Positions 1-64,000 of a DNA stretch of 64,000 bases are shown in pieces. Position numbers and translations under genes: made by a program. Source of the stretch: an uncultured Draconibacterium sp. (GTDB taxonomy: Bacteria; Bacteroidota; Bacteroidia; Bacteroidales; Prolixibacteraceae). The notes below the pieces were generated by a model. The model was not told the DNA's origin, did no database searches, and was given only the letters and a program-made list of their open reading frames with translations. Location of the stretch: assembly GCF_963677155.1 (NCBI RefSeq), contig NZ_OY781884.1, positions 3,778,501-3,842,500 on the forward strand, read 5' to 3'. Positions within the stretch are counted from its first letter, which is position 1; each line of letters opens with the position of its first letter.

Positions 1-1201
1 TGGTGTTTACTCCAAACTTCACAGTGTTTCGTGGATTCATAAACCAGGTAAAATCCGCTTTTCCGTTATAGTCTTTTATTCTTGATGACCAGTCGAAGTT
101 ATCGGCATTTTCTCCCGGAACTCCAAGATTGTAATCGTAGTTGGAGAAAATAGCTGAAATATTCATGAAAATCTTATCTCCGAAGATATGGTTCCAACGG
201 GCGGTTGCTGTTGCATTTCCCCAGTTCATGTACATCGATTCGCCCATCTCAAAAACATCTTCGCCCATATACCCCGAAAGGTAAATACGGTTATTATTGT
301 TGATAATGAGATTCGATTTCCCGTTCAAATCGTAAAAATACATGGTGTTGTCTTCCAGTTCATCTAAACCGGCAGCTTTTCCCAAAATATCGTAGTAGGT
401 GCGTCGTCCGGCGAGGAGAAAACTCCATTTATCTTTAATAATCGGGCCTTCCAGGGTTAACCTACTTGACAGGTTACCAATTCCACCATCGACTCCGAGC
501 TGTTTGGAGTTACCATCTTTTTGCCTGATATCGATTACCGACGAGGCTTTTCCTCCGTATTCGGCCGGAATTCCGCTTTTGTAAACCTGAATATCTTTAA
601 TGGCATTTGAGTTAAACACCGAAAAGAACCCCATAAGATGCGAGGCATTGTACACCGGAGCTTCGTCCAGAATCAACAGGTTTTCGTCGGGACCACCGCC
701 ACGAACGTATAAACCCGAGCTCGCTTCACCACCACTCTGAATTCCTGGCAACAGTTGAATGGTGCGGATAATATCCACTTCGCCCATAAATGCCGGAAGT
801 TTCTGAATGGTTTTTACCGGAAGTTTTTCCATGCCCATCTCAATGCGTTCTACATTGGCATTGGCAGCTTCGCCTTTTACAATAACCTCTTCCATAACTT
901 CAGTATTTTCCTGTAACGAAAGAGAAATGTTTAAACTTTCCCGGGCATCAACTTTTTGTTTAATGGTTTGGTAACCAATAAACGAAACCTGAAGCGTGTA
1001 GCTTCCCTCCGGGATGGTAAGCGAGTAAAATCCGTAGGCATTTGATGCGGTTCCCTGTTTCAGTTCTTCAACATAAACTGTGGCACCAATTAAAGCTTCG
1101 CCGTTGGAAGCGTCTCGGAGGTACCCACTTAAGGTAATGTTCTGTGCTTGTACTACAACTCCCACTGAAAGGAGAAGGAGTAACATCATTGTTTTCATCA
1201 T
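1..1201 (-). CDS. TonB-dependent outer membrane receptor, N-terminal part (runs off the left edge)
   Basis: The reading frame starts at one of two adjacent ATGs (1201 or 1198) and is open to the window edge, giving about 400 residues. It begins with a signal peptide ending in VVVQAQ. A carboxypeptidase-regulatory-like domain follows (GYLRDASNGEALIGATV), and then a plug domain with the motifs GGGPDENLLILDEAPVYN and PAEYGGKASSVIDIR. This is the layout of outer membrane receptors with a CarbopepD_reg-like N-terminus. It is not the SusC subtype, because the SusC plug signature is absent. The substrate cannot be told, and the barrel and C-terminus lie outside the window. Confidence 0.9.
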   Translation of the reverse strand, partial: MMKTMMLLLLLSVGVVVQAQNITLSGYLRDASNGEALIGATVYVEELKQGTASNAYGFYSLTIPEGSYTLQVSFIGYQTIKQKVDARESLNISLSLQENTEVMEEVIVKGEAANANVERIEMGMEKLPVKTIQKLPAFMGEVDIIRTIQLLPGIQSGGEASSGLYVRGGGPDENLLILDEAPVYNASHLMGFFSVFNSNAIKDIQVYKSGIPAEYGGKASSVIDIRQKDGNSKQLGVDGGIGNLSSRLTLEGPIIKDKWSFLLAGRRTYYDILGKAAGLDELEDNTMYFYDLNGKSNLIINNNNRIYLSGYMGEDVFEMGESMYMNWGNATATARWNHIFGDKIFMNISAIFSNYDYNLGVPGENADNFDWSSRIKDYNGKADFTWFMNPRNTVKFGVNT

Positions 1202-1277
1202 TCTTTGGTTTTTGTTACTATTTGTTTTTCTGTTTTGGATGTTTGGCTGAACATCCACATTGTTTTTAGAACACCGA

Positions 1278-1285
1278 CAAAAGTA
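1278..1285 (-). promoter_or_regulatory. possible -7 element of the TonB receptor promoter
   Basis: The minus strand reads TACTTTTG, a perfect match to the Bacteroidota -7 consensus TAnnTTTG, about 77 bases upstream of the receptor start. No clear TTTG -33 element is found at the usual spacing, so this is weak. Confidence 0.3.
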
Positions 1286-1429
1286 AAACATCGTATGCAT
1301 CTGTTTTTTTTAATCCGACCAATTGACGTTTTTAGTCGATAAGCGATACGAATCGATATTTTTGTCATTTCTGTAAATAGTGACAGCAAAAAATGAAGAG
1401 GGTTACATTTGCTTGAAAATTTTTTGAAA

Positions 1430-2617
1430 TTAGTGTTGAATTGAAATCTTTTCCGAATGCTGAATTGTCTCGGAATTAACAGTTACAATGTACATTCCAT
1501 TCTTCAGGTCTTGAACTGGAATGCGATCGTTACTATAGGATGTTATATAAACCTTGTTTAGTTGACCTTTTGTGTTATAAATTTTAACGGTTAATTGCTG
1601 ACTGATTTGTTGTTCGGGCTGGAAAATCTGGAAGAATTCAGATGCAGAATTAGGGAAAACATAAGCTGATTGAGATGTAATATGATTGGTGTTGTCGCGC
1701 CAATCGCGAATGCCGTTGCGGTTTAAATCGCCCGGATTAGAACTACTGGCTGTTGAATTCGGCCAGCTCGAACCCATAATCACCAAATCAAAAAGATCGT
1801 CAAGGCCATCATTATCCTGATCCGAGGAAAGAAGTTGAATTCCGGATTTACCTTCGGCATCTAATTCGAATGATTCTGATAAATCGCTACTTCCATCATT
1901 ATCCGAATCTGTATCAAGCATATCGGGTATTTCATCGCGGTCTGTGTCTACTGGCTCGTAGAAAGTACCTCCCATCTCCGGGTCGTAAGCATCGTCCCAT
2001 CCGTTTTGATTGGCATCAATATTCGAAGGTTCAATGTAATTATGTTCCCGTTGCCATTCAATGTTGTCAGGAATACCATCGTTATCGCTGTCGATATCTA
2101 AATTGTTCGGAATACCATCACTATCGGTATCCAGCCCTATTCCATCTAAATAATCAGGTAGTCCGTCATTATCGTTGTCCAAATCGCCATAATTAGGAAT
2201 GTCATCCAGGTCAGTGTTTTCTATTATTTGAATAAAAACACGGCCAAGTGCGCTGTATTCATTTTGGGTAAGTTCTTTAATGTAATAGTCGAAACGAATT
2301 GCCCCCTCATATTTTTTAGCTATCTCCAAAGTGAAATGGCCATCTTTATTCATGGTAAGGATCCCTTCTTTCGGAGAAGCCGCAAACAAAATCTCAATCT
2401 TGTCGCCGTTCGGATCGTAATCGTTAACAAGTACATCTCCGTAGAATATCTGGTTGTATTGGGCAGGAAGAAGAAACGTGTCGTTTTGAGCCACAGGAGG
2501 AACATTCAAATCATCTTCTTCGTTGATAAGATTCGTTGCTCCATGTCCATTTCGAAAACTAAAAATAAACAAAAACAAGAGCATGCCCAGGTTCCATATC
2601 TTGGCTCGTATTTTCAA
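1430..2617 (-). CDS. secreted thrombospondin type 3 repeat protein with T9SS sorting domain
   Basis: This 395-residue protein starts with a signal peptide (hydrophobic LGMLLFLFIFSF). A cadherin-like/Ig-like domain follows (VAQNDTFLLP to about residue 130). The middle is a run of calcium-binding thrombospondin type 3 repeats of the form DxDxDGxPD (DLDNDNDGLPD, DTDSDGIPNNLD, DIDSDNDGIPD). The last 75 or so residues resemble a type A C-terminal sorting domain for type IX secretion (VKIYNTKGQ, LKNGMYIVTV, SEKISIQ). It is likely exported and attached to the cell surface. No enzymatic domain is seen, so a structural or adhesive role is an inference. Confidence 0.85.
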   Translation of the reverse strand: MKIRAKIWNLGMLLFLFIFSFRNGHGATNLINEEDDLNVPPVAQNDTFLLPAQYNQIFYGDVLVNDYDPNGDKIEILFAASPKEGILTMNKDGHFTLEIAKKYEGAIRFDYYIKELTQNEYSALGRVFIQIIENTDLDDIPNYGDLDNDNDGLPDYLDGIGLDTDSDGIPNNLDIDSDNDGIPDNIEWQREHNYIEPSNIDANQNGWDDAYDPEMGGTFYEPVDTDRDEIPDMLDTDSDNDGSSDLSESFELDAEGKSGIQLLSSDQDNDGLDDLFDLVIMGSSWPNSTASSSNPGDLNRNGIRDWRDNTNHITSQSAYVFPNSASEFFQIFQPEQQISQQLTVKIYNTKGQLNKVYITSYSNDRIPVQDLKNGMYIVTVNSETIQHSEKISIQH

Positions 2618-2823
2618 AACTGGTTTGTTTAACCCAAATTTACGCAGATAATAAGCGCTTTTGCGGACGACGATTGCTGAATCGAGGAGCAGGAAAGATT
2701 GTTTTTGCAGGCTGTTTTCCCCAGAAGTGCTAAGTATTATTGTATTGTTAGTGGGATAATTGTGTTAAAGATGTTTGTTTTTCTGAGTTGTATTTGGGAA
2801 ACTTGGGAGAACAGGATGTGTTT

Positions 2824-3849
2824 TTATTTTAGTTGAGATGAATTTCTAACTATCAGTTCGGTCTCCATCATTATAGTCTGGTAATTCTTGGGTTTTACTT
2901 TGTTGCCAATTTGTTTAATTAACAATTCGGCTGCTTTTTGTCCCATTTCAAACCCAGGTTGTTTTATCGTAGATATTGAAGGTGTTACCAATTCGCTAAA
3001 AGGTTCGTTGCTAAAGCCTACAATTGCAATATTTTCAGGAATTTTAATGCCTTTTTCTTTTAAATGGATGATGGCACTTAATGCGGTGGTGTCGTTGGCA
3101 CAAAAAATGGCATCGGGCCTTTCTTTTGTTTGTAAAATTCTTTTTATAGCATTAAGTCCGTCTTCGCGGGTAAGGCTGTTGTGTATAATCAGATCTTCAT
3201 TTATTTGCAATCCCGCATCGCTAATTGCTTGTCGGTAACCAGCTTCGCGTTTTGCATAAATTTGCAGATTAAGTGGGCCGCCAATATGTGCTACTTTTTT
3301 TCGACTCTGCTCAATAAGGTGCTGTGTTGCCCGGTAAGCGCCACCAAAATCGTCGATAACAATTTTATGTGCCGGAATTTCTTCAACTATCCGGTCAAAA
3401 AATACCAGCGGAATATTTCTTTCCGAAAAAAGTTTCAAGTGATCGTATGACTGGGTTTCCATTCCAATCGACAAAATTAATCCATCAACACGATTCGAAA
3501 AAAGGGTGTGCGCAATAGTGCTTTCCTTTTCCTGTTTATCGTTCGATTGCGAAATGGTAACAGCAAATCCCTGTTTGTAAGCCACATCTTCAATCCCCGA
3601 AATTACCGATGAAAAAAAATGACGATTAATCAGCGGAACAATTACTCCGATAGTATTGGTACGTCTGGTACGTAAATTAGCCGCCATAACATTAGGCCGA
3701 TATCCCATCTCAATGGCAGCTTTTTTTATCTTTTCCCTGGTTGTTTCGCTAATCAGTGGATTATCTTTTAAAGCACGCGAAACTGTGGAAGCCGAAATAT
3801 TCAGCTTTTGGGCTATATCGTGAATTGTTATTTCCGGTTTTTGCACCAT
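2824..3849 (-). CDS. LacI family transcriptional regulator, probable regulator of kduID
   Basis: The 341-residue protein has an N-terminal LacI helix-turn-helix (TIHDIAQKLNISASTVSRAL, about residues 8-27). A hinge with YRPN and a periplasmic-binding-protein-like effector domain follow (IGVIVPLI, DGLILS, FDRIVEEIP, PDAIFCANDTTA). It is transcribed away from kduI-kduD across a short shared region that holds a perfect palindrome with a central CG, the typical operator shape of this family. It probably represses or activates uronate genes in response to a hexuronate breakdown intermediate. The effector itself is not evident. Confidence 0.9.
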   Translation of the reverse strand: MVQKPEITIHDIAQKLNISASTVSRALKDNPLISETTREKIKKAAIEMGYRPNVMAANLRTRRTNTIGVIVPLINRHFFSSVISGIEDVAYKQGFAVTISQSNDKQEKESTIAHTLFSNRVDGLILSIGMETQSYDHLKLFSERNIPLVFFDRIVEEIPAHKIVIDDFGGAYRATQHLIEQSRKKVAHIGGPLNLQIYAKREAGYRQAISDAGLQINEDLIIHNSLTREDGLNAIKRILQTKERPDAIFCANDTTALSAIIHLKEKGIKIPENIAIVGFSNEPFSELVTPSISTIKQPGFEMGQKAAELLIKQIGNKVKPKNYQTIMMETELIVRNSSQLK

Positions 3850-3891
3850 TTGTTATTCTATTTACGGCAAAGTTAAAAATATTTTTTAATC

Positions 3892-3909
3892 AATGCAATC
3901 GATTGCATT
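3892..3909. promoter_or_regulatory. LacI-type operator upstream of kduI
   Basis: AATGCAATCGATTGCATT is a perfect 18-bp inverted repeat with a central CG, as in many LacI-family operators. It lies between the divergent regulator and kduI and covers the -33 region of the proposed kduI promoter, which suits repression. Confidence 0.75.
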
Positions 3910-3932
3910 TTGTGTCATTCTTCATACATTTG
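3902..3932 (+). promoter_or_regulatory. Bacteroidota-type promoter of kduI
   Basis: TACATTTG at 3925-3932 matches the TAnnTTTG -7 consensus exactly. A weak -33 element, ATTG, lies at 3902-3905 with a 19-base spacer. The -33 element sits inside the palindromic operator. Confidence 0.6.
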
Positions 3933-3970
3933 CACAATTATTACGTTTAAGAATTAAAAAGCTAAATATT

Positions 3971-4813
3971 ATGGCAACAATTTATGAGAGAAGGTATGCT
4001 TATCATCCTGAGGATTTTAAGAAATACGATACAGAAAAAATAAGAAAAGAATTTTTGGTTGAAAACCTGATGGAAGAAGGTAATGTTCGTATGGTTTATT
4101 CATCTATTGAGCGTTACATCGTAGGTGGAGCTGTTCCTACAAATGAAGATCTACCACTGGAAACCATTGATCCGCTGAAAGCAGAGTACTTTTGCGAGCG
4201 TCGCGAAGTAGGGGTAATGAATGTTGGAGGCGCAGGTACTATTGTGGTTGATGGAACGGAGTATAAGATGAAATATAAAGATGCCTTATATATTGGCCGT
4301 GGCTGTAAGGAAGTTATCTTTAAGTCAGATGATGCCGCTAAACCAGCACACTTCTATTTTAACTCGGCACCGGCACACAAAGAATATCCAACTAAGCAGG
4401 TAACACTGGCAGATGCCAATGTGCTGCATTTGGGCAGCCTGGAAACTTCGAACGAAAGAAATATTAACCAACTGATGATTAACACCGTTGTTGACACTTG
4501 CCAGCTGCAAATGGGGATGACAGAGTTAAAACCAGGTAGTGTTTGGAACACCATGCCGGCACACCAGCATACACGCCGTAACGAGGTCTATTTCTATTTT
4601 GAAGTTCCCGAAGAACAGGCTGTTTGTCATTTTATGGGCGAGCCACAGGAAACACGTCATATCTGGATGAAAAATGAACAAGCGGTGATTTCGCCTGAGT
4701 GGTCGATTCACTCGGCAGCCGGAACATCAAACTACATTTTTATTTGGGGAATGGCTGGCGAAAATCTCGATTATACTGATATGGATGTTATTCAACCACA
4801 GGAATTGAGATAG
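3971..4813 (+). CDS. kduI: 5-dehydro-4-deoxy-D-glucuronate isomerase KduI
   Basis: KduI converts 4-deoxy-L-threo-5-hexosulose uronate to 3-deoxy-D-glycero-2,5-hexodiulosonate in the cytoplasmic breakdown of unsaturated uronates from pectin or glycosaminoglycans. The 280-residue product has the family length. It shows the cupin zinc-binding set His198, His200 and Glu205 ([14 protein letters not shown]) and His247 (EWSIHS). An in-frame extension back to 3893 would run through the operator, so the ATG at 3971 ([13 protein letters not shown]) is chosen. It is followed 32 bases later by kduD, and the two are probably co-transcribed under the adjacent LacI-type regulator. Confidence 0.95.
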
Positions 4814-4845
4814 AATACTTCACAATCAATAAAAAATAATTAAAG

Positions 4846-5643
4846 ATGATACAGGAATTATTCGACCTTAGCGGAAAAGTAGCACTGATAACTGGTGGAA
4901 CGCACGGAATTGGAATGGCTGTTGGCATATCGTTGGGAAAGGCAGGTGCAAAAATTTGTGTTAATGGGCGTTCCGACGAGAAACTTGCACAATGTAAAAC
5001 AGAATATGCCAAAGCCGGTGTTGAGGTTTATACCATCAATTTCGATGTAACCGATGAAGTAGCTGTTGACAAAGGAATCTCAACAATAGAAGAAGAGGTT
5101 GCCCCGGTTGATATTCTTGTAAATAATGCAGGAATTATCAAGCGTATCCCAATCCTTGATCTGAAAGTTGACGACTTCAGAGAAGTGATTGATATTGATT
5201 TGGTGGCTCCGTTTATTGTGGCTAAACGCGTTGCTCCAAAAATGATTGAAAGACGTTCGGGTAAAATCATTAATATGTGCTCGATGATGAGCGTTTATGG
5301 TCGCAACTCAGTATCAGCTTATGCTTCGGCAAAAGGTGGTTTGAAATTACTAACGGCAAATATGTGTTGCGAGTGGGCAAAATACAATGTGCAGATAAAT
5401 GGAATTGGACCAGGATACATTGCCACGCCACAAACGGCGCCGATCCGCGAGGGAGCTCATCCGTTTAACGATTTAGTGATGACACGTACTCCGGCAAATC
5501 GATGGGGCGAACCTGAAGATGTTGGAAATGCCGCCTTGTTTCTGGCATCAAAAGCGGCCGATTTTGTAAACGGACAAGTGCTTTATGTAGACGGGGGAAT
5601 TTTAGCCAATTTCGGTTATGTAAAAGGCGAAAACGATATTTAA
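4846..5643 (+). CDS. kduD: 2-dehydro-3-deoxy-D-gluconate 5-dehydrogenase KduD
   Basis: This 265-residue short-chain dehydrogenase reduces 3-deoxy-D-glycero-2,5-hexodiulosonate to 2-keto-3-deoxygluconate, the step after KduI. The cofactor motif TGGTHGIG is at residues 16-23 and NNAG at 93-96. The catalytic triad is Ser146, Tyr159 and Lys163 (YASAK). SDR substrate is hard to read from sequence alone, but the position directly behind kduI and the N-terminal LFDLSGKVALITG support KduD. Confidence 0.92.
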   Translation: MIQELFDLSGKVALITGGTHGIGMAVGISLGKAGAKICVNGRSDEKLAQCKTEYAKAGVEVYTINFDVTDEVAVDKGISTIEEEVAPVDILVNNAGIIKRIPILDLKVDDFREVIDIDLVAPFIVAKRVAPKMIERRSGKIINMCSMMSVYGRNSVSAYASAKGGLKLLTANMCCEWAKYNVQINGIGPGYIATPQTAPIREGAHPFNDLVMTRTPANRWGEPEDVGNAALFLASKAADFVNGQVLYVDGGILANFGYVKGENDI

Positions 5644-5731
5644 TATTTAAAATGAAAGAGAGTATTGGAAAATGTAAGCTTCAGGCTTATTTCTGATACA
5701 CTCTTTTCTATTCAATAAAACTACACCAATC

Positions 5732-6997
5732 ATGAAGAAAGTTATTCCATTTGGCATTCTATTTCTGGTATTGTTTGCCTCGTGTACACAGCAACCTGCA
5801 ATTACGCTAAAAAATCCTTTGGCGGAAGATAGAACCGATGAAGTGATTGTATTTTCACGCGAAGAAATTGCCGCAAAAATAGATTTGGCAGAAGACAAAT
5901 TGCCAATTTTTAAGGAAGGCGATAAGTGGATTCCAAGCCAGGTTGACGACCTGAATGGAGACGGAATCTGGGACGAGGTAGTAGTATTAGTAGATATAAA
6001 GGCCAATGAAACCATAAAAGCGACAATAGGATTGATTGCCGCATCGGATTATCCAATAGTTGAAAAACGCACTAACCTACGTCTAGGTATTCATCAGGAA
6101 GACGGATCGTACAAAGAGGTGGACTACTACAAAGCTGTTCCGGTTAGCGAACCTTTTAAAATTATTGCCCAGGGAGAAGGTGTAACCTGGGAAAATGACA
6201 AGATCGCTTTCAGGGTTTATTTTGATTGCCGAAATGTAAAAGACTTGTTTGGGAAACGAAAACCGGTTATGGTGGCCGACGATGTTCATACTCCTGCTAT
6301 TCCTGACTATCATGTGTTGAACGACTGGGGAATGGATGTGTTGCATTGTGGCAGTTCGCTGGGCTCGGGAGGGATTGCTTTATTGAGAAATGATTCATTG
6401 ATTCGACTGGGATCGACGAAAATGTATGAATACCAGAAAATTGTTGAAGGCCCGATTCGTTCAGTTTTCGATCTGAAATATTCAGGTTGGGATGTTGATG
6501 GCGAAGAAATGGAAGCTGTGGAGCGCATTACCATTTATCCCGGTAAATACTGGTTCGAGTCAGATGTAACGTTTTACGGATGTTCTGAAGATGATCAGAT
6601 TGTAACGGGAATTGTTACCTCGCAACTCAAAAAAGAACCTTTCCAATTTGAGGTAGCTGATTTTACCTGTATCGGGACCCACGATGTACAGTCGCTAAAC
6701 AACGATGAACTGGGAATGGCAGTGATTGTGCCTAAAGACGAAGCCGGTAAAATTGGACGAACCAGCAATATTAACTGGTTTGAGAAAGGTGTGAAGACGG
6801 TGCCGGAGAAAAATTTTAGTCATGTGATCTCGGAAACTTACTACATCGGTCAGCAATGTAAAGATGCTCAACCGACAAAACATTATTTCTTTTCGGTTTG
6901 GGGCTTGGATAAAGACCAATGGAAAACAGAAGATGGTTTTCGTGAATACATAACTGATGAGGCTGAAAAACTTTCGTTGCCGATTCAAAAACTGTAG
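5732..6997 (+). CDS. DUF4861 family lipoprotein
   Basis: The 421-residue product begins with a lipoprotein signal (LFLVLFASC, lipobox Cys near residue 18). It matches the DUF4861 family as I recall it, from the LPIFKEGDKWIPSQVDDLNGDG segment (residues about 54-75) and the central DVLHCGSSLGSGG region. Members often sit beside kduI, kduD and pectin or uronan degradation genes, as here. No catalytic residues are known to me. A role in binding or processing uronate-containing glycans at the periplasmic face is inferred from context only. Confidence 0.8.
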   Translation: MKKVIPFGILFLVLFASCTQQPAITLKNPLAEDRTDEVIVFSREEIAAKIDLAEDKLPIFKEGDKWIPSQVDDLNGDGIWDEVVVLVDIKANETIKATIGLIAASDYPIVEKRTNLRLGIHQEDGSYKEVDYYKAVPVSEPFKIIAQGEGVTWENDKIAFRVYFDCRNVKDLFGKRKPVMVADDVHTPAIPDYHVLNDWGMDVLHCGSSLGSGGIALLRNDSLIRLGSTKMYEYQKIVEGPIRSVFDLKYSGWDVDGEEMEAVERITIYPGKYWFESDVTFYGCSEDDQIVTGIVTSQLKKEPFQFEVADFTCIGTHDVQSLNNDELGMAVIVPKDEAGKIGRTSNINWFEKGVKTVPEKNFSHVISETYYIGQQCKDAQPTKHYFFSVWGLDKDQWKTEDGFREYITDEAEKLSLPIQKL

Positions 6998-7700
6998 TGG
7001 ATACCATTTGTCCTTTCGTAGGATGGCGACTGAGAAATCTACTCATCAGGGAGAGATTTCTCCTCATTCTTCGTCGAAATGACAATCCGATTCTTACATA
7101 AATAATTTTACTTCAAAAACTTCAGTGTTCCTCCTTTTTGCAAATCCGTATGATTTCTTTAAATACATGGTTGGACACTGTACCAGTTGAAAGCTAAAAT
7201 TGATACCAGGTATGGTAGGAGAGATGGTTCCAGAATCATAATAATCCTGTGTGTACGATCTGCTAATAGCTAATAACCAATAAAGTTCAGATTTCATTTC
7301 GCTGAGTTTTGAGTGATAGTGTAATTATAATGGGGAGGCTATAAAAAGCACCTCATGAATGGAAGACATTAGATTTGTCGATAATTAAGTTTTACTTGTA
7401 GGAGTGGGGCTTTCGATTTATTTTCTTAGTGTAAAAATAACAATTATGTTTTTTAACACATGTCATACATATTCAATGTTGAAATGAAAAACATAAATTA
7501 GCAAATGAATCAAAAATATTTATCCAGTATTTTTGATTAAGAACTAAAACTAACGAGATACTATTTTACTAACTTACTAACTAATTAAACTTATGCTTAA
7601 TCCACACTGATCCTTATTTCGAATTGTAGGTCGACTACATTTTAATCCAGAATAATTTATTATTCAAATTTCTATTTACTAATACCAAAACTTAAAATCT
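6998..7700. other. 703-base region without a gene between the DUF4861 gene and susC
   Basis: It holds one member of the dispersed repeat family near its left end (7032-7083). The rest is AT-rich. A 67-codon minus-strand frame at 7094-7297 has no recognisable family. No clear TAnnTTTG promoter for susC was found. A small RNA or long leader cannot be excluded. Confidence 0.5.
7032..7083 (-). repeat. dispersed TGTCATTTCGA repeat with inverted arms
   Basis: The minus strand reads TGTCATTTCGACGAAGAATG followed by GAGAAATCT. GAGAAATCT (7032-7040) and AGATTTCTC (7054-7062) are inverted arms that can form a hairpin behind the DUF4861 gene and may act as a terminator. The element resembles those at 21705, 49108, 56889 and 56941. 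Confidence 0.6.
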
Positions 7701-10700
7701 ATGGAAAAAAATCCTTTAAAAGGTTTTTTAACCTTTCTAGTGTGTGCCATATTTATGGCATTTTCTTTCGGTTCTTATGCCCAAACATCCGTTTCCGGGA
7801 TGGTAACCGGAGAAGATGGGGCTCCAATTCCGGGAGTTTCGATTGTTGTTGATGGAACTACGCAGGGAACCATTACCGACATTGATGGAAATTACACCCT
7901 GGAGTTACCTGATGGTGCTGAAGCTCTTGTTTATTCTTACATTGGGATGTTAAAACAAGTAGTTGAGATTGCCGGACAATCAACAATTAACGTAGTTATG
8001 AAAGCCGACGTGATCGGTGTTGACGAGGTGGTTGTTGTGGGCTACGGAACCCAGCGGAAAATGACGGTTACCGGTGCGGTAAGCTCGATTGATGAATCGG
8101 AATTACGTGCGGTGCCTGCTGCAAATGCCGCTGCAAAACTTCAAGGTCGTGTTGCGGGTGTAACTATCAGTAATGATAATACGCCTGGTGGAGAAGCCAC
8201 TGTAAGGATTCGTGGTATCGGATCTGTAAATAATAACGATCCGCTCTATGTTATTGATGGAGTTCCAACTTCAGGAGGATTAAGTCAGATTAACCCAAAT
8301 GATATTGAAACAATGTCGGTATTGAAAGATGCATCATCATCAGCTATTTATGGTGTACGTGCTGCTAACGGAGTTATTTTGGTAACGACTAAAAAAGGGA
8401 AAGCCGGAAAACCAAGAATAAGCTTTGATGCGCGTTATGGTGTTCAGAATGCAATAAATGAACTTGATCTCTTGAATACGCCGGAGTACGGAGAATTATT
8501 ATGGTTGGAGGCTAAAAATATTGGACTTCAACAAGGTGATAACGGTTGGGGAAATGCCCAGTATGGTTATGGTGCATCACCTGTTATTCCCGACTATATT
8601 ATTCCTGCAGGAGCAATGGAAGGCGAGGTTGATGAAAGTACGTACAGTTATCCTTCGCCTTATAAGGGAATTACCCGTGCTAATAAGGTTGGAACCAACT
8701 GGTATGATGAGATTTTGGAACCTGCACCAATTCAGGAATATAATATATCGGTAAGTGGTGGGTCTGAAAAAGGAACCTATGCATTTTCCGGAGGTTATAT
8801 GAGCCAGGACGGGATTGTTAAAACCACTGGATTTGATCGTTACTCGCTTCGCTCGAATGCGTATGCTAAAGTAACCAATTGGTTAGAAATTGGCGAAAGC
8901 ATGGGAGCAACTTATACCGATCGTACAGGTATGGGAACAAACAATGACGAAGGAAATGCTATCTCTCAGGTATATCGTATGCAACCAATCATTCCGGTTT
9001 ACGATATTATGGGTAATTATGCCGGTACACAGGCAACTACAACGGGGAATGGAGAGAATCCATTAGCCGTGCTTAACCGTAATGGCGATGATTATAACCG
9101 TAATTTCAGAGTTTTGGCAAATGCTTACATTCAGCTCAATTTTACACCCGAACTATCAGTAAAATCATTGATTGGTGCCGATTATTCAGGAATACGTGAG
9201 AAAGACCGTTTTATTAAAAATCCTGAATTCTCGGAAGCAAAACCAACTGATATCTTAACCGAGAGGTATTTTGGAACATTACAGTATAACTGGATTAACA
9301 CTTTAAATTATAAAAAGACATTTGACGATGTACACAATTTGAATGTGTTACTGGGAACAGAATCGGTAAACTGGGAAAAAGATTGGTTTGACGGAAGTCG
9401 TTCTACTTTTGCAAGTACAGAAATGGATTATATGGTACTGGATGCGGGAGAGAAAGACCAAACTGCAAATGGTTCGTTCGACGAGTGGTCGACATTCTCC
9501 TATTTTGGTCGTATAAATTACGATTATATGGGCAAATATCTTGCTGAAGCAGTAATACGTCGTGATGCTTCGTCGCGTTTCTCTGAAGATAACCGCTGGG
9601 GAACTTTCCCTGCATTCTCTCTTGGATGGCGTATGTCAGAAGAAGCATTCATGAATGATGTTGCGTGGTTAGATAATCTTAAACTTCGTTTTGGTTGGGG
9701 TAAAAACGGTAACGATAATGTTGGAGGATATTACAATGCTTTTACAACTTATCGTGTTTATAATGGTGAATCATATTACAGTGTTTCTGGTTCTGATGCT
9801 TCTACTGATGCCGGTATTCATAAATACAAGTTGGGTAATCCCGATGGAAAATGGGAAGCCAGTGTTACTACAAACTTTGGTGTAGATGTGACCATGTTTA
9901 ATAAAATGGAAGTTAATTTAGATGTATTTAGCCGAAAAACGACTGATATGCTTTACAACCAAAGTTTACCTGATACATACGGAAATCTTGAACTTCCGGC
10001 AGTTAATATTGGAGAGATGAAAAACACCGGATTCGATTTGATGGTAAGCTATCGAGAAACAATTGGTTCTGATCTGGAATTTAATGTGAGAGCAAATATA
10101 TCGCACTATAAAAACGAGATTGTAAAACTAAATGAAAATCCAAATGAGATCTTATACGGTCCGTCGTTAAGGCAGAATGTATACACTGCAAGTATGACTG
10201 GTGAACCAATCTCTTCTTTCTATGGATATGTGGTTGACGGAATTTTTAATTCATGGGACGAGGTTTATGAGCATGTTCCTTACAATGCTGATTCGTTTGA
10301 TGGGGATCCTTACAGTCAGCCTGGTGTTTTTAAATATCGTGACATAAGCGGTCCTGATGGTGTTCCTGATGGAAAAATTACACCTGACGACCGTACTGTA
10401 ATTGGAAGCCCACATCCCGATTTTACTTACGGATTGAATATCGATCTGAGATATAAGAACTGGGATATGACCATGTTCTTTCAGGGATCACAGGGTAACG
10501 ACCTGATAAACTATGTAAACCGTTGGATCATGTTCAACAACTTCTCCGGAAACAGAGGAAAAGATCGTTTATATGAATCATGGACAGCTGACCGCTATGC
10601 TTCAGGAGCAAAAATTACACAACCTATGGCTATTCGCGACGATGCAGTTATGCAGAAAAACTCTTCATTTTTTATCGAAGACGGGTCTTATTTAAGAATG

Positions 10701-10931
10701 AAGGACTTGCAGATTGGTTATACGCTTCCATCATCTTTGTTGGATAAATGGGGTATTTCGGGAATTAGGGTGTATGGTCAGGCAACGAATCTGTTTACCA
10801 TAACAGACTACAGTGGTTTGGATCCTGAGCTTTCAAACCCCGATGATGATCCGGATCGTTTGATCGGTGTTGATGAAGGAATTTATCCAACTTCCCGGAT
10901 TTTCATGTTTGGAATTAATATGAACTTTTAA
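7701..10931 (+). CDS. SusC-like TonB-dependent outer membrane transporter
   Basis: This 1076-residue SusC/RagA-type transporter imports oligosaccharides across the outer membrane together with its SusD lipoprotein partner. It has a signal peptide ending SYAQ, then a carboxypeptidase-like regulatory domain (VSGMVTGEDGAPIPGVSI). The typical SusC stretch VDEVVVVGYGTQRK comes next, followed by the plug (RIRGIGSVNNNDPLYVIDG, SSAIYGVRAANGVILVTTKKG). The barrel ends in the terminal aromatic FGINMNF. It sits 23 bases upstream of susD. Given kduID and DUF4861 upstream, a uronate-containing ligand is the likely cargo, which is an inference. Confidence 0.95.
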   Translation: MEKNPLKGFLTFLVCAIFMAFSFGSYAQTSVSGMVTGEDGAPIPGVSIVVDGTTQGTITDIDGNYTLELPDGAEALVYSYIGMLKQVVEIAGQSTINVVMKADVIGVDEVVVVGYGTQRKMTVTGAVSSIDESELRAVPAANAAAKLQGRVAGVTISNDNTPGGEATVRIRGIGSVNNNDPLYVIDGVPTSGGLSQINPNDIETMSVLKDASSSAIYGVRAANGVILVTTKKGKAGKPRISFDARYGVQNAINELDLLNTPEYGELLWLEAKNIGLQQGDNGWGNAQYGYGASPVIPDYIIPAGAMEGEVDESTYSYPSPYKGITRANKVGTNWYDEILEPAPIQEYNISVSGGSEKGTYAFSGGYMSQDGIVKTTGFDRYSLRSNAYAKVTNWLEIGESMGATYTDRTGMGTNNDEGNAISQVYRMQPIIPVYDIMGNYAGTQATTTGNGENPLAVLNRNGDDYNRNFRVLANAYIQLNFTPELSVKSLIGADYSGIREKDRFIKNPEFSEAKPTDILTERYFGTLQYNWINTLNYKKTFDDVHNLNVLLGTESVNWEKDWFDGSRSTFASTEMDYMVLDAGEKDQTANGSFDEWSTFSYFGRINYDYMGKYLAEAVIRRDASSRFSEDNRWGTFPAFSLGWRMSEEAFMNDVAWLDNLKLRFGWGKNGNDNVGGYYNAFTTYRVYNGESYYSVSGSDASTDAGIHKYKLGNPDGKWEASVTTNFGVDVTMFNKMEVNLDVFSRKTTDMLYNQSLPDTYGNLELPAVNIGEMKNTGFDLMVSYRETIGSDLEFNVRANISHYKNEIVKLNENPNEILYGPSLRQNVYTASMTGEPISSFYGYVVDGIFNSWDEVYEHVPYNADSFDGDPYSQPGVFKYRDISGPDGVPDGKITPDDRTVIGSPHPDFTYGLNIDLRYKNWDMTMFFQGSQGNDLINYVNRWIMFNNFSGNRGKDRLYESWTADRYASGAKITQPMAIRDDAVMQKNSSFFIEDGSYLRMKDLQIGYTLPSSLLDKWGISGIRVYGQATNLFTITDYSGLDPELSNPDDDPDRLIGVDEGIYPTSRIFMFGINMNF

Positions 10932-10954
10932 CCACATTTAAATTGAATAGAATT

Positions 10955-12670
10955 ATGAAAAAATTAATATATCTAACAGTTATACTTGTTGTTGGAGTGT
11001 GTTATTCTTGTGGTGATGACTTTTTCAACATCAAACCAAAAGGACAAGCTGCACCAGAATCATTAACAACGAAAACGTATATCGACTATTTGTTAACCGG
11101 AACTTATGCCGTTGTTGATGGCACCCATTTAGGAACAGATGCAACAGTTTGGGCAAGTTCAGTATCAAATTGGGTATGGGGAAGTGTTGCTTCCGATGAT
11201 GCGTATAAAGGTTCGAGTTATGGAGACCAGGCAACTATTAATCCGGTTGAAGGATTTTATGCCGATTCCGATAACGGTTATGTGGACAACCATTGGGAAG
11301 GCTTATACGATGGAGTAGTGCGTGCCAATGATGTTCTTTATTATTTGCCAGGAGCAGAAGGGATGAACGATAACGAAAAATTACTTGTAGAAGCTCAAGC
11401 TAAATTTCTACGGGCACATTTTTATGTTGAATTAACAAAAGTGCACGGTAAAGTTCCTTATATCGATGAAAATACTGAAGAGCCAAAAACTGTAGCTAAT
11501 GATCATCTGCTGTGGCCTGAAATTGAGACTGATATGAAATTTGCAGCTGATAATCTTCCTGATTCGTGGACTGCACTTGGTCGGGCAACCAGTTGGGCTG
11601 CAAAAACTTATCTGGGGCGTATTTATTTGTTGCAAGGTAAATATAACGAAGCCAAAACTGTTTTAGATGACGTTTATACAAACGGTCCATTCGAACTGGT
11701 TGAAAGTTTCGAAGAAAACTACATGATTGCTACGAATAATAACAAAGAGTCGATTTTTGAAATCCAATATGCGTCCAACGATGGAGCCTCCGGTTCGCCA
11801 AACGCAGGTTGGGGAGATGCATTAAACTTTCCTCAGGGATCTGCAGGAATGGGAACCTGTTGTGGTTTCTTTCAGCCTACACATAGCTTGGTTGCTGCCT
11901 ATGCAGTTGGAGAAGATGGTTTGCCAGACTTGAATGATACTTATTCAGCCGACGATATGCTGCCATACGATTCTGATTTAAGTGATGAAAACGATATTAT
12001 GTACGAAGGCCCAGTAGATCCCCGACTGGATCATACCGTTGGTCGTCCGGGAATACCTTATTTGGATTGGGGAATACAACAGGGAGACGCGTGGATTCGT
12101 GATGTTACAAATGGGGGCCCTTATCTGTATAAGAAAAATATGTTTAAACAATCAGAAAAAGGTTTGGCTACTACTACCGGCTGGGCAACAGGGGTAAACC
12201 CGAATAATTTCCGCAAGTTCCGTCTGGCGCATGTAGTATTGTGGTTGGCAGAATGTGAAGCTCAGGTTGGATCTCTTGAAAGAGCAACCAATTTGGTTAA
12301 CGAAATTCGGAACAGAGCTAAAGCATCTAATGTAGTTACTCTGCCAGACGGAAGTCCGGCAGCTAATTATAAAGTTGAACCATATGCCGAAACATTTGCA
12401 TCAAAAGAAGAGGCGATGAAAGCTGTTCAACTTGAATTGAGACTTGAATTTGCAATGGAAGGACTTCGTTTTTACGACTTGGTACGCTGGGGAATTGCTG
12501 CTGAGGTAATGAATAATTACTTGAGTGTTGAAGGAACAAAGATGGCACACCTGGCGGGGAAAACGTTTGTGGCAGATAAAAATGAAAAATGGCCTATTCC
12601 TCAAACTCAACGCGATTTATCCGTTGACGAAACAGGAACTACAGTTCTTGAGCAAACTGAAGGATATTAA
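10955..12670 (+). CDS. SusD/RagB family nutrient-binding outer membrane lipoprotein
   Basis: This 571-residue partner of the preceding SusC caps the transporter and binds glycan. The ATG at 10955 (MKKLIYLTVIL) gives a lipoprotein signal with lipobox Cys in VCYSCGDD. The upstream in-frame TTG at 10943 is less likely. Typical SusD features are an N-terminal TPR-like region (RAHFYVELTKVHGKVPYID) and the C-terminal segment ELRLEFAMEGLRFYDLVRWG. A strong terminator follows at 12689, so the susCD unit ends here. Confidence 0.95.
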   Translation: MKKLIYLTVILVVGVCYSCGDDFFNIKPKGQAAPESLTTKTYIDYLLTGTYAVVDGTHLGTDATVWASSVSNWVWGSVASDDAYKGSSYGDQATINPVEGFYADSDNGYVDNHWEGLYDGVVRANDVLYYLPGAEGMNDNEKLLVEAQAKFLRAHFYVELTKVHGKVPYIDENTEEPKTVANDHLLWPEIETDMKFAADNLPDSWTALGRATSWAAKTYLGRIYLLQGKYNEAKTVLDDVYTNGPFELVESFEENYMIATNNNKESIFEIQYASNDGASGSPNAGWGDALNFPQGSAGMGTCCGFFQPTHSLVAAYAVGEDGLPDLNDTYSADDMLPYDSDLSDENDIMYEGPVDPRLDHTVGRPGIPYLDWGIQQGDAWIRDVTNGGPYLYKKNMFKQSEKGLATTTGWATGVNPNNFRKFRLAHVVLWLAECEAQVGSLERATNLVNEIRNRAKASNVVTLPDGSPAANYKVEPYAETFASKEEAMKAVQLELRLEFAMEGLRFYDLVRWGIAAEVMNNYLSVEGTKMAHLAGKTFVADKNEKWPIPQTQRDLSVDETGTTVLEQTEGY

Positions 12671-12688
12671 TTCTGTTATTTTACAGAA

Positions 12689-12725
12689 GAGAGTTGCCAT
12701 TATAATGGCAACTCTCTTTTTATTT
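12689..12725 (+). terminator. intrinsic terminator after susD
   Basis: GAGAGTTGCCATTA is followed directly by its perfect complement TAATGGCAACTCTC (12689-12716), then a T-rich run. This is a classic rho-independent terminator. Confidence 0.85.
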
Positions 12726-12739
12726 TTCAAAATTTTCTG

Positions 12740-13165
12740 ATGAACGTGATCTATAAAATATACAAGTGTCTTATAAGCTTTGGAATAATTCTGTTTTTCA
12801 TTAGTTGTTCTTCATTTAGCTCGAATAAAGGAGAAACGAAACATTTTGAAATTAATCAGGAAATTGAAGAAACAATTACCTACGAGCTAGGGATACTTAA
12901 AATGAATGATGAGAAAGAACTGAAATTGATTCTTAAAAATCAATTAGCAAAACCTGTAATAATAAATGATATTCGTGGGTTTTGTGGTTGTACGATTCCT
13001 TCATTCTCAAAAGAACCTGTTTTACCAGGAAAATCATCCGAAGTGCTTATCGTTTTTCAGGCGCACCAAACCGGAATTTTCAATAAAGAATTAAGAATGT
13101 ATTTAAGCACTCGGAAAAAGCCGGTTAATATAATTTTTAACGGAGAAATTAAGAGTCTCCAGTAA
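12740..13165 (+). CDS. DUF1573 domain lipoprotein
   Basis: The 141-residue protein has a lipoprotein signal (GIILFFISCSS) and an immunoglobulin-like DUF1573 domain. That domain carries the family signature DIRGFCGCTIP and the KPVLPGKSSEV-type turn (here EPVLPGKSSEVLIVF). The function of DUF1573 is unknown. The gene starts 69 bases after susD but behind a strong terminator, so it is probably a separate transcript. Its own terminator lies at 13225. Confidence 0.82.
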   Translation: MNVIYKIYKCLISFGIILFFISCSSFSSNKGETKHFEINQEIEETITYELGILKMNDEKELKLILKNQLAKPVIINDIRGFCGCTIPSFSKEPVLPGKSSEVLIVFQAHQTGIFNKELRMYLSTRKKPVNIIFNGEIKSLQ

Positions 13166-13224
13166 TACTATATTCGGTCGGTATTTCAGAGCTTGGTTAA
13201 TAAATGGAGATTTGGTTTGAAATT

Positions 13225-13254
13225 AAAGAGGGGCTGCATAGTCCCTCTTTTTAT
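13225..13254 (+). terminator. intrinsic terminator after the DUF1573 gene
   Basis: AAAGAGGG (13225-13232) pairs with CCCTCTTT (13243-13250), with a 10-base loop and a following T run. Confidence 0.75.
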
Positions 13255-13354
13255 GTTTGCAGAAAAGAAAACTTCATCTATCTTTAGATGCCAAACTTAT
13301 GATGCACAATTTTTAACAGAATTTATTTACTAGAATCAAAATTCAATTGGCAGA

Positions 13355-14587
13355 ATGGCACTGAATTATCTTTTCATTTTCTTTTTTGTAGTCGCATTTG
13401 TAATAGCCCTGGTAAAGCTTATTTTTCTGGGAGATACACAGGTTTTTACAGAAATGGTGCAGGCCACTTTCGATATGGCAAAAACCGGTTTCGAAATATC
13501 GCTGGGATTAACCGGTGTGCTTACCTTATGGATGGGGATTATGAAGATAGGGGAGAAAGGCGGAATTGTGCATGTGTTTTCGAAAGTAATTGGTCCGTTT
13601 TTTAATAAACTATTTCCGGAGCTGGGGAAAGAACATCCGGCACATGGTTCAATTCTAATGAATATTGCGGCCAATATGCTAAACCTCGACAATGCCGCAA
13701 CGCCAATGGGCTTGCAGGCCATGAAAGAAATGCAGGAAACCAATCCTGATAAAAAAACGGCATCGAATGCACAAATTATGTTTTTGGTGCTGAATACTTC
13801 GGGGCTTACACTACTGCCCATAAGTATTATGGTTTATCGTGCCCAACTGGGTGCAGTAAATCCATCTGATATATTTATTCCGATTCTGCTCGCTACTTAT
13901 TTCTCCACTATTGCCGGGCTAATTTCGGTAGCCATCTACCAAAAAATAAATCTACTTGACAAGACCATTTTAGCTTATCTCGGTGGATTAACAGCCATTA
14001 TTGTGGGTATCATCTGGTATTTCTCAACGCTCGATAAAGATGCCATAACGCAGGTATCGAATGTGGCCAGTAATTTTATTCTGTTTACAGTGATTGTGGC
14101 CTTTATTCTTATGGCCTTGTTTCGCAAAGTGAACGTTTACGAGGCTTTTATCGAGGGGGCAAAAGATGGTTTTAAAACAGCAGTGAAAATTATTCCTTAC
14201 CTGGTAGCTATTTTGGTTGCCATTGGTGTGTTCCGTGCATCGGGAGCAATGGATTGGGTGGTTGCTGGTGTAACCTGGGCTTTCGAGCAAATGGGAGTAA
14301 ATGCCGATTTTACCCCGGCTTTACCTACCGCTTTAATGAAACCTTTGAGTGGAAGTGGTGCCCGCGGAATGATGGTGGACGCCATGACAACCTATGGTGC
14401 CGACTCGTTTGTGGGCCGCGTGGCAAGTACCGTGCAGGGAGCTACTGATACTACTTTTTATATTCTCGCTGTGTATTTTGGGGCCGTTGGAATAAAGAAT
14501 ACCCGCTACGCTGTAATTTGTGGTTTAATTGCCGATTTTACCGGTATTATCGCATCTATTTTACTGGCTTATTTATTCTTCTATTAG
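13355..14587 (+). CDS. SpmA/SpmB-like nucleoside-recognition membrane protein (fused)
   Basis: This 410-residue polytopic membrane protein has two tandem Gate/nucleoside-recognition halves. The first resembles spore maturation protein SpmA (NIAANMLNLDNAATPMGLQAM, residues about 105-125). The second resembles SpmB (TALMKPLSGSGARGM, ADSFVGRVASTVQGATDTTFY). In Bacteroidota the two are commonly fused, and sporulation is not implied. The transported or sensed molecule is unknown. The gene stands alone and is convergent with the next minus-strand unit. Confidence 0.85.
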   Translation: MALNYLFIFFFVVAFVIALVKLIFLGDTQVFTEMVQATFDMAKTGFEISLGLTGVLTLWMGIMKIGEKGGIVHVFSKVIGPFFNKLFPELGKEHPAHGSILMNIAANMLNLDNAATPMGLQAMKEMQETNPDKKTASNAQIMFLVLNTSGLTLLPISIMVYRAQLGAVNPSDIFIPILLATYFSTIAGLISVAIYQKINLLDKTILAYLGGLTAIIVGIIWYFSTLDKDAITQVSNVASNFILFTVIVAFILMALFRKVNVYEAFIEGAKDGFKTAVKIIPYLVAILVAIGVFRASGAMDWVVAGVTWAFEQMGVNADFTPALPTALMKPLSGSGARGMMVDAMTTYGADSFVGRVASTVQGATDTTFYILAVYFGAVGIKNTRYAVICGLIADFTGIIASILLAYLFFY

Positions 14588-14592
14588 TTCAA

Positions 14593-15005
14593 TTAAACAT
14601 CCACTGAATCATATACCACAACCTTGCTCCAAAAGTGCTGGTTCTCCTCTACAAATTTCAGATGAATCGGATCAATCTGGTACGAATCCTGGTCGGCCTG
14701 GTTATCGAACATTGCCATATACGACACCGAATACGAATGATCCACCACATCGCGGTCTTCTGTAGATGCCGGAAAACCAATGTGGCTCAGTTTTATGGTT
14801 TTTACTTTTGTGAGTTGGTTCAACGCCTCAGCCAGTTGGTTTTTATGTGTTTCGTTATCGGGTTCTTTTAACCAGAAAAACACATGGTGTATTAACGCGC
14901 CTTTAAGTTTTACCTAGCGGGCAATGGCATTTTTAGTAAGGGAAGCAATCCGGTAAGTGCTGTGCTTGCAACTAGTTTTTTAACGAAGGATCTTCTGTTT
15001 TTCAT
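14593..15005 (-). pseudogene. Dabb (stress-responsive A/B barrel) protein with disrupted Tat leader
   Basis: The 3' part encodes a Dabb-type ferredoxin-like barrel (VFFWLKEP, SHIGFPASTEDRDVVDHSYSVSY, DPIHLKFVEENQHFW) of about 96 residues readable from a GTG at 14883. The ATG at 15005, one base after the kdsA stop, opens a twin-arginine leader (MKNRRSFVKKLVASTALTG) that runs into a stop. The barrel frame continues upstream as LTKNAIAR, then TAG, then VKLKGALIHH. One lost base plus a nonsense codon therefore separate leader and barrel. A cytoplasmic product from the GTG would lack the first beta strand, so loss of function is likely. Sequencing error is the alternative. Confidence 0.7.
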
Positions 15006-15006
15006 G

Positions 15007-15825
15007 TTACAGTTTATTAACGGTTTGTTTTAAAAGAACCAGTTTGGTAAGCAGCGGCTCCAGGAGGTCGAGGCGCAACATATTTGCACCATCCGATTTT
15101 GCTTCGGCTGGGTTAGGATGTGTTTCGATAAAAATCCCATCGGCGCCAACAGCGATTCCTGCGCGAGCAACGGTTTCTATTAATTTAGGTTTGCCGCCGG
15201 TAACTCCGCTGGCCTGGTTGGGTTGTTGCAACGAATGGGTAATATCCAGAACAACCGGAACATTCATTTCTTTCATTACCGGAATTCCGCGATAATCCAC
15301 CACCAAATCCTGGTATCCAAATGTTGTTCCTCTTTCAGTAAGGGCAATATTATTGTTGCCGCTTTCGCGCACTTTGTTTACTGCAAATTGCATGGCATCG
15401 GCCGACAAGAACTGTCCTTTTTTGATATTTACCACTTTCCCGGTATTGGCAGCAGCCACTAAAATATCGGTTTGGCGGCATAAAAATGCCGGTATCTGAA
15501 GCACATCAACATATTCGGCAGCCATGGCAGCTTCTTCAGCTGTGTGGATATCAGTCACCACCGGAATATCGAAAGTTTCACGTACTTTTTTTAGAATCTT
15601 CAATGCTTTTTCGTCGCCAATTCCTGCAAACGAATCGAGGCGAGAACGGTTGGCTTTACGGTACGAGCCTTTGAAAATATATGGGATCTTTAATTTTTCG
15701 GTAATGGCAACCACTTTTTCGGCAATTTCCATTGCCATAGTTTCGCTTTCAATGGCGCATGGGCCGGCCATTAAAAAAAAGTTGCCGCTATCGGTATTTT
15801 TAAGTTTATCTATTTGTGGTATCAT
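15007..15825 (-). CDS. kdsA: 3-deoxy-8-phosphooctulonate synthase KdsA
   Basis: KdsA condenses arabinose 5-phosphate with phosphoenolpyruvate to make KDO-8-phosphate for lipopolysaccharide. The start at 15825 (MIPQIDKLKN) gives 272 residues, near the family length; an in-frame extension to 15927 adds an unlikely leader. Family motifs are FFLMAGPCAIES, KGSYRKANRSR, VTDIHT, LQIPAFLCRQTD, KKGQF, ERGTTFGY, DITHSLQQP and IETHPNP. The downstream Dabb gene begins one base after its stop, so the two were translationally coupled. Confidence 0.95.
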   Translation of the reverse strand: MIPQIDKLKNTDSGNFFLMAGPCAIESETMAMEIAEKVVAITEKLKIPYIFKGSYRKANRSRLDSFAGIGDEKALKILKKVRETFDIPVVTDIHTAEEAAMAAEYVDVLQIPAFLCRQTDILVAAANTGKVVNIKKGQFLSADAMQFAVNKVRESGNNNIALTERGTTFGYQDLVVDYRGIPVMKEMNVPVVLDITHSLQQPNQASGVTGGKPKLIETVARAGIAVGADGIFIETHPNPAEAKSDGANMLRLDLLEPLLTKLVLLKQTVNKL

Positions 15826-15927
15826 GGTATTACTTTTTGCGATAAAAGTAATAAGAATGTTTGGGTTATGATTGAGGTAGGTATATAAAACACAAATGGG
15901 AACTACTCTGTTACGAATAGCTCCCAT

Positions 15928-16312
15928 TCACTTTCTAGTAACCGAAGTTACTTTTGGTGCCAGGCTACGGTTATTACGACCGGCATCGGCTTTTTCTTTC
16001 GAATCGGCTTGTGCCTTTACTTTCCGGCTTTGCTTTCTACGGCTCAGCCTTCCGGTTGCTCTTTCGGTAATCGCGCTTACCTTCCTGAACGAAGTGTCTG
16101 TCAGTGTATTCAGATAATCCCTAAGGATGCCCCTTTTCCAATCAACGGGTTTGAGTTACCTCATTTTCGTTGTGCAGTTTCGCAGCTAAGACCTTGGTCT
16201 TTTTACTTCCTGCCTGATGACTCAATCTTGAAAGAACTTCTGGAACTTCTTTCAGATGATTGCCCGAACTTTGATACTCCAGAATATCGCGTTCAAACTT
16301 CAGCTTTTTCAT
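15928..16312 (-). pseudogene. unknown small basic protein gene, apparently frameshifted
   Basis: An ATG at 16312 opens a 56-codon frame (16142-16312: MKKLKFERDILEYQSSGNHL and on to NEVTQTR, then TGA). From there the +1 frame is open for about 72 codons to a TGA at 15928, with coding-like content (DWKRGILRDYLNTLTDTSF and a Lys/Arg-rich tail). Joined, they would make one basic protein of about 127 residues. I do not recognise the family. The junction reads CGT TGA T, so either a real mutation, a sequencing error or a programmed +1 shift at a weak stop is possible. A good promoter lies upstream at 16416. Confidence 0.4.
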
Positions 16313-16415
16313 TGTGCCGCCCCGAAGGGAGGGATGAAATGGTTCCGGTTTCAGCTAAGAAACTTTCTCCGTTTCCACAATTTCCAAGCAGCCTTTTATC
16401 GCTCACCTGATAGAT

Positions 16416-16446
16416 CAAATATACAGCTAAAAATGAAAAATGCAAG
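16416..16446 (-). promoter_or_regulatory. Bacteroidota-type promoter upstream of the unknown small gene
   Basis: On the minus strand TATATTTG (16416-16423) matches TAnnTTTG, with CTTG at 16443-16446 and a 19-base gap to the TTG core. It is about 100 bases upstream of the ATG at 16312. The leader between them contains a CCCTTCGGGG tetraloop hairpin. Confidence 0.5.
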
Positions 16447-16538
16447 TGATTTTCAGTCGTTTATATCCACTGTGAATTAACCGTGGTTATTAACAATTGT
16501 TAATAAGGTCGTTTAGTCTCTTATTTGTGTTTTTCCGG

Positions 16539-17675
16539 TTAGGATAAACGATTTTTAAAATCTTTGTAGCTGAATTTCCGGACGATGTTTAGTTGCTCAT
16601 CTTTTGTCCAAATGGCAATTGATGGATGATTAACACCGTTAAACATCGTGGTTTTTACCATGGTGTAATGAATCATATCAAGAAATACGATTTTCTCGCC
16701 AATTTGCAGCTCGCGGCCAAAATCGTAAGCTTCCATAAAATCACCTGCCAGACAACTGCCGCCTCCCAACCTATACAGGTAACGGCTTTCTTCTGTTGGA
16801 TCTTGTGCCCCGATTATTTTCGGGCGATACGGCATTTCAAGCGTGTCGGGCATGTGGGCAGTAAATGAAACATCGAGAATCGCTGTTTTAACGCCCTGGT
16901 GTTCCACAATATCCTGAATTGTTGAAACCAAAACGCCCGTTTCCCAGGCAATGGCACTTCCGGGTTCCAAAATTACTTTTACGTCGTATTTTTTTCTGAA
17001 ATCCTTTAGCAGTTTTATGAGGTGTTGATGGTTGTAGCCTTCCCGCGTCATAAGGTGGCCGCCGCCCATGTTCACCCATTTTACCCGATGCAGGTATTTA
17101 CTGTATTTGTTTTCGAGGTTCTTAAGTACTTTTTCCAGGCTGAATGAATCCGATTCGCACAACACATGAAAATGAATACCTTCAATTTCTTCAGGCAATT
17201 CATCCGGTATTTCATTGCTGCCAATTCCCAGACGCGAGCCTGGTGCACTTGGATTGTATAGATCGGTACCCACATCAGAATATTCAGGATTTATCCGAAT
17301 ACCACAAGAAATTTTATGATCGGCTGTTCGTGTGCGTTGGTAATACTTTTCAAACTGCTTGACAGAATTAAAAACAATATGGTCGCTGTAGCTCATTAAC
17401 TCATCAAATTCATGATCGAGGTAAACCGGCGAATAAAGATGCGCGCGGGTTTTCATTTCCTCGAAACACAAACGCGCTTCGTATAATGAACTGGCTGTTG
17501 CGCCTTTTAGATATTCGCGCACAATAGGAAATGCACTCCACATGGCAAATCCTTTAAATGCAAGGATAATCTCAATTCCGGCTTTCTGCTGAACGGTATT
17601 GATCAGCTCCAGGTTTTTACGAAGCAATTTTTCATCGAGCACAAATGCCGGCGATGGTATTTCTTGATAATTCAA
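16539..17675 (-). CDS. nspC: carboxynorspermidine/carboxyspermidine decarboxylase
   Basis: This 378-residue PLP enzyme of the alanine racemase-like fold III removes CO2 from carboxyspermidine to give spermidine. The PLP lysine is Lys41 in ILAFKGFAMWS. Other family features are HFHVLCESDSF, NMGGGHLMTREGY, EPGSAIAW and GGGSCLAGDFMEAYDFGR. It follows the carboxyspermidine dehydrogenase gene on the same strand, separated by a hairpin that may partly terminate transcription. The start at 17675 (MNYQEIPSPAFVLDE) fits the family. Confidence 0.93.
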   Translation of the reverse strand: MNYQEIPSPAFVLDEKLLRKNLELINTVQQKAGIEIILAFKGFAMWSAFPIVREYLKGATASSLYEARLCFEEMKTRAHLYSPVYLDHEFDELMSYSDHIVFNSVKQFEKYYQRTRTADHKISCGIRINPEYSDVGTDLYNPSAPGSRLGIGSNEIPDELPEEIEGIHFHVLCESDSFSLEKVLKNLENKYSKYLHRVKWVNMGGGHLMTREGYNHQHLIKLLKDFRKKYDVKVILEPGSAIAWETGVLVSTIQDIVEHQGVKTAILDVSFTAHMPDTLEMPYRPKIIGAQDPTEESRYLYRLGGGSCLAGDFMEAYDFGRELQIGEKIVFLDMIHYTMVKTTMFNGVNHPSIAIWTKDEQLNIVRKFSYKDFKNRLS

Positions 17676-17696
17676 AGTTTTTATTTTTTGCAGTTA

Positions 17697-17728
17697 AATT
17701 AAAAGCCCCAAGTTATTAACCCGGGGCT
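17697..17728 (-). terminator. hairpin with T run between the polyamine dehydrogenase and nspC
   Basis: On the minus strand AGCCCC (17723-17728) and GGGGCT (17704-17709) pair around an imperfect GTTA/TAAC inner stem. TTTTAATTT follows. It lies 17 bases after the dehydrogenase stop and may attenuate read-through into nspC. Confidence 0.6.
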
Positions 17729-17744
17729 CGAAGAAAGTATGTTG

Positions 17745-18938
17745 TTATACTTCAAGATCGCCATTAATCTCTTCGTTCCACGGCAAACCATGTTCGCCAA
17801 TTTTCTCCATAAATGGATCAGGATCGAATTCTTCAACGTTAAATACGCCTTTGCCCTGCCATTTTCCGGTAAGCACCATCATAGCACCCAACATAGCCGG
17901 AACACCTGTGGTGTAAGAAACACCCTGAGTACCGGTTTCTTCAAAAGCTTTTTGATGGCTGCAGTTGTTCCACACATAGTAGGATTTTTCTTCGCCGTCT
18001 TTTACGCCTTTAATGCGGCACCCGATAGATGTTTCTCCGGTATAATTATCGCCCAAATCTCCCGGGTTGGGAAGTACCTCTTTTAGGAACTCTAACGGAA
18101 TAATATCAATACCTTTGTATTTTACCGGATCAATGCGGCTCATTCCAATATTTTCGATCACACGCAGGTGAGTCAGGTATTCCTGTCCGAAAGTCATCCA
18201 GAAACGGGCGCGCTTCAAGCTTGGGAAGTTTTTTGTCAGCGATTCCAGCTCTTCATGATAAAGAACGTATGAGTCTCTGGCTCCGATATTGGGGTAGTTC
18301 AGCGCTTTTTTAATTTCAAACGGTTGGGTTTCCACCCATTGGCCGTTTTCCCAGTAGCGTCCGTTTTGAGTAATTTCACGAATATTAATTTCAGGATTAA
18401 AATTGGTAGCAAAAGCTTTTCCGTGGTCGCCGCCGTTGCAATCTACAATATCAAGGTAGTGCATTTCATCAAAATGATGTTTGGCTGCATACGCGGTGTA
18501 AATACTGGTTACGCCCGGGTCGAATCCGCAACCCAGCACTGCCATTATGCCTTTTTCTTTAAACCGATCGTGGTAAGCCCACTGCCAGCTGTATTCAAAT
18601 TTAGCTTCATCTTTTGGTTCGTAGTTGGCTGTATCGAGGTAATTTACGCCGGTTTCGAGGCAAGCATCCATAATGGGAAGATCCTGGTAGGGAAGCGCCA
18701 CATTTATAACCAATTCCGGTTGAAACTCCTTAATCAGAGCAACGGTATCGGCAACATTATCGGCATTTAACGAGGCCGTTTTTATTCTTCCTTTACCAAC
18801 TTCTTTTGCAATTACATCGCATTTTGAGACGGTACGGCTGGCCAATAAAATTTCTGAAAAAACTTCAGAGTTATCAGCACACTTGCTGGCAACCACCCGG
18901 CCAACACCACCAGCTCCAATTATTAAAACTTTACTCAT
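17745..18938 (-). CDS. carboxynorspermidine/carboxyspermidine dehydrogenase (saccharopine dehydrogenase family)
   Basis: The 397-residue enzyme joins putrescine and aspartate semialdehyde with NADPH to make carboxyspermidine. It belongs to the saccharopine dehydrogenase family: N-terminal Rossmann motif VLIIGAGGVGRVVA, then NVALPYQDLPIMDAC, GVNYLDTANYEP and GCGFDPGVTSIY. It differs from the two saccharopine reductase-like genes near 26-36 kb, and its neighbours nspC, agmatinase and arginine decarboxylase fix the role. The ATG at 18938 (MSKVLIIGAG) is preferred over the in-frame TTG at 18950. Confidence 0.92.
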   Translation of the reverse strand: MSKVLIIGAGGVGRVVASKCADNSEVFSEILLASRTVSKCDVIAKEVGKGRIKTASLNADNVADTVALIKEFQPELVINVALPYQDLPIMDACLETGVNYLDTANYEPKDEAKFEYSWQWAYHDRFKEKGIMAVLGCGFDPGVTSIYTAYAAKHHFDEMHYLDIVDCNGGDHGKAFATNFNPEINIREITQNGRYWENGQWVETQPFEIKKALNYPNIGARDSYVLYHEELESLTKNFPSLKRARFWMTFGQEYLTHLRVIENIGMSRIDPVKYKGIDIIPLEFLKEVLPNPGDLGDNYTGETSIGCRIKGVKDGEEKSYYVWNNCSHQKAFEETGTQGVSYTTGVPAMLGAMMVLTGKWQGKGVFNVEEFDPDPFMEKIGEHGLPWNEEINGDLEV

Positions 18939-18990
18939 TTTCTTAATCAATCAATTTAATTCACTAACATAAAACATATTCACTTGAATA

Positions 18991-19015
18991 TTGTAATTTC
19001 GTACGAAGATTACAA
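18991..19015. promoter_or_regulatory. palindromic site in the divergent polyamine promoter region
   Basis: TTGTAAT (18991-18997) and ATTACAA (19009-19015) flank a perfect TTCGTACGAA palindrome, with one extra base on the right side. The site lies between the divergent carboxyspermidine dehydrogenase and agmatinase genes, a natural place for an operator. No regulator is known. Confidence 0.4.
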
Positions 19016-19047
19016 AAAAATCAGAGACAAATTAAGCATTTTTTTTG

Positions 19048-20076
19048 ATGAGTGAAACTTTAGAAAATAAAGATTTTAATCCAAATGGTGTAGGGCTAAA
19101 AAACGGCAACTTTATAGGGCTTCCGTTTAATGAAAATACAGCTGAAGTGGTGTTGTTTCCGGTTCCCTGGGACGTTACTGTCTCGTATGGAGAAGGAACA
19201 GCAGAGGCTCCTGAGAAAATACTGGAAGCTTCGTCGCAGCTAGATTTATTCGATTTGGATGTAAAAGATGCCTGGAAACGCGGAATTTATTTTCAGCCGG
19301 TAAGCGAAGCGGTTATGAAGATCCGAAATCAGCTTCGTCCCAAAGCAGTACGATATATCGATTTTTTAGAGAATGGGGGAGTTGTTTCCGAGAATGCGGA
19401 AATGCAGCAAACACTGACTGAGATAAACGAGCAGTGTGAGGCAATGAATTTTTTTGTGTATCGCGAAACCAAAAAGCTGCTCGATGCCGGAAAAATTGTT
19501 GGTTTGATAGGTGGCGATCATAGTACGCCACTTGGTTATTTAACCGCACTAACAGAAAAATACGAACGCTTTGGAGTGATTCAGATAGATGCACACCTCG
19601 ACCTGAGAAATGCTTACGAAGGCTTTACCTATTCGCATGCCTCGGTATTTTACAATGCCGTGCAAATGCCCGAAATAAAAAAACTGGCCCAGGTTGGAAT
19701 ACGTGATTGTTGTGATGAGGAAGTTGAATTAACCGAAAATAACGACCGCATTGAGGTACATTTCGACCAGCAGCTGAAAGATGAGCAATTTAAAGGCGCA
19801 ACCTGGGATGAACAGTGCGACGAAATTATAAGCGAACTTCCCGGTAATATTTACATCAGTTTTGATGTTGATGGTTTAGATCCGAAACTTTGCCCGCAAA
19901 CCGGAACGCCCGTTCCCGGTGGGCTGGAATACAACCAGGTGTTTTTTTTGTTTAAAAAGATTTTGGAAAGTGGACGCCGGATTATAGGTTTTGACGTGTG
20001 CGAAACAGGCAATGCTGAATGGGATGCCAATGTTGCGGCTCGTATTATCTATAAATTGTGTTGTTTGGCCGGTTAA
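19048..20076 (+). CDS. speB: agmatinase family ureohydrolase
   Basis: This 342-residue arginase/agmatinase-type enzyme most likely splits agmatine to putrescine and urea. The binuclear manganese ligands are present: His158 (GGDHS), Asp181, His183 and Asp185 (DAHLDLR), and Asp273 and Asp275 (SFDVDGLDP). The family alone does not separate agmatinase from arginase or formimidoylglutamase. Agmatine is favoured because arginine decarboxylase follows and the carboxyspermidine genes are divergent. The ATG at 19048 is used; an in-frame TTG precedes it. Confidence 0.85.
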   Translation: MSETLENKDFNPNGVGLKNGNFIGLPFNENTAEVVLFPVPWDVTVSYGEGTAEAPEKILEASSQLDLFDLDVKDAWKRGIYFQPVSEAVMKIRNQLRPKAVRYIDFLENGGVVSENAEMQQTLTEINEQCEAMNFFVYRETKKLLDAGKIVGLIGGDHSTPLGYLTALTEKYERFGVIQIDAHLDLRNAYEGFTYSHASVFYNAVQMPEIKKLAQVGIRDCCDEEVELTENNDRIEVHFDQQLKDEQFKGATWDEQCDEIISELPGNIYISFDVDGLDPKLCPQTGTPVPGGLEYNQVFFLFKKILESGRRIIGFDVCETGNAEWDANVAARIIYKLCCLAG

Positions 20077-20252
20077 TTTTGATTGGTGCTACATATTTTT
20101 TTCTTTGAAAGAACGTTTCCATTCATTTGGAAGAGTAAAATAATAGAGTGTTTTGGTTGATTTCATTTTATGACGCAATTATTCAAAAAAAATATTTTTA
20201 TTTGCGCTTTGAAATAAATACAAAAACACTAATAATTTATATGGCTACGTAG

Positions 20253-21668
20253 ATGAAGAATACTTATTTTGATTTGATTGAGCAAAGCTACTACTTCCCG
20301 CAGGAGGGCTTTGATTTAAGAGGCGACTCGTTAACGTTTCACGGAATCTCTTTAAAATATCTGATTAAAAAATACGGAACCCCGTTTCGATTTATATACC
20401 TGCCGAAAATTGGGGAACAAATCAAAAAATCGCGTAACCTGTTTAATAAGGCCATTAAAAAGAACAATTATAATGGCAAATATTATTATTGTTATTGTAC
20501 AAAATGTAACCACTTTTCGCATGTGGTTAACGAGGCTTTAAAACACAATGTAAACCTCGAAACTTCATCATCGTACGACATCGATTTGATTTTGCATCTT
20601 TTTAAGGATAAAAAAATCGATAAGAACCGTAAGATCATTCACAACGGCTACAAAACGCAGGAATACCTTAAGAAGATTATTGAACTCCAACGTCTTGGCT
20701 TTAAGAATAATATTATTGTTTTGGATAGTATTAACGAGTTGGAGCGGATTGAAAAACTGGCCAATGGCGAAAAGGTAAAAGTGGGTATCCGAATGGCGAT
20801 TAACGAGGAATCGCAATCGGCGTATTACACCTCGCGTTTGGGAATCAGGCACACCAAAATTCCGGAGTTTTTTCAGAATCAGATTAAAGGAAAGAAAAAC
20901 ATCGAATTAAAGATGCTTCATTTTTTTGTTGATTCAGGGATTAAAGACAGTCTGTATTTCTGGGGCGAATTCCAGAAAGCGATGAAGCTTTACGTTGAGC
21001 TGAAAAAACAGTGCGACTCGCTTGATTCGTTTAACCTGGGAGGCGGTTTTCCTATTCGTAATCACCTCGGTTTTGAGTACGATTACGAGTACATGATAAA
21101 AGAAATTGTTTCGAATATAAAAACGGCCTGCTCGGCTGAAAAGCTGCCTGATCCGGATATTTACACCGAGTTCGGAAAATATACGGTTGGCGAAAGTGGG
21201 GCGATTATTTTCGAAGTGCTGGAACAAAAACAACAAAACGATACGGAAAGCTGGTATATCATTAACAACAGTTTAATGAACACCATTCCGGATTCGTGGT
21301 CGATTTTCGAGAAATTTATTTTGCTGCCTATCAACAAATGGAACAACGAATATAAGCGAGCTAATATTGGAGGTATCAGTTGCGATCATTCGGATTATTA
21401 CAACTCGGAAGACTTTAACCAGGAGGTTTTACTGCCATCTTATTCCGACGATGATAAAGAACCACTTTACCTTGGATTTTTCCACACCGGAGCTTACCAG
21501 GATGCCATTAGTGGTTACGGTGGAATTAAACATTGTTTGATTCCGGCGCCAAAACATGTAATTATCGATCGCGACGAGAAAGGTAACTTCTTCGATTATG
21601 TGTATCGTAACGAGCAATCGGCAGAGGAAATGTTCAAAATTTTAGGTTATACCAAAGACGAGGAATAG
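20253..21668 (+). CDS. speA: biosynthetic arginine decarboxylase (PLP fold III)
   Basis: This 471-residue protein resembles the compact arginine decarboxylase found in Bacteroidota, shorter than the E. coli SpeA. It is a PLP fold type III enzyme with a likely PLP lysine Lys84 in YCYCTKCNHF. It also has NLETSSSYDIDLI, IRMAINEESQ, a LGGGFPIRN phosphate-binding loop and the TEFGKYTVGESGA region. It would make agmatine, the substrate of the upstream agmatinase. The 176-base gap upstream is AT-rich and holds nothing recognisable. Ornithine or diaminopimelate specificity is possible but less likely given the neighbours. Confidence 0.85.
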   Translation: MKNTYFDLIEQSYYFPQEGFDLRGDSLTFHGISLKYLIKKYGTPFRFIYLPKIGEQIKKSRNLFNKAIKKNNYNGKYYYCYCTKCNHFSHVVNEALKHNVNLETSSSYDIDLILHLFKDKKIDKNRKIIHNGYKTQEYLKKIIELQRLGFKNNIIVLDSINELERIEKLANGEKVKVGIRMAINEESQSAYYTSRLGIRHTKIPEFFQNQIKGKKNIELKMLHFFVDSGIKDSLYFWGEFQKAMKLYVELKKQCDSLDSFNLGGGFPIRNHLGFEYDYEYMIKEIVSNIKTACSAEKLPDPDIYTEFGKYTVGESGAIIFEVLEQKQQNDTESWYIINNSLMNTIPDSWSIFEKFILLPINKWNNEYKRANIGGISCDHSDYYNSEDFNQEVLLPSYSDDDKEPLYLGFFHTGAYQDAISGYGGIKHCLIPAPKHVIIDRDEKGNFFDYVYRNEQSAEEMFKILGYTKDEE

Positions 21669-21704
21669 TACTAGTTTCAGTTTACGGTCTCACATACAAT
21701 TTGC

Positions 21705-21744
21705 TGTCATTTCGATCCGTCAGTTGACGGAGAGAAATCTGTTA
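21705..21744 (+). repeat. dispersed TGTCATTTCGA repeat with internal hairpin
   Basis: TGTCATTTCGATCCGTCAGT at its start, with the perfect stem TCCGTCA/TGACGGA (21716-21722 and 21725-21731), followed by GAGAAATCTGTTAC. It belongs to the same family as 7032-7083 and 49108-49140. Confidence 0.6.
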
Positions 21745-21864
21745 CTTATGAGATATTCTTAGTCTTGTTCAAATTAATTTGAATCGATTTTTTCACCGGG
21801 CAACTGTCAATTAACACAGGATTCAACTTTTTTTAGGGAAATCTGTTTTCCTTAAAAAAGTTAT

Positions 21865-22431
21865 ATGTCAGTTATTGAAATTATAAAAAACAGAAGAGCA
21901 ACACCGCCACGTTTATTTGCCAAAAAGGACTTACCAAGCGGCTCCATTGAAGAGTTGTTACGAAGTGCCAACTGGGCACCAAATCATAAAAAAACAGAAC
22001 CCTGGCGGTTTAAAGTGTACCGTGGCGGAGCTAAAGCAAGGTTGGCTGCTGATGCCAAAGCATTACTGCTTGAAAAACAAAAGGAAGGTTACCCGGTTGC
22101 TTCTGAAAAAATCGAAAAATTTGCATCCACAATAGAGCGTGTGCCGGTGGTTATTGCAGTAATTTTGCAGCCCGATTCAGCCGATCGTTTGCCGGAGTGG
22201 GAGGAAATTGCGGCAGTATCGATGGCCGTGCAAAATATGTGGCTAACGGCTACCGAAATGGATTTGGCAGCTTTTTGGGCAACACCGGGTTTTATCGAAT
22301 TGTTTGATGAATTGCTTGAATTGGAAAACAACCAAAAAAGCTTGGGTTTCTTTTATGTTGGGCAGGTAATGATGGATTTTCCTTCGCCGGGTCGACGCGA
22401 CTGGAAGAAAAAGATTGAATGGAAAGAATGA
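21865..22431 (+). CDS. nitroreductase family protein (YdjA-like)
   Basis: This 188-residue FMN-dependent nitroreductase fold protein has the N-terminal FMN phosphate contact set (IIKNRRATPPRLF), SANWAPNHKKTEPWRFKV, MAVQNMWLTATEMDLAAFW and a C-terminal GFFYVGQVM. It matches the short YdjA-like group rather than the longer NfsB type. It would reduce nitro compounds or quinones with NAD(P)H. The physiological substrate is unknown. The gene stands alone on the plus strand. Confidence 0.88.
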   Translation: MSVIEIIKNRRATPPRLFAKKDLPSGSIEELLRSANWAPNHKKTEPWRFKVYRGGAKARLAADAKALLLEKQKEGYPVASEKIEKFASTIERVPVVIAVILQPDSADRLPEWEEIAAVSMAVQNMWLTATEMDLAAFWATPGFIELFDELLELENNQKSLGFFYVGQVMMDFPSPGRRDWKKKIEWKE

Positions 22432-22466
22432 ATTTGTTACCTTCAGCTTTTCAAATTATCTGAATC

Positions 22467-22943
22467 ATGCGAATAGTGGGAGTCTTTTTATTTCTTGTCA
22501 TGTGTTTCACAACACTGGCACAAACTGATCAGTATTTATCAACTTTGGTTGATGGGAAAGATTTTCCAAATCCTGTTTTTATTTCACCCAATCCGCCAAA
22601 ACCAATAAAAGGCTGGGAAATGACAAACGTTTCGGATGAAAAGGCGTTAAAAGGAGAATATCCTGGCGAGATTATCAAATTTCGTTTTAAAGGAACGGCT
22701 ATCGGTATTTTGGTCTACTCCGATAACAATTGAGGAATTATTGAATACAGTATCGATGGACAGCCCTGGTTCGAACAAGATGTTTATTTAGACAATGAAG
22801 AAGCCGAATTAAAAAGTTATACCTTGGATAAAGATTTGAAAAACAAAAAACACACGTTGCAAATCCGAATTATTGAAAGGAATAATCCTGAAAGTTCAGG
22901 AACCAGCATTGCGTTACGATCATTTTATTTCAATAAAGAATAA
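22467..22943 (+). pseudogene. secreted protein related to the N-terminal domain of SGNH hydrolases, with an in-frame TGA
   Basis: A 158-codon frame starts with a signal peptide (MRIVGVFLFLVMCFTTLAQ) and reads a carbohydrate-esterase-like beta domain (IKGWEMTNVSDEKALKGEYP, IKFRFKGTAIGI). A TGA at 22731-22733 interrupts it. The same frame continues without further stops (GIIEYSIDGQPWFEQDVYLD and on to IALRSFYFNKE) to a TAA at 22941. The domain resembles the jelly-roll that precedes SGNH/GDSL esterases, though no hydrolase domain follows. The product is either truncated at 88 residues or the gene is dead. Confidence 0.65.
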
Positions 22944-22972
22944 AAAAGGAGCTTCAAATGAAGCTCCTTTTT
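22942..22972. terminator. bidirectional intrinsic terminator
   Basis: GGAGCTTCA (22948-22956) and TGAAGCTCC (22959-22967) form a tight hairpin. It has an A run on the left and a T run on the right, so it serves both the plus-strand pseudogene and the minus-strand pepD. Confidence 0.8.
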
Positions 22973-22980
22973 CGCGAATT

Positions 22981-24435
22981 CTATTTAATATTTTCAAGCA
23001 CATCAACCAGGTGTTTCCAGAATTTTTCAGTGGTTGAAATGTCCAGTCTTTCGTCGGGCGAATGCGCCCCTTTAATAGTTGGCCCAAACGAAACCATGTC
23101 GAGGTGGGGGTATTTTTCGAGGAATAATCCGCATTCCAATCCGGCATGAATTGAGCGAACTATCGGCTCATTTTCAAACAGCTTTTTGTAGGATTCAACG
23201 GTAGTTTTTAGAATGTCAGAATTCGGATTTGGCGTCCAGCCCGGATAGCCGTCGCTGTGTTTTACAGCTGCCCCGGCAAGGTTGAAAACAGCTTTTACTG
23301 TTTCGGCGGCGTAATATTTTCGGCCTTCAATTTCGCTGCGCTGACTGGTAGTTACCACTATTTTATTGTCGTCGGTAAATTTTACCGATGCCAGATTTGT
23401 TGAGGTTTCTACCATATTCTCCATTCGCGAACTCATTTCCAAAACGCCGTGCGGACAAGCGTAAACTGCATTTAAAAGTTTGTTTTGGGTATTCGTATCA
23501 ACAACAAAAGTTGGTAGATCAGTTTCTGTACAAGTAATTTCCAGTTTTGGCTCAGCAAATTGAAATTCATCTTTTATAGAAGTCGCCATTTTTTCGAATG
23601 AAGCCAATACTTCTTCTTTTTTCCCGGAAGGAATCGTAATAACTCCAAATGCTTCGCGGGCAATGGCGTTGCGTAAATTTCCTCCGTTAAAATCAGCCAG
23701 ACGAATTTCAAAATCTTCGTTCCAGTTCCACAAAAAGCGGTTGAGGATTTTGTTGGCATTTCCACGGTTTTTGTGAATGTCGTCGCCCGAGTGTCCTCCT
23801 AAAAGTCCGCTAACTGAAATTTTTAGCGCAATTGAGTTTTTAGGCGTTTCTTCCTGTTGGTAATCAAAAGTTGCAAGCGTGTCAATTCCTCCGGCACAAC
23901 CGATAAACAGTTCGCCTTCGTCTTCCGAGTCGAGGTTCAGCAAAACCGAACCCGATAAAAAGCCGGGTTGCAGGTTAAAAGCTCCGGTTAATCCGGTTTC
24001 TTCATCAACGGTAATCAAACACTCAATTGGGCCGTGTTTAAATTCTTTGGTGGTAAGTACTGCCAGTTGGGCCGCAATACCTATTCCGCAATCGGCACCC
24101 AATGTTGTTCCGTTGGCTTTTACCCAGCCATCAACAATCATTGGCTCAATGGCTTCGTTGTCAAAATCAAATTCCTTGTCTGAGTTCTTCTCACAAACCA
24201 TGTCCATGTGCGTTTGCAGAATAACGGTTGGTGCCTGCTCCATTCCTTTACTGGCGGGCTTTTTTATTACTACATTTCCAATTTTATCAGTGTTTGCTTC
24301 CAGTTTATTTTTCTGTGCAAAATCAAGTAAATATTGTCTTATTTTTTCCTCTTTTTTCGATGGCCGTGGTACCTGGCAAATTTCTTCGAAATAATTAAAA
24401 AGAGGTTGTGGTTTTAACGTTGCTAATGTTTTCAT
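22981..24435 (-). CDS. pepD: aminoacyl-histidine dipeptidase PepD (Xaa-His dipeptidase)
   Basis: This 484-residue M20-type metallopeptidase has the usual PepD length. The zinc ligands are visible: His76 with catalytic Asp78 (QTHMDMV), Asp115 (GADCGIG) and the catalytic Glu pair at 145-146 (DEETGLTGA). The lid domain begins near SVSGLLGGHSGDD, and a late HAGLECG motif is also present. It hydrolyses dipeptides such as carnosine-like Xaa-His in the cytoplasm. It is monocistronic, ending at a bidirectional terminator. Confidence 0.95.
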   Translation of the reverse strand: MKTLATLKPQPLFNYFEEICQVPRPSKKEEKIRQYLLDFAQKNKLEANTDKIGNVVIKKPASKGMEQAPTVILQTHMDMVCEKNSDKEFDFDNEAIEPMIVDGWVKANGTTLGADCGIGIAAQLAVLTTKEFKHGPIECLITVDEETGLTGAFNLQPGFLSGSVLLNLDSEDEGELFIGCAGGIDTLATFDYQQEETPKNSIALKISVSGLLGGHSGDDIHKNRGNANKILNRFLWNWNEDFEIRLADFNGGNLRNAIAREAFGVITIPSGKKEEVLASFEKMATSIKDEFQFAEPKLEITCTETDLPTFVVDTNTQNKLLNAVYACPHGVLEMSSRMENMVETSTNLASVKFTDDNKIVVTTSQRSEIEGRKYYAAETVKAVFNLAGAAVKHSDGYPGWTPNPNSDILKTTVESYKKLFENEPIVRSIHAGLECGLFLEKYPHLDMVSFGPTIKGAHSPDERLDISTTEKFWKHLVDVLENIK

Positions 24436-24499
24436 TTTCTAAAAATTTAGAAGTACAAAGTTGGTAAAATAATCGGTAAAATATGTTGACGGATGACAG

Positions 24500-24747
24500 G
24501 TCGAAAATGGTTTTAAATAAGAGTGTTTCCCTGAATTCCAGCCTTTCCTACTTAGTAGTTTTTTACTCAACTCCTTCGCTCCGTTCTCGATTTCTGTTCC
24601 CATGGAGTCGTTTCAACGGTTGAGGTAGCCAATCAGAGTAACCACTCCTGTAATTTCTACGATCTCGCCTTCGTCCCAATGTCTTCTTAGATTCTCGGCA
24701 ATTTGGTCGTCAACACTATTGGGAATAATAGATGCTGTAATTCCGGC
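24500..24747 (-). pseudogene. remnant of a carboxymuconolactone decarboxylase / AhpD-like gene
   Basis: On the minus strand the frame reads VDDQIAENLRRHWDEGEIVE, then TGVVTLIGYLNR, a TGA stop at 24613-24615, and NDSMGTEIE through GWNSGKHS. This matches the C-terminal half of carboxymuconolactone decarboxylase family proteins, where YLNRWND is usual, so the TGA replaces a tryptophan codon. The N-terminal half with the CxxC redox motif is missing. The remnant lies in the 369-base gap upstream of pepD and downstream of the AI-2E permease. Confidence 0.65.
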
Positions 24748-24804
24748 TTAGATTCTCCGCTTTTTGGAGTTACGAGTGGTTGTTTCATCGGCTGAAAACA
24801 AATT

Positions 24805-25836
24805 CTATTCGTTAATAGTGCCGCGTTGGCTTAATAAAATAGCAAACGGACGTGTACCCGGAAATTCCGACATTATGATGATGAGAATAACAGTGATTGG
24901 TACACTTAGCAGCATTCCTGAAATTCCCCAGATTACACCCCAGATGGCCAGTGTTAGAAATACAACCAGCGGACTGATGTTTAGTGAGTTTCCCATTAAC
25001 TTGGGCTCGATTAAGTTGCCTACTACTACCTGAATGGCACCAACAATTGACAAGACTAAAATTCCGGGAGTGATTTCGCCAAACTGCAAAATGGCAAATA
25101 TTGTCGGAAAGATGGTCGCGATAAGCGACCCGATGGTTGGAATAAAGTTGAGAACAAATATAAGAAATGCCCAAAACAGAGGCGCATCAATGCCAATAAA
25201 AAGCAGGGCAAAATAGCTTAGAAAGCCGGTAAGAAGACTGGTTACTGTTTTTAATGCTACATAGTTTCCAATGGAATGGTCGATTTTATCTACCAGTTTT
25301 TTCACGTGTTCGTGACGTTCCTTATCAGGATACATGGCTTTTAATTTCTTTGGAAAAATCGGTTCTTCCAATAATAAAAACAGAAGATAGAGCAATACGG
25401 TGAATGCATTTCCAAATAGTCCTGTAAGTGTGCTTAACAACGATGACAGGATACTCCCGAAATTTAGATCTTTGGCAAAATCTCCGGCCATATTCATAAT
25501 GTCAATATCAAATTCCTGGTTAATCTGTTGAGCAATTTTATTTACGTTGGCTTCGTATACCGGTAAAGTGGTCGACAATACTTTTATGTTTTGAGATATC
25601 ATGGTAACAGCTAACGCTAAAAAGCCGAGCAATACCAGTGTTGAAAACAGGGTGGTGATCCATTTAGGCATGCGGCCAATTAATTTCACTTTCACCAGTA
25701 ACTTTTTAATTACCCGAATGAGAAACCAAAACAGAATAGCCAAAATAAATGGAATAATGATGGACTGCGCGTAAATACAAACCACTACAATCGTGATTAC
25801 GATAAGAAAAATGTAAATCTTTTTGCTCGTTTCCAT
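24805..25836 (-). CDS. AI-2E family transporter (PerM/TqsA-like permease)
   Basis: This 343-residue polytopic membrane protein has about seven to eight transmembrane segments. It shows the typical AI-2E family C-terminal half (FVLNFIPTIGSLIATIFPTI, VVVGNLIEPKLMGNSLNISP, WGVIWGISGMLLSVPITV). Members include TqsA, which exports autoinducer-2, and Na+/H+ antiporter-like proteins. The substrate here cannot be assigned. The gene is transcribed alone on the minus strand. Confidence 0.9.
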   Translation of the reverse strand: METSKKIYIFLIVITIVVVCIYAQSIIIPFILAILFWFLIRVIKKLLVKVKLIGRMPKWITTLFSTLVLLGFLALAVTMISQNIKVLSTTLPVYEANVNKIAQQINQEFDIDIMNMAGDFAKDLNFGSILSSLLSTLTGLFGNAFTVLLYLLFLLLEEPIFPKKLKAMYPDKERHEHVKKLVDKIDHSIGNYVALKTVTSLLTGFLSYFALLFIGIDAPLFWAFLIFVLNFIPTIGSLIATIFPTIFAILQFGEITPGILVLSIVGAIQVVVGNLIEPKLMGNSLNISPLVVFLTLAIWGVIWGISGMLLSVPITVILIIIMSEFPGTRPFAILLSQRGTINE

Positions 25837-25996
25837 AAACTTGAAATTATTTTGGGAAAATACGAAAAACTTCTTTGCCCGTTTGTTATGGCTGCGGTAA
25901 ACTTATTCTGATTGCAACAATAAGTTTGTTATAGGCTCAAAATTAGGTGTCTAAGCGAACTACTGTTTTTTTTTTGATATTATCCTCCAACTCATT

Positions 25997-27328
25997 TCAG
26001 CAAGTGATTTTTGCCGATTCTTCTAATCCCCATTCTTCTTGCATGGCAATTCCAAGATTCTCCAGTTCGGTTAAAATGGGCTCGTAAATGGTTTTGGAAA
26101 CGGGTATATGAACACCTTTGTCGTTAATCTTCCCATCCAGAATCATTTTTACTGCAATAGCAGCTGGCAGTGCAACTGTCCTTGAAATAGAAGTATTTTC
26201 TTTGGTCGCAAAATCCAGCAGATGCAATTTCACAACTTCAGTGCTTCCGTCGGCATTTTCTACCAAAAACGAGTGGAGCATAATCACCATATCTCGCGCA
26301 CCTTCGGGCAGCATCATTTTTTTCAGCATCAAATCAGTTATCAAATCGAAATTTGATCCTTCTTCCATTGATGGCATGTAACCACTAAAAAGCCCTAACC
26401 ATTCCATGGCTAAAATTGCAGGACTGTCGATTGGAAGCCGAAGTTGTTCTGCAGCCTTTTCTTTAATGTTGGCCGGATAAACTTCAAGCTGACGGGCCAT
26501 TATTTTTTTGTAGGTTTTTCCCGCAAAACTTTGTTTATCGGATGTAAATAGTCCAAGCGTTTTCATGGCATCCATAATTTCGCACCAATCGGGGTAGCGG
26601 AAAGTACCTCGATACATGGTGGTAACCTCTTTTAATCTGTAAATGTCGATGTAGGCCAGCGAGTTGCGATTCGGGTAAACCTCCATTTCCCCAACTTCCG
26701 GGAATTCAATTGTTAATGGATTTTTTAAAAGGTTTTCTGTTGGTAGCTCAACAATTTTACCGTCTTTTAAATACTTGGCACCATTATTTCCGGCCATGAT
26801 CACTCCTTTGGGCGACCACGAAAATTTGTATTTAAACGGATTGTTAGTTTCTTCGGGTGCTGCCAGTGCACCGCATAACGAGTAAAATTCTTTTACCTTT
26901 CCACCTTTTTCCTGCACCTTGTCTATAATTCGCATGGCAGTCATGTGGTCAAAACCCGGATCAACTCCAATTTCATTCAGAATAATAATTCCCGCTTCTT
27001 TAGCTGTTGCATCCAACGCTTTCATTTCTTCTGAAACATACGATGTGGTAACCATGTTTTTTTTGTGTTTGATACACAATTTGGCAACCGTTACATGATG
27101 CGCATAAGGTAGCAAGCTCACAGTTAAATCGTGACTTGCAACTAACTTATCCAATTGATCAATGTCGTCGATGGTCCATTGCACCGCTTTACCGTTTGCA
27201 CGGTTCCTTATTAATTTCTCGGCTTTTGTAAGTGTGCGGCTGGCAATGGTTAATTTTATATTGTTGTCAAGAATATAATCGGCAAGTGGTTTGGCTACCA
27301 TTCCGGCGCCAAGTAATAATACTTTCAT
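25997..27328 (-). CDS. saccharopine reductase-like dehydrogenase (saccharopine to aminoadipate semialdehyde)
   Basis: This 443-residue protein has an N-terminal Rossmann motif (VLLLGAGMVAKPLADY) and the saccharopine dehydrogenase C-terminal domain. Signatures are TTSYVSEEMKALD, EIGVDPGFDHMTA, NPFKYKFSWSPKG and GTFRYPDWC. It resembles fungal Lys9 and the C-terminal half of plant and animal LKR/SDH. The likely reaction is oxidative cleavage of saccharopine to glutamate and 2-aminoadipate 6-semialdehyde, the substrate of the ALDH7 enzyme at 33433. It is divergent from the KamA-pca operon, with 531 bases between them. The lysine-ketoglutarate reductase partner is not in the window. Confidence 0.85.
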   Translation of the reverse strand: MKVLLLGAGMVAKPLADYILDNNIKLTIASRTLTKAEKLIRNRANGKAVQWTIDDIDQLDKLVASHDLTVSLLPYAHHVTVAKLCIKHKKNMVTTSYVSEEMKALDATAKEAGIIILNEIGVDPGFDHMTAMRIIDKVQEKGGKVKEFYSLCGALAAPEETNNPFKYKFSWSPKGVIMAGNNGAKYLKDGKIVELPTENLLKNPLTIEFPEVGEMEVYPNRNSLAYIDIYRLKEVTTMYRGTFRYPDWCEIMDAMKTLGLFTSDKQSFAGKTYKKIMARQLEVYPANIKEKAAEQLRLPIDSPAILAMEWLGLFSGYMPSMEEGSNFDLITDLMLKKMMLPEGARDMVIMLHSFLVENADGSTEVVKLHLLDFATKENTSISRTVALPAAIAVKMILDGKINDKGVHIPVSKTIYEPILTELENLGIAMQEEWGLEESAKITC

Positions 27329-27859
27329 TTTTCTGTCTTCTGTTTGTTTTCAATTAATCAAACGAAATTATTAGAAATTCGTTCGATAATTTCTTTCCTG
27401 ATTTTTATTCGAATTTATTGTCCTGATCAATAGAAATAAATTTTTAGTTGATGCAATAAACTACTTTTTTTCAGCCCCTTAAGTTGGTGAAAATTTATTT
27501 AACAAAAGATGATATCTTCCATTTTTGTAAATTATGGTAAAAATCATGGGCTTCTGGCATAAAATTTTATAAATTGTGCACATGGTACAATCGTATTCAT
27601 GTCCTGTATTCTTCTATCAAGGCATGCCAGAGTGCCTCGATGATACGGTTTCACATTAGCTGCAACCGCAGTTATTTTTATTCCATAGCTCTTATTGACG
27701 CTTGTCAATACCTTATGTCTCAATTTCTTTCAAATCGGTGTCGATAGGACGGATTCGGAATGAAGCGCAACAGCCAGACTGCATGGTTCGTGTATAGCTG
27801 TGTATTGGCAATTGAGTGTTTTTCAGACTTTTCAGTTATAAATTTTAATACTAAACGAG
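27329..27859. promoter_or_regulatory. 531-base divergent region upstream of the lysine/aminoadipate operon
   Basis: No coding content is visible. Several inverted repeats occur: GAAATTAT/ATAATTTC (27364-27371, 27386-27393), TATCAAGGCA/TGCCTCGATGATA (27615-27645), CTGC-AACC-GCAG near 27660, and TATTGAC-GCTT-GTCAATA (27693-27710). The right-hand half may be a structured leader of the plus-strand operon, and the first repeat is a candidate operator. It does not match the lysine riboswitch as I know it. Confidence 0.4.
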
Positions 27860-29428
27860 ATGAATAGTACGAAAAAATCATTAACCGTTGATGAAATGAT
27901 GCGTGCTTACGATTTTATGCCCGAAACAATACAAACCATTAATAACGAGAACCTTTTGCCTCTGGGTTTAATTCGGCGTTTACAAAAATGTTATCCTCAG
28001 TGTTCCCAATTTTCAAAGCAAAAAGAACCTCTTTTTAAAGGGAAAACACATTACACTGGATTAATTGGTTTTCGCGAAATTTTGCATGTGCTGAAGAAGA
28101 ATGGAATTGAGTTGGGAGCTATCGGCGAACGCGAATTTTTCCTGGAAGTGTACCGTTTTATGGCTACCAAACACATCCTGAATACCATTGATTGGAGCAA
28201 CTATAAAAATGATCCGAATTATTGCCTGGTATTTCCGCAGCCGGATATGATTAACAAAACAGATGTGCAAAAATACCTGGATGCCGACAGCGGAGAAGAA
28301 CGGAGGAAAGTTGTTGAAGCTTACCAGTTAAAAACCAATCCGCACGACGGGAAGCAGAAACTGAACAAACCGTTCTTTTATAACGATGAGGGACAACTGG
28401 AAATCCTGGAAGGGAGCCAGCACAAATACCCGCCTATAAAACTGATTCTGGATGCCGGAACACAAAACTGTTTTGCTTTCTGCACTTATTGTTTCCGGCA
28501 TGCACAGGTTCGTGGCGACGAAGATATGTTTGTGCAACGCGATATTAGTCAGGTGCACAACTACCTAAAAAAGCATAAAGAAGTTTCCGACATTTTAATT
28601 ACCGGAGGCGATGCAGGTTATATTTCTTACAAGCGTTTGAAAGAGTACCTCACTCCAATTTTGGAAGATGACGAGTTGTTGCACATTCGTACGCTGCGAA
28701 TCGGTTCACGGGCTATCACTTTTCATCCTGAGCATTTGCTTACCGATCAGTTTAAGGATATACTGGAACTACTGAAAACTACTGTTGAAAATGGTATTCA
28801 GGTGGTTTGGATGTCACACACATCAACACCGCGGGAAATATTAAATCCAGGGGCTATTGCTGCCATTCAGCGTCTGAAAAAATATGGCATAAAGGTGAAG
28901 AGCCAAAGTCCGATTATGAACACCATAAGTTTGTATAGGGATGGAAATGGAAAGGTTGATGTTGATCGGTCGGCACAAAACTGGATTGATTTGGGCAATA
29001 TTTTGGCGATGGTTGGAATTGGTTTCCATTCAATGTATTGCGCACGGCCAACCGGCGAGCATCATCATTTTACAGCTCCTTTAGCTGACGTAACAAAAGT
29101 ATTCAATAAAGTGTATCGTAGTTTGGCGTCGATAAACCGTCCGTCGCGCTATATCACTATGACTTCTTCTGCCGGGAAAACTTCGTTAATGGGAACAACT
29201 GAGATTGATGGAGAAAAAGTGTTTGTGCTCAAATTCAACGAAGCCCGGAACATGGAGTGGATGGACCGCGTATATTTTGCAGAGTACGATGAGCAGGAGA
29301 ATACCATAGAAAAGTTAAAGCCCTATAAGGCCGACAAGTATTTTTACGAAGATGAACTGGAAGAGATTGAAGGCCGGTTGGAAGAAGCATTAATAAAGGA
29401 ATCGTTAAAAACGGTTAGTCATGATTAA
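27860..29428 (+). CDS. KamA-like radical SAM 2,3-aminomutase, probably acting on an acidic amino acid
   Basis: This 522-residue member of the lysine 2,3-aminomutase group uses a [4Fe-4S] cluster, SAM and PLP. The cluster cysteines are Cys204, Cys208 and Cys211 (CFAFCTYC), with Arg213 where LAM Arg134 binds the alpha-carboxylate. The PLP lysine is Lys440 (SSAGK). Without gaps back from this lysine, LAM Asp293 and Asp330, which hold the lysine side-chain amine, correspond to Arg396 and Thr433. Glutamate 2,3-aminomutase has Lys and Asn there. With PcaIJF-type neighbours, I infer conversion of 2-aminoadipate to 3-aminoadipate. The stop overlaps pcaI by 8 bases. Confidence 0.8.
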   Translation: MNSTKKSLTVDEMMRAYDFMPETIQTINNENLLPLGLIRRLQKCYPQCSQFSKQKEPLFKGKTHYTGLIGFREILHVLKKNGIELGAIGEREFFLEVYRFMATKHILNTIDWSNYKNDPNYCLVFPQPDMINKTDVQKYLDADSGEERRKVVEAYQLKTNPHDGKQKLNKPFFYNDEGQLEILEGSQHKYPPIKLILDAGTQNCFAFCTYCFRHAQVRGDEDMFVQRDISQVHNYLKKHKEVSDILITGGDAGYISYKRLKEYLTPILEDDELLHIRTLRIGSRAITFHPEHLLTDQFKDILELLKTTVENGIQVVWMSHTSTPREILNPGAIAAIQRLKKYGIKVKSQSPIMNTISLYRDGNGKVDVDRSAQNWIDLGNILAMVGIGFHSMYCARPTGEHHHFTAPLADVTKVFNKVYRSLASINRPSRYITMTSSAGKTSLMGTTEIDGEKVFVLKFNEARNMEWMDRVYFAEYDEQENTIEKLKPYKADKYFYEDELEEIEGRLEEALIKESLKTVSHD

Positions 29429-30140
29429 CAAGATCGTAAATTCGGCAAAAGAAGCGGTTGCCGGCATTTTCGACGGAGCAATCGTAATGATCAGTGGTTT
29501 TGGTGAAGCCGGTAGTCCGGTGGAATTGATTCATGCATTGGTCGATCAGGGAGCAAAAGATCTGACAGTGGTGAGTAACAATGCCGGAAGCGGACATGTT
29601 GGTTTGGCAGCGCTTATCGAAAACCGGCAGGTTAAAAAAATTCTTTGTTCCTTTCCACGTACTGCTATTTCTGTTGTTTTTCCCGAGTTATACCGGGCCG
29701 GAGAAATTGAGCTGGAATTAGTGCCGCAGGGAACACTGGCTGAACGCATTCGTGCAGGCGGGGCAGGAGTTCCGGCATTTTATACGCCTACAACGGTAAA
29801 TACTCCTTTGGCAGAAGGAAAAGAAATACGCGAATTTGATGGGAAACAATATGTTATGGAAAAAGCCATTCATGCTGATTTTGCTTTAGTAAAATGTGCT
29901 GCTGCCGATAAATACGGGAACCTCATTTACAACAAAACAGCCCGCAACTTTGGGCCGGTTATGTGTATGGCTGCTAAAACAACAATCGTACAGGCCAAAC
30001 AGGTGGTTGAGCTTGGTGCCATTGATCCTGAATATGTAGTAACACCGGGAATTTTTGTCCATCGGGTCGTGGAGATTTGTAATCCTGCCGATGAATCAAA
30101 ACTGGTTGCCGAAAATGTAAAATACCATGGAATCAGATAA
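29421..30140 (+). CDS. 3-oxoadipate CoA-transferase subunit A (PcaI-like)
   Basis: This 239-residue alpha subunit of a 3-oxoacid CoA-transferase matches PcaI of the beta-ketoadipate pathway closely. Shared features are SNNAGSGHVGLAAL, KKILCSFPR, the YRAGEIELELVPQGTLAERI stretch, ARNFGPVMCMAAKTTI and VTPGIFVHRVV. PcaIJ moves CoA from succinyl-CoA to 3-oxoadipate. No aromatic ring-cleavage genes are nearby, so 3-oxoadipate must come from elsewhere, probably from the aminomutase and aminotransferase of this operon. It overlaps both neighbours, which implies translational coupling. Confidence 0.88.
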   Translation: MINKIVNSAKEAVAGIFDGAIVMISGFGEAGSPVELIHALVDQGAKDLTVVSNNAGSGHVGLAALIENRQVKKILCSFPRTAISVVFPELYRAGEIELELVPQGTLAERIRAGGAGVPAFYTPTTVNTPLAEGKEIREFDGKQYVMEKAIHADFALVKCAAADKYGNLIYNKTARNFGPVMCMAAKTTIVQAKQVVELGAIDPEYVVTPGIFVHRVVEICNPADESKLVAENVKYHGIR

Positions 30141-30780
30141 TAAAACTATAGGTTGGAGCACTGGCGAAATGGCGCAAAAAGTTGCCATGGATATTCATGA
30201 TGGTGCGTATGTAAACCTTGGGATTGGCATTCCTGAAATGGTTGCCGGATTTATACCCGAAGGGCGAGAGGTGATCTATCATACCGAAAATGGTTTGCTG
30301 GGAATGGGAACGGTTGCTGAAGTTGGTAGTGAAGATCCGGAGTTGGTGAATGCCGGGAAAAAATATGTTACAGCCATTCCCGGAGCGGCTTTTTTTGATC
30401 ATGCCGATAGTTTTGCTATGATACGTGGCGGGCACATCGATATTTGTGTGCTGGGAGCTTATCAGGTTTCGGAAGAAGGTGATTTGGCCAACTGGTCTAC
30501 CGGTAATTCAAACGATATTCCCGCAGTGGGCGGCGCAATGGATTTGGTAGCCGGCGTGAAAACCATTTTTGTGATAACAAAACACACGACCAAAACCGGT
30601 GAGTCCAAAATTGTAAAACAGTGTACTTACCCTTTAACGGGGAAAAATGTAGTGAATCGTATCTACACCAATTACGCGGTAATTGATGTCAGACATGAGC
30701 GACTTTATGTGCGCGAACTGGCACCGGGAGTAAGTTTCGAGTTTTTGCAAAAACATACCGAAGCAACATTAAATCAATAA
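30127..30780 (+). CDS. 3-oxoadipate CoA-transferase subunit B (PcaJ-like)
   Basis: This 217-residue beta subunit carries the catalytic glutamate in the motif YHTENGLLGMG, which forms the glutamyl-CoA thioester. Other family motifs are GAYVNLGIGIPEMVA, GGHIDICVLGAYQVS, ANWSTGN and GGAMDLVAG. It overlaps the alpha subunit gene by 14 bases. The substrate assignment rests on the PcaI-like partner and the PcaF-like thiolase two genes on. Acetoacetate CoA-transferase is the main alternative. Confidence 0.87.
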   Translation: MESDNKTIGWSTGEMAQKVAMDIHDGAYVNLGIGIPEMVAGFIPEGREVIYHTENGLLGMGTVAEVGSEDPELVNAGKKYVTAIPGAAFFDHADSFAMIRGGHIDICVLGAYQVSEEGDLANWSTGNSNDIPAVGGAMDLVAGVKTIFVITKHTTKTGESKIVKQCTYPLTGKNVVNRIYTNYAVIDVRHERLYVRELAPGVSFEFLQKHTEATLNQ

Positions 30781-30786
30781 AAGAAG

Positions 30787-32121
30787 ATGGCTAAAAAAGA
30801 AAATAGCGAAGAAATATATAATAAGGCGCGCCAGGTAATAAGCGGCGGTGTAAGCCGCAATACTGTTTTCCGGATGCCTTATCCGAATTATGCCAACAGT
30901 GCTTCGGGCTGTTACATTACCGATATTGACGGTACAGTTCGTACTGATTTTGCCAATAATATGGCGGCATTAATTCATGGTCATTCATTCCCCCCAATTA
31001 TCGATGCGGTTATCGAACAACTAAAAAAAGGAACTGCTTATACGCTTGCTTCCGAAATTGAAGTTGCTTCTGCCACTCACCTGATCGAACGCGTGCAGAG
31101 TTTTGAACGTATTCGTTTTATGAATTCAGGTACCGAAGCTGTTATGGCTATGATAAAGGCGTCGAGGGCATTTACTGGCCGACCAAAAATTGCAAAAGCT
31201 GAGGGTGCTTATCATGGAACTTATGATTTTGCCGAGGTCAGTCAAATGGCAAATCCGTCGAATTGGGGAAATGAAGATCGGCCCAGCAGTGTTGCGCTTG
31301 CTCACGGAACACCGCCAGGCGTAACAAAAGACGTGGTCATTTATCCGTATAATAACATTGAACGAACGCTGAACATTTTGGATAAACATGCGGCAGATAT
31401 TGCCTGTGTTATTGTCGACCCTGTTCCTCACCGGGTAGGTTTGGTTCCCGGAAACCACGATTTTATAGAAGCACTTTACAGCTGGACCCGCAAAAACGAG
31501 GCCTTGCTGGTTTTCGATGAGGTGGTGACTTTTCGTGTGAATTACGGAGGAGCACAGGAAAATTATAGCGTGAAACCGGACCTGACTTCGCTTGGAAAGA
31601 TAATTGGCGGTGGATTCCCGGTTGGCGCAGTTGCCGGAAGAGCCGATGTAATGCAGGTTTTCGATCCGCATGAAAAAAATCTTCTGTTACCGTATTCGGG
31701 AACATTTTCTGCTAACCCGATAACCATGACTGCCGGTTATCAGGCCATGAAATACTATGATGCAGAAGCGGTGAAGCAATTAAACCGGCTTGCGGATGTA
31801 GCGGTGAAACAAATTCGCGAAGCCATAAAACTTGCGAATGTTCCGGTTTCTGTTACTGGCGCTGGTTCAATGTTTCGGATGCACCTTCGCCCTGATTCTC
31901 CAACAACATACCGCGAAGCTTACCTCGACAAAGAAGGTAAAAAGCTCGTAAATGAATTGCTGGATTACATGTATTACAAAGAAAATATGTTGATGATCAA
32001 CACTTTTTCGTGTATGCTTTCAACGGTAATGACACAAAAGGAGATCGATAAGTTAACCGAAGGATTGCACAGGACTTTCAAAGCGCTAAAACCAAAGATT
32101 GAAAAACTAAACAAATTATAA
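30787..32121 (+). CDS. class III aminotransferase of the beta-amino acid / GSA-aminomutase-like group
   Basis: This 444-residue PLP enzyme of fold type I resembles glutamate-1-semialdehyde aminomutase and the beta-transaminases that act on beta-phenylalanine. The PLP-binding lysine is Lys271 (LGKIIGGGFPVGA). The cofactor aspartate is Asp244 (VFDEVVTFR), and NSGTEA is at 113-118. An arginine-bearing N-terminus (GGVSRNTVFRMPYP) could bind a carboxylate, as in beta-transaminases. It starts 6 bases after pcaJ. I infer 3-aminoadipate to 3-oxoadipate with 2-oxoglutarate as acceptor. It is not the heme-pathway HemL, given its context. Confidence 0.82.
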   Translation: MAKKENSEEIYNKARQVISGGVSRNTVFRMPYPNYANSASGCYITDIDGTVRTDFANNMAALIHGHSFPPIIDAVIEQLKKGTAYTLASEIEVASATHLIERVQSFERIRFMNSGTEAVMAMIKASRAFTGRPKIAKAEGAYHGTYDFAEVSQMANPSNWGNEDRPSSVALAHGTPPGVTKDVVIYPYNNIERTLNILDKHAADIACVIVDPVPHRVGLVPGNHDFIEALYSWTRKNEALLVFDEVVTFRVNYGGAQENYSVKPDLTSLGKIIGGGFPVGAVAGRADVMQVFDPHEKNLLLPYSGTFSANPITMTAGYQAMKYYDAEAVKQLNRLADVAVKQIREAIKLANVPVSVTGAGSMFRMHLRPDSPTTYREAYLDKEGKKLVNELLDYMYYKENMLMINTFSCMLSTVMTQKEIDKLTEGLHRTFKALKPKIEKLNKL

Positions 32122-32123
32122 CT

Positions 32124-33326
32124 ATGAATGACGTTTTTATTTGTGATGCAATACGCACGCCTGTTGGAAAATATGGAGGTTCGTTGTCTGCTATCAGGGC
32201 TGATGATCTGGCGGCCATTCCCATAAAAAATTTGCTGGATCGCAACGATCAGATCGATCCGGCGGCTTTCGATGATGTAATTATAGGATGTGCCAACCAG
32301 GCTGGCGAAGACAACCGAAACATTGCGCGAATGGCTTTACTTTTAGCAGGAATGCCAGAGTCGGTTCCGGGAGTAACGGTCAATCGTTTGTGTTCTTCGG
32401 GGATGGAAGCGATTGGAATTGCTGCGCGGGCGATAAAAGCTGGCGAGGCAGAGCTGATGATTGCCGGCGGAGCTGAAAATATGTCGCGATCTCCATTGGT
32501 GATGCCAAAAGCTACGCAGGCTTTTTCCCGAAATGCAGAAATTTATGACTCTACCATCGGCTGGCGTTTTGTGAACGAAAAGTTTCAGGAGAAATATGGA
32601 ACTGATCCACTTATTTGCACTGCAGAAAATCTGGCCGATGAATTTAAGATCAGTCGCGAGGATCAGGATCGGTTTGCACATAATAGTCAGCTAAAAACAG
32701 TTGAAGCCCAAAAAAATGGAGCTTTAGCAAAGGAAATAATTCCGGTTTCTATACCACAACGAAAAGGAGATCCTGTGATTTTTGAAAAGGATGAACATCC
32801 GAGACTGACATCGCTGGAAAAACTGGTGTCATTAAATCCTGTTTATGGTCCGGGAACAACAGTAACTGCAGGCAATGCCTCGGGAATTAACGATGGTGCA
32901 GCGGCTGTAATTGTAGCTTCGGAAGCTGCAGTTAAGAAGTTCAATCTAACTCCGAAGGCCAGAATTCTGGGGACTCAGGCAGCAGGTGTGCCTCCGCGCA
33001 CCATGGGAATCGGACCGGTACCGGCTACTAATAAACTTTTAAAGCGGTTAGGAATGACACTTGACCAGATGGATATCATTGAATTAAACGAAGCATTTGC
33101 TGCTCAATCGCTGGCTTGCATTCGTGAGTTTGGGATGACAGACGATGATCCCCGTTTGAATCCACTTGGAGGAGCAATTGCACTCGGACACCCACTGGGT
33201 ATGTCGGGAGCTCGTTTGGTTACAACAGCAATTTATCAGCTGCAAAATTCAAACTCAAAATGCGCGCTTTGTACTATGTGTGTTGGCGTTGGTCAGGGAC
33301 TTTCAATGATATTGGAAAAGGTGTAA
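32124..33326 (+). CDS. 3-oxoadipyl-CoA thiolase (PcaF-like)
   Basis: This 400-residue thiolase has nucleophile Cys90 (NRLCSSGM), and later GHPLGMSGAR and CVGVGQG. The N-terminal half reads GCANQAGEDNRNIARMALLL and has the TIGWRF motif, both as in 3-oxoadipyl-CoA thiolases rather than short-chain acetoacetyl-CoA thiolases. It would cleave 3-oxoadipyl-CoA into succinyl-CoA and acetyl-CoA, the last step of the proposed route. It begins 2 bases after the aminotransferase. A hairpin repeat 25 bases downstream may separate it from the ALDH gene. Confidence 0.9.
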   Translation: MNDVFICDAIRTPVGKYGGSLSAIRADDLAAIPIKNLLDRNDQIDPAAFDDVIIGCANQAGEDNRNIARMALLLAGMPESVPGVTVNRLCSSGMEAIGIAARAIKAGEAELMIAGGAENMSRSPLVMPKATQAFSRNAEIYDSTIGWRFVNEKFQEKYGTDPLICTAENLADEFKISREDQDRFAHNSQLKTVEAQKNGALAKEIIPVSIPQRKGDPVIFEKDEHPRLTSLEKLVSLNPVYGPGTTVTAGNASGINDGAAAVIVASEAAVKKFNLTPKARILGTQAAGVPPRTMGIGPVPATNKLLKRLGMTLDQMDIIELNEAFAAQSLACIREFGMTDDDPRLNPLGGAIALGHPLGMSGARLVTTAIYQLQNSNSKCALCTMCVGVGQGLSMILEKV

Positions 33327-33350
33327 CAATATATTTGGCATTAGCTGGGT

Positions 33351-33375
33351 GGCATTTCCCCTTGAGGGAAATGCC
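33351..33375. repeat. perfect hairpin between the thiolase and ALDH7 genes
   Basis: GGCATTTCCC and GGGAAATGCC are perfect 10-base arms around CTTGA. GATAGGCAAAGGGG follows. It has the look of a dispersed intergenic palindrome and could act as a transcript-processing or termination hairpin. Confidence 0.55.
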
Positions 33376-33432
33376 GATAGGCAAAGGGGTAATGATAATT
33401 TAAAACAAAGAAAATACTAAAAAATAAACAAG

Positions 33433-34974
33433 ATGAAAATTGACATTTCAAAAGAATTAGAACAGTTAGGTATTAGTGACGTAAATAATGGTATTTGCAC
33501 CGGAACCGAATGGAGAACAACATCCGGTGCAGTTGTTGAGTCGTTTTCTCCGTCGGACGGGGAATTGATTGCATCTGTAAATCAGGCGACTGCAGCCGAC
33601 TACCACGAAGTGGTGGAAAAAGCAAAAGATGCTTTTAAGGTGTGGCGCATGGTGCCGGCTCCAAAGCGCGGCGAGATTGTGCGTCAGATTGGTTTGGAAC
33701 TTCGGAAGTATAAGGAACCGCTCGGAAAGCTTGTTTCGTACGAAATGGGTAAAATCTATCAGGAAGGCCTGGGCGAGGTGCAGGAGATGATTGATATCTG
33801 CGATTTTGCCGTTGGCCAGTCGCGCCAACTTTATGGTTTTACTATGCACTCCGAACGCGAAAAACACCGGATGTACGACCAATATCATCCGTTGGGAATT
33901 GTTGGAGTAGTTTCAGCCTTTAACTTCCCGGTAGCTGTTTGGGCCTGGAATGCAATGATCGCAATGGTGGCAGGCGATGTAGTAATTTGGAAACCATCAT
34001 CAAAAGTATTTTTATGTGCCATTGCCGTTCACAATATTGTTGCCAAAGTTTTAAAAGAAAATGATGTTCCTGAAGGTGTTTTGAATTTGGTAGCAGCAGG
34101 TTCACGCGAATTGGGCGACGAGTTTTTTAGCGACAAAAATATTCCGCTGGTGTCGTTTACCGGCTCAACAAAAATTGGTAAAAAGGTTGGTGGCCTTGTC
34201 GGTCAGCGTTTGGGAAAAACAATTCTGGAACTTGGCGGAAACAATGCCATAATAATTACGCCAGAGGCCGATCTTGAAATGGCACTTCGGGCGGTTGTTT
34301 TTGGCGCAGTTGGTACTTGCGGGCAGCGTTGTACTTCTACCCGCCGCATTATCGTTCACGATTCGGTTTACGAAGATTTCAAAGACCGCTTGGTGGCTGT
34401 TTATGAAAATTTACCCATCGGTCATGCATTAGATGAAAAAACACTGGTTGGTCCGCTGGTTGATCATTGGGCGGTGGATACCTATTTGGCTGCCATTGAA
34501 AAGGTGAAGACACAGGGCGGAAAACTGTTGATTGGAGGAGAAGTATTGACTGGAGAAGGATATGAATCAGGATGCTTTGTAACGCCGAGTATCGCCGAGG
34601 TGGAGAATGATTACGATATTGTTCAGGACGAAACTTTTGCCCCATTGCTGTACATGATTCGTTATTCAGAATTTGATGAAGCGATTCGTTTACACAATGA
34701 TGTACCACAGGGATTATCATCGGCAATTTTTTCAACGCACATGTTGGAAACTGAGAAATTCTTGTCGCATGAAGGTTCGGATTGTGGAATTGCCAATGTA
34801 AATATTGGTACCTCAGGTGCCGAAATTGGTGGTGCTTTTGGTGGTGAGAAAGAAACTGGTGGTGGTCGCGAGTCGGGTTCCGATGCCTGGAAAGCCTACA
34901 TGCGGCGCCAAACCAATACAATAAATTATAGTACAGAGCTTCCGTTGGCTCAAGGAATTGAGTTTAATGTGTGA
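33433..34974 (+). CDS. ALDH7-type L-2-aminoadipate-6-semialdehyde (piperideine-6-carboxylate) dehydrogenase
   Basis: This 513-residue aldehyde dehydrogenase resembles ALDH7A1 (antiquitin) and bacterial AmaB. Catalytic residues are Cys300 in the typical GTCGQRCTSTRR motif and Glu266 in LELGGNN. SAFNFPVAVWAWN and the ALDH7-like tail GGAFGGEKETGGGRESGSDAWKAYMRR are also present. It would oxidise 2-aminoadipate semialdehyde with NAD+ to 2-aminoadipate. Placed between the aminomutase operon and a saccharopine reductase-like gene, it ties the cluster to lysine breakdown. Confidence 0.9.
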   Translation: MKIDISKELEQLGISDVNNGICTGTEWRTTSGAVVESFSPSDGELIASVNQATAADYHEVVEKAKDAFKVWRMVPAPKRGEIVRQIGLELRKYKEPLGKLVSYEMGKIYQEGLGEVQEMIDICDFAVGQSRQLYGFTMHSEREKHRMYDQYHPLGIVGVVSAFNFPVAVWAWNAMIAMVAGDVVIWKPSSKVFLCAIAVHNIVAKVLKENDVPEGVLNLVAAGSRELGDEFFSDKNIPLVSFTGSTKIGKKVGGLVGQRLGKTILELGGNNAIIITPEADLEMALRAVVFGAVGTCGQRCTSTRRIIVHDSVYEDFKDRLVAVYENLPIGHALDEKTLVGPLVDHWAVDTYLAAIEKVKTQGGKLLIGGEVLTGEGYESGCFVTPSIAEVENDYDIVQDETFAPLLYMIRYSEFDEAIRLHNDVPQGLSSAIFSTHMLETEKFLSHEGSDCGIANVNIGTSGAEIGGAFGGEKETGGGRESGSDAWKAYMRRQTNTINYSTELPLAQGIEFNV

Positions 34975-35054
34975 AATAAATCGAAGATGTAATGCGATGC
35001 ATTATTTCACTGGGTGAATGTAAATTGACGAACGAAGCCCCGAAATTGGAAGAT

Positions 35055-35087
35055 ATTCATCGGATGACTTCAAGTCATCCGATGAAT
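35055..35087. repeat. long perfect palindrome upstream of the second saccharopine reductase-like gene
   Basis: ATTCATCGGATGACTT (35055-35070) and AAGTCATCCGATGAAT (35072-35087) are perfect 16-base arms around a single C. It lies in the 147-base gap after the ALDH7 gene and may be a terminator-like hairpin or a dispersed palindrome. Confidence 0.6.
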
Positions 35088-35121
35088 AAATAACAGGGTT
35101 CGTAGCTAATAGCTAAAAAGT

Positions 35122-36474
35122 ATGAAAAACATATTAATTTTTGGAGCCGGTAGGTCGAGTATATTTTTGCTCACCTACCTGGCTGAAAATGCATCAAAAT
35201 ACCACTGGCACATAAAAGTTGTAGATGCAGAAGAAAGCGATCTTGTTAAAGCCTTAAAACTGTCATTCTCAATAATAAATGTGAGGGATGAATTTGCCCG
35301 CGATCAGGAGGTTCGTAAAGCCGATCTGGTAATATCCATGTTGCCTGCACGCTTTCATAAATTGGTCATGCAATCTTGTCTGAAATTCTCGAAAAGTATG
35401 TTTACCGCTTCTTACGAAAGTAAAGAAATACAGCAAGTTGAGGATGACGTAAAAAGCAACGGTCTGTTGTTTTTGAACGAGTGCGGTTTAGATCCCGGCC
35501 TCGATCACATGTCAGCCATGCGTGTGATCAACCAGATTAAAAAGGAAGGTCACCAGTTGGAGGCTTTTGAATCGTTTACCGGCGGTTTGGTTGCACCCGA
35601 ATCGGATGATAATCCGTGGCATTACAAGTTTAGCTGGAATCCGCGAAATGTAGTTTTGGCAGGGCAGGGAGGCCCGGCACAATTTATTCAGAAGGGGAAG
35701 GTGAAATACATTTCTTACAACCGTTTATTCCGCCGGACTGAGTTGATAAAAGTTGATGATTACGGCTGGTTTGAAGGTTATGCCAACCGCGACTCCTTGA
35801 GTTATGTTGAGAAATATGGTTTGCAGGAAGTACCTACTGTTTTTCGGGGAACTTTACGTCGTCCTGGTTTTTGCAAGGCGTGGAATGTATTTGTTCAGTT
35901 GGGCGCTACCAGCGATGAACATTACATTGATAATGTGGAAGACATGACTTACCGTGAGTTTATCAATTCTTTTCTATACTATCATCCGGCCGATACAATT
36001 GACTTGAAATTGTATCATTCTATGCAAATTCCTATGGATTCAGAGATCATCCCAAAGCTGGAGTGGCTGGGAATTTTTGATAATCGAAAAATAGGCTTAA
36101 AACGTGCTACTCCTGCCCAGGTGATGGAAAAGTTACTTTCGGAGAAATGGCAATTAATGCCCGATGATAAAGATATGATAGTGATGTGGCATAAGTTTGA
36201 ATACCTCGATCGCGACACGAGGGAGAAAGTGGAGAAGAATAGCTCGTTGGTGGTTATTGGCGAGTCGGGAGAGAAAACAGCCATGGCAAAAACGGTTGGT
36301 TTACCACTTGCAGTTGCAGCAAAATTGTTTTTAACCGGCCGACTAAATCAAATTGGTTGTTTAATTCCAACACTCCCCGATATTTATGAGCCAATTTTAA
36401 ATGAGCTGGAAAGTTTTGGTATCAAATTCAGAGAAATGGAGAAAAGCTTGGAAGGTCAGGAGAATATCAATTAA
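35122..36474 (+). CDS. second saccharopine reductase-like dehydrogenase
   Basis: This 450-residue protein is paralogous to the product of 25997-27328. It has an N-terminal NILIFGAGRSSIFLLTYL nucleotide-binding loop, TASYESKEIQQVEDD, the ECGLDPGLDHMSAMRVI signature, NPWHYKFSWNPRN and GTLRRPGFC. It could cleave saccharopine or act in the reverse direction. Two Lys9-like copies flanking one operon suggest different partners or directions. Lysine-forming activity cannot be excluded. The gap upstream contains a strong palindrome, so separate transcription is possible. Confidence 0.82.
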   Translation: MKNILIFGAGRSSIFLLTYLAENASKYHWHIKVVDAEESDLVKALKLSFSIINVRDEFARDQEVRKADLVISMLPARFHKLVMQSCLKFSKSMFTASYESKEIQQVEDDVKSNGLLFLNECGLDPGLDHMSAMRVINQIKKEGHQLEAFESFTGGLVAPESDDNPWHYKFSWNPRNVVLAGQGGPAQFIQKGKVKYISYNRLFRRTELIKVDDYGWFEGYANRDSLSYVEKYGLQEVPTVFRGTLRRPGFCKAWNVFVQLGATSDEHYIDNVEDMTYREFINSFLYYHPADTIDLKLYHSMQIPMDSEIIPKLEWLGIFDNRKIGLKRATPAQVMEKLLSEKWQLMPDDKDMIVMWHKFEYLDRDTREKVEKNSSLVVIGESGEKTAMAKTVGLPLAVAAKLFLTGRLNQIGCLIPTLPDIYEPILNELESFGIKFREMEKSLEGQENIN

Positions 36475-36490
36475 AAGCAAGGTATTTAAC

Positions 36491-37279
36491 TTATTTTACT
36501 AATTTAAGTACGGATAAAACGGCACAGTGATCGGAAGCAATTTCATCGCAAATAACTTCCGTTTCTACCACTTGCCACTTTTCGGCAGGCCTGAAAAATA
36601 TGTAGTCGATTTTGATTTCAGGTGCGTTGGATGGATAAGTTAAAGCGCCTTTTTGGTCGCTTGCTGTCCAGTATTCTGTTAGGATTGAGATTGGTTCGCT
36701 ATCGGGAGTAGCATTTAAATCGCCCGCCAAAATCGCCCGGTACTTGCACGAGGCAAAAACTTCATTGATGGTATTTACCTGGTCGATTCTATCGCTACTG
36801 TTTTCCTGATGCTCCAGATGCGTGCCGATAAAACTGATGGTGTCGCTCGATTCCAGTTGCACCAATACCTGAAGTGCTGCCCGCGGTTCATTGCCTGGAG
36901 AATGAGGAAGCGGTACATTTTTGCTCGACAGAATGGGCATTTTTGTCAGTATTCCTTCGCCGTATCCGCCACCATCAAAAGGCATGGCAATGCCAAATAA
37001 AGGCGCCATTTTAGTTCGCCAGCCCAACTCGGTAACCAGATCGTAGTTGCGGGCGCGGTTGGTTTTAAAATCAACTTCCTGCAAGGCAACCAGGTCGGGA
37101 TTTGTGTTCTGAATTACTGATGCGATCTTATCCAAATCAAAATCGCCTTTGGTAGTTGCACCGTGCAAAATGTTGAAAGTTAAGATTCTAATCGTTGGTT
37201 CTTGATTACTGTTATTCTGTGCAGAAAGGGTATTGAATGTTAAAACAAGCGTAAATATAGAAAGTAGCAGTTTAGTCAT
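36491..37279 (-). CDS. secreted endonuclease/exonuclease/phosphatase family protein
   Basis: This 262-residue protein has a signal peptide (LLLSIFTLVLTFNTLSAQ) and the metal-dependent hydrolase motifs of the family: ILTFNILHG, LVALQEVDF, FIGTHLEHQ, LAGDLNATPDS, KIDYIFF and the terminal ASDHCAVL. Exported members are often nucleases, sphingomyelinases or inositol phosphatases. The substrate here is unknown. It is convergent with the saccharopine reductase-like gene, whose stop is 16 bases away. Confidence 0.9.
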   Translation of the reverse strand: MTKLLLSIFTLVLTFNTLSAQNNSNQEPTIRILTFNILHGATTKGDFDLDKIASVIQNTNPDLVALQEVDFKTNRARNYDLVTELGWRTKMAPLFGIAMPFDGGGYGEGILTKMPILSSKNVPLPHSPGNEPRAALQVLVQLESSDTISFIGTHLEHQENSSDRIDQVNTINEVFASCKYRAILAGDLNATPDSEPISILTEYWTASDQKGALTYPSNAPEIKIDYIFFRPAEKWQVVETEVICDEIASDHCAVLSVLKLVK

Positions 37280-37318
37280 TTTTATCGATCTTAAGTTAAA
37301 GAGTTGAAGGTAGGGATT

Positions 37319-37608
37319 AAATTTTTGAAATTCCAGAATTCATTTTGTATGAATGAAAACAAACTGAATGTAATGACCGGCAAAGTTATCTGGAAAGAGA
37401 GATTAAGAGGCAATTTTAATTTTCGCCCATTTACGCCAGTGGAAATACTTACCTTATCAATGTGAAAAGATTGTGTACGATCATTAAACCTGGCGACTCA
37501 TTTAAAAAAAATGCTGAAAATGATATAGGAACTGTAAAAGCAGTCCCAATATTTGTTGGCGATAATATGTTTTTACGAAGCGATAAGTTTTCGTCTCTGA
37601 TTCAATAG
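37319..37608 (+). pseudogene. C-terminal remnant of a PQQ-like beta-propeller protein
   Basis: Two adjacent plus-strand frames carry propeller-like sequence. The first reads LNVMTGKVIWKERL then GNFNFRPFTP and stops at 37463. The second continues as INVKRLCTIIKPGDSFKK, AENDIGTVKAVPIFVGDNMF and LRSDKF to a TAG at 37606. The TGKVIW blade motif and the final ASPVFVGDxxxLRTDK-like tail match the C-termini of the propeller proteins encoded from 39974 on. A frameshift and loss of the N-terminal blades make this a decayed copy. It lies in the 624-base gap upstream of typA; the rest of the gap shows no gene. Confidence 0.65.
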
Positions 37609-37798
37609 TTTTTGTGTGCAGATAATGCTGGTTTTGCAGATTAATGGCAGTGATGTTATATTTTCAAGAAGACGACATCCTCGCTTTGTTTCTGAGATTT
37701 TTGCGTAAATTGATCCGGTCTGCGTTATCTGCGTTCCTTTTAACATTAAATTTCCATTCATTTAAATCCAACTATCATTTTATACATTAAAACTTTCT

Positions 37799-37806
37799 TA
37801 CATTTG
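37799..37806 (+). promoter_or_regulatory. possible -7 element of the typA promoter
   Basis: TACATTTG matches the TAnnTTTG consensus, 98 bases upstream of the typA start. The -33 region has only an ATTT-like match, so the call is weak. Confidence 0.35.
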
Positions 37807-37903
37807 CGCGCCGATTCGGAAGTTTGGTTTTTTAGTCATAAATAATTGATTGAAAACAAATAAAGCCTTTCGGTGTTGGTAAATTGGATTAGAAAAAAGT
37901 AAA

Positions 37904-39715
37904 ATGACAGAAATCAGAAACATTGCAATTATTGCACACGTCGACCACGGTAAAACTACTTTGGTTGACCGTATACTTCACCAGGTAAAATTGTTCCGCG
38001 AGAACCAGGAGGTTCAGGAGCTTTTTCTGGATAACAATGACCTGGAACGAGAGCGTGGAATTACCATTCTTTCTAAAAACGTTTCGGTACGCTACAAAGA
38101 CACCAAAATTAATATCATCGATACTCCCGGGCACAGCGACTTTGGAGGCGAGGTAGAGCGTGTGTTAAACATGGCCAACGGTGTTTTGTTGATTGTTGAT
38201 GCTTTTGAAGGACCGATGCCACAAACCCGTTTTGTGTTGCAAAAAGCCATCGAGCTGGGATTAAAACCAATGGTGGTGGTAAACAAAGTTGACAAAGAAA
38301 ACTGTACCCCGGAAATTGCTCAGGAAAAAGTTTTCGACCTGATGTTTAGCCTTGATGCTACCGAAGAACAGTTGGATTTTCCAACGGTTTACGGATCGGC
38401 AAAAGCTGGCTGGATGGGACCCGATTGGCAAACGCCAACTGAAGATGTGGTTTATTTGCTCGATCAGATTTTGGAGCATATCCCTGCCTCAACACCCAAG
38501 GAAGGAACCTTGCAAATGCGTATTACTTCGCTCGATTATTCGTCGTATACCGGCCGAATAGCAGTGGGAAAAGTAACACGAGGTGAATTGGTTCCGGGAT
38601 CGCGTGTATCGTTGGTAAAACGCGATGGAAGTGTTGTTAAAACGGCAGCCAAAGAGTGTTACCTGTTTGAAGGTTTGGGAAAAGAGAAAACAAGAGATAC
38701 AATTCCGTGTGGCGAAATTTGTGCTGTACTGGGGCTGGAAGGTTTTGATATTGGCGATACTATTGCCGATGCTGAAGAGCCGGAAGGATTGACTCCGATT
38801 CAGGTAGACGAGCCAACAATGAGCATGACTTTTGTGTCGAATAACTCACCATTCTTTGGACGCGACGGTAAATTTGTAACTTCACGCCAGGTGCGCGATC
38901 GTTTGTTTAAAGAAATTGAAAAGAATCTTGCACTGCGGGTGGAAGAGACTGATTCTGCAGATAAATTTCTGGTTTATGGGCGTGGAATTCTCCATTTGTC
39001 AATTCTTATTGAAACCATGCGCCGCGAAGGTTACGAAATACAAGTGGGGCAGCCACAGGTTATTGTTAAAGAAATTGACGGCAAAAAATGTGAGCCGATT
39101 GAAGCACTAACTGTTCAGGTGCCCGACGAATTCTCTGGGAAAGTAATTGAGCTGGTAACAGCCCGCAAAGGAGATATTGCTAATATTGAAGTGAAAGATG
39201 ATCGTGCTCATTTGGAATTTCATATTCCATCGCGCGGATTAATAGGTTTGCGTAATCAGATGCTTACTGCTACTGAGGGTGAGGCTATTATGGCGCACCG
39301 CCTGAAAGGGTATGAACCATGGAAAGGCGAATTGGGGGTAAAACGTAGCGGTGCACTTATTTCGCTTGAAACAGGAACAGCTATTGCTTATTCGATTGAT
39401 AAAATGCAGGATCGCGGTCGCTTCTTTGTTGAGCCTGGCGAAGATGTTTATGCCGGTCAGGTGATTGGAGAATATACCCGTCAGGATGATTTAACCATAA
39501 ATATTATCCGTACCAAAAAAATGTCGAACATGCGTTCTTCTGGTGCCGATGAAAAAACATCCATCGCTCCGGCCGTTAAATTTTCGCTGGAAGAAGCAAT
39601 GGAATATATCCGTAACGACGAATACATTGAGGTTACTCCAAACTTTATGCGAATTCGTAAAATTTACCTCGACGAGCATGAGCGTAAACGTCGTGCAAAA
39701 GCGATAAGTGAATAA
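37904..39715 (+). CDS. typA: ribosome-associated GTPase TypA/BipA
   Basis: This 603-residue translational GTPase has the full TypA length. G-domain motifs are AHVDHGKTT (P-loop), the switch region [15 protein letters not shown] and NKVD. Domains II and III follow, with the TypA-specific C-terminal region [12 protein letters not shown] to the end (RRAKAISE). It assists ribosome assembly and stress adaptation. It is monocistronic with a clear terminator. Confidence 0.97.
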
Positions 39716-39739
39716 AGAAACATATTTGAAATATATTGG

Positions 39740-39770
39740 AAGGCAGGTTGATAATCAATCTGCCTTTTTT
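39740..39770 (+). terminator. intrinsic terminator after typA
   Basis: AAGGCAG at the left and CTGCCTT at the right pair with an extended, slightly imperfect TTGAT/ATCAA stem. A run of T follows. Confidence 0.8.
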
Positions 39771-39973
39771 GTGTTTGGTAGTTCTTGCAAAGGCTAAATA
39801 GTCTGAATTCAGCCAGATGTTATAATTCCTCTTTTTTGTCTACTGAATTGTTAACGATCTTTAAACGACTTTTAAATATATCTTACTATTTAGATAGCTG
39901 ATAAATTGCTTGGGAGCATTGCTAATGTGGGGTTTTGGTTCTATTTTTAGGAGCAAAACTTAATTCTAAAGTC

Positions 39974-41185
39974 ATGATTCAAAAATGTTTAGTTCTTGTT
40001 TCTGCACTGATTTTCTCGGTAACCAGCTTATATGCTCAGGAGCCAACTGTTTGGCGGGGCCAAAATAACGGAATTTACCCGGAAACAGGCTTGCTTAAAG
40101 AGTGGCCGGCCAATGGTCCCGAAATTTTATGGACCGCAGAGGGATTGGGCGAAGGACATTCGTCGCCGGTATTTGCCAACGATAAAATCTACCTGTCGAC
40201 CATGATCGATGGTGAAGGTTTTATTTTCATTTTCTCTCAGGATGGTGAAATAATAAAAAAGGTTTCATATGGAACAGAATTCGCAGAAAGTTATCCTGGT
40301 GCCCGTTCTTCTGTCGTGGTTGATGGTGATTTAATGTACATCTATAGCGGTCTGGGAGTGTTGACTTGTATGGATTCAGAAAACGGCGAAGTAAAATGGC
40401 GCAAAAATGCTTTTACTGATTTCGATGGTGAAAATATACGTTGGGGAGTTACCGAAACTGTTCTTATTGATGGCGATGTAGTGTATTTAACTCCGGGCGG
40501 AAAGAAAAACAATATAGTGGCCTTGAACCGTTTTAATGGCGATCTGATCTGGACATCAGCCGGAAAAGGAGAATTGTCGGCTTACTGTACACCATTGCTG
40601 GTAGAACTTCCTGCGCGAAAATTACTGCTAACACATACTGCCGATCATATTATTGGTGTTGATGCCAAAACCGGACAGTTGCTGTGGGATTACCCGCATA
40701 AAAACCAGTGGAGCGTTCATCCGAATACGCCGCTTTTCTATAACGGCGATCTGTTTTGCTTTAGCGGCTATGGCAAAGGTGGAGTAAAACTTGATCTTAG
40801 CGAGGATGGCAGCAGTGTGACAAAACAGTGGGAAAACCCAGAGCTAGACAGTCGTATGGGAGGAATGGTTGTGGTTGACGGTTATCTTTATGGCTCAGGC
40901 GACAAAGGGCGCGAGTGGCGTTGCGTGAACTGGGAAACCGGCGAGGAAAAATACGCATCGAAAGACATTGCAAAAGGTGTTACCATTTATGCCGACGGCA
41001 TGTTATATTGCTACAGCGAACGTGGCGAACTGGCATTGGTTGAAGCTACACCCGAAGGCTTTAATATTGTAAGCCAAACAAAAGTTGAATTGGGAACAGC
41101 ACAACATTGGGCGCACCCGGTAATTAATAATGGACGCCTGTTTGTTCGCCATGGCGATGTGCTAATTGCCTACAAAATCAAATAA
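39974..41185 (+). CDS. exported PQQ-like beta-propeller protein, copy 1 of the redox cluster
   Basis: This 403-residue protein is read from ATG 39974, giving a clean signal peptide (LVSALIFSVTSLYAQ). Longer in-frame starts to 39935 spoil it. The mature part opens with VWRGQNNGIYPETGLLKEWP and consists of propeller blades with tryptophan-docking motifs (DSENGEVKWR, NRFNGDLIW, DAKTGQLLWDYP). It belongs to the BamB/PQQ-like superfamily. The active-site residues and adjacent-Cys disulfide of true quinoprotein dehydrogenases are not evident. It heads a long same-strand redox cluster and is a close paralogue of the next gene. Function unknown. Confidence 0.85.
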   Translation: MIQKCLVLVSALIFSVTSLYAQEPTVWRGQNNGIYPETGLLKEWPANGPEILWTAEGLGEGHSSPVFANDKIYLSTMIDGEGFIFIFSQDGEIIKKVSYGTEFAESYPGARSSVVVDGDLMYIYSGLGVLTCMDSENGEVKWRKNAFTDFDGENIRWGVTETVLIDGDVVYLTPGGKKNNIVALNRFNGDLIWTSAGKGELSAYCTPLLVELPARKLLLTHTADHIIGVDAKTGQLLWDYPHKNQWSVHPNTPLFYNGDLFCFSGYGKGGVKLDLSEDGSSVTKQWENPELDSRMGGMVVVDGYLYGSGDKGREWRCVNWETGEEKYASKDIAKGVTIYADGMLYCYSERGELALVEATPEGFNIVSQTKVELGTAQHWAHPVINNGRLFVRHGDVLIAYKIK

Positions 41186-41223
41186 GTTCCACCTGAATTT
41201 CTATTCAATTAAAATAAAAAACC

Positions 41224-42456
41224 ATGAAGATTGCACTAACACTATTAATTGCCGCATTTACGTTATCGTTAAGCGCCCAGGTTACACAGTGGCGCGGGCC
41301 AAACCGCGACGGGCATTTCCCCGAAACAGGCTTGCTAAAAGAATGGCCCGAAAAAGGCCCTGAATTACTGATGCAGGTTGAAAAAATAGGAAAAGGATAT
41401 TCGTCGGCAATTGCTGAAGGCGATATGATCTACACAACCGGAATGATTGATACCATGGATTATCTGACTGCGATAAATCCTGATGGTTCGTTTAAATACC
41501 AGGTGCCTTATGGCCGCTCGTGGACGAACTCGTTTCCCGATACTCGAAGTACACCGGTAATTGATAACGACCGGATATACGTACAAAGCGGAACCGGACA
41601 GGTTTCATGTATCAACAAAGGAAGCGGGGAAACCATTTGGGAAGTTAACGTTGACGAAAATTTTCATGGAGAATACCATATTTGGGGAAATTCTGAAACA
41701 GTTCTGATTTGCGACGATAAAGTAATCGTTTCGCCCGGAGGAAAAGAAACCAGCGTTGTGGCGCTAAATAAAATGACTGGCGAGAAAGTTTGGCAAACCG
41801 AGTCGCTTGGAGGGCCGAGAGCTTATGCGTCGGCAACTATTTACGAATGGAATGGTTTCCGTTATATTCTGGCGGTTATCGGTACTGATCTTATGGCAAT
41901 TGTTCCCGAAACCGGCGAGATAGCCTGGAGTTACAGGTATTGGAATCCTACTCATTGGGATCAGGACGGATTGATCTGGACGAATACGCCTGTTTTTAAA
42001 GACAATCGTATTTTTATTACCATGGGCTATGATTATCCGGCTGTTATGCTGGAAGTGGATTCAACAGGAACATCGGTAAGCGAAAAATTTGTTGATCATA
42101 CTTTTGATAATCACCACCACGGCGTAATTCTTACCGATGGTTATTTGTACGGCTCAAACTGGTTTGATAACAAACGGGGAAAATGGATTTGTATGAACTG
42201 GGATTCAGGCGAGATTAAATATGTAGCAGATTGGGACACAAAAGGTTCGGTGGTGATGGCCGACGGACTGCTTTACTGTTACAACGAACGTGGAAATGTT
42301 GGGTTGGTAAAACCCGATCCTGATGGTTTTGAAGTGATCAGCGAATTCAAAATCAGAGAAGGTGCCGGGCCGCATTGGGCGCATCCTTTTATCGCCAATG
42401 GTAAATTGTATATGCGCCACGGCGATGTGTTAATGGTGTACGATATTAAAGCTTAA
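41224..42456 (+). CDS. exported PQQ-like beta-propeller protein, copy 2
   Basis: This 410-residue protein has a signal peptide (IALTLLIAAFTLSLSAQ) and an N-terminal motif QWRGPNRDGHFPETGLLKEW shared almost word for word with the preceding protein, so the two arose by tandem duplication. Blade motifs are NKGSGETIWEV, NKMTGEKVWQT and PETGEIAWSY. It ends with GPHWAHPFIANGKLYMRHGD, also matched in copy 1. Location is periplasmic or extracellular. It may bind a partner or a cofactor; none can be assigned. The gap to copy 1 is 38 bases. Confidence 0.85.
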   Translation: MKIALTLLIAAFTLSLSAQVTQWRGPNRDGHFPETGLLKEWPEKGPELLMQVEKIGKGYSSAIAEGDMIYTTGMIDTMDYLTAINPDGSFKYQVPYGRSWTNSFPDTRSTPVIDNDRIYVQSGTGQVSCINKGSGETIWEVNVDENFHGEYHIWGNSETVLICDDKVIVSPGGKETSVVALNKMTGEKVWQTESLGGPRAYASATIYEWNGFRYILAVIGTDLMAIVPETGEIAWSYRYWNPTHWDQDGLIWTNTPVFKDNRIFITMGYDYPAVMLEVDSTGTSVSEKFVDHTFDNHHHGVILTDGYLYGSNWFDNKRGKWICMNWDSGEIKYVADWDTKGSVVMADGLLYCYNERGNVGLVKPDPDGFEVISEFKIREGAGPHWAHPFIANGKLYMRHGDVLMVYDIKA

Positions 42457-42514
42457 CCCCGCATTAACTCAAGTTTGCAGCAAAACTATTATCTTTCTGT
42501 TTTTACCTGAATTA

Positions 42515-43942
42515 ATGATTAAAAGAACCATAAATATCATCTTAATCTTGATCGGTACCATTGGATTTATTTCCATTTTTTGGTGGTTAAATGCCGATCC
42601 TACCAAAGGTTTTTCCGTTAATCTTGAAGGTGCTGATAATCGGGGTAAAGGAGTACCTCTACAGGAGGTGAATATTGGTGAATATTTTGAAGAGTTTGCC
42701 TCGGATTACCAGGTGTTGGACGAAACGTGGACCAATTTTCGTGGTGCCGACCACGATAATATTTCAAAGTCGTCGGTAAAGCTAGTCGAGAGTTTTGGGG
42801 CGGAAGGTCCAAAAATTCTTTGGTCGAAGAAATTAGGGGAAGGACACTCCGGAGCTGCTATTTACAAAGGTTTGGCTTATGTACTCGACTACAGTGAAGA
42901 GGAGCGAGCCGATATTTTGCGCTGTTTTTCAGTGGTTTCCGGTGAGGAGCAGTGGCGTCGCGGATACGATGTGGCTATAAAAAGAAATCACGGAATGTCG
43001 CGAACGATCCCCGCTGTTACCGATAAATACATTGTTACGATTGGGCCAAAATGCCACGTTATGTGTCTTGATCGCGAAACAGGAGATTTTCGTTGGGGAC
43101 TCGATGTCGTAAAAGAGTATCAGAATGAAATACCCTTTTGGTACACCGGACAATGTCCGATAATTGATAATGGCGTTGCAATTATTGCCACCGGAGGGAG
43201 TAAAATGATGGTAGCCATTGATTGCGAAACCGGTGAGAAATTATGGGAAACACCAAATCCAAATGGTTGGAAAATGTCGCATTCTTCGGTAATGCCTTTT
43301 ACTTTTGGCAGTCGAAAAATGTATGTGTACAGCGCTATCGGTGGCTTGCTTGGAGTTGCTGCCGATGGATCTGATGCTGGGCAGATTTTATGGGCTACAT
43401 CGCAGTGGAATCATTCGGTTGTTGCACCTTCTCCGGTTTGTATGCCCGACGGAAAAATCTTTTTAACAGCAGGTTATGGTGCCGGAAGTATGATCGTGCA
43501 ACTAACGGAAAATAATGGTGTTTTCTCTGCTGAGCCGCTTTACGAATATGCACCAAAAGATGGATTGGCATGTGAGCAGCAAACACCGATTTTATGGAAT
43601 GGCCTTTTGTTTGGTATCGTTCCGAAGGATGGTGGTGCCAACCGAAATCAGCTGATTTGCGTGAATCCCAGTGATACAAGAAAAGTGGTGTGGACGAGTG
43701 GTAAGGAGAACCGTTTTGGACTCGGACCGTATTTTATTGCCGACAATAAACTATTTATTCTGAGTGATGACGGAACCCTGACTATTGCACGCCCAAGTAC
43801 CGAAAAATACATTCAGTTGGAACAGGTTAAAGTAATTGAAGACGGGCACGATGCCTGGGCGCCTTTTGCATTGGCCGACGGTTATTTATTGTTGCGCGAC
43901 GCAGAAACAATGATCTGCATCGACCTGAATGTGAACGGATAG
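42515..43942 (+). CDS. membrane-anchored PQQ-like beta-propeller protein, copy 3
   Basis: This 475-residue protein has an N-terminal hydrophobic segment (INIILILIGTIGFISIFWWL) that looks like an uncleaved anchor, then a linker and a propeller. The domain start WTNFRGADHDNIS repeats the FRG motif of its neighbours, and blades carry DRETGDFRW, DCETGEKLWE and VSGEEQWR. It is probably tethered to the inner membrane and faces the periplasm. It is divergent from copies 1 and 2 in sequence but in the same operon-like array. Confidence 0.85.
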   Translation: MIKRTINIILILIGTIGFISIFWWLNADPTKGFSVNLEGADNRGKGVPLQEVNIGEYFEEFASDYQVLDETWTNFRGADHDNISKSSVKLVESFGAEGPKILWSKKLGEGHSGAAIYKGLAYVLDYSEEERADILRCFSVVSGEEQWRRGYDVAIKRNHGMSRTIPAVTDKYIVTIGPKCHVMCLDRETGDFRWGLDVVKEYQNEIPFWYTGQCPIIDNGVAIIATGGSKMMVAIDCETGEKLWETPNPNGWKMSHSSVMPFTFGSRKMYVYSAIGGLLGVAADGSDAGQILWATSQWNHSVVAPSPVCMPDGKIFLTAGYGAGSMIVQLTENNGVFSAEPLYEYAPKDGLACEQQTPILWNGLLFGIVPKDGGANRNQLICVNPSDTRKVVWTSGKENRFGLGPYFIADNKLFILSDDGTLTIARPSTEKYIQLEQVKVIEDGHDAWAPFALADGYLLLRDAETMICIDLNVNG

Positions 43943-43963
43943 ATAAGCATTAATTATATTGTT

Positions 43964-44938
43964 ATGAAGAACAAAGGAATTGTAATATTTCTGATTTTAC
44001 TGGCGGCGGTAATCGTTGGTATAATGGTGTTTGACTGGTATTCGAAGCGTCCGGATAACATGGATGCCAATAAGTTTGAGTTCAGTGTGGCTGAGTTTCG
44101 GAATGTTCCGAAGGAGCTGGTGAAATACAAAGAGACCCGGAATTTTAACCTGGGCTTTGTAAAAGCTGAAGCACTTGAAATTGCCAATAATAACATTTAC
44201 GCTGTTGGCGATCAGAAATTGAAGATCGTTGATTTCTCGGGAACGCTGCTTAATGAGGTGGGTTTTTTGGATGAGCCTCATGGATTGGACGTGGTTGGCG
44301 ATACCATTTATATAGTTTTCGAGAAATTTGTGTGGATTGTCGACAAAACCGGCATTACCATTCACAAATGGGAAGTTGAGGGAGAAGATACCTATTTGAC
44401 TGCTGTTGCTGTTGATGGTGAGGATATTATGGTTGCCGATGCGGGTAACCGACGCATACTACGTTTTAATCATCAGGGAGAAACTGTGAATCAGTTTGAA
44501 GGAAAAACCGATGACGATTTAGCACACGGTTTTATTGTGCCCAGTCCATATTTCGATTTAGATATAAATGCTTACGGCGATTTGTGGGTGGCCAATCCGG
44601 GTATGCACACCATGGAAAACTACACCAAAGAAGGACGATTGCGCGAGTTCTGGAAAGCTTCAGGAAATCAAACTAAGAATTTCAGCGGATGTTGCAATCC
44701 TGCTCATTTTTGCTTTTTGCCCGATGGCAGTTTTGTTACCAGCGAAAAAGGGTTGGTTCGCGTAAAAATTTACAAACCGTCCGGAGAGTTTTCTGGAGTT
44801 GTGGCGCCACCGGCAAAATTCGATGAAAAAATTGAAGGGCAAGCTCCCGATGTAGCTGTCGATGAGGACGGAAATATTTATGCGCTGGATTTCGACAGAA
44901 ATGTATTACGGGTATTTGAACCAAAGATGTCAGAATAG
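43964..44938 (+). CDS. membrane-anchored NHL-repeat beta-propeller protein
   Basis: This 324-residue protein has an N-terminal membrane anchor (IVIFLILLAAVIVGIMVFDW) and NHL-type repeats (AVDGEDIMVADAGNRRILRF, GDLWVANPGMHTMENY, AVDEDGNIYALDFDRNVLRV). A conserved-looking FSGCCNPAHFCFLPDG loop holds adjacent cysteines that could bind a metal or form a disulfide. NHL propellers usually serve as binding scaffolds. The gene begins 21 bases after the preceding propeller gene. Confidence 0.82.
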   Translation: MKNKGIVIFLILLAAVIVGIMVFDWYSKRPDNMDANKFEFSVAEFRNVPKELVKYKETRNFNLGFVKAEALEIANNNIYAVGDQKLKIVDFSGTLLNEVGFLDEPHGLDVVGDTIYIVFEKFVWIVDKTGITIHKWEVEGEDTYLTAVAVDGEDIMVADAGNRRILRFNHQGETVNQFEGKTDDDLAHGFIVPSPYFDLDINAYGDLWVANPGMHTMENYTKEGRLREFWKASGNQTKNFSGCCNPAHFCFLPDGSFVTSEKGLVRVKIYKPSGEFSGVVAPPAKFDEKIEGQAPDVAVDEDGNIYALDFDRNVLRVFEPKMSE

Positions 44939-44952
44939 ACAATATTACTGAG

Positions 44953-45156
44953 ATGAAACGAAAAGAATTTATAAGAACAACAGGACGACTTTTGCTTCTC
45001 GGAGGAATTACAGCTTCTACTGGTTATTTGTTCGTGAATAAAAAGGTGTCAGTTTCTTGTTCGGTTTCCCCAACATGTAAAAACTGTGGAAAGGTTTCAG
45101 CGTGTATTAATCCTGATGTAAAAGAGGAGCGGGGAGAAGTGGAATTAAAGCCATAA
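44953..45156 (+). CDS. small Cys-rich exported protein
   Basis: This 67-residue protein starts 14 bases after the NHL gene. Its N-terminus (MKRKEFIRTTGRLLLLGGIT) is a signal peptide or anchor with Tat-like features but no strict twin arginine. The mature part holds SCSVSPTCKNCGKVSAC, with spacing CX5CX2CX5C, able to bind an Fe-S cluster or another metal. I do not recognise the family. Its place before the polyferredoxin suggests a small electron carrier or assembly partner. Confidence 0.7.
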   Translation: MKRKEFIRTTGRLLLLGGITASTGYLFVNKKVSVSCSVSPTCKNCGKVSACINPDVKEERGEVELKP

Positions 45157-45173
45157 TAATTTGGGCTTTTTAG

Positions 45174-45258
45174 CCCCGGGTTTTAACCCGGGGGAACGAG
45201 TGAAACGAGTATAAAGGCGCCTGGTAACTTGATTGAAAAAACAATTGACCTGGCGCCG
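45174..45258. repeat. two palindromic hairpins between the small Cys-rich gene and the ferredoxin gene
   Basis: CCCCGGGTT-TT-AACCCGGGG (45174-45193) is a perfect hairpin. It is followed by the direct repeat AACGAGTG/AACGAGTA, then by GGCGCCTGGT near 45217 paired with ACCTGGCGCC ending at 45257. The whole looks like an inserted intergenic repeat that may process or attenuate the polycistronic transcript. Confidence 0.55.
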
Positions 45259-45286
45259 CAGAGCAAATTTTGACTAGAAATGACAA

Positions 45287-45865
45287 ATGGAAAATAACAG
45301 CAAATCACAAAGCCGCAGGAAATTCATCCGTAATGGGGTGCGCGCCTCGTTATTATTGTCGTTGGGAGCGATAAGTGTTTCGGCGCTACGTAAGGTAAGT
45401 GGCGATGATTATGTGTGGCAGATCGATCCATTTAAGTGTACGCAGTGCGGACGATGTGCAACCGAGTGTGTGTTGAATCCTTCGGCCGTAAAATGTATCC
45501 ATGCTTTTGATTTGTGTGGTTACTGCGATTTGTGTGGCGGCTACCTGAAACCCGATGCAAATGCGCAAAGTACAGCTGCCGAAAACCAGTTGTGCCCAAC
45601 AGCAGCCATCGAACGTCGTTTCATCGAGGAACCCTATTTCGAGTATCATATTAACGAGGATCTGTGCATTGGTTGTGCAAAATGTGTAGCCGGATGTACT
45701 TCATTCGGAAACGGTTCGATGCACCTGCAGATCATGCATCATATCTGTGTCAACTGTAACGAGTGTTCCATCGCACGGGTTTGCCCGTCGGACGCCATTA
45801 GCCGGGTAAAAGCCAGTGAAGCTTACAACGTAAAAGGTGATTTTACAAACAACCCAGAAGCCTGA
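45287..45865 (+). CDS. Tat-exported polyferredoxin (up to four [4Fe-4S] clusters)
   Basis: This 192-residue protein has a clear twin-arginine signal (SRRKFIRNGVRASLLLSLGA). Four cysteine groups follow: CTQCGRCATEC, CGYCDLCGG with a later CPTA, CIGCAKCVAGC, and CVNCNECSIARVCP. The pattern resembles NapG/MauM-type periplasmic ferredoxins and could hold up to four [4Fe-4S] clusters. It lies 9 bases upstream of the NapH/NosR-like membrane protein, so the pair probably moves electrons between the membrane and a periplasmic partner. Confidence 0.88.
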   Translation: MENNSKSQSRRKFIRNGVRASLLLSLGAISVSALRKVSGDDYVWQIDPFKCTQCGRCATECVLNPSAVKCIHAFDLCGYCDLCGGYLKPDANAQSTAAENQLCPTAAIERRFIEEPYFEYHINEDLCIGCAKCVAGCTSFGNGSMHLQIMHHICVNCNECSIARVCPSDAISRVKASEAYNVKGDFTNNPEA

Positions 45866-45874
45866 TTTTAGAAA

Positions 45875-47206
45875 ATGAGAGATCAACTGAACCAAAATAG
45901 TTACGAGCCAAGATTTACGAGCCGCGAGCAAAAGAGATTCTTCGGATTTAAGTTAAAATCAGTGATTTTCACTTTTGCCTTTAATCTTTTGTCTTTTAAC
46001 CTGTCTGCCCAGAAACAACGTTTTCCAAAACCGGAATTTGATACCGGTTACACGCAACCAACGCCGGTAACACCCGAACTGCGGGCATTGGCAATGGAAT
46101 ATTTCGATGTGCTGGTACTTCTCCTTGTTTTGGCGGCTGCAACTTATTTTGCATTAAAAAGCCGTTCGCGACAAGGTATTTTATGGCTGTCGATTTTCAC
46201 GCTCGTTTATTTCGGTTTTTACCGGAACGGATGTATTTGTAGCATCGGCGCAATTCAAAATGTTACGCTGACTTTTTTCGATCCGGCCTATGCTATTTCG
46301 ATAACAGCCTTATTGTTTTTTATATTGCCACTCGTTGTTACGCTGTTTTTCGGGCGAACGTTCTGTGCCGGCGCCTGTCCTTTGGGTGCCATTCAGGATT
46401 TGGTAGTGGTAAAACCGATAAGCTTGCCAAAGTGGTTAAACAAAACACTCGGGTTGATTCCATATTTATACTTGTCGCTGGCAGTGCTTTTTGCTGCCAC
46501 AGGAACTGATTTTATCATTTGCCGTTACGATCCGTTCGTTGGTATTTTCCGTATGGATGCTAAATTTCTGATGATCGTTTTGGGCGTTGCTTTCCTGTTG
46601 ATGGGAATGTTTGTTGCCCGTCCGTATTGTCGTTTTTTATGCCCTTATGGAGTGCTGCTTAGCTGGATGTCGCGTTTCTCAAGTCGACATCTTACAATCA
46701 CGCCATCAAAATGCATTCAGTGTAAATTATGTGCAAACTCGTGTCCGTTTGATGCTATTGATTTCCCGACCAACGAAAAAGAAGTGGTAAAATCCGGACT
46801 TGGCCCAAAACGTTTTATAACCTACGCTTTGGTAATTCCGTTGTGGATTGCGCTGGGAGTATTTGTGGGTGCAAAATCGCATACTTTTTTATCAAAAGCA
46901 AACCAGGACGTTTATCTGGCAGAATTGCTGATTGAGCATCCTGAATTGAAAAATGATCCGAATAATATTGATGTGCAGACTTTTCTTGCTTCAGGAAAAT
47001 CGATGGATGAACTGGTAAACGAAGCCACTGTAATTCGTGAGAAATTTTATATCGGAAGTATGATTGCCGGAGGATTTATGGGACTAGTAATTGGGATGAC
47101 CTTATTGAATACCGTAGTGTTCCGTAAACGACAGGATTATGAGCCTCACAAAGGGAATTGTTTTAGTTGTGCAAGGTGTGTGGATTATTGCCCCGTTGAA
47201 AAATAA
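45875..47206 (+). CDS. NapH/NosR-like membrane 4Fe-4S protein
   Basis: This 443-residue polytopic membrane protein carries the two CxxxCP motifs of the NapH/NosR/RdxA family (CAGACPLGAIQD and CRFLCPYGVLLSW). It also has a ferredoxin motif CIQCKLCANSCPFDAI and a second one at the very C-terminus (CFSCARCVDYCPVEK). An extra CICSIGAIQN occurs in an earlier membrane segment. Such proteins take electrons from quinol or a flavin partner and pass them across or along the membrane. Its stop overlaps a frame that leads into the next gene. Confidence 0.88.
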   Translation: MRDQLNQNSYEPRFTSREQKRFFGFKLKSVIFTFAFNLLSFNLSAQKQRFPKPEFDTGYTQPTPVTPELRALAMEYFDVLVLLLVLAAATYFALKSRSRQGILWLSIFTLVYFGFYRNGCICSIGAIQNVTLTFFDPAYAISITALLFFILPLVVTLFFGRTFCAGACPLGAIQDLVVVKPISLPKWLNKTLGLIPYLYLSLAVLFAATGTDFIICRYDPFVGIFRMDAKFLMIVLGVAFLLMGMFVARPYCRFLCPYGVLLSWMSRFSSRHLTITPSKCIQCKLCANSCPFDAIDFPTNEKEVVKSGLGPKRFITYALVIPLWIALGVFVGAKSHTFLSKANQDVYLAELLIEHPELKNDPNNIDVQTFLASGKSMDELVNEATVIREKFYIGSMIAGGFMGLVIGMTLLNTVVFRKRQDYEPHKGNCFSCARCVDYCPVEK

Positions 47207-47231
47207 TATTGAAAAAGAGGAAAAAGATATA

Positions 47232-49103
47232 ATGAACAATCAGGATAAACTAAAACTATCGAAGAACATAGCTTTAATTGCAGGTATTTTTTGCTCGGCT
47301 GTTGCACTACTGCTTTTATTGAATTTTTGGCAGTTAACTAAAACCGATCCTATTGAAAGTAAAGCATTGGAAGCGTTGGTTGAGCGCTTAAAAGACGATG
47401 CCAACAACGAGGAGCTAAAAGAGGAGATTCGCAATTTCGATTTGCTGGCCAGAAAGGCCTATTTTAACAGTCAGTGGCAAGTTGAAACAGGAGCTTATAT
47501 GTTACTTTTCGGTGCCATTGTTTTGGCATTTGCATTGCGGGTTTATTACTCTGCTAAAAGTAAAATTGAGGAGCCGGATAAGGTACTCGAAAATGAAATA
47601 GCCAGCCGCATAATTGCGCAAAAGGGGATTGTAATTGTTGGTGCGGCAGTTATGGTTTTGGCGCTGTTGGCTTCCTTCTTGTCTGTAAATCAGCTTAAAT
47701 CCTATGACGCAGCATCTCTGGTGGCTGAAAACGAATCGCCGGATGAAGAGGTCGTTGAGGTAATAAATGTTGCTCCTGCACAAATTGCAACAAATGAAGT
47801 TGTAGAAGAACTGGTTGTTGATGAAGATACCACAGAAAATGTATCAGAAGAAACTACAACAGAAGTTCAATCTGAAGAGTCATCTTCAGAAACTGTAGCA
47901 GAAGCAGCGCCTCCGGAACCCAAACCGGCTGCTGTATCAACTGAAATAACGCTTGCTGAAATACAGAAAAACCATAATTCATTCCGCGGTCCTTTAGCAC
48001 AGGGAGTGATTATGCACAAAAATATTCCAACAGAATGGGACGGCGTTGCCGGAACAAATGTGATATGGAAAGCAGAGGTGCCAAAACATGGATTCAACTC
48101 GCCAATTATTTGGGAAGACAAGCTGTTTGTATCGGGGGCAGACAACACCAGTCGCGAAGTATATTGTTATAACCGTAACGATGGCAAATTGCTGTGGACA
48201 GGTCTTGCTGATAATATTTCAGGATCACCGGCAACACCACCGCGTGTAACCGACGATACAGGTTTAGCGGCACCAACCTTAACCACCGATGGAAAGGCTG
48301 TTTTTGCCATTTTCGGAACAGGAGATGTAATTGCATTTGATATGAACGGAAAGCGCGTTTGGGCACGAAACCTGGGTGTTCCCGATAATCATTACGGGCA
48401 TTCATCGTCGCTGATTACCTGGAACGGAAAACTTTTGATTCAGTACGATACCAATCGGGGTGGGAAAGTGATGGCACTTGACAACAAAACCGGAGAAACG
48501 GTTTGGGAGACAGTGCGTAATTCCAAAATCTCATGGGCAAGTCCCGTTTTGGCAGAGGTTGATGGCAGGTATCAGCTGGTATTAACTGCTGATCCTATTG
48601 TGGCCGGTTACGATGTGGAAACCGGAGAAGAACTCTGGTCGGTTGAATGTATGATGGGTGAAGTTGGGCCATCTGTTGGTTATGACGACGGTATTGTGGT
48701 GGCAGCCAACGAATATGCCCGGATGGTAGCTATTGATATCCGCACACACGAAACACTTTGGGAAGATGATTTCTACTTGCCTGAAGCATCCAGTGTTTTG
48801 GCGCACGACGGATTGGTTTATGTTGCAACCAGTTACGGTGTTTTTGTGTGCTATGATCTGAAAGAAGGAGAGTTGCTTTGGGAGGACGATTTCGGTTCGC
48901 CAGTATATTCTTCGCCGGTTTACGCCGATGGCAAAGTGTTTCTGATGGACAACGATGGAGTGATGCGAATTTATGAGTTTGGCAGGGAGCTGAAGAAAAT
49001 TAGTGAAAACGAACTGGGAGAACTATCTGGTCCTACGCCGGCTTTTGCCGATGGCCGGATATACATTAGAGGACTGGAACATGTGTTTTGTATCGGGAAG
49101 TAA
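47232..49103 (+). CDS. membrane-anchored PQQ-like beta-propeller protein, copy 4
   Basis: Start chosen at 47232 (MNNQDKLKLSKN), just after a purine-rich AAAGAGGAAAAAG ribosome site, giving 623 residues; the longer frame to 47139 overlaps the upstream gene. It has three hydrophobic segments near residues 14-34, 88-105 and 135-155. An acidic, Glu/Val/Thr-rich linker comes next (about residues 165-235). A propeller starting HNSFRGPLAQGV follows, with blades DNKTGETVWET, DVETGEELWSV and DLKEGELLWED. The linker suggests a stalk holding the propeller away from the membrane beside the NapH-like protein. Confidence 0.85.
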   Translation: MNNQDKLKLSKNIALIAGIFCSAVALLLLLNFWQLTKTDPIESKALEALVERLKDDANNEELKEEIRNFDLLARKAYFNSQWQVETGAYMLLFGAIVLAFALRVYYSAKSKIEEPDKVLENEIASRIIAQKGIVIVGAAVMVLALLASFLSVNQLKSYDAASLVAENESPDEEVVEVINVAPAQIATNEVVEELVVDEDTTENVSEETTTEVQSEESSSETVAEAAPPEPKPAAVSTEITLAEIQKNHNSFRGPLAQGVIMHKNIPTEWDGVAGTNVIWKAEVPKHGFNSPIIWEDKLFVSGADNTSREVYCYNRNDGKLLWTGLADNISGSPATPPRVTDDTGLAAPTLTTDGKAVFAIFGTGDVIAFDMNGKRVWARNLGVPDNHYGHSSSLITWNGKLLIQYDTNRGGKVMALDNKTGETVWETVRNSKISWASPVLAEVDGRYQLVLTADPIVAGYDVETGEELWSVECMMGEVGPSVGYDDGIVVAANEYARMVAIDIRTHETLWEDDFYLPEASSVLAHDGLVYVATSYGVFVCYDLKEGELLWEDDFGSPVYSSPVYADGKVFLMDNDGVMRIYEFGRELKKISENELGELSGPTPAFADGRIYIRGLEHVFCIGK

Positions 49104-49107
49104 ATAG

Positions 49108-49140
49108 AAAATGTCATTCCGAACGAAGAGAAGAATCTGT
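49108..49140 (+). repeat. dispersed TGTCATTCCGA repeat
   Basis: TGTCATTCCGAACGAAGAGA followed by AGAATCTGTTAC, a member of the family seen at 7032, 21705 and 56889. It separates the propeller gene from the NuoEF fusion gene. Confidence 0.55.
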
Positions 49141-49211
49141 TACAAAAGAATTAGAAGTTAAAGATTGCTCAGTCGTTGTGATTTTAAAATCGGGAAAGGG
49201 AAATAGCTTAA

Positions 49212-51554
49212 ATGACAGAAGAAAATAAATATATCGATCAGCTGATACAGGAAAAAGGTATTACCCAAAAGAGCCTGATTCCTATTCTTCAGGCTATTCA
49301 AAAGGAATACAATTATTTGCCTGAAGATGTTTTGCGGCTGGTGGCTGATAAAACAGAAATAAGCCTGGCCGAGATTATTGGTGTGGCGAGTTTTTACTCT
49401 CAGTTTCGTTTGCAGCCGGTTGGCGAGCATATGATAAAAGTGTGTGTAGGAACGGCTTGCCACGTTAAAGGCGCCGGTCAGGTTTACGATGCATTTCGGC
49501 GCGAATTAAAGTTGGCAGAAGGAGAGGAAACCGAGGAGTCAGGGAAATATACGTTGGAGCAGGTGGCTTGTTTGGGGTGCTGTACCCTGGCGCCGGTGGT
49601 TCAGATCGATGAAACAACATATGGTCATGTAGCATCCGATCAGGTTGCACAGGTGATTGCCGATTTTGAAAGTCTGAAAGGAACAAAAAACACGAAAAAA
49701 GCACGAAAAGCTGATGGCTCAGAAATTCAGGGTGAGATACGAATTGGACTTGGGTCGTGTTGTGTGGCCAGCGGAAGTAAGGAGATTCAGGAGGAAGTTG
49801 AACATGTTGTAAATGAAAGCGGACTGCGCGTTAGTCTCAAGCATGTAGGCTGCGTAGGAATGTGTCACCAGGTGCCACTGGTTGAGGTAGTGCCCAACGA
49901 AGGAGAAGCTACGCTTTACGCCAAAGTAAAACCCGAAGACGTTAAAAATATTGTAGAAAGTCATTTTCAGGCACCGGGCTTGTTTACCCGCCTGAAAAAT
50001 AAATTGTTGCACACGGTTGAGGAGATTCAGACCGACCGTAACTGGGATGGGGTTGAGCGCTACGAAATAAGTATGCGCGAAAAACCTGTGGCTTCGTTTT
50101 TAGGGAAACAAATTCCTATTGCTACTGAATCCCGGGGGATTATTAATCCGCTTGATATTAATGAATACCTGAGCCGCGGAGGTTTTTCGGCCCTCGATAA
50201 AGTGCTGAACAAAATGGCGCCTGACGAGGTGATTCGGGAGGTGAAAGATAGCGGAGTGAGAGGTCGTGGTGGTGCCGGATTTCCAACAGGTTTAAAATGG
50301 GAATTGGTAAAAAAACACGAAAGCGACACAAAATATATCATTTGTAACGGCGATGAGGGCGACCCCGGTGCTTTTATGGACCGGATGTTACTCGAATCGT
50401 ATCCGTATCGGGTAATCGAAGGAATGATCATTGCTGCTTATGCAACGGACATTCACCAGGGGTATTTTTATATCCGCGCCGAATATCCGCTGGCGGTAAA
50501 ACGTATTCGCGAAGCCTTGAAAATATGTGAGGCTAAAAATTATCTGGGCAAAAATATTTTGGGTAGTGGTTTCGATCTTAAACTGCAGATTTACGAAGGT
50601 GCTGGTGCGTTTGTTTGTGGCGAAGAAAGTGCACTTATCGCTTCCATTGAAGGAAATCGTGGTTTTCCGAGAATGCGTCCGCCATTTCCTGCCGAGAGCG
50701 GTTTGTGGGGAAAACCAACTCTGGTAAACAATACCGAAACCCTTGCACAGATTTCCTATATTCTCCGCGAGGGAGCTGAAGGATTTTCAAAAATCGGATC
50801 AGGGAAAAGCACTGGAACAAAAGTTTTTGCACTGGCCGGGAAAGTGGCTCGTGGCGGACTGATTGAGGTGCCGATGGGAATTACCATTAAACAGGTGATT
50901 GAAGAAATTGGTGGCGGAATTGCCAATGGACGAAAGTTTAAAGCTGTGCAGATTGGTGGCCCGTCGGGAGGTTGTATTCCTGCCGAACATTCTGACACGC
51001 CGATAGATTTTGAATCGCTGGGAGAAATGGGAGCAATGATGGGATCGGGAGGTCTTGTAGTGCTTGACGATACGGACTGTATGGTGGATATTGCCCGATA
51101 TTTTCTCTCGTTTACACAAGAAGAATCGTGTGGAAAATGTACTTTTTGTCGTGTAGGGACAAAACGAATGCTAGACATTCTCGATGGTATTGTTAGCGGG
51201 AGAGGCAAAAAAGGCGACATTGAAGAGTTGGAGCACCTGGCGGAGTGGACAAAAAAAGGAAGTCTTTGCGGACTGGGAAAAACAGCACCAAACCCGGTGT
51301 TGAGTACCTTAAAGCATTTCAGAGATGAATACGAAGCGCACATTAACGGAACCTGCCCAACGGGCAAGTGTGCCGAGCTGATCACTTATTCGGTAAATGA
51401 CGAGTGTATTGGTTGTACCAAGTGTGTGCAAAAGTGTCCGGTTGATGCAATCCCGTTTACACCGCACGAAAAACATTCTATCGATACCGAATTGTGTATA
51501 AAATGTGATGCCTGCCGCGCTGCTTGTCCGGTTGATGCCATCGATGTGAAATAA
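49212..51554 (+). CDS. NuoE-NuoF-ferredoxin fusion, NAD(H)-dependent flavin oxidoreductase subunit
   Basis: This 780-residue fusion has domains in order. NuoE-like [2Fe-2S] thioredoxin fold, residues 1-155 (CVGTACHVKGAG, CLGCCTLAPVV). A second thioredoxin-like [2Fe-2S] domain, about 170-260 (SCCVASGS, GCVGMCHQVPL). NuoF, about 290-710, with RGRGGAGFPTGLKW, CNGDEGDPGAFMDR for FMN and NADH, and ESCGKCTFCRVGTKR for [4Fe-4S]. A terminal 2x[4Fe-4S] ferredoxin (CIGCTKCVQKCP, CIKCDACRAACP). The layout is that of the beta subunits of electron-bifurcating hydrogenases and formate dehydrogenases, but no hydrogenase or formate dehydrogenase gene is present. Confidence 0.92.
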   Translation: MTEENKYIDQLIQEKGITQKSLIPILQAIQKEYNYLPEDVLRLVADKTEISLAEIIGVASFYSQFRLQPVGEHMIKVCVGTACHVKGAGQVYDAFRRELKLAEGEETEESGKYTLEQVACLGCCTLAPVVQIDETTYGHVASDQVAQVIADFESLKGTKNTKKARKADGSEIQGEIRIGLGSCCVASGSKEIQEEVEHVVNESGLRVSLKHVGCVGMCHQVPLVEVVPNEGEATLYAKVKPEDVKNIVESHFQAPGLFTRLKNKLLHTVEEIQTDRNWDGVERYEISMREKPVASFLGKQIPIATESRGIINPLDINEYLSRGGFSALDKVLNKMAPDEVIREVKDSGVRGRGGAGFPTGLKWELVKKHESDTKYIICNGDEGDPGAFMDRMLLESYPYRVIEGMIIAAYATDIHQGYFYIRAEYPLAVKRIREALKICEAKNYLGKNILGSGFDLKLQIYEGAGAFVCGEESALIASIEGNRGFPRMRPPFPAESGLWGKPTLVNNTETLAQISYILREGAEGFSKIGSGKSTGTKVFALAGKVARGGLIEVPMGITIKQVIEEIGGGIANGRKFKAVQIGGPSGGCIPAEHSDTPIDFESLGEMGAMMGSGGLVVLDDTDCMVDIARYFLSFTQEESCGKCTFCRVGTKRMLDILDGIVSGRGKKGDIEELEHLAEWTKKGSLCGLGKTAPNPVLSTLKHFRDEYEAHINGTCPTGKCAELITYSVNDECIGCTKCVQKCPVDAIPFTPHEKHSIDTELCIKCDACRAACPVDAIDVK

Positions 51555-51589
51555 AAAATCCTGGCGTTTATACGCCTTTGCGAGAAACG

Positions 51590-53143
51590 ATGATTAAACT
51601 TAAAATAAATAGCAAAGTAGTTGAAGTTGAAAACGGAACTTCGGTGATGAAAGCTGCGCAGCAAATGGGATTTGATATTCCGAATATGTGTTGGCATGAT
51701 GAGCTGGAGCACTTTACTTCCTGTATGCTTTGTATGGTAAAAGACCAGAAAAACGGAAGACTTTATCCCTCTTGTTCGGTAAAGGCAATTGATGGAATGG
51801 AGGTGATTACCGATGATCAGGAGATTGCCGAATCGCGAAAAACAGCTTTGGAATTGCTGTTGAGCGAACATGTCGGCGACTGCGAAGGCCCGTGTCAGAT
51901 TGCTTGTCCGGCACATATGGATATTCCGCGTATGAACCGTTTAATTGCCGTTGGAAAGTTTGATGAAGCACTGGAAGTGGTAAAAAAGGATATTGCCTTG
52001 CCAGCAGTTTTGGGGCGAATTTGTCCGGCTCCCTGTGAAGGAGCGTGCCATCGGAAAACGGTTGATGAGCCGGTTTCTATTTGTTTATTAAAACGAATAG
52101 TAGGAGACGATGGTGTTGAACTAACGGTTCTTCAAGTGGAAAAAACCGGGAAGAAAGTGGCCGTTGTTGGTGCCGGTCCGGCCGGATTAGCTGCAGCGTA
52201 TTACATGCAACTAAAAGGTATTGATGTAACACTTTTTGATAAAAATGAAAAAGCCGGAGGATTGCTTCGTTCTGAATTAAGTGAAGAGCTTCTTCCGATG
52301 GATGTTTTGGACCAGGAAATTGAAGCGATTTTAAAAACAGGCGTTGAATTTCGTGGAGGTCAATCGATTGGAGCAGCAGAATTTGATCAGCTGAAAAAGG
52401 ATTTTGATGCTGTGGTTCTCGCTTCGGGAGCTATTACTGACGCTTCGGAAAAATATGGATTAGAAGCCGGACCAAAAGGAATTGTGGCTGATAAAACGAC
52501 TTATCAAACATCCGACGAGAAAGTCTTTGCTATTGGAAATGTATTGCGTTCATCGCGTTTGGCAGTGCGTTCCGTTGGACAGGGAAAAGAAGTAGCTTTT
52601 TCAGTGATGCAATTTTTAGCCGTGCAAGAGATAAAAGGAGAACCGCGTTTATTCAATTCGCGCTTTGGAAAAATGGTTGCCGAAGAATTTGCTGAATACC
52701 TGAAAGAGTCGGTAGAAGGTAAACGGAAATTGCCGGAGCAAGGTAAGTTCGCCGGATTTACCCGCGAAGAAGCCATTGCAGAAGCAAAAAGATGCTTGCA
52801 CTGTGATTGCCGTGCGATTGATAATTGTAAGTTGCGCGAATATTCTGATCAATATAAAGTAGATCAGAAACGCTTTAAAACTAGTGAACGCCGGAAGATT
52901 ACAAAACAGATCAACCACGATGTGGTGATTTACGAACCGCAAAAATGTATCAAATGCGGAATTTGTGTACGCCTCACCGGAAAATACCAGGAGAAGTTTG
53001 GTTTTACTTTTATAGGCCGGGGTTTTGATGTAGAGATTGGCGTTCCGTTTAACGAAGACCTGAAAAGAGGATTGACCGAAACCGCACGAAAAGTCGCTGA
53101 TGGTTGTCCCACAGGAGCCATCTCGTTAAAGAATAAAGAATGA
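51590..53143 (+). CDS. NuoG/GltD-like iron-sulfur flavoprotein
   Basis: ATG 51590 gives 517 residues; the in-frame TTG at 51578 is less likely. The N-terminus is a NuoG-like [2Fe-2S] ferredoxin (Cys34, 45, 48, 62). It is followed by the GltD-type linker with cluster cysteines (GDCEGPCQIACPAHMDIPR, GRICPAPCEGACHR) and one FAD-binding loop (VAVVGAGPAGLAAAYYM). The usual NADPH-binding insert of GltD seems absent: DAVVLASGAI is followed within about 45 residues by VFAIGNVLR. The C-terminus has further cysteines (CLHCDCRAIDNC, CIKCGICV, GCPTGAI). It probably exchanges electrons with the NuoEF fusion 35 bases upstream. Confidence 0.85.
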   Translation: MIKLKINSKVVEVENGTSVMKAAQQMGFDIPNMCWHDELEHFTSCMLCMVKDQKNGRLYPSCSVKAIDGMEVITDDQEIAESRKTALELLLSEHVGDCEGPCQIACPAHMDIPRMNRLIAVGKFDEALEVVKKDIALPAVLGRICPAPCEGACHRKTVDEPVSICLLKRIVGDDGVELTVLQVEKTGKKVAVVGAGPAGLAAAYYMQLKGIDVTLFDKNEKAGGLLRSELSEELLPMDVLDQEIEAILKTGVEFRGGQSIGAAEFDQLKKDFDAVVLASGAITDASEKYGLEAGPKGIVADKTTYQTSDEKVFAIGNVLRSSRLAVRSVGQGKEVAFSVMQFLAVQEIKGEPRLFNSRFGKMVAEEFAEYLKESVEGKRKLPEQGKFAGFTREEAIAEAKRCLHCDCRAIDNCKLREYSDQYKVDQKRFKTSERRKITKQINHDVVIYEPQKCIKCGICVRLTGKYQEKFGFTFIGRGFDVEIGVPFNEDLKRGLTETARKVADGCPTGAISLKNKE

Positions 53144-53227
53144 TGAATGTAGATTAACGATCTGTGATTTAGTATGAAAAATCTGCAATCGAAATTCGTT
53201 AATCAGTATTCGCAAATCAAAGAAATA

Positions 53228-54334
53228 ATGAAGTATTGGATCGTAACTTTTTTAATCATTTTGAGTTTTGGAGCTGTTGCGCAGTCGTCCGATTCCTGGC
53301 CAATTTTTCGTGGCGACCAGCATCTTACAGGTGTCTCTAATACAACATTGCCCGAATCGCCCAATCTTTTGTGGATATTCGAAACCGGCGATAATATTAA
53401 ATCGGCACCAGTAGTAGCGAACAATAAAGTGGTGGTCGGCTCAACCGATGGTTTTGTTTATTGTGTTGATACTTCGGGGGAACTATTGTGGAAATTCGAT
53501 ACTGAAAATTCAATTGAAGCGCCTGCGCTCATTCTTGATAATACGGTTTACGTAGGGAATCTGGATGGGATGCTTTTTGCGCTAAATCTCGATAGTGGCG
53601 AAAAACTTTGGGAGTACGAATGTGAAAACCAGATAATCGGTTCGGCAAACTGGTGGACAGAAGGTGGAACAACCTATATTTTTATGGGCAGTTACGATTA
53701 CTACCTCCATTGTGTTGATGCGAAAACCGGTGAGTTGAAATGGAAATACGAGTCGGATAATTTTATTAATGGAGCAGCAGCTTGCGCTGATGGAAAAGCC
53801 ATATTTGGTGGCTGCGACGGATATCTGCATGTGGTTGATGTTACAACAGGTAAATTGGTTGAAAAAATTGATGTGGCAACCTATGTGGCCGGGTCGGTTA
53901 CAGTCGAAAACAATAAAGCTTATGTTGGTGATTATGATGGACGTTTTTTTCAGGTTGATATAGAAAATGACAAAACAACCTGGGTGTGGTCGGACGAAAA
54001 AACAAACCTGCAGTTTATTGCTTCTCCGGCTTTAATTGGCGAAAAGGTTTTAACGGCTAACCACAATAAATTTTTGTATTGTTTTAATAAAAAAACAGGA
54101 GAGAAACTTTGGGAATACAACACCGGTCGACAGGTGGAGGCCTCTCCGGTAATTGTTAAAAATAAGGTGGTTGTGGCAAATATGCGCGGCGATATGGCCA
54201 TTGTGAACCTTTCGGATGGAAAGCCTGTTTGGACTTATGAAATAGGAAGCCAGATCATAAGTAATCCTGCCGTAGCCAACGGTCAGTTGTTTGTGGGAGC
54301 TTATGATGGAAACATTTATTGTTTTGGCGAATAG
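53228..54334 (+). CDS. exported PQQ-like beta-propeller protein, copy 5
   Basis: Start at 53228 gives a short signal peptide (MKYWIVTFLIILSFGAVAQ) and 368 residues in all; the longer frame to 53174 hides it. The mature protein starts SWPIFRGDQHLTGVS, the FRG motif again. It has seven or so regular blades (DTSGELLWKF, NLDSGEKLWEYE, DAKTGELKWKYE, NKKTGEKLWEYN, NLSDGKPVWTYE). It is the most regular, most BamB-like propeller of the set, and closes the redox cluster. Confidence 0.87.
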   Translation: MKYWIVTFLIILSFGAVAQSSDSWPIFRGDQHLTGVSNTTLPESPNLLWIFETGDNIKSAPVVANNKVVVGSTDGFVYCVDTSGELLWKFDTENSIEAPALILDNTVYVGNLDGMLFALNLDSGEKLWEYECENQIIGSANWWTEGGTTYIFMGSYDYYLHCVDAKTGELKWKYESDNFINGAAACADGKAIFGGCDGYLHVVDVTTGKLVEKIDVATYVAGSVTVENNKAYVGDYDGRFFQVDIENDKTTWVWSDEKTNLQFIASPALIGEKVLTANHNKFLYCFNKKTGEKLWEYNTGRQVEASPVIVKNKVVVANMRGDMAIVNLSDGKPVWTYEIGSQIISNPAVANGQLFVGAYDGNIYCFGE

Positions 54335-54484
54335 AGAAAAACACAAAGACTCGAAGACATAAAGAAATGTATTGATAAGCTGTTTTGTGTTTGGGGGAAT
54401 TCAAGTTGGGAATTACGTCGTTTCGGATACAGAAAATACATACGTAAAAACACTAATATAGTCTTTGTGTTGAAAAAGAACAAA

Positions 54485-55780
54485 ATGAATATAATTCAAA
54501 TCATACCCGGTTCAGGTGGCAGCTTTTATTGCGGTAATTGTCTACGCGACAGCAAATATGTGGATGCTTTACGAAAACTGGATCATCAAGTGGTGAAAAT
54601 CCCCATGTATTTGCCTCTTTTTTCTGATGAACACGACATCTCGGACATCCCGATTTTTTATGGTGCCATTAGCACTTATCTCAAGCAGGTTTATCCGATT
54701 TTCAGAAAAGCACCGGCTTGGTTCGATAAGCTGCTGAACTCAAAACCAATGATGAAAATGGCTGCCTCCATGGCAGGATCTACCCGTGCAAAAGGACTGG
54801 AAGATATGACCATTTCGATGTTGCTGGGTGAGCAAGGCGAACAAAAAGAGGAGCTGGATAAAATGGCCGACTGGATTGCCGAACATTGCAAACCCGATGT
54901 CATTCATATTTCGAATGCCTTATTGTTGGGTTTGGCAAAACGATTGAAAGAAAAAGTTGGCGTTCCGGTGGTTTGTTCGCTACAGGACGAGGATGTTTGG
55001 GTGGATGCCATGCAACCTCAGTTTCAGCAGCCAATTTGGGATTTAATGCATGAACGTGCACAGGATGTGGATGCACTGGTTGCTGTCAGCAATTATTTTG
55101 CCGGTGAAATGAAAAAACGCATGCGCCTGGACGATAAAAAGGTGCACACTTTTTATTTAGGAGTTGATGTGGAGGATTATCCATACATCCCTGTAAAAGA
55201 GAAGCCGAAAAACGTTGGTTATATATCAAGAATGTGCCACAAAGATGGATTCGATATTGTGGTGGATGCTTTTATCGAATTGAAAAAGAAGGCTGGTTTT
55301 GAGGAGGTGAAACTGATTGCCACAGGAGGTTTGACTGGTGATGATAAAAAGTTTTTTAAAGAACAAAAGCATAAGCTGAAAGAGGCTGGTTTGTTACATC
55401 AGTTTGAAATGGTGGAAGAGTTTGAAGGAGCTGCCCGCCATGATTTTTTCAAGCAAGTTGCTATGATCTCTGTCCCGGTTCGTATAGGCGAGGCATTTGG
55501 AATGTATTTGCTTGAAGCCATGGCATCAGGAGTGCCGGTGGTGCAGCCTGCTTTGGGAGCATTTCCCGAGATTGTGGATGTTTCTGGTGGAGGAATTACT
55601 TATTCGCCAAACACGCTGGAAAAATTGAGTGAAAGCTGGACGGAACTATTGAATGATCCTGATAAATTAGAAAAATTGAGCCAGGCTGCTTATGAAGGAA
55701 CAGCAAAGAAATTTAATATACATAACCATGCAGCCGAGATCGTTGAGCTTTATGAAACCCTTCGACTCCGCTCAGGGTGA
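54485..55780 (+). CDS. GT4-type glycosyltransferase
   Basis: This 431-residue GT-B fold glycosyltransferase has an N-terminal acceptor domain opening with IIPGSGGSFYCGNCLRDS. Its nucleotide-sugar domain holds VGYISRMCHKDGFDIVVDAF and the GT4 E-x7-E motif EAFGMYLLEAMASGVPVVQP. The ATG at 54485 is taken rather than an in-frame TTG at 54467. The last residues (LRLRSG) are encoded inside a perfect palindromic repeat, so the original C-terminus was probably altered. Sugar and acceptor are unknown. A link to the redox cluster is not shown. Confidence 0.87.
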   Translation: MNIIQIIPGSGGSFYCGNCLRDSKYVDALRKLDHQVVKIPMYLPLFSDEHDISDIPIFYGAISTYLKQVYPIFRKAPAWFDKLLNSKPMMKMAASMAGSTRAKGLEDMTISMLLGEQGEQKEELDKMADWIAEHCKPDVIHISNALLLGLAKRLKEKVGVPVVCSLQDEDVWVDAMQPQFQQPIWDLMHERAQDVDALVAVSNYFAGEMKKRMRLDDKKVHTFYLGVDVEDYPYIPVKEKPKNVGYISRMCHKDGFDIVVDAFIELKKKAGFEEVKLIATGGLTGDDKKFFKEQKHKLKEAGLLHQFEMVEEFEGAARHDFFKQVAMISVPVRIGEAFGMYLLEAMASGVPVVQPALGAFPEIVDVSGGGITYSPNTLEKLSESWTELLNDPDKLEKLSQAAYEGTAKKFNIHNHAAEIVELYETLRLRSG

Positions 55781-55804
55781 CGTCATCCTGAGCGGAGTCG
55801 AAGG
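55759..55804. repeat. perfect 18-bp-arm palindromic repeat at the 3' end of the glycosyltransferase gene
   Basis: CCTTCGACTCCGCTCAGG (55759-55776) and CCTGAGCGGAGTCGAAGG (55787-55804) are perfect inverted arms around GTGACGTCAT. The glycosyltransferase stop codon lies in the loop. A related half-copy is at 56175, and similar GGAGTCGAAA/TTCGACTACGCTCAG pieces are at 56889-56970. Confidence 0.85.
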
Positions 55805-55838
55805 ATGAATTTTCAGCAGGAAGTTCAAAGGACTAAGT

Positions 55839-56165
55839 ATGAAATTATTCTATGTATATATTGTAAAGTGTAGCGACAATAGCTATTATGTTGGCGTTAC
55901 AAATGATATTGAACGAAGGTTAGAAGAACACAATCAAGGTGTCTCAGAAAATAGCTACACTTATAAAAGGAGACCGGTAACGCTGGTTTTTTATGAAACC
56001 TATAACGATTTTAAAATTGCCGAACAATGGGAGAAGAGGCTAAAAGGCTGGTCGAGAAGAAAAAAGAAAGCTTTGATTGAAAGGAACTGGGAAAAGTTAA
56101 GAAGGTACTCGGCATGCCAAAATAAATCTCATTTTTCTAATTTTGAAAAAGATAATACGAACTAA
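55839..56165 (+). CDS. GIY-YIG nuclease superfamily protein
   Basis: This 108-residue GIY-YIG domain protein has the two core strands as VYIVKC and YYVGVT, a catalytic arginine in the segment ERRLEEHN, and the glutamate-bearing YETYNDFKIAEQWEKRLKGW. It has the length of the YhbQ/UPF0213-like group. It stands between two copies of a palindromic repeat (55759-55804 and 56175-56198), with more copies 700 bases on. Such small nucleases with repeat flanks are common in Bacteroidota and may help the repeats move, which is an inference. Confidence 0.88.
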   Translation: MKLFYVYIVKCSDNSYYVGVTNDIERRLEEHNQGVSENSYTYKRRPVTLVFYETYNDFKIAEQWEKRLKGWSRRKKKALIERNWEKLRRYSACQNKSHFSNFEKDNTN

Positions 56166-56174
56166 AAATAACGA

Positions 56175-56198
56175 CCCTTCGTTTACGCTCAGGGTGAC
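56175..56198. repeat. half-copy of the palindromic repeat upstream of the ABC ATPase
   Basis: CCCTTCGTTTACGCTCAGGG then TGAC, a single-arm copy related to the left half of the element at 55759. It ends 6 bases before the ABC ATPase start codon and so overlaps its ribosome-binding region. Confidence 0.65.
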
Positions 56199-56204
56199 TA
56201 CATC

Positions 56205-56876
56205 ATGCTACTACAACTAAAAAACATATCAAAAGGATACGGAGAAGCCGGCACGCACAGTTTTCGACCCGTATTAAAGGAATTAAATCTTGAACTGGAG
56301 AAAGGACAAAAAGTGGCTATAATCGGACCAAGCGGCTCCGGAAAAACAACCTTGCTGAATCTGGTTGGCGCGTTGGATACTCCCGATTCCGGGGAGGTAC
56401 TATTTAACGGAACCAACATTACCGGATACACATCAACACAATTGGCGGCATTTCGTAATAAGAATCTTGGTTTTGTTTTTCAGTTGCACCATTTAATGCC
56501 ACAACTGAGTTTATGGGAGAATGTGTTACTTCCGCTTTTACCACAGGGAAGAGTTACGAAAGAACAAAAAGACTGGGCAGAATACCTGATCAATAAAGTA
56601 GGCATTTCAAATCAGCGTAATCAAAAACCATCAGAAATGTCGGGAGGGGAGTGTCAGCGTACTGCTGTGGTTCGTGCCTTGATCAATAAACCTGAACTGA
56701 TTCTTGCTGATGAGCCCACCGGGGCGCTTGACGAGGCCAATGCCAATGCACTTTCTGAACTTTTAATTCAGCTCAGCGAAGAGGAAGGTGTAACGTTGGT
56801 TACCGTAACTCACTCGGCAGAGCTGGCTGAAAAAATGGATACAAAATTCTTACTAAAAAACGGCAAACTGGAGTAG
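56205..56876 (+). CDS. ABC transporter ATP-binding protein (LolD/MacB type)
   Basis: This 223-residue ATPase has Walker A GPSGSGKTT (residues 41-49), Q-loop FVFQLHHLMPQLS, signature MSGGECQRTAVVRAL, Walker B LILADEPTGALDE and H-loop VTHS. The motif set is that of the LolD/MacB/FtsE family that powers envelope permeases. Its partner is the FtsX-type permease encoded 112 bases downstream, beyond a repeat-rich spacer. The substrate is unknown. A lipoprotein or peptide is typical of the family. Confidence 0.93.
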   Translation: MLLQLKNISKGYGEAGTHSFRPVLKELNLELEKGQKVAIIGPSGSGKTTLLNLVGALDTPDSGEVLFNGTNITGYTSTQLAAFRNKNLGFVFQLHHLMPQLSLWENVLLPLLPQGRVTKEQKDWAEYLINKVGISNQRNQKPSEMSGGECQRTAVVRALINKPELILADEPTGALDEANANALSELLIQLSEEEGVTLVTVTHSAELAEKMDTKFLLKNGKLE

Positions 56877-56888
56877 CGAATGTTCTAT

Positions 56889-56970
56889 AAAACAGATGTC
56901 ATGTTGAGCGGAGTCGAAACATCTGTTTTCAAGGTAGCGATTCTTCGACTACGCTCAGAATGACAAGTTC
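56889..56970. repeat. repeat pair between the ABC ATPase and permease genes
   Basis: AAAACAGATGT (56889-56899) and ACATCTGTTTT (56919-56929) are inverted arms enclosing TCATGTTGAGCGGAGTCGAA. A reverse-oriented copy follows at about 56941-56970 (TTCTTCGACTACGCTCAGAA then TGACAAG). Both match the dispersed TGTCAT..GA..GAGTCGAA..ATCTGT family. Confidence 0.7.
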
Positions 56971-56988
56971 GGCAAAGTCAAACAAACT

Positions 56989-59900
56989 ATGACCAAATTT
57001 CAATACATAATAAAATCTTTTCTGCATTATTTTAAAGCCAACTTGCTGGTGGCAATTGGTGTTGCTATCAGTACTATGGTTTTAACCGGCTCACTGGTGA
57101 TTGGCGATTCTGTGCGACACAGTTTAACCCAGGCAACCTTTTATCGTTTGGGCGAAACAACACACCTGGTAGCCGTAAAAGAGCGCTATTTTCGTCAGGA
57201 AATGGCTTCGGAGATGGAAGCCGTAAATCCTGGATTGAAAGCTACTTCTGTGCTTTTGTTGGAGGGAATGGCTGTAGCAGACGGAGGTCAGGAACGCGCG
57301 AATAAAGTTCAGGTGGTTGGTGTTGATGCTGATTTTGAGGAGATCGCAAATACACCATTTTTTGCTGAATTACAAAATAATGAAATCGGCATAAGTGAAA
57401 ATCTGGCAGAACGCTTACAAAAAGGAGCCGGCGATAATATCCTAGTTCGGATAAAAAAAGCAAGTCTGATACCAATGAACGCGCCGTTTGTGTCGGTAGA
57501 GGAAACAAGTGTGGCTTTGCGTGCAACCATAAAGAAAGTGGTTAGTAAGGAAGAGCTGGGGCGCTTTAGTTTGAAAAATTCGCAAACAGCACCCTCCAAT
57601 ATTTTTATGTCGATTGATCGTCTTAATCGATTAATGGAATTTGAAGGAAAAGCCAACCAGATACTGGTTTCAACAGAGCTGGAAACAGCAGTGGTTTCGG
57701 AGGTGGTTAATACCTGTTTGACGCCTGCGGACGCCGGATTGATCTTGAAAAAACTAGATGATGGGCGTGAGGTGGAGATTTCTACCGAGCGGGTTTTTAT
57801 GAAGCCGAAAATTTCTGATCTGCTGGGAAGTTTGCCCGGAGCAGATATGATCTTGACTTACTTCGTAAACGCTATCGACTATAAGCAATCTTCGGTACCC
57901 TATTCATTTGTGTCATCGGTGAACGACCCTAAACTGGCTTCAAACGAAATCATTCTAAACCAGTGGGCAGCAGATGATTTAAAATCGAAGGTGGGCGATA
58001 CCATTCGGTTGCGGTATTTTGAAATCGGCCCTTTACGTCAGTTGGTAAATAAAGAGGCGGAGTTTGTTTTAAAGGAGATTATTTCAATGGGTTCGCCATT
58101 GACAGATCCAACGCGTGTGCCGCTTTTGCCGGGATTATCTGATGCCGGGCATTGCCGCGAATGGGAAGCCGGAGTTCCCATTGATCTGGATGCCATTCGC
58201 GATAAAGATGAAAAATACTGGGACGACTACAAAGGTACACCAAAAGCCTTTATTTCAACAGAAAGTGCGCTGCGTTTGTGGTCGAATCGTTTTGGTGACT
58301 ACACTGCTGTGCGCTACCCCGCCGGATTGTTTAATGAAGATGTTTATAAAACGGAATTTGCCCGAGCAATTTCCCCTGCCGACCTAGGGATGATCGTTGA
58401 GCCAATTCGTGAACAGGGTGTGCATGCCGCCCAAAACGGGACAGATTTTAGCGGGCTGTTTATCGGCTTAAGCTTTTTTATCCTGGTTGCTTCAATAATT
58501 TTAACGGCGTTGCTTTTCCGTCTGAATCTTGAAAGTCGTTCATCACAAATCGGACTACTTGCAGCTCTTGGATTTCAGCAAAAACACATACGTAGTTTCT
58601 ACTTGTCTGAAGGTTTTGTGGTTTCATTGTTTGGTGGAATTGTCGGGCTGGTGATTTCTTATTTTTATATCACGTTGGTTTTCCGCATATTAAATTCGCT
58701 GTGGTTTGATATTGTTCGTACTAATGTGCTCGAAATTCAATTGTTACCATCAACATTGGTAATCGGATTAGCTATCAGTTTGGTAGTTTCTTTAGTTGTC
58801 ATTGCCATTTCATTACGACGTTTTCAAAAACAAAAAGCAGTTGAATTGCAAAAACAGATATCGGTTAAAGAAAGCCACTTTAAAACACGTTTGCTGAATG
58901 GAGTTTTATGGGGAGCATTAGCATTGTCGGTTGTAGTTTTTGTTATGCAGCTGTTTGCCAAACAGGCCGATGCTTCAATGTTTTTTATGTCCGGCGGATT
59001 AATGCTGCTTGGATTGTTATTGCTTTTCAGAAAGTTGTTGCAAAAACGGGGAGCTAAAAAATCCCGCGAATTTCAGTTTGGTCAGTTGTCAGCAATAAAT
59101 CTTACCCGAAATATCAGTCGGTCTACTACCATTGTTACGCTTTTTGCTTTAGGAACATTTATCGTTATTTCAACGGGTTCGTACAAAATGGATTTGATTG
59201 CCGGAGCCAACAAAAAGACAAGTGGCACCGGAGGCTTTCTGTATTTTGCCGAAACTACCATGCCGGTCCTTTTCGATATTAATAACAAGGAGAAGAAGGC
59301 GGAAGAAGGAATATTCCAGGATTTTAATGTGGTGCAGTTCCGTAAAGTGGATGGCGACGATGCCAGTTGCCTGAACCTGAACCGTATTGCGCAACCTGCA
59401 ATTTTGGGTGTTGATGCCAATAATCTGGCGGGGCGGTTTGATTTCGCTGCCAAAATGAAAGGTTTAGAGTCTGATCCGTGGTTCAGTTTGGAAACTGATT
59501 TTGAAGACGGAACTATTCCTGCCATTGCCGACCAGACTGTAATTCAGTGGGGGCTCGGCATAAAAGTAGGTGATGTTTTGTTATACCAGAGCGAATTGGG
59601 CGATACGCTAAAGTTAAGATTGATTGCCGGAACAAAACCATCGGTTTTTCAGGGGTATGTAATTATTTCAAACAAACATTTTCTGAAAAATTACCCAAGC
59701 AGTTCAGGATCGAATATTTTTTTGGTGGGTGGAGATCCTGAAAATGAAGCCGTAATTGGCGACGAGTTGCAATCGGTATTTCGCGATTATGGCTGGGAAA
59801 TGGAAAGTGCAGCAAAGCGATTGGTTGAGTTTTATTCGGTGACTAATACCTATTTGTCGATTTTTCTTGCACTTGGAGCTTTGGGATTAATTTTGGGAAC

Positions 59901-60231
59901 AATTGGTTTGGCAGTAATTCTGGCCCGTACTATTTTGGAGCGCCGACGTGAAATTGCTTTAATGCAAGCCATTGGATTTACAAAGACAACAATCTTTAAA
60001 TTGCTGGTAAATGAATACCTGTTGTTGCTTTTATCGGGAGTTTTACTTGGCTTTATAACTGCAGTTGTGGCTACTTTACCAGCATTCTTGTCTACTAATA
60101 CCGATGCGTCATTTTCTACCGTAGCAATTGTTGTAGCGCTAATTCTCGTAAATGGAGGTGTTTGGATTACCGGATTAAGCTGGTTCTCGCTGCAAAAGAA
60201 ATCGTTGGTCAGTTATCTGAAAACAGAATAG
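56989..60231 (+). CDS. large FtsX/MacB-like ABC transporter permease
   Basis: This 1080-residue permease has an N-terminal membrane helix (LLVAIGVAISTMVLTGSLVIGD) and a large periplasmic MacB-type domain. A first FtsX bundle lies near residues 490-620 (ILVASIILTALLFRLNLESR, IGLLAALGFQQKHIR). Two middle helices and a second periplasmic domain come next. The final FtsX bundle is ERRREIALMQAIGFTKTTIF to the end. Such double-FtsX permeases work with a LolD-like ATPase, here encoded just upstream. They act in mechanotransmission or lipoprotein and small-molecule export. The substrate is not evident. Confidence 0.9.
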   Translation: MTKFQYIIKSFLHYFKANLLVAIGVAISTMVLTGSLVIGDSVRHSLTQATFYRLGETTHLVAVKERYFRQEMASEMEAVNPGLKATSVLLLEGMAVADGGQERANKVQVVGVDADFEEIANTPFFAELQNNEIGISENLAERLQKGAGDNILVRIKKASLIPMNAPFVSVEETSVALRATIKKVVSKEELGRFSLKNSQTAPSNIFMSIDRLNRLMEFEGKANQILVSTELETAVVSEVVNTCLTPADAGLILKKLDDGREVEISTERVFMKPKISDLLGSLPGADMILTYFVNAIDYKQSSVPYSFVSSVNDPKLASNEIILNQWAADDLKSKVGDTIRLRYFEIGPLRQLVNKEAEFVLKEIISMGSPLTDPTRVPLLPGLSDAGHCREWEAGVPIDLDAIRDKDEKYWDDYKGTPKAFISTESALRLWSNRFGDYTAVRYPAGLFNEDVYKTEFARAISPADLGMIVEPIREQGVHAAQNGTDFSGLFIGLSFFILVASIILTALLFRLNLESRSSQIGLLAALGFQQKHIRSFYLSEGFVVSLFGGIVGLVISYFYITLVFRILNSLWFDIVRTNVLEIQLLPSTLVIGLAISLVVSLVVIAISLRRFQKQKAVELQKQISVKESHFKTRLLNGVLWGALALSVVVFVMQLFAKQADASMFFMSGGLMLLGLLLLFRKLLQKRGAKKSREFQFGQLSAINLTRNISRSTTIVTLFALGTFIVISTGSYKMDLIAGANKKTSGTGGFLYFAETTMPVLFDINNKEKKAEEGIFQDFNVVQFRKVDGDDASCLNLNRIAQPAILGVDANNLAGRFDFAAKMKGLESDPWFSLETDFEDGTIPAIADQTVIQWGLGIKVGDVLLYQSELGDTLKLRLIAGTKPSVFQGYVIISNKHFLKNYPSSSGSNIFLVGGDPENEAVIGDELQSVFRDYGWEMESAAKRLVEFYSVTNTYLSIFLALGALGLILGTIGLAVILARTILERRREIALMQAIGFTKTTIFKLLVNEYLLLLLSGVLLGFITAVVATLPAFLSTNTDASFSTVAIVVALILVNGGVWITGLSWFSLQKKSLVSYLKTE

Positions 60232-60254
60232 TTGGGCGGAAAGTTACAATTTGA

Positions 60255-60330
60255 ATTCCGAAAGTGGATTGATTTTCGATGAATGTAAACAAATTGTTGT
60301 ATTACACTTTTATTTAAAACCTTTCGGAAT
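60255..60330. repeat. inverted repeat between the permease and ndh genes
   Basis: ATTCCGAAAG (60255-60264) and CTTTCGGAAT (60321-60330) are perfect 10-base arms with a 56-base AT-rich loop. They could form a hairpin after the permease gene or flank the promoter of the next gene. Confidence 0.35.
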
Positions 60331-60362
60331 GAGCAATTGTTGCAGAGATAAAAGTTACACAA

Positions 60363-61664
60363 ATGCCAGTAAATATACCAGAAACAGCTCAAAAGAGAGC
60401 AGTAATTGTAGGTGCCGGTTTTGCCGGTTTGCGCTTAGCCCGAAAGTTATATAAACACAATTTTCAGGTTGTCCTGATTGATAGAAATAATTACCATCAG
60501 TTCCAGCCACTGTTTTATCAGGTGGCAACATCGGGGCTTGAGCCCAGTTCTATATCATTTCCATTGCGAAAAGTATTTCAAAAATCCGAAAGTGTATTTA
60601 TCCGGATTGCCGAGGTAAATAAAATCATGTCTGAAAAGAAACAGATTGACACAACATTGGGGACAGTTTGGTACGATTATCTGATAATTGCTACCGGAGC
60701 CACCACCAATTTCTTTGGTATGAAAAGTTTTGAAACCCACAGTATTCCAATGAAGTCGGTTTCTGAAGCTTTGTTTTTACGCAATACTTTGCTCGAAAAT
60801 TTCGAGAAAGCAGTTACTATTCGCGATGAGGAAGAAGTTAGGCGGCTACTAAATATTGTGGTTGTTGGCGGTGGACCGACTGGAGTGGAAGTTTGTGGTG
60901 CACTGGCTGAAATGAAAAAGTTTGTTTTGCCCAAAGATTATCCTGAGCTCGATTTTAACCTGATGAAGATAACGCTGGTGGAAGCAAATGTACATCTGTT
61001 GGCCGGAATGACAGCAGAAGCCGGGCAAAAGGCACTCGATTATCTGACAGGTCTGGGAGTTGAAGTAAAATTGAGACACAAAGTTGAAAAATACGATGGG
61101 AACACGGTGGAGCTGGAAGACCGGGAAGATCTTGAAACCCGGTCGCTTATTTGGGCGGCAGGCGTAAAAGGACAAATGCCAGACGGAATTAAAAAAGAAA
61201 ACGTAGTTCGGGGAAATCGTATAAAAGTGGATGCCTATAACCAGGTAGAAGGTTACGAAAATATTTTTGCCATTGGCGATATTGCCTGCATGGAAATAGA
61301 AGATTATCCGCATGGACATCCCCAGGTGGCACAGGTGGCTTTACAGCAGGCAAGTTGTCTGGCTGAAAACCTGAAGAAAATTCAGGGGAAAAAGGAGCTG
61401 GTTCCGTTTAACTATCGCGATAAGGGATCGATGGCAACCGTTGGCCGAAACAGGGCGGTGGTTGATTTGCGCCACTTGCGCTTCGCGGGTTTCCCTGCCT
61501 GGCTGGTATGGATGTTTGTTCACCTGATGTCGATTGTGGGCGTAAAAAACCGACTGGTAATATTTATCAACTGGCTTTGGAATTATATGACTTACGACCA
61601 GTCGCTTCGCTTAATTATCCGGCCTTCTGTTAAAAGTGTTGAGTGGCAGAAACGACAGAAATAG
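60363..61664 (+). CDS. ndh: type II NADH:quinone oxidoreductase (NDH-2)
   Basis: This 433-residue flavoprotein has the FAD-binding loop VIVGAGFAGLRLARKL at residues 14-29, then NNYHQFQPLFYQVATSGLEP, and a second Rossmann NADH site VVVGGGPTGVEVCGAL near residue 165. FAIGDIA and the PQVAQVALQQA quinone-site region come later. The C-terminal amphipathic and hydrophobic tail (FPAWLVWMFVHLMSIVGV, LVIFINWLWNYM) anchors it to the inner membrane. It oxidises NADH and reduces quinone without pumping protons. Confidence 0.93.
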   Translation: MPVNIPETAQKRAVIVGAGFAGLRLARKLYKHNFQVVLIDRNNYHQFQPLFYQVATSGLEPSSISFPLRKVFQKSESVFIRIAEVNKIMSEKKQIDTTLGTVWYDYLIIATGATTNFFGMKSFETHSIPMKSVSEALFLRNTLLENFEKAVTIRDEEEVRRLLNIVVVGGGPTGVEVCGALAEMKKFVLPKDYPELDFNLMKITLVEANVHLLAGMTAEAGQKALDYLTGLGVEVKLRHKVEKYDGNTVELEDREDLETRSLIWAAGVKGQMPDGIKKENVVRGNRIKVDAYNQVEGYENIFAIGDIACMEIEDYPHGHPQVAQVALQQASCLAENLKKIQGKKELVPFNYRDKGSMATVGRNRAVVDLRHLRFAGFPAWLVWMFVHLMSIVGVKNRLVIFINWLWNYMTYDQSLRLIIRPSVKSVEWQKRQK

Positions 61665-61805
61665 GTTGTTTGTCAGTAAGTTATATTTGAAATAAGAAAT
61701 TTATTCCTTCGTATTTTTTTGCTCCAGAAAGATCAGGGGGTGTAAATATTTCTTTTTAACAATAACTGTCTTAACTTTACATGTTCGGGTTAACATTCAA
61801 TAGTA

Positions 61806-62282
61806 ATGGGAGAACAGACAGACAAATTTATGACGGCAGCGATTGCGCTAGCCAAAAAGGGGATGGATGGAAATCACGGTGGTCCGTTTGGTGCTGTGGT
61901 GGTAAAAAACAATAAAATTATCGCAGAAGGATATAATCAGGTAACTTCATCGAACGACCCCACCGCACATGCCGAAGTCGTGGCTATACGGGAAGCTTGT
62001 AAGGTTTTGGATACCTTTCAGTTGGAAGGATGTACAATTTATACCTCGTGCGAGCCCTGTCCTATGTGTTTAGGGGCTATTTACTGGGCGCGACCCGATA
62101 AAGTGGTGTTTGGAGCAACAAAACAGGATGCGGCAAATGCACAATTTGATGACCAGTTTATTTACGACGAACTGGAGAAGGAATTGAGTCGTCGGCATAT
62201 TCAATTTGAAAATATGATGCGCGATGAAGCCCGCGAGGTTTTCGACGCGTGGAATAAAAAAGAGGATAAAAAGGAGTATTAG
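61806..62282 (+). CDS. nucleoside/guanine deaminase (GuaD-like)
   Basis: This 158-residue cytidine-deaminase-fold enzyme has zinc ligands His55 (HAE motif, catalytic Glu57), Cys85 and Cys88 (SCEPCPMCLGA). The segments HGGPFGAVVVK, SSNDPTAHAEVVAIR and the C-terminal DAANAQFDDQFIYDEL match guanine deaminases of the GuaD type more than TadA. It would convert guanine to xanthine in the cytoplasm. It stands alone between ndh and the PAS regulator. Confidence 0.85.
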   Translation: MGEQTDKFMTAAIALAKKGMDGNHGGPFGAVVVKNNKIIAEGYNQVTSSNDPTAHAEVVAIREACKVLDTFQLEGCTIYTSCEPCPMCLGAIYWARPDKVVFGATKQDAANAQFDDQFIYDELEKELSRRHIQFENMMRDEAREVFDAWNKKEDKKEY

Positions 62283-62347
62283 CTGCGTATTCAATCCGAA
62301 GTACTTTGTAAATAACCACTCCACAATATTTTTCTTATTTTTATTGC

Positions 62348-63337
62348 ATGACCGGCGAAAAAAATCAGGATCAAAATAGAGAAACAGAAGAGCTGGAACA
62401 AGAGCTTTCGAAGCTAAAACTGGAGCTGGAGAATGCTCGATTTCTGGAAGAGCAGGAGCGGGAAAAACGTTTGTTTTACCAGTTGATTGCCGAGTTTGCT
62501 TTTGCCTGGGAGTTGTGGTTCGAACCCAACGGCAAGATAAAATATTGTTCGCCCTCATGTTCCGATCTTACAGGATATACCGCCAATCAGATCATCGCTT
62601 CGCCTGGGATTGCAGCCCTACTGGTTTACGATACCGATAAAGAGAAATACAATAGCTTTTTAAGCGGAGCCTTAAATCAAACTTTGGTTAACCAGACGCT
62701 TGAATTTCGTGTGCTTACGCGTACCAAACAACTTCGTTGGTTTATGATGAATGTGCGAGGAGTGTACGATAAAATTGGCAAGTACCTTGGTATCCGGGCA
62801 TCAGTGTTGGATATTAGCCGCCTGAAACAGGCCATGGGGCACATTTCTGAACTGGAGCGCACAAAAGAATTTGATAGCCGGAATAAAGAGCGTCTGCAAA
62901 CCGAACTGGAACTGAAAGACCGTGAGTTGGTTTCTTTTTTATTACAGTTGTCGCAGAAAAATGAATTATTGACCAAAGCGGTTCATATACTTCAGTCGGA
63001 GGAGACATTTAATTCAAAAAAAGCTGTTTCAATTGTTCATCAGTTAAAAGAATTGTTGGAAGCCAATGCCGTACAGCCGGTTGATTGGTCGATGGTAGAA
63101 AACCAGGTGGATAAAATTCATCCGGGCTTTCTCGATCGACTGCAAAAGCGGCATCCGGTGGTTTCAGTTAACGACAAAAAAATGTGCTCTTACATACGTT
63201 TGGGCTTGTCGAGTAAGGAAATCGCCGGTCTGTTGAATATTACTTCTAAAAGCGTGGAAATCTCACGTGTGCGATTGCGTAAAAAACTAGGTATAAACAC
63301 AAAAATGCGCCTGGTAAACTATCTGGAGCAATTATAA
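62348..63337 (+). CDS. PAS domain LuxR-type transcriptional regulator
   Basis: This 329-residue cytoplasmic regulator opens with a charged coiled coil (ELEQELSKLKLELENARFLE). A PAS sensor domain follows (FEPNGKIKYCSPSCSDLTGY to LGIRASVLDISRLK, about residues 55-160), then a second coiled coil. A C-terminal GerE/LuxR helix-turn-helix ends it (YIRLGLSSKEIAGLLNITSK then SVEISRVRLRKKLGI). No receiver or kinase domain is present, so it probably senses a ligand or redox state directly. Targets are unknown. The ribosome site and start at 62348 are plausible. Confidence 0.85.
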   Translation: MTGEKNQDQNRETEELEQELSKLKLELENARFLEEQEREKRLFYQLIAEFAFAWELWFEPNGKIKYCSPSCSDLTGYTANQIIASPGIAALLVYDTDKEKYNSFLSGALNQTLVNQTLEFRVLTRTKQLRWFMMNVRGVYDKIGKYLGIRASVLDISRLKQAMGHISELERTKEFDSRNKERLQTELELKDRELVSFLLQLSQKNELLTKAVHILQSEETFNSKKAVSIVHQLKELLEANAVQPVDWSMVENQVDKIHPGFLDRLQKRHPVVSVNDKKMCSYIRLGLSSKEIAGLLNITSKSVEISRVRLRKKLGINTKMRLVNYLEQL

Positions 63338-63523
63338 TATTAGGTTTTTTGTCTATTATTTATTTTGTTATGATATGTTTGCTGATGTTGTCAAGTGTTT
63401 TGATAATAGTCTGTTATTTTATCAATGTTAGGTTATTGTTCCTTTTTGTTGTGTTGTTGTTAGGTTGTTGTTCGTGTCGAACTATTGTTTTTACAATAAC
63501 TTTGGTTTCCAAAATAGGCAGTA

Positions 63524-64000
63524 ATGACAGAAAACAATTACCGAAAGCTATATGATGAGGAAATAGGGCAGCTCGTTCATCAGGGATGTTCTTCTTCTGA
63601 CTGGAGTTTAATAAAAGTTTCGCACGATTTTATTCCCGACTGTATTGAGAATTGTAAATTTTCAGGTAGTATCCGACTTGACAGCTTTACCGGAACAGTA
63701 AAACTTATCGGAGGCATTACTTTCAAAACAGGTATTTACAATGCCTGGCTGCACAACTGCGAGGTAGGTAAAAACGCACTGATTCATAACGTAAGAAGTT
63801 ACATTGCAAACTACCGGATTGAAGAGAATGTGGTCATTCATAATGTAACAACGCTGGCTGTTGATGGCGAAACGTCGTTTGGTAACGGGGTAGTGGTTGA
63901 AGCAATAAACGAAGGCGGAGGCCGCGAAATTCCCATATACGATTATCTGTCAACACATGTTGCCTACATGATGGCATTGTACAGACACCGGCCTCAAGTG
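63524..64000 (+). CDS. DUF4954 family protein, N-terminal part (runs off the right edge)
   Basis: The ATG at 63524 opens a frame to the window end, 159 residues so far. It matches the start of the DUF4954 family of Bacteroidota, proteins of roughly 650-700 residues. Visible are GCSSSDWSLIKV, FSGSIRLDSFTG, a left-handed-beta-helix-like run (NAWLHNCEVGKNALIHNV, IANYRIEENVVIHNV, DGETSFGNGVVVE) and GGGREIPIYDYLSTHVAYMM then ALYRHRP. The hexapeptide pattern suggests an acyl- or nucleotidyltransferase-like fold. Function is unknown. Confidence 0.85.
   Translation, partial: MTENNYRKLYDEEIGQLVHQGCSSSDWSLIKVSHDFIPDCIENCKFSGSIRLDSFTGTVKLIGGITFKTGIYNAWLHNCEVGKNALIHNVRSYIANYRIEENVVIHNVTTLAVDGETSFGNGVVVEAINEGGGREIPIYDYLSTHVAYMMALYRHRPQV

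Follow-up and report, generated by a model that had tools for sequence, protein, structure and literature searches.

The 64,000-nucleotide stretch of DNA from an uncultured Draconibacterium sp. that we analysed (the window) contains, between positions 25997 and 36474, eight genes that are intact open reading frames at the positions given in an earlier note on this DNA. The genes are as follows, in window coordinates:

25997..27328, minus strand: SDHa, homologue of saccharopine dehydrogenase (L-glutamate-forming; saccharopine reductase), matched by PF16653 (257 bits) and PF03435 (90 bits)
27860..29428, plus strand: AM, KamA-like radical SAM, PLP-type aminomutase, proposed 2-aminoadipate 2,3-aminomutase, judged by motifs, residues and its own clade
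29421..30140, plus strand: PcaI-like 3-oxoacid CoA-transferase subunit A (TIGR02429, 361 bits, cut-off 128.5)
30127..30780, plus strand: PcaJ-like 3-oxoacid CoA-transferase subunit B (TIGR02428, 302 bits, cut-off 243.6)
30787..32121, plus strand: AT, HemL-like class III aminotransferase (PF00202), proposed 3-aminoadipate or 3-aminoadipyl-CoA aminotransferase
32124..33326, plus strand: PcaF, 3-oxoadipyl-CoA thiolase (TIGR02430 and PRK09050 over cut-off, PRK08131 under)
33433..34974, plus strand: ALDH7, alpha-aminoadipate semialdehyde / L-piperidine-6-carboxylate dehydrogenase (NF050084, 802 bits, cut-off 730)
35122..36474, plus strand: SDHb, second saccharopine dehydrogenase homologue (PF16653, 260 bits)

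The core block AM-pcaI-pcaJ-AT-pcaF is tightly packed (27860-33326), with overlaps of 8 bp between AM and pcaI and 14 bp between pcaI and pcaJ; the gaps after pcaJ are, in order, 6, 2, 106 and 147 bp. ALDH7 and then SDHb lie 3' of the core block, and SDHa is divergent. Scans of the sequence for promoters and terminators gave no signal greater than that in shuffled sequence.

Related loci were studied in the best 80 of 153 relatives, of which 18 end at contig ends and were excluded from the count of gene order. In 61 of the 62 loci with enough sequence, spread over about nine phyla, the five-gene block was complete and in the same order, and the order is therefore not due to chance. The operon described in the earlier note was thus borne out, and its gene order, which the note had proposed to search for across Bacteroidota, recurs beyond that phylum. 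Hosts of the block include Draconibacterium, Maribellus and Shewanella. The neighbourhood in several relatives also carries lysine genes. Two Cloacimonadota loci (L131 and L140) have a saccharopine reductase and a lysine-ketoglutarate reductase (LKR) just upstream of AM, and ALDH7 adjoins LKR in three more AM genomes (L174, L176, L196). Genes flanking the Desulfuromusa block (L128) are an ALDH7 (801.6 bits, cut-off 730), a gene resembling ornithine aminotransferase (360 bits, under the cut-off of 378) and an ABC transporter for amino acids; the LKR search of that genome gave none. Among 124 Cloacimonadota genomes searched at E <= 1e-30, two encode an AT orthologue and 25 others gave weaker HemL-like matches, Kat (3-aminobutyryl-CoA aminotransferase) itself included; AT was unmatched in the third Cloacimonadota AM genome (G430, locus L124), where the gene is cut by the contig end.

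AM bears the marks of the KamA-type superfamily, namely the cluster motif CxxxCxxC (C204/C208/C211) and the PLP lysine K440, which together with R213 are present in all 34 aligned orthologues, and hhalign to the 2a5h/L163 profile gave an E value of 4e-19. The aligned sets comprised 34 and 14 proteins, i.e., the AM of the window plus 33 or 13 from the 80 loci. Scores were under cut-off for TIGR00238 (KamA family radical SAM, 84.4 bits, cut-off 199.2) and TIGR03822 (lysine-aminomutase-like, 68 bits, cut-off 396), and the lysine, arginine and glutamate aminomutase and EpmB models gave 54-62 bits against cut-offs of 369-650; for TIGR03820 (lysine 2,3-aminomutase) the values were 62.1 and 525.4, and for TIGR04368 (glutamate 2,3-aminomutase) 59.7 and 650. 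In lysine 2,3-aminomutase the side-chain (epsilon) amine of lysine is bound by Asp293 and Asp330 (2a5h numbering). Alignment to this enzyme is at about 26% identity: in MAFFT, D293 is replaced by arginine (R396) in 34/34 AM proteins, while hhalign, with gaps, sets D293 opposite A395 instead; the D330 position (T433) holds threonine in 28 and serine in 6. The cluster cysteines and the equivalents of R134 and K337 are retained. Such a replacement of the aspartates would fit an acidic side chain on the substrate. The AM proteins form a clade of their own (support 100/99), within which phyla are intermingled, as if the five-gene cassette had moved between phyla as a unit.

The models TIGR02429 and TIGR02428, both over cut-off here, are at subfamily level and cover 3-oxoadipate and acetoacetate CoA-transferases alike. 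Of three 3-oxoadipyl-CoA thiolase models, PcaF exceeded the cut-off of the equivalog model TIGR02430 (654 bits, cut-off 597), as it did in all three relatives tested (L131, L128, L122), and that of PRK09050 (677 bits, cut-off 605), and it fell under that of the equivalog model PRK08131 (505 bits, cut-off 622). It matched the structure of the beta-ketoadipyl-CoA thiolase 6pca (E 2e-162). AT remained under the cut-off for HemL, the glutamate-1-semialdehyde aminomutase (333 vs 527.3 bits), and matched the structures 6k8h (E 7e-106) and 4ao9, a beta-phenylalanine aminotransferase (E 8e-55). Identity between AT and Kat was just 27% over 393 positions, and we rejected the assignment of AT as an orthologue of Kat.

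The placement of ALDH7 3' of the operon and of two saccharopine reductase-like genes beside it, as claimed earlier, was upheld by the NF050084 score and by matches to the saccharopine reductase structure 1e5l, with E values of 3.6e-89 (about 4e-89) for SDHa and 6e-67 for SDHb. SDHa also matched human AASS (5l76, E 1e-80), and ALDH7 matched antiquitin (2jg7, E 2e-163; 4x0t, E 2e-159). A search for LKR elsewhere in the genome, which had been proposed as a check, found it in the 5.27 Mb single-contig Draconibacterium genome at C1:3238084-3239286 (E 1e-39 to the LKR of human AASS), about 0.57 Mb from the block and unlinked to it. The saccharopine set for lysine degradation is therefore present, with LKR in the genome and two SDH homologues in the window. 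PF00775, the intradiol ring-cleavage dioxygenase family, had no match in this genome, in agreement with the suggestion that 3-oxoadipate arises here without cleavage of an aromatic ring; ring cleavage as its source was accordingly rejected for the Draconibacterium genome.

Fifty of the 80 loci's genomes were searched for LKR, ALDH7, lysine 6-aminotransferase and PF02730, the set comprising all except L063-L066, L068, L075, L078, L079, L081, L083, L088, L089, L091, L096, L098, L103, L104, L111, L113, L115, L118, L121, L123, L127, L130, L134, L136-L138 and L141. LKR was detected in 36/50. Lysine 6-aminotransferase was over cut-off in seven, i.e., in 5 of the 14 genomes lacking LKR vs 2 of the 36 having it (two-sided p 0.014). 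Neither enzyme was found in nine, four of which are Shewanella; these four also gave no ALDH7 over cut-off and no PF02730. ALDH7 passed its cut-off in just 27 genomes and was absent at that level from 23, and we rejected it as a universal partner of the block. Within a sample of 149 genomes of the same order, LKR occurred in 11/12 with AM vs 72/137 lacking it (one-sided p 0.007), being common without AM too (83/149 overall, not counting weak matches of E 4e-4 to 1e-5 in G250, G304 and G387), and ALDH7 was not enriched with AM (3/12 vs 34/137). These tests ignore kinship, and the 50-genome set and the order sample share genomes (e.g., G415 and G389, recognised by their identical coordinates) and so are not independent.

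The tungsten aldehyde ferredoxin oxidoreductase family (PF02730) was present in 29/50 AM genomes. Among the 36 with LKR it occurred in 14/14 without ALDH7 vs 11/22 with ALDH7 (two-sided p 0.002); over all 50 the contrast was weak (17/23 vs 12/27, p 0.047). In five genomes (G397, G410, G424, G436, G441) a PF02730 gene and an ALDH7 are some 5-8 kb apart. Substitution of a PF02730 enzyme for ALDH7 is put forward just as a lead, because anaerobes commonly have enzymes of this kind.

Based on these results, it is probable that lysine is degraded through saccharopine, the semialdehyde, 2-aminoadipate, 3-aminoadipate and 3-oxoadipyl-CoA to succinyl-CoA and acetyl-CoA, with the block encoding the lower half of the route. 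LKR and saccharopine reductase would convert lysine to alpha-aminoadipate semialdehyde, which ALDH7 would oxidise to 2-aminoadipate. AM would then form 3-aminoadipate by shifting the C2 amino group to C3, and the PcaIJ-type CoA-transferase together with the HemL-like AT would yield 3-oxoadipyl-CoA for cleavage by PcaF to succinyl-CoA and acetyl-CoA. From AM onward we infer every substrate and product, and the direction of flux, from the genes and their context. The earlier note had placed the same sequence of 2-aminoadipate, 3-aminoadipate and the 3-oxoadipate level before PcaF, and this core proposal gained support from the conservation and linkage of the block, the loss of the aspartates, LKR, the missing PF00775, and the lysine 6-aminotransferase found in some genomes without LKR. 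Two orders of the middle steps can be envisaged. Free 3-aminoadipate could be transaminated first, as the note had it, or the CoA ester could be formed first and then transaminated as by Kat, and the gene order suits CoA transfer before transamination. By this analogy CoA may be attached before transamination, and free 3-oxoadipate is only a putative intermediate. With succinyl-CoA as the CoA donor, the end products from lysine would be succinate and acetyl-CoA, given the products of PcaF. Entry into the route appears modular, with lysine 6-aminotransferase replacing LKR and saccharopine reductase in some lineages. We give even odds to a wider view, in which the block would be a mobile five-gene cassette of about nine phyla for a lysine pathway that the literature searched does not contain. 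A radical SAM 2-aminoadipate 2,3-aminomutase would be its key enzyme and transamination would occur on the CoA ester; the semialdehyde would come either from LKR and saccharopine reductase or from lysine 6-aminotransferase, and would be oxidised by ALDH7 or, in anaerobes, by a tungsten aldehyde:ferredoxin oxidoreductase.

The superfamily of AM, the lysine genes near the block, and relatives of about 30% identity annotated as lysine 2,3-aminomutase in plasmid records would all be consistent with a lysine 2,3-aminomutase, in which case beta-lysine, after transamination at C3 and activation, would give 6-amino-3-oxohexanoyl-CoA, for the thiolase to split into 4-aminobutyryl-CoA and acetyl-CoA. 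We consider this unlikely, because both presumed lysine-binding aspartates are changed in 34/34 AM proteins, AM reaches 62 bits against a 525-bit lysine aminomutase cut-off, PcaF passes two of three 3-oxoadipyl-CoA thiolase cut-offs, and the LKR, saccharopine reductase and ALDH7 genes linked to the block indicate 2-aminoadipate as the substrate rather than lysine. The alternative order through beta-lysine that the earlier note had allowed is likewise disfavoured by the active-site residues. Clostridial glutamate 2,3-aminomutase also has both lysine-binding aspartates replaced, and the residue changes in AM would fit its acidic substrate; the products would then be 3-aminoglutarate, 3-oxoglutaryl-CoA and finally malonyl-CoA plus acetyl-CoA. 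The four Shewanella genomes searched, in which none of LKR, lysine 6-aminotransferase and ALDH7 was found over cut-off, and a gene 3' of the block in L122 that looks permease-like by eye are in line with a glutamate substrate. However, AM lies far under the glutamate aminomutase cut-off (59.7 vs 650 bits), the thiolase is of the PcaF type and not of a shorter-chain type, and glutamate would not account for the LKR, saccharopine reductase and ALDH7 genes linked to the block, which makes a glutamate enzyme quite unlikely.

In other organisms KamA-type enzymes supply the osmolytes beta-lysine and beta-glutamate, and the block might by the same token make or store 3-aminoadipate, or run towards synthesis of lysine or 2-aminoadipate. 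An osmolyte would need the aminomutase alone, so the CoA-transferase and thiolase kept in the block (61/62 loci) speak for degradation, and we regard such a role as very improbable. In degraders of aromatic compounds, PcaIJF make up the lower beta-ketoadipate pathway; that they serve ring cleavage here, with the aminomutase and aminotransferase as unrelated neighbours, is hardly credible given the unmatched PF00775 in Draconibacterium and the presence of both genes inside the block in the same 61/62 loci.

The proposed degradation through 3-aminoadipate shares parts with several known systems. The saccharopine (LKR/SDH) and ALDH7 route has homologues of LKR, saccharopine reductase and ALDH7 here; from 2-aminoadipate it continues to 2-oxoadipate, glutaryl-CoA and crotonyl-CoA, whereas an aminomutase, a beta-transaminase and PcaF are proposed to follow in our case. 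The lower beta-ketoadipate pathway has a homologous CoA-transferase and thiolase, but the substrate here would come from an amino acid and not from ring cleavage. Glutamate 2,3-aminomutase shares the KamA superfamily, the acidic substrate and, in the clostridial enzyme, the replaced aspartates; it differs in its model score and in that the operon context here is C6, not C5. Classical lysine fermentation (KamA, KamDE, Kdd, Kce, Kal) begins with an enzyme of the same KamA superfamily. In its Kat variant a HemL-like class III beta-transaminase works with an Ato CoA-transferase and a thiolase, and Kat accepts beta-amino acids solely as their CoA esters or NAC thioesters (PMC3149608). AT is only distantly similar to Kat, as noted above, and the aminomutase here is without the lysine-binding aspartates.

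Among the open-literature matches listed, in a search mostly outside subscription papers, none described a route via 3-aminoadipate and an aminomutase, and '3-aminoadipate' and 'aminomutase' were not mentioned jointly in the open literature searched; papers that print '2,3-aminomutase' with its comma may be missed by part of the search. Names for 3-aminoadipate do occur there, in work whose titles concern a meteorite and the precursors of secondary metabolites. A lysine route by this block was not found in the literature searched, and it is a candidate new pathway.

If the proposal is correct, lysine would be degraded straight to succinyl-CoA and acetyl-CoA with no glutaryl-CoA, crotonyl-CoA or B12-dependent 5,6-aminomutase, and the KamA superfamily would gain a new reaction. 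The route predicts 3-aminoadipate as a metabolite detectable by mass spectrometry. It would also give a function to genes that bacteria of sediments and digesters carry and for which the closest models are those of lysine 2,3-aminomutase and glutamate-1-semialdehyde aminomutase, and it would correct models of how anaerobic communities break down protein.

The eight genes from which the earlier note derived its candidate lysine route through 3-aminoadipate and 3-oxoadipate are all intact open reading frames in the window, C1:3778501-3842500, which belongs to a genome assembled as a single contig (C1) of 5.27 Mb with completeness rated at 99.99%. The route now proposed runs from lysine to saccharopine, the semialdehyde, 2-aminoadipate, 3-aminoadipate, 3-oxoadipyl-CoA and finally succinyl-CoA and acetyl-CoA. 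Five of the eight genes lie as follows:

25997..27328, minus strand, saccharopine reductase homologue
27860..29428, plus strand, KamA-like radical SAM aminomutase (AM), the proposed 2-aminoadipate 2,3-aminomutase
30787..32121, plus strand, HemL-like class III aminotransferase (AT)
33433..34974, plus strand, ALDH7
35122..36474, plus strand, saccharopine reductase homologue

NCBIfam and Pfam confirmed the PcaI-type and PcaJ-type CoA-transferase subunits, and with NCBIfam the PcaF thiolase exceeded two of three curated cut-offs and ALDH7 scored above the cut-off for L-piperidine-6-carboxylate dehydrogenase. AM reached none of the cut-offs of the KamA-family models searched, scoring 84 bits with the general family model (cut-off 199), 68 with a lysine-aminomutase-like model (cut-off 396), and 54-62 bits, below each cut-off, with the lysine, arginine and glutamate aminomutase and EpmB models. 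AT is HemL-like yet falls below the NCBIfam HemL cut-off; among solved structures, 6k8h and the ForI aminotransferase come closest to it, and beta-phenylalanine aminotransferase ranks lower. Outside the finding, two tandem related genes at 39935-42456 (410-416 aa) look by eye like PQQ-type beta-propellers.

A single scan of 84,980 species genomes yielded 153 AM relatives, and among the best 80, which were retained, the nearest named relatives are Draconibacterium, several with 91-92% AM identity. AM, pcaI, pcaJ, AT and pcaF lie on the same strand in the same order in 61 of the 62 loci among these 80 that extend more than 4.4 kb beyond AM, the sole exception (L121) giving no pcaF match. Based on record titles and taxonomy labels, many of them from metagenome bins and thus possibly wrong, the hosts are Bacteroidota, Ignavibacteriota, Chlorobiota, Balneolota, Acidobacteriota, Edwardsbacteria, Cloacimonadota, Desulfuromusa (Thermodesulfobacteriota) and Shewanella. 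A tree built from 34 AM together with 14 paralogues and one lysine aminomutase placed AM in one clade (support 100/99), within which phyla are intermingled; 16 of the tree's 46 inner forks are poorly supported. The distribution is patchy, since an AM orthologue (at least 56% identity) occurs in 12 of 149 genomes of the window's order and, among 247 genomes of the class, in the source genome only. The simplest interpretation is that the block was transferred whole. A helix-turn-helix protein of ~184 aa is encoded at nine of the 80 loci (L073, L074, L076, L094, L095, L110, L117, L120, L125), directly before AM in L074 and L076 and with one gene between in L073; the L094 copy best matches PuuR, below cut-off, and the protein is a possible regulator.

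The active site was examined in an alignment of 14 AM and L163, a lysine aminomutase from Bacteroidota that was matched to the lysine 2,3-aminomutase structure 2a5h, and in a larger alignment of 34 AM. AM keeps all three cluster cysteines (C204, C208, C211) and the equivalents of R134 (R213) and of the PLP lysine K337 (K440), in 34/34. Asp293 and Asp330, which we take to bind the lysine epsilon-amine, align with R396 (34/34) and T433 (Thr in 28, Ser in 6); hhalign (E 4e-19) agreed on T433 and placed Asp293, with gaps, opposite A395, so that both acids are lost under either alignment. Glutamate 2,3-aminomutase replaces both of these aspartates. Judged from sequence, their loss in AM would suit a substrate with a side-chain terminal carboxylate, such as 2-aminoadipate. 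A second KamA-like family of ~450 aa, comprising L032 in the source genome (C1:1457524-1458705) and paralogues L007-L010, L013, L014, L017, L019, L020, L045, L047, L050 and L055, also has neither aspartate (Arg and Ser, 14/14), and its substrate is probably not lysine. Proteins about as distant from AM carry the name lysine 2,3-aminomutase in some plasmid records.

Linkage to lysine genes recurs outside the window. ALDH7 and saccharopine reductase follow the block in 11 window-like loci (Draconibacterium, Maribellus, other Prolixibacteraceae and one unclassified Bacteroidota), and in two Cloacimonadota loci saccharopine reductase and lysine-ketoglutarate reductase (LKR) lie upstream of AM, LKR being 13 bp away in L131 and one gene off in L140. 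In Desulfuromusa (L128), genes on the two sides of the block encode ALDH7, an ABC transporter for amino acids and an ornithine-aminotransferase-like protein that scored 360 bits (cut-off 378); between transporter and AM, L128:7957-8913 resembles diaminopimelate epimerase by eye and could encode an amino acid racemase. ALDH7 adjoins LKR away from the block in three further AM genomes (L174, L176, L196), and also in L162, from a member of the family that lacks an AM orthologue.

The source genome itself encodes LKR, which the earlier note had proposed seeking elsewhere in the genome, at C1:3238084-3239286; its match to human AASS, in the LKR domain, has E 1e-39. In the order, LKR was found in 11 of the 12 genomes with AM and in 72 of the 137 without (one-sided p 0.007, kinship ignored), the only AM genome without it being a 1.2 Mb assembly, 70% complete. 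The order's LKR occurs in two forms, of ~400 aa (41-57% identical to the source genome's copy) and ~435 aa (33-39%), the latter with a saccharopine reductase homologue adjoining or one gene off in 8 of 9 stretches. Among 50 AM genomes searched for LKR, lysine 6-aminotransferase, ALDH7 and tungsten aldehyde ferredoxin oxidoreductase (PF02730), 36 have LKR and seven have lysine 6-aminotransferase above cut-off, 5 of 14 without LKR versus 2 of 36 with it (p 0.014, kinship ignored); 41 of the 50 thus have at least one of these two entries to the semialdehyde. Neither LKR nor lysine 6-aminotransferase over cut-off was detected in the other nine (G408, G409, G413, G429, G430, G433, G434, G437, G439), of which the Desulfuromusa genome G433 carries its own aminotransferase. 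Four are Shewanella, in which ALDH7 over cut-off and PF02730 were likewise not found; there 2-aminoadipate may come from another enzyme, or the block may act on another substrate.

Less in line with the proposal, ALDH7 is above cut-off in only 27 of the 50 AM genomes and in the order is no commoner alongside AM (3/12 with, 34/137 without). PF02730 occurs in 29 of the 50 and, among LKR-bearing AM genomes, in 14/14 without ALDH7 versus 11/22 with it (p 0.002, kinship ignored); the tungsten enzyme is a candidate stand-in for the missing semialdehyde oxidation. In five genomes (G397, G410, G424, G436, G441) a PF02730 gene lies ~5-8 kb from an ALDH7. Clusters of this kind (L208-L213 and other stretches) include a ~720-aa oxidoreductase and ThiF-like, ModE-like, tungstate-binding/uptake-like and P5CDH-like genes, most names being assigned by eye; the oxidoreductase is a candidate for an alternative enzyme oxidising amino acid semialdehydes.

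A lysine fermentation variant described for Ca. Cloacamonas acidaminovorans relies on Kat, a HemL-like class III aminotransferase active on 3-aminobutyryl-CoA and NAC thioesters and inactive on the free acids tested (PMC3149608). Kat, located through its published primers (L241), is 27% identical to AT, which is thus related but a different enzyme. Of 124 Cloacimonadota genomes, two have an AT orthologue and 25 others a weaker HemL-like relative, none having both (E <= 1e-30). Kat as a precedent and the succession of genes in the block (AM, CoA-transferase, aminotransferase, thiolase) suggest that the CoA ester of 3-aminoadipate may be formed first and transaminated by AT afterwards. Alternatively, the free acid may be transaminated to free 3-oxoadipate, the order given in the earlier note.

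Ring cleavage would be the conventional reason for PcaIJF, and the earlier note had named intact ring-cleavage genes elsewhere, if they fully accounted for that set, as a finding that would undo its reading. Intradiol routes to 3-oxoadipate (from catechol, protocatechuate or hydroxyquinol) use, as far as known, the PF00775 dioxygenase family. Because a PF00775 search gave no match in the source genome, and was positive in 4 of 14 control genomes, this explanation was ruled out there.

The core of the proposal, conversion of 2-aminoadipate through 3-aminoadipate to the 3-oxoadipate level, is well supported as an inference from sequence: it is backed by the gene neighbourhood, by the active-site changes and by the occurrence, in some genomes lacking LKR, of a second enzyme for entry. 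The openly available papers searched contained no description of the proposed AM reaction or lysine route. The protein families involved are already known; what would be new is the reaction proposed for AM and the route from lysine that it would open.
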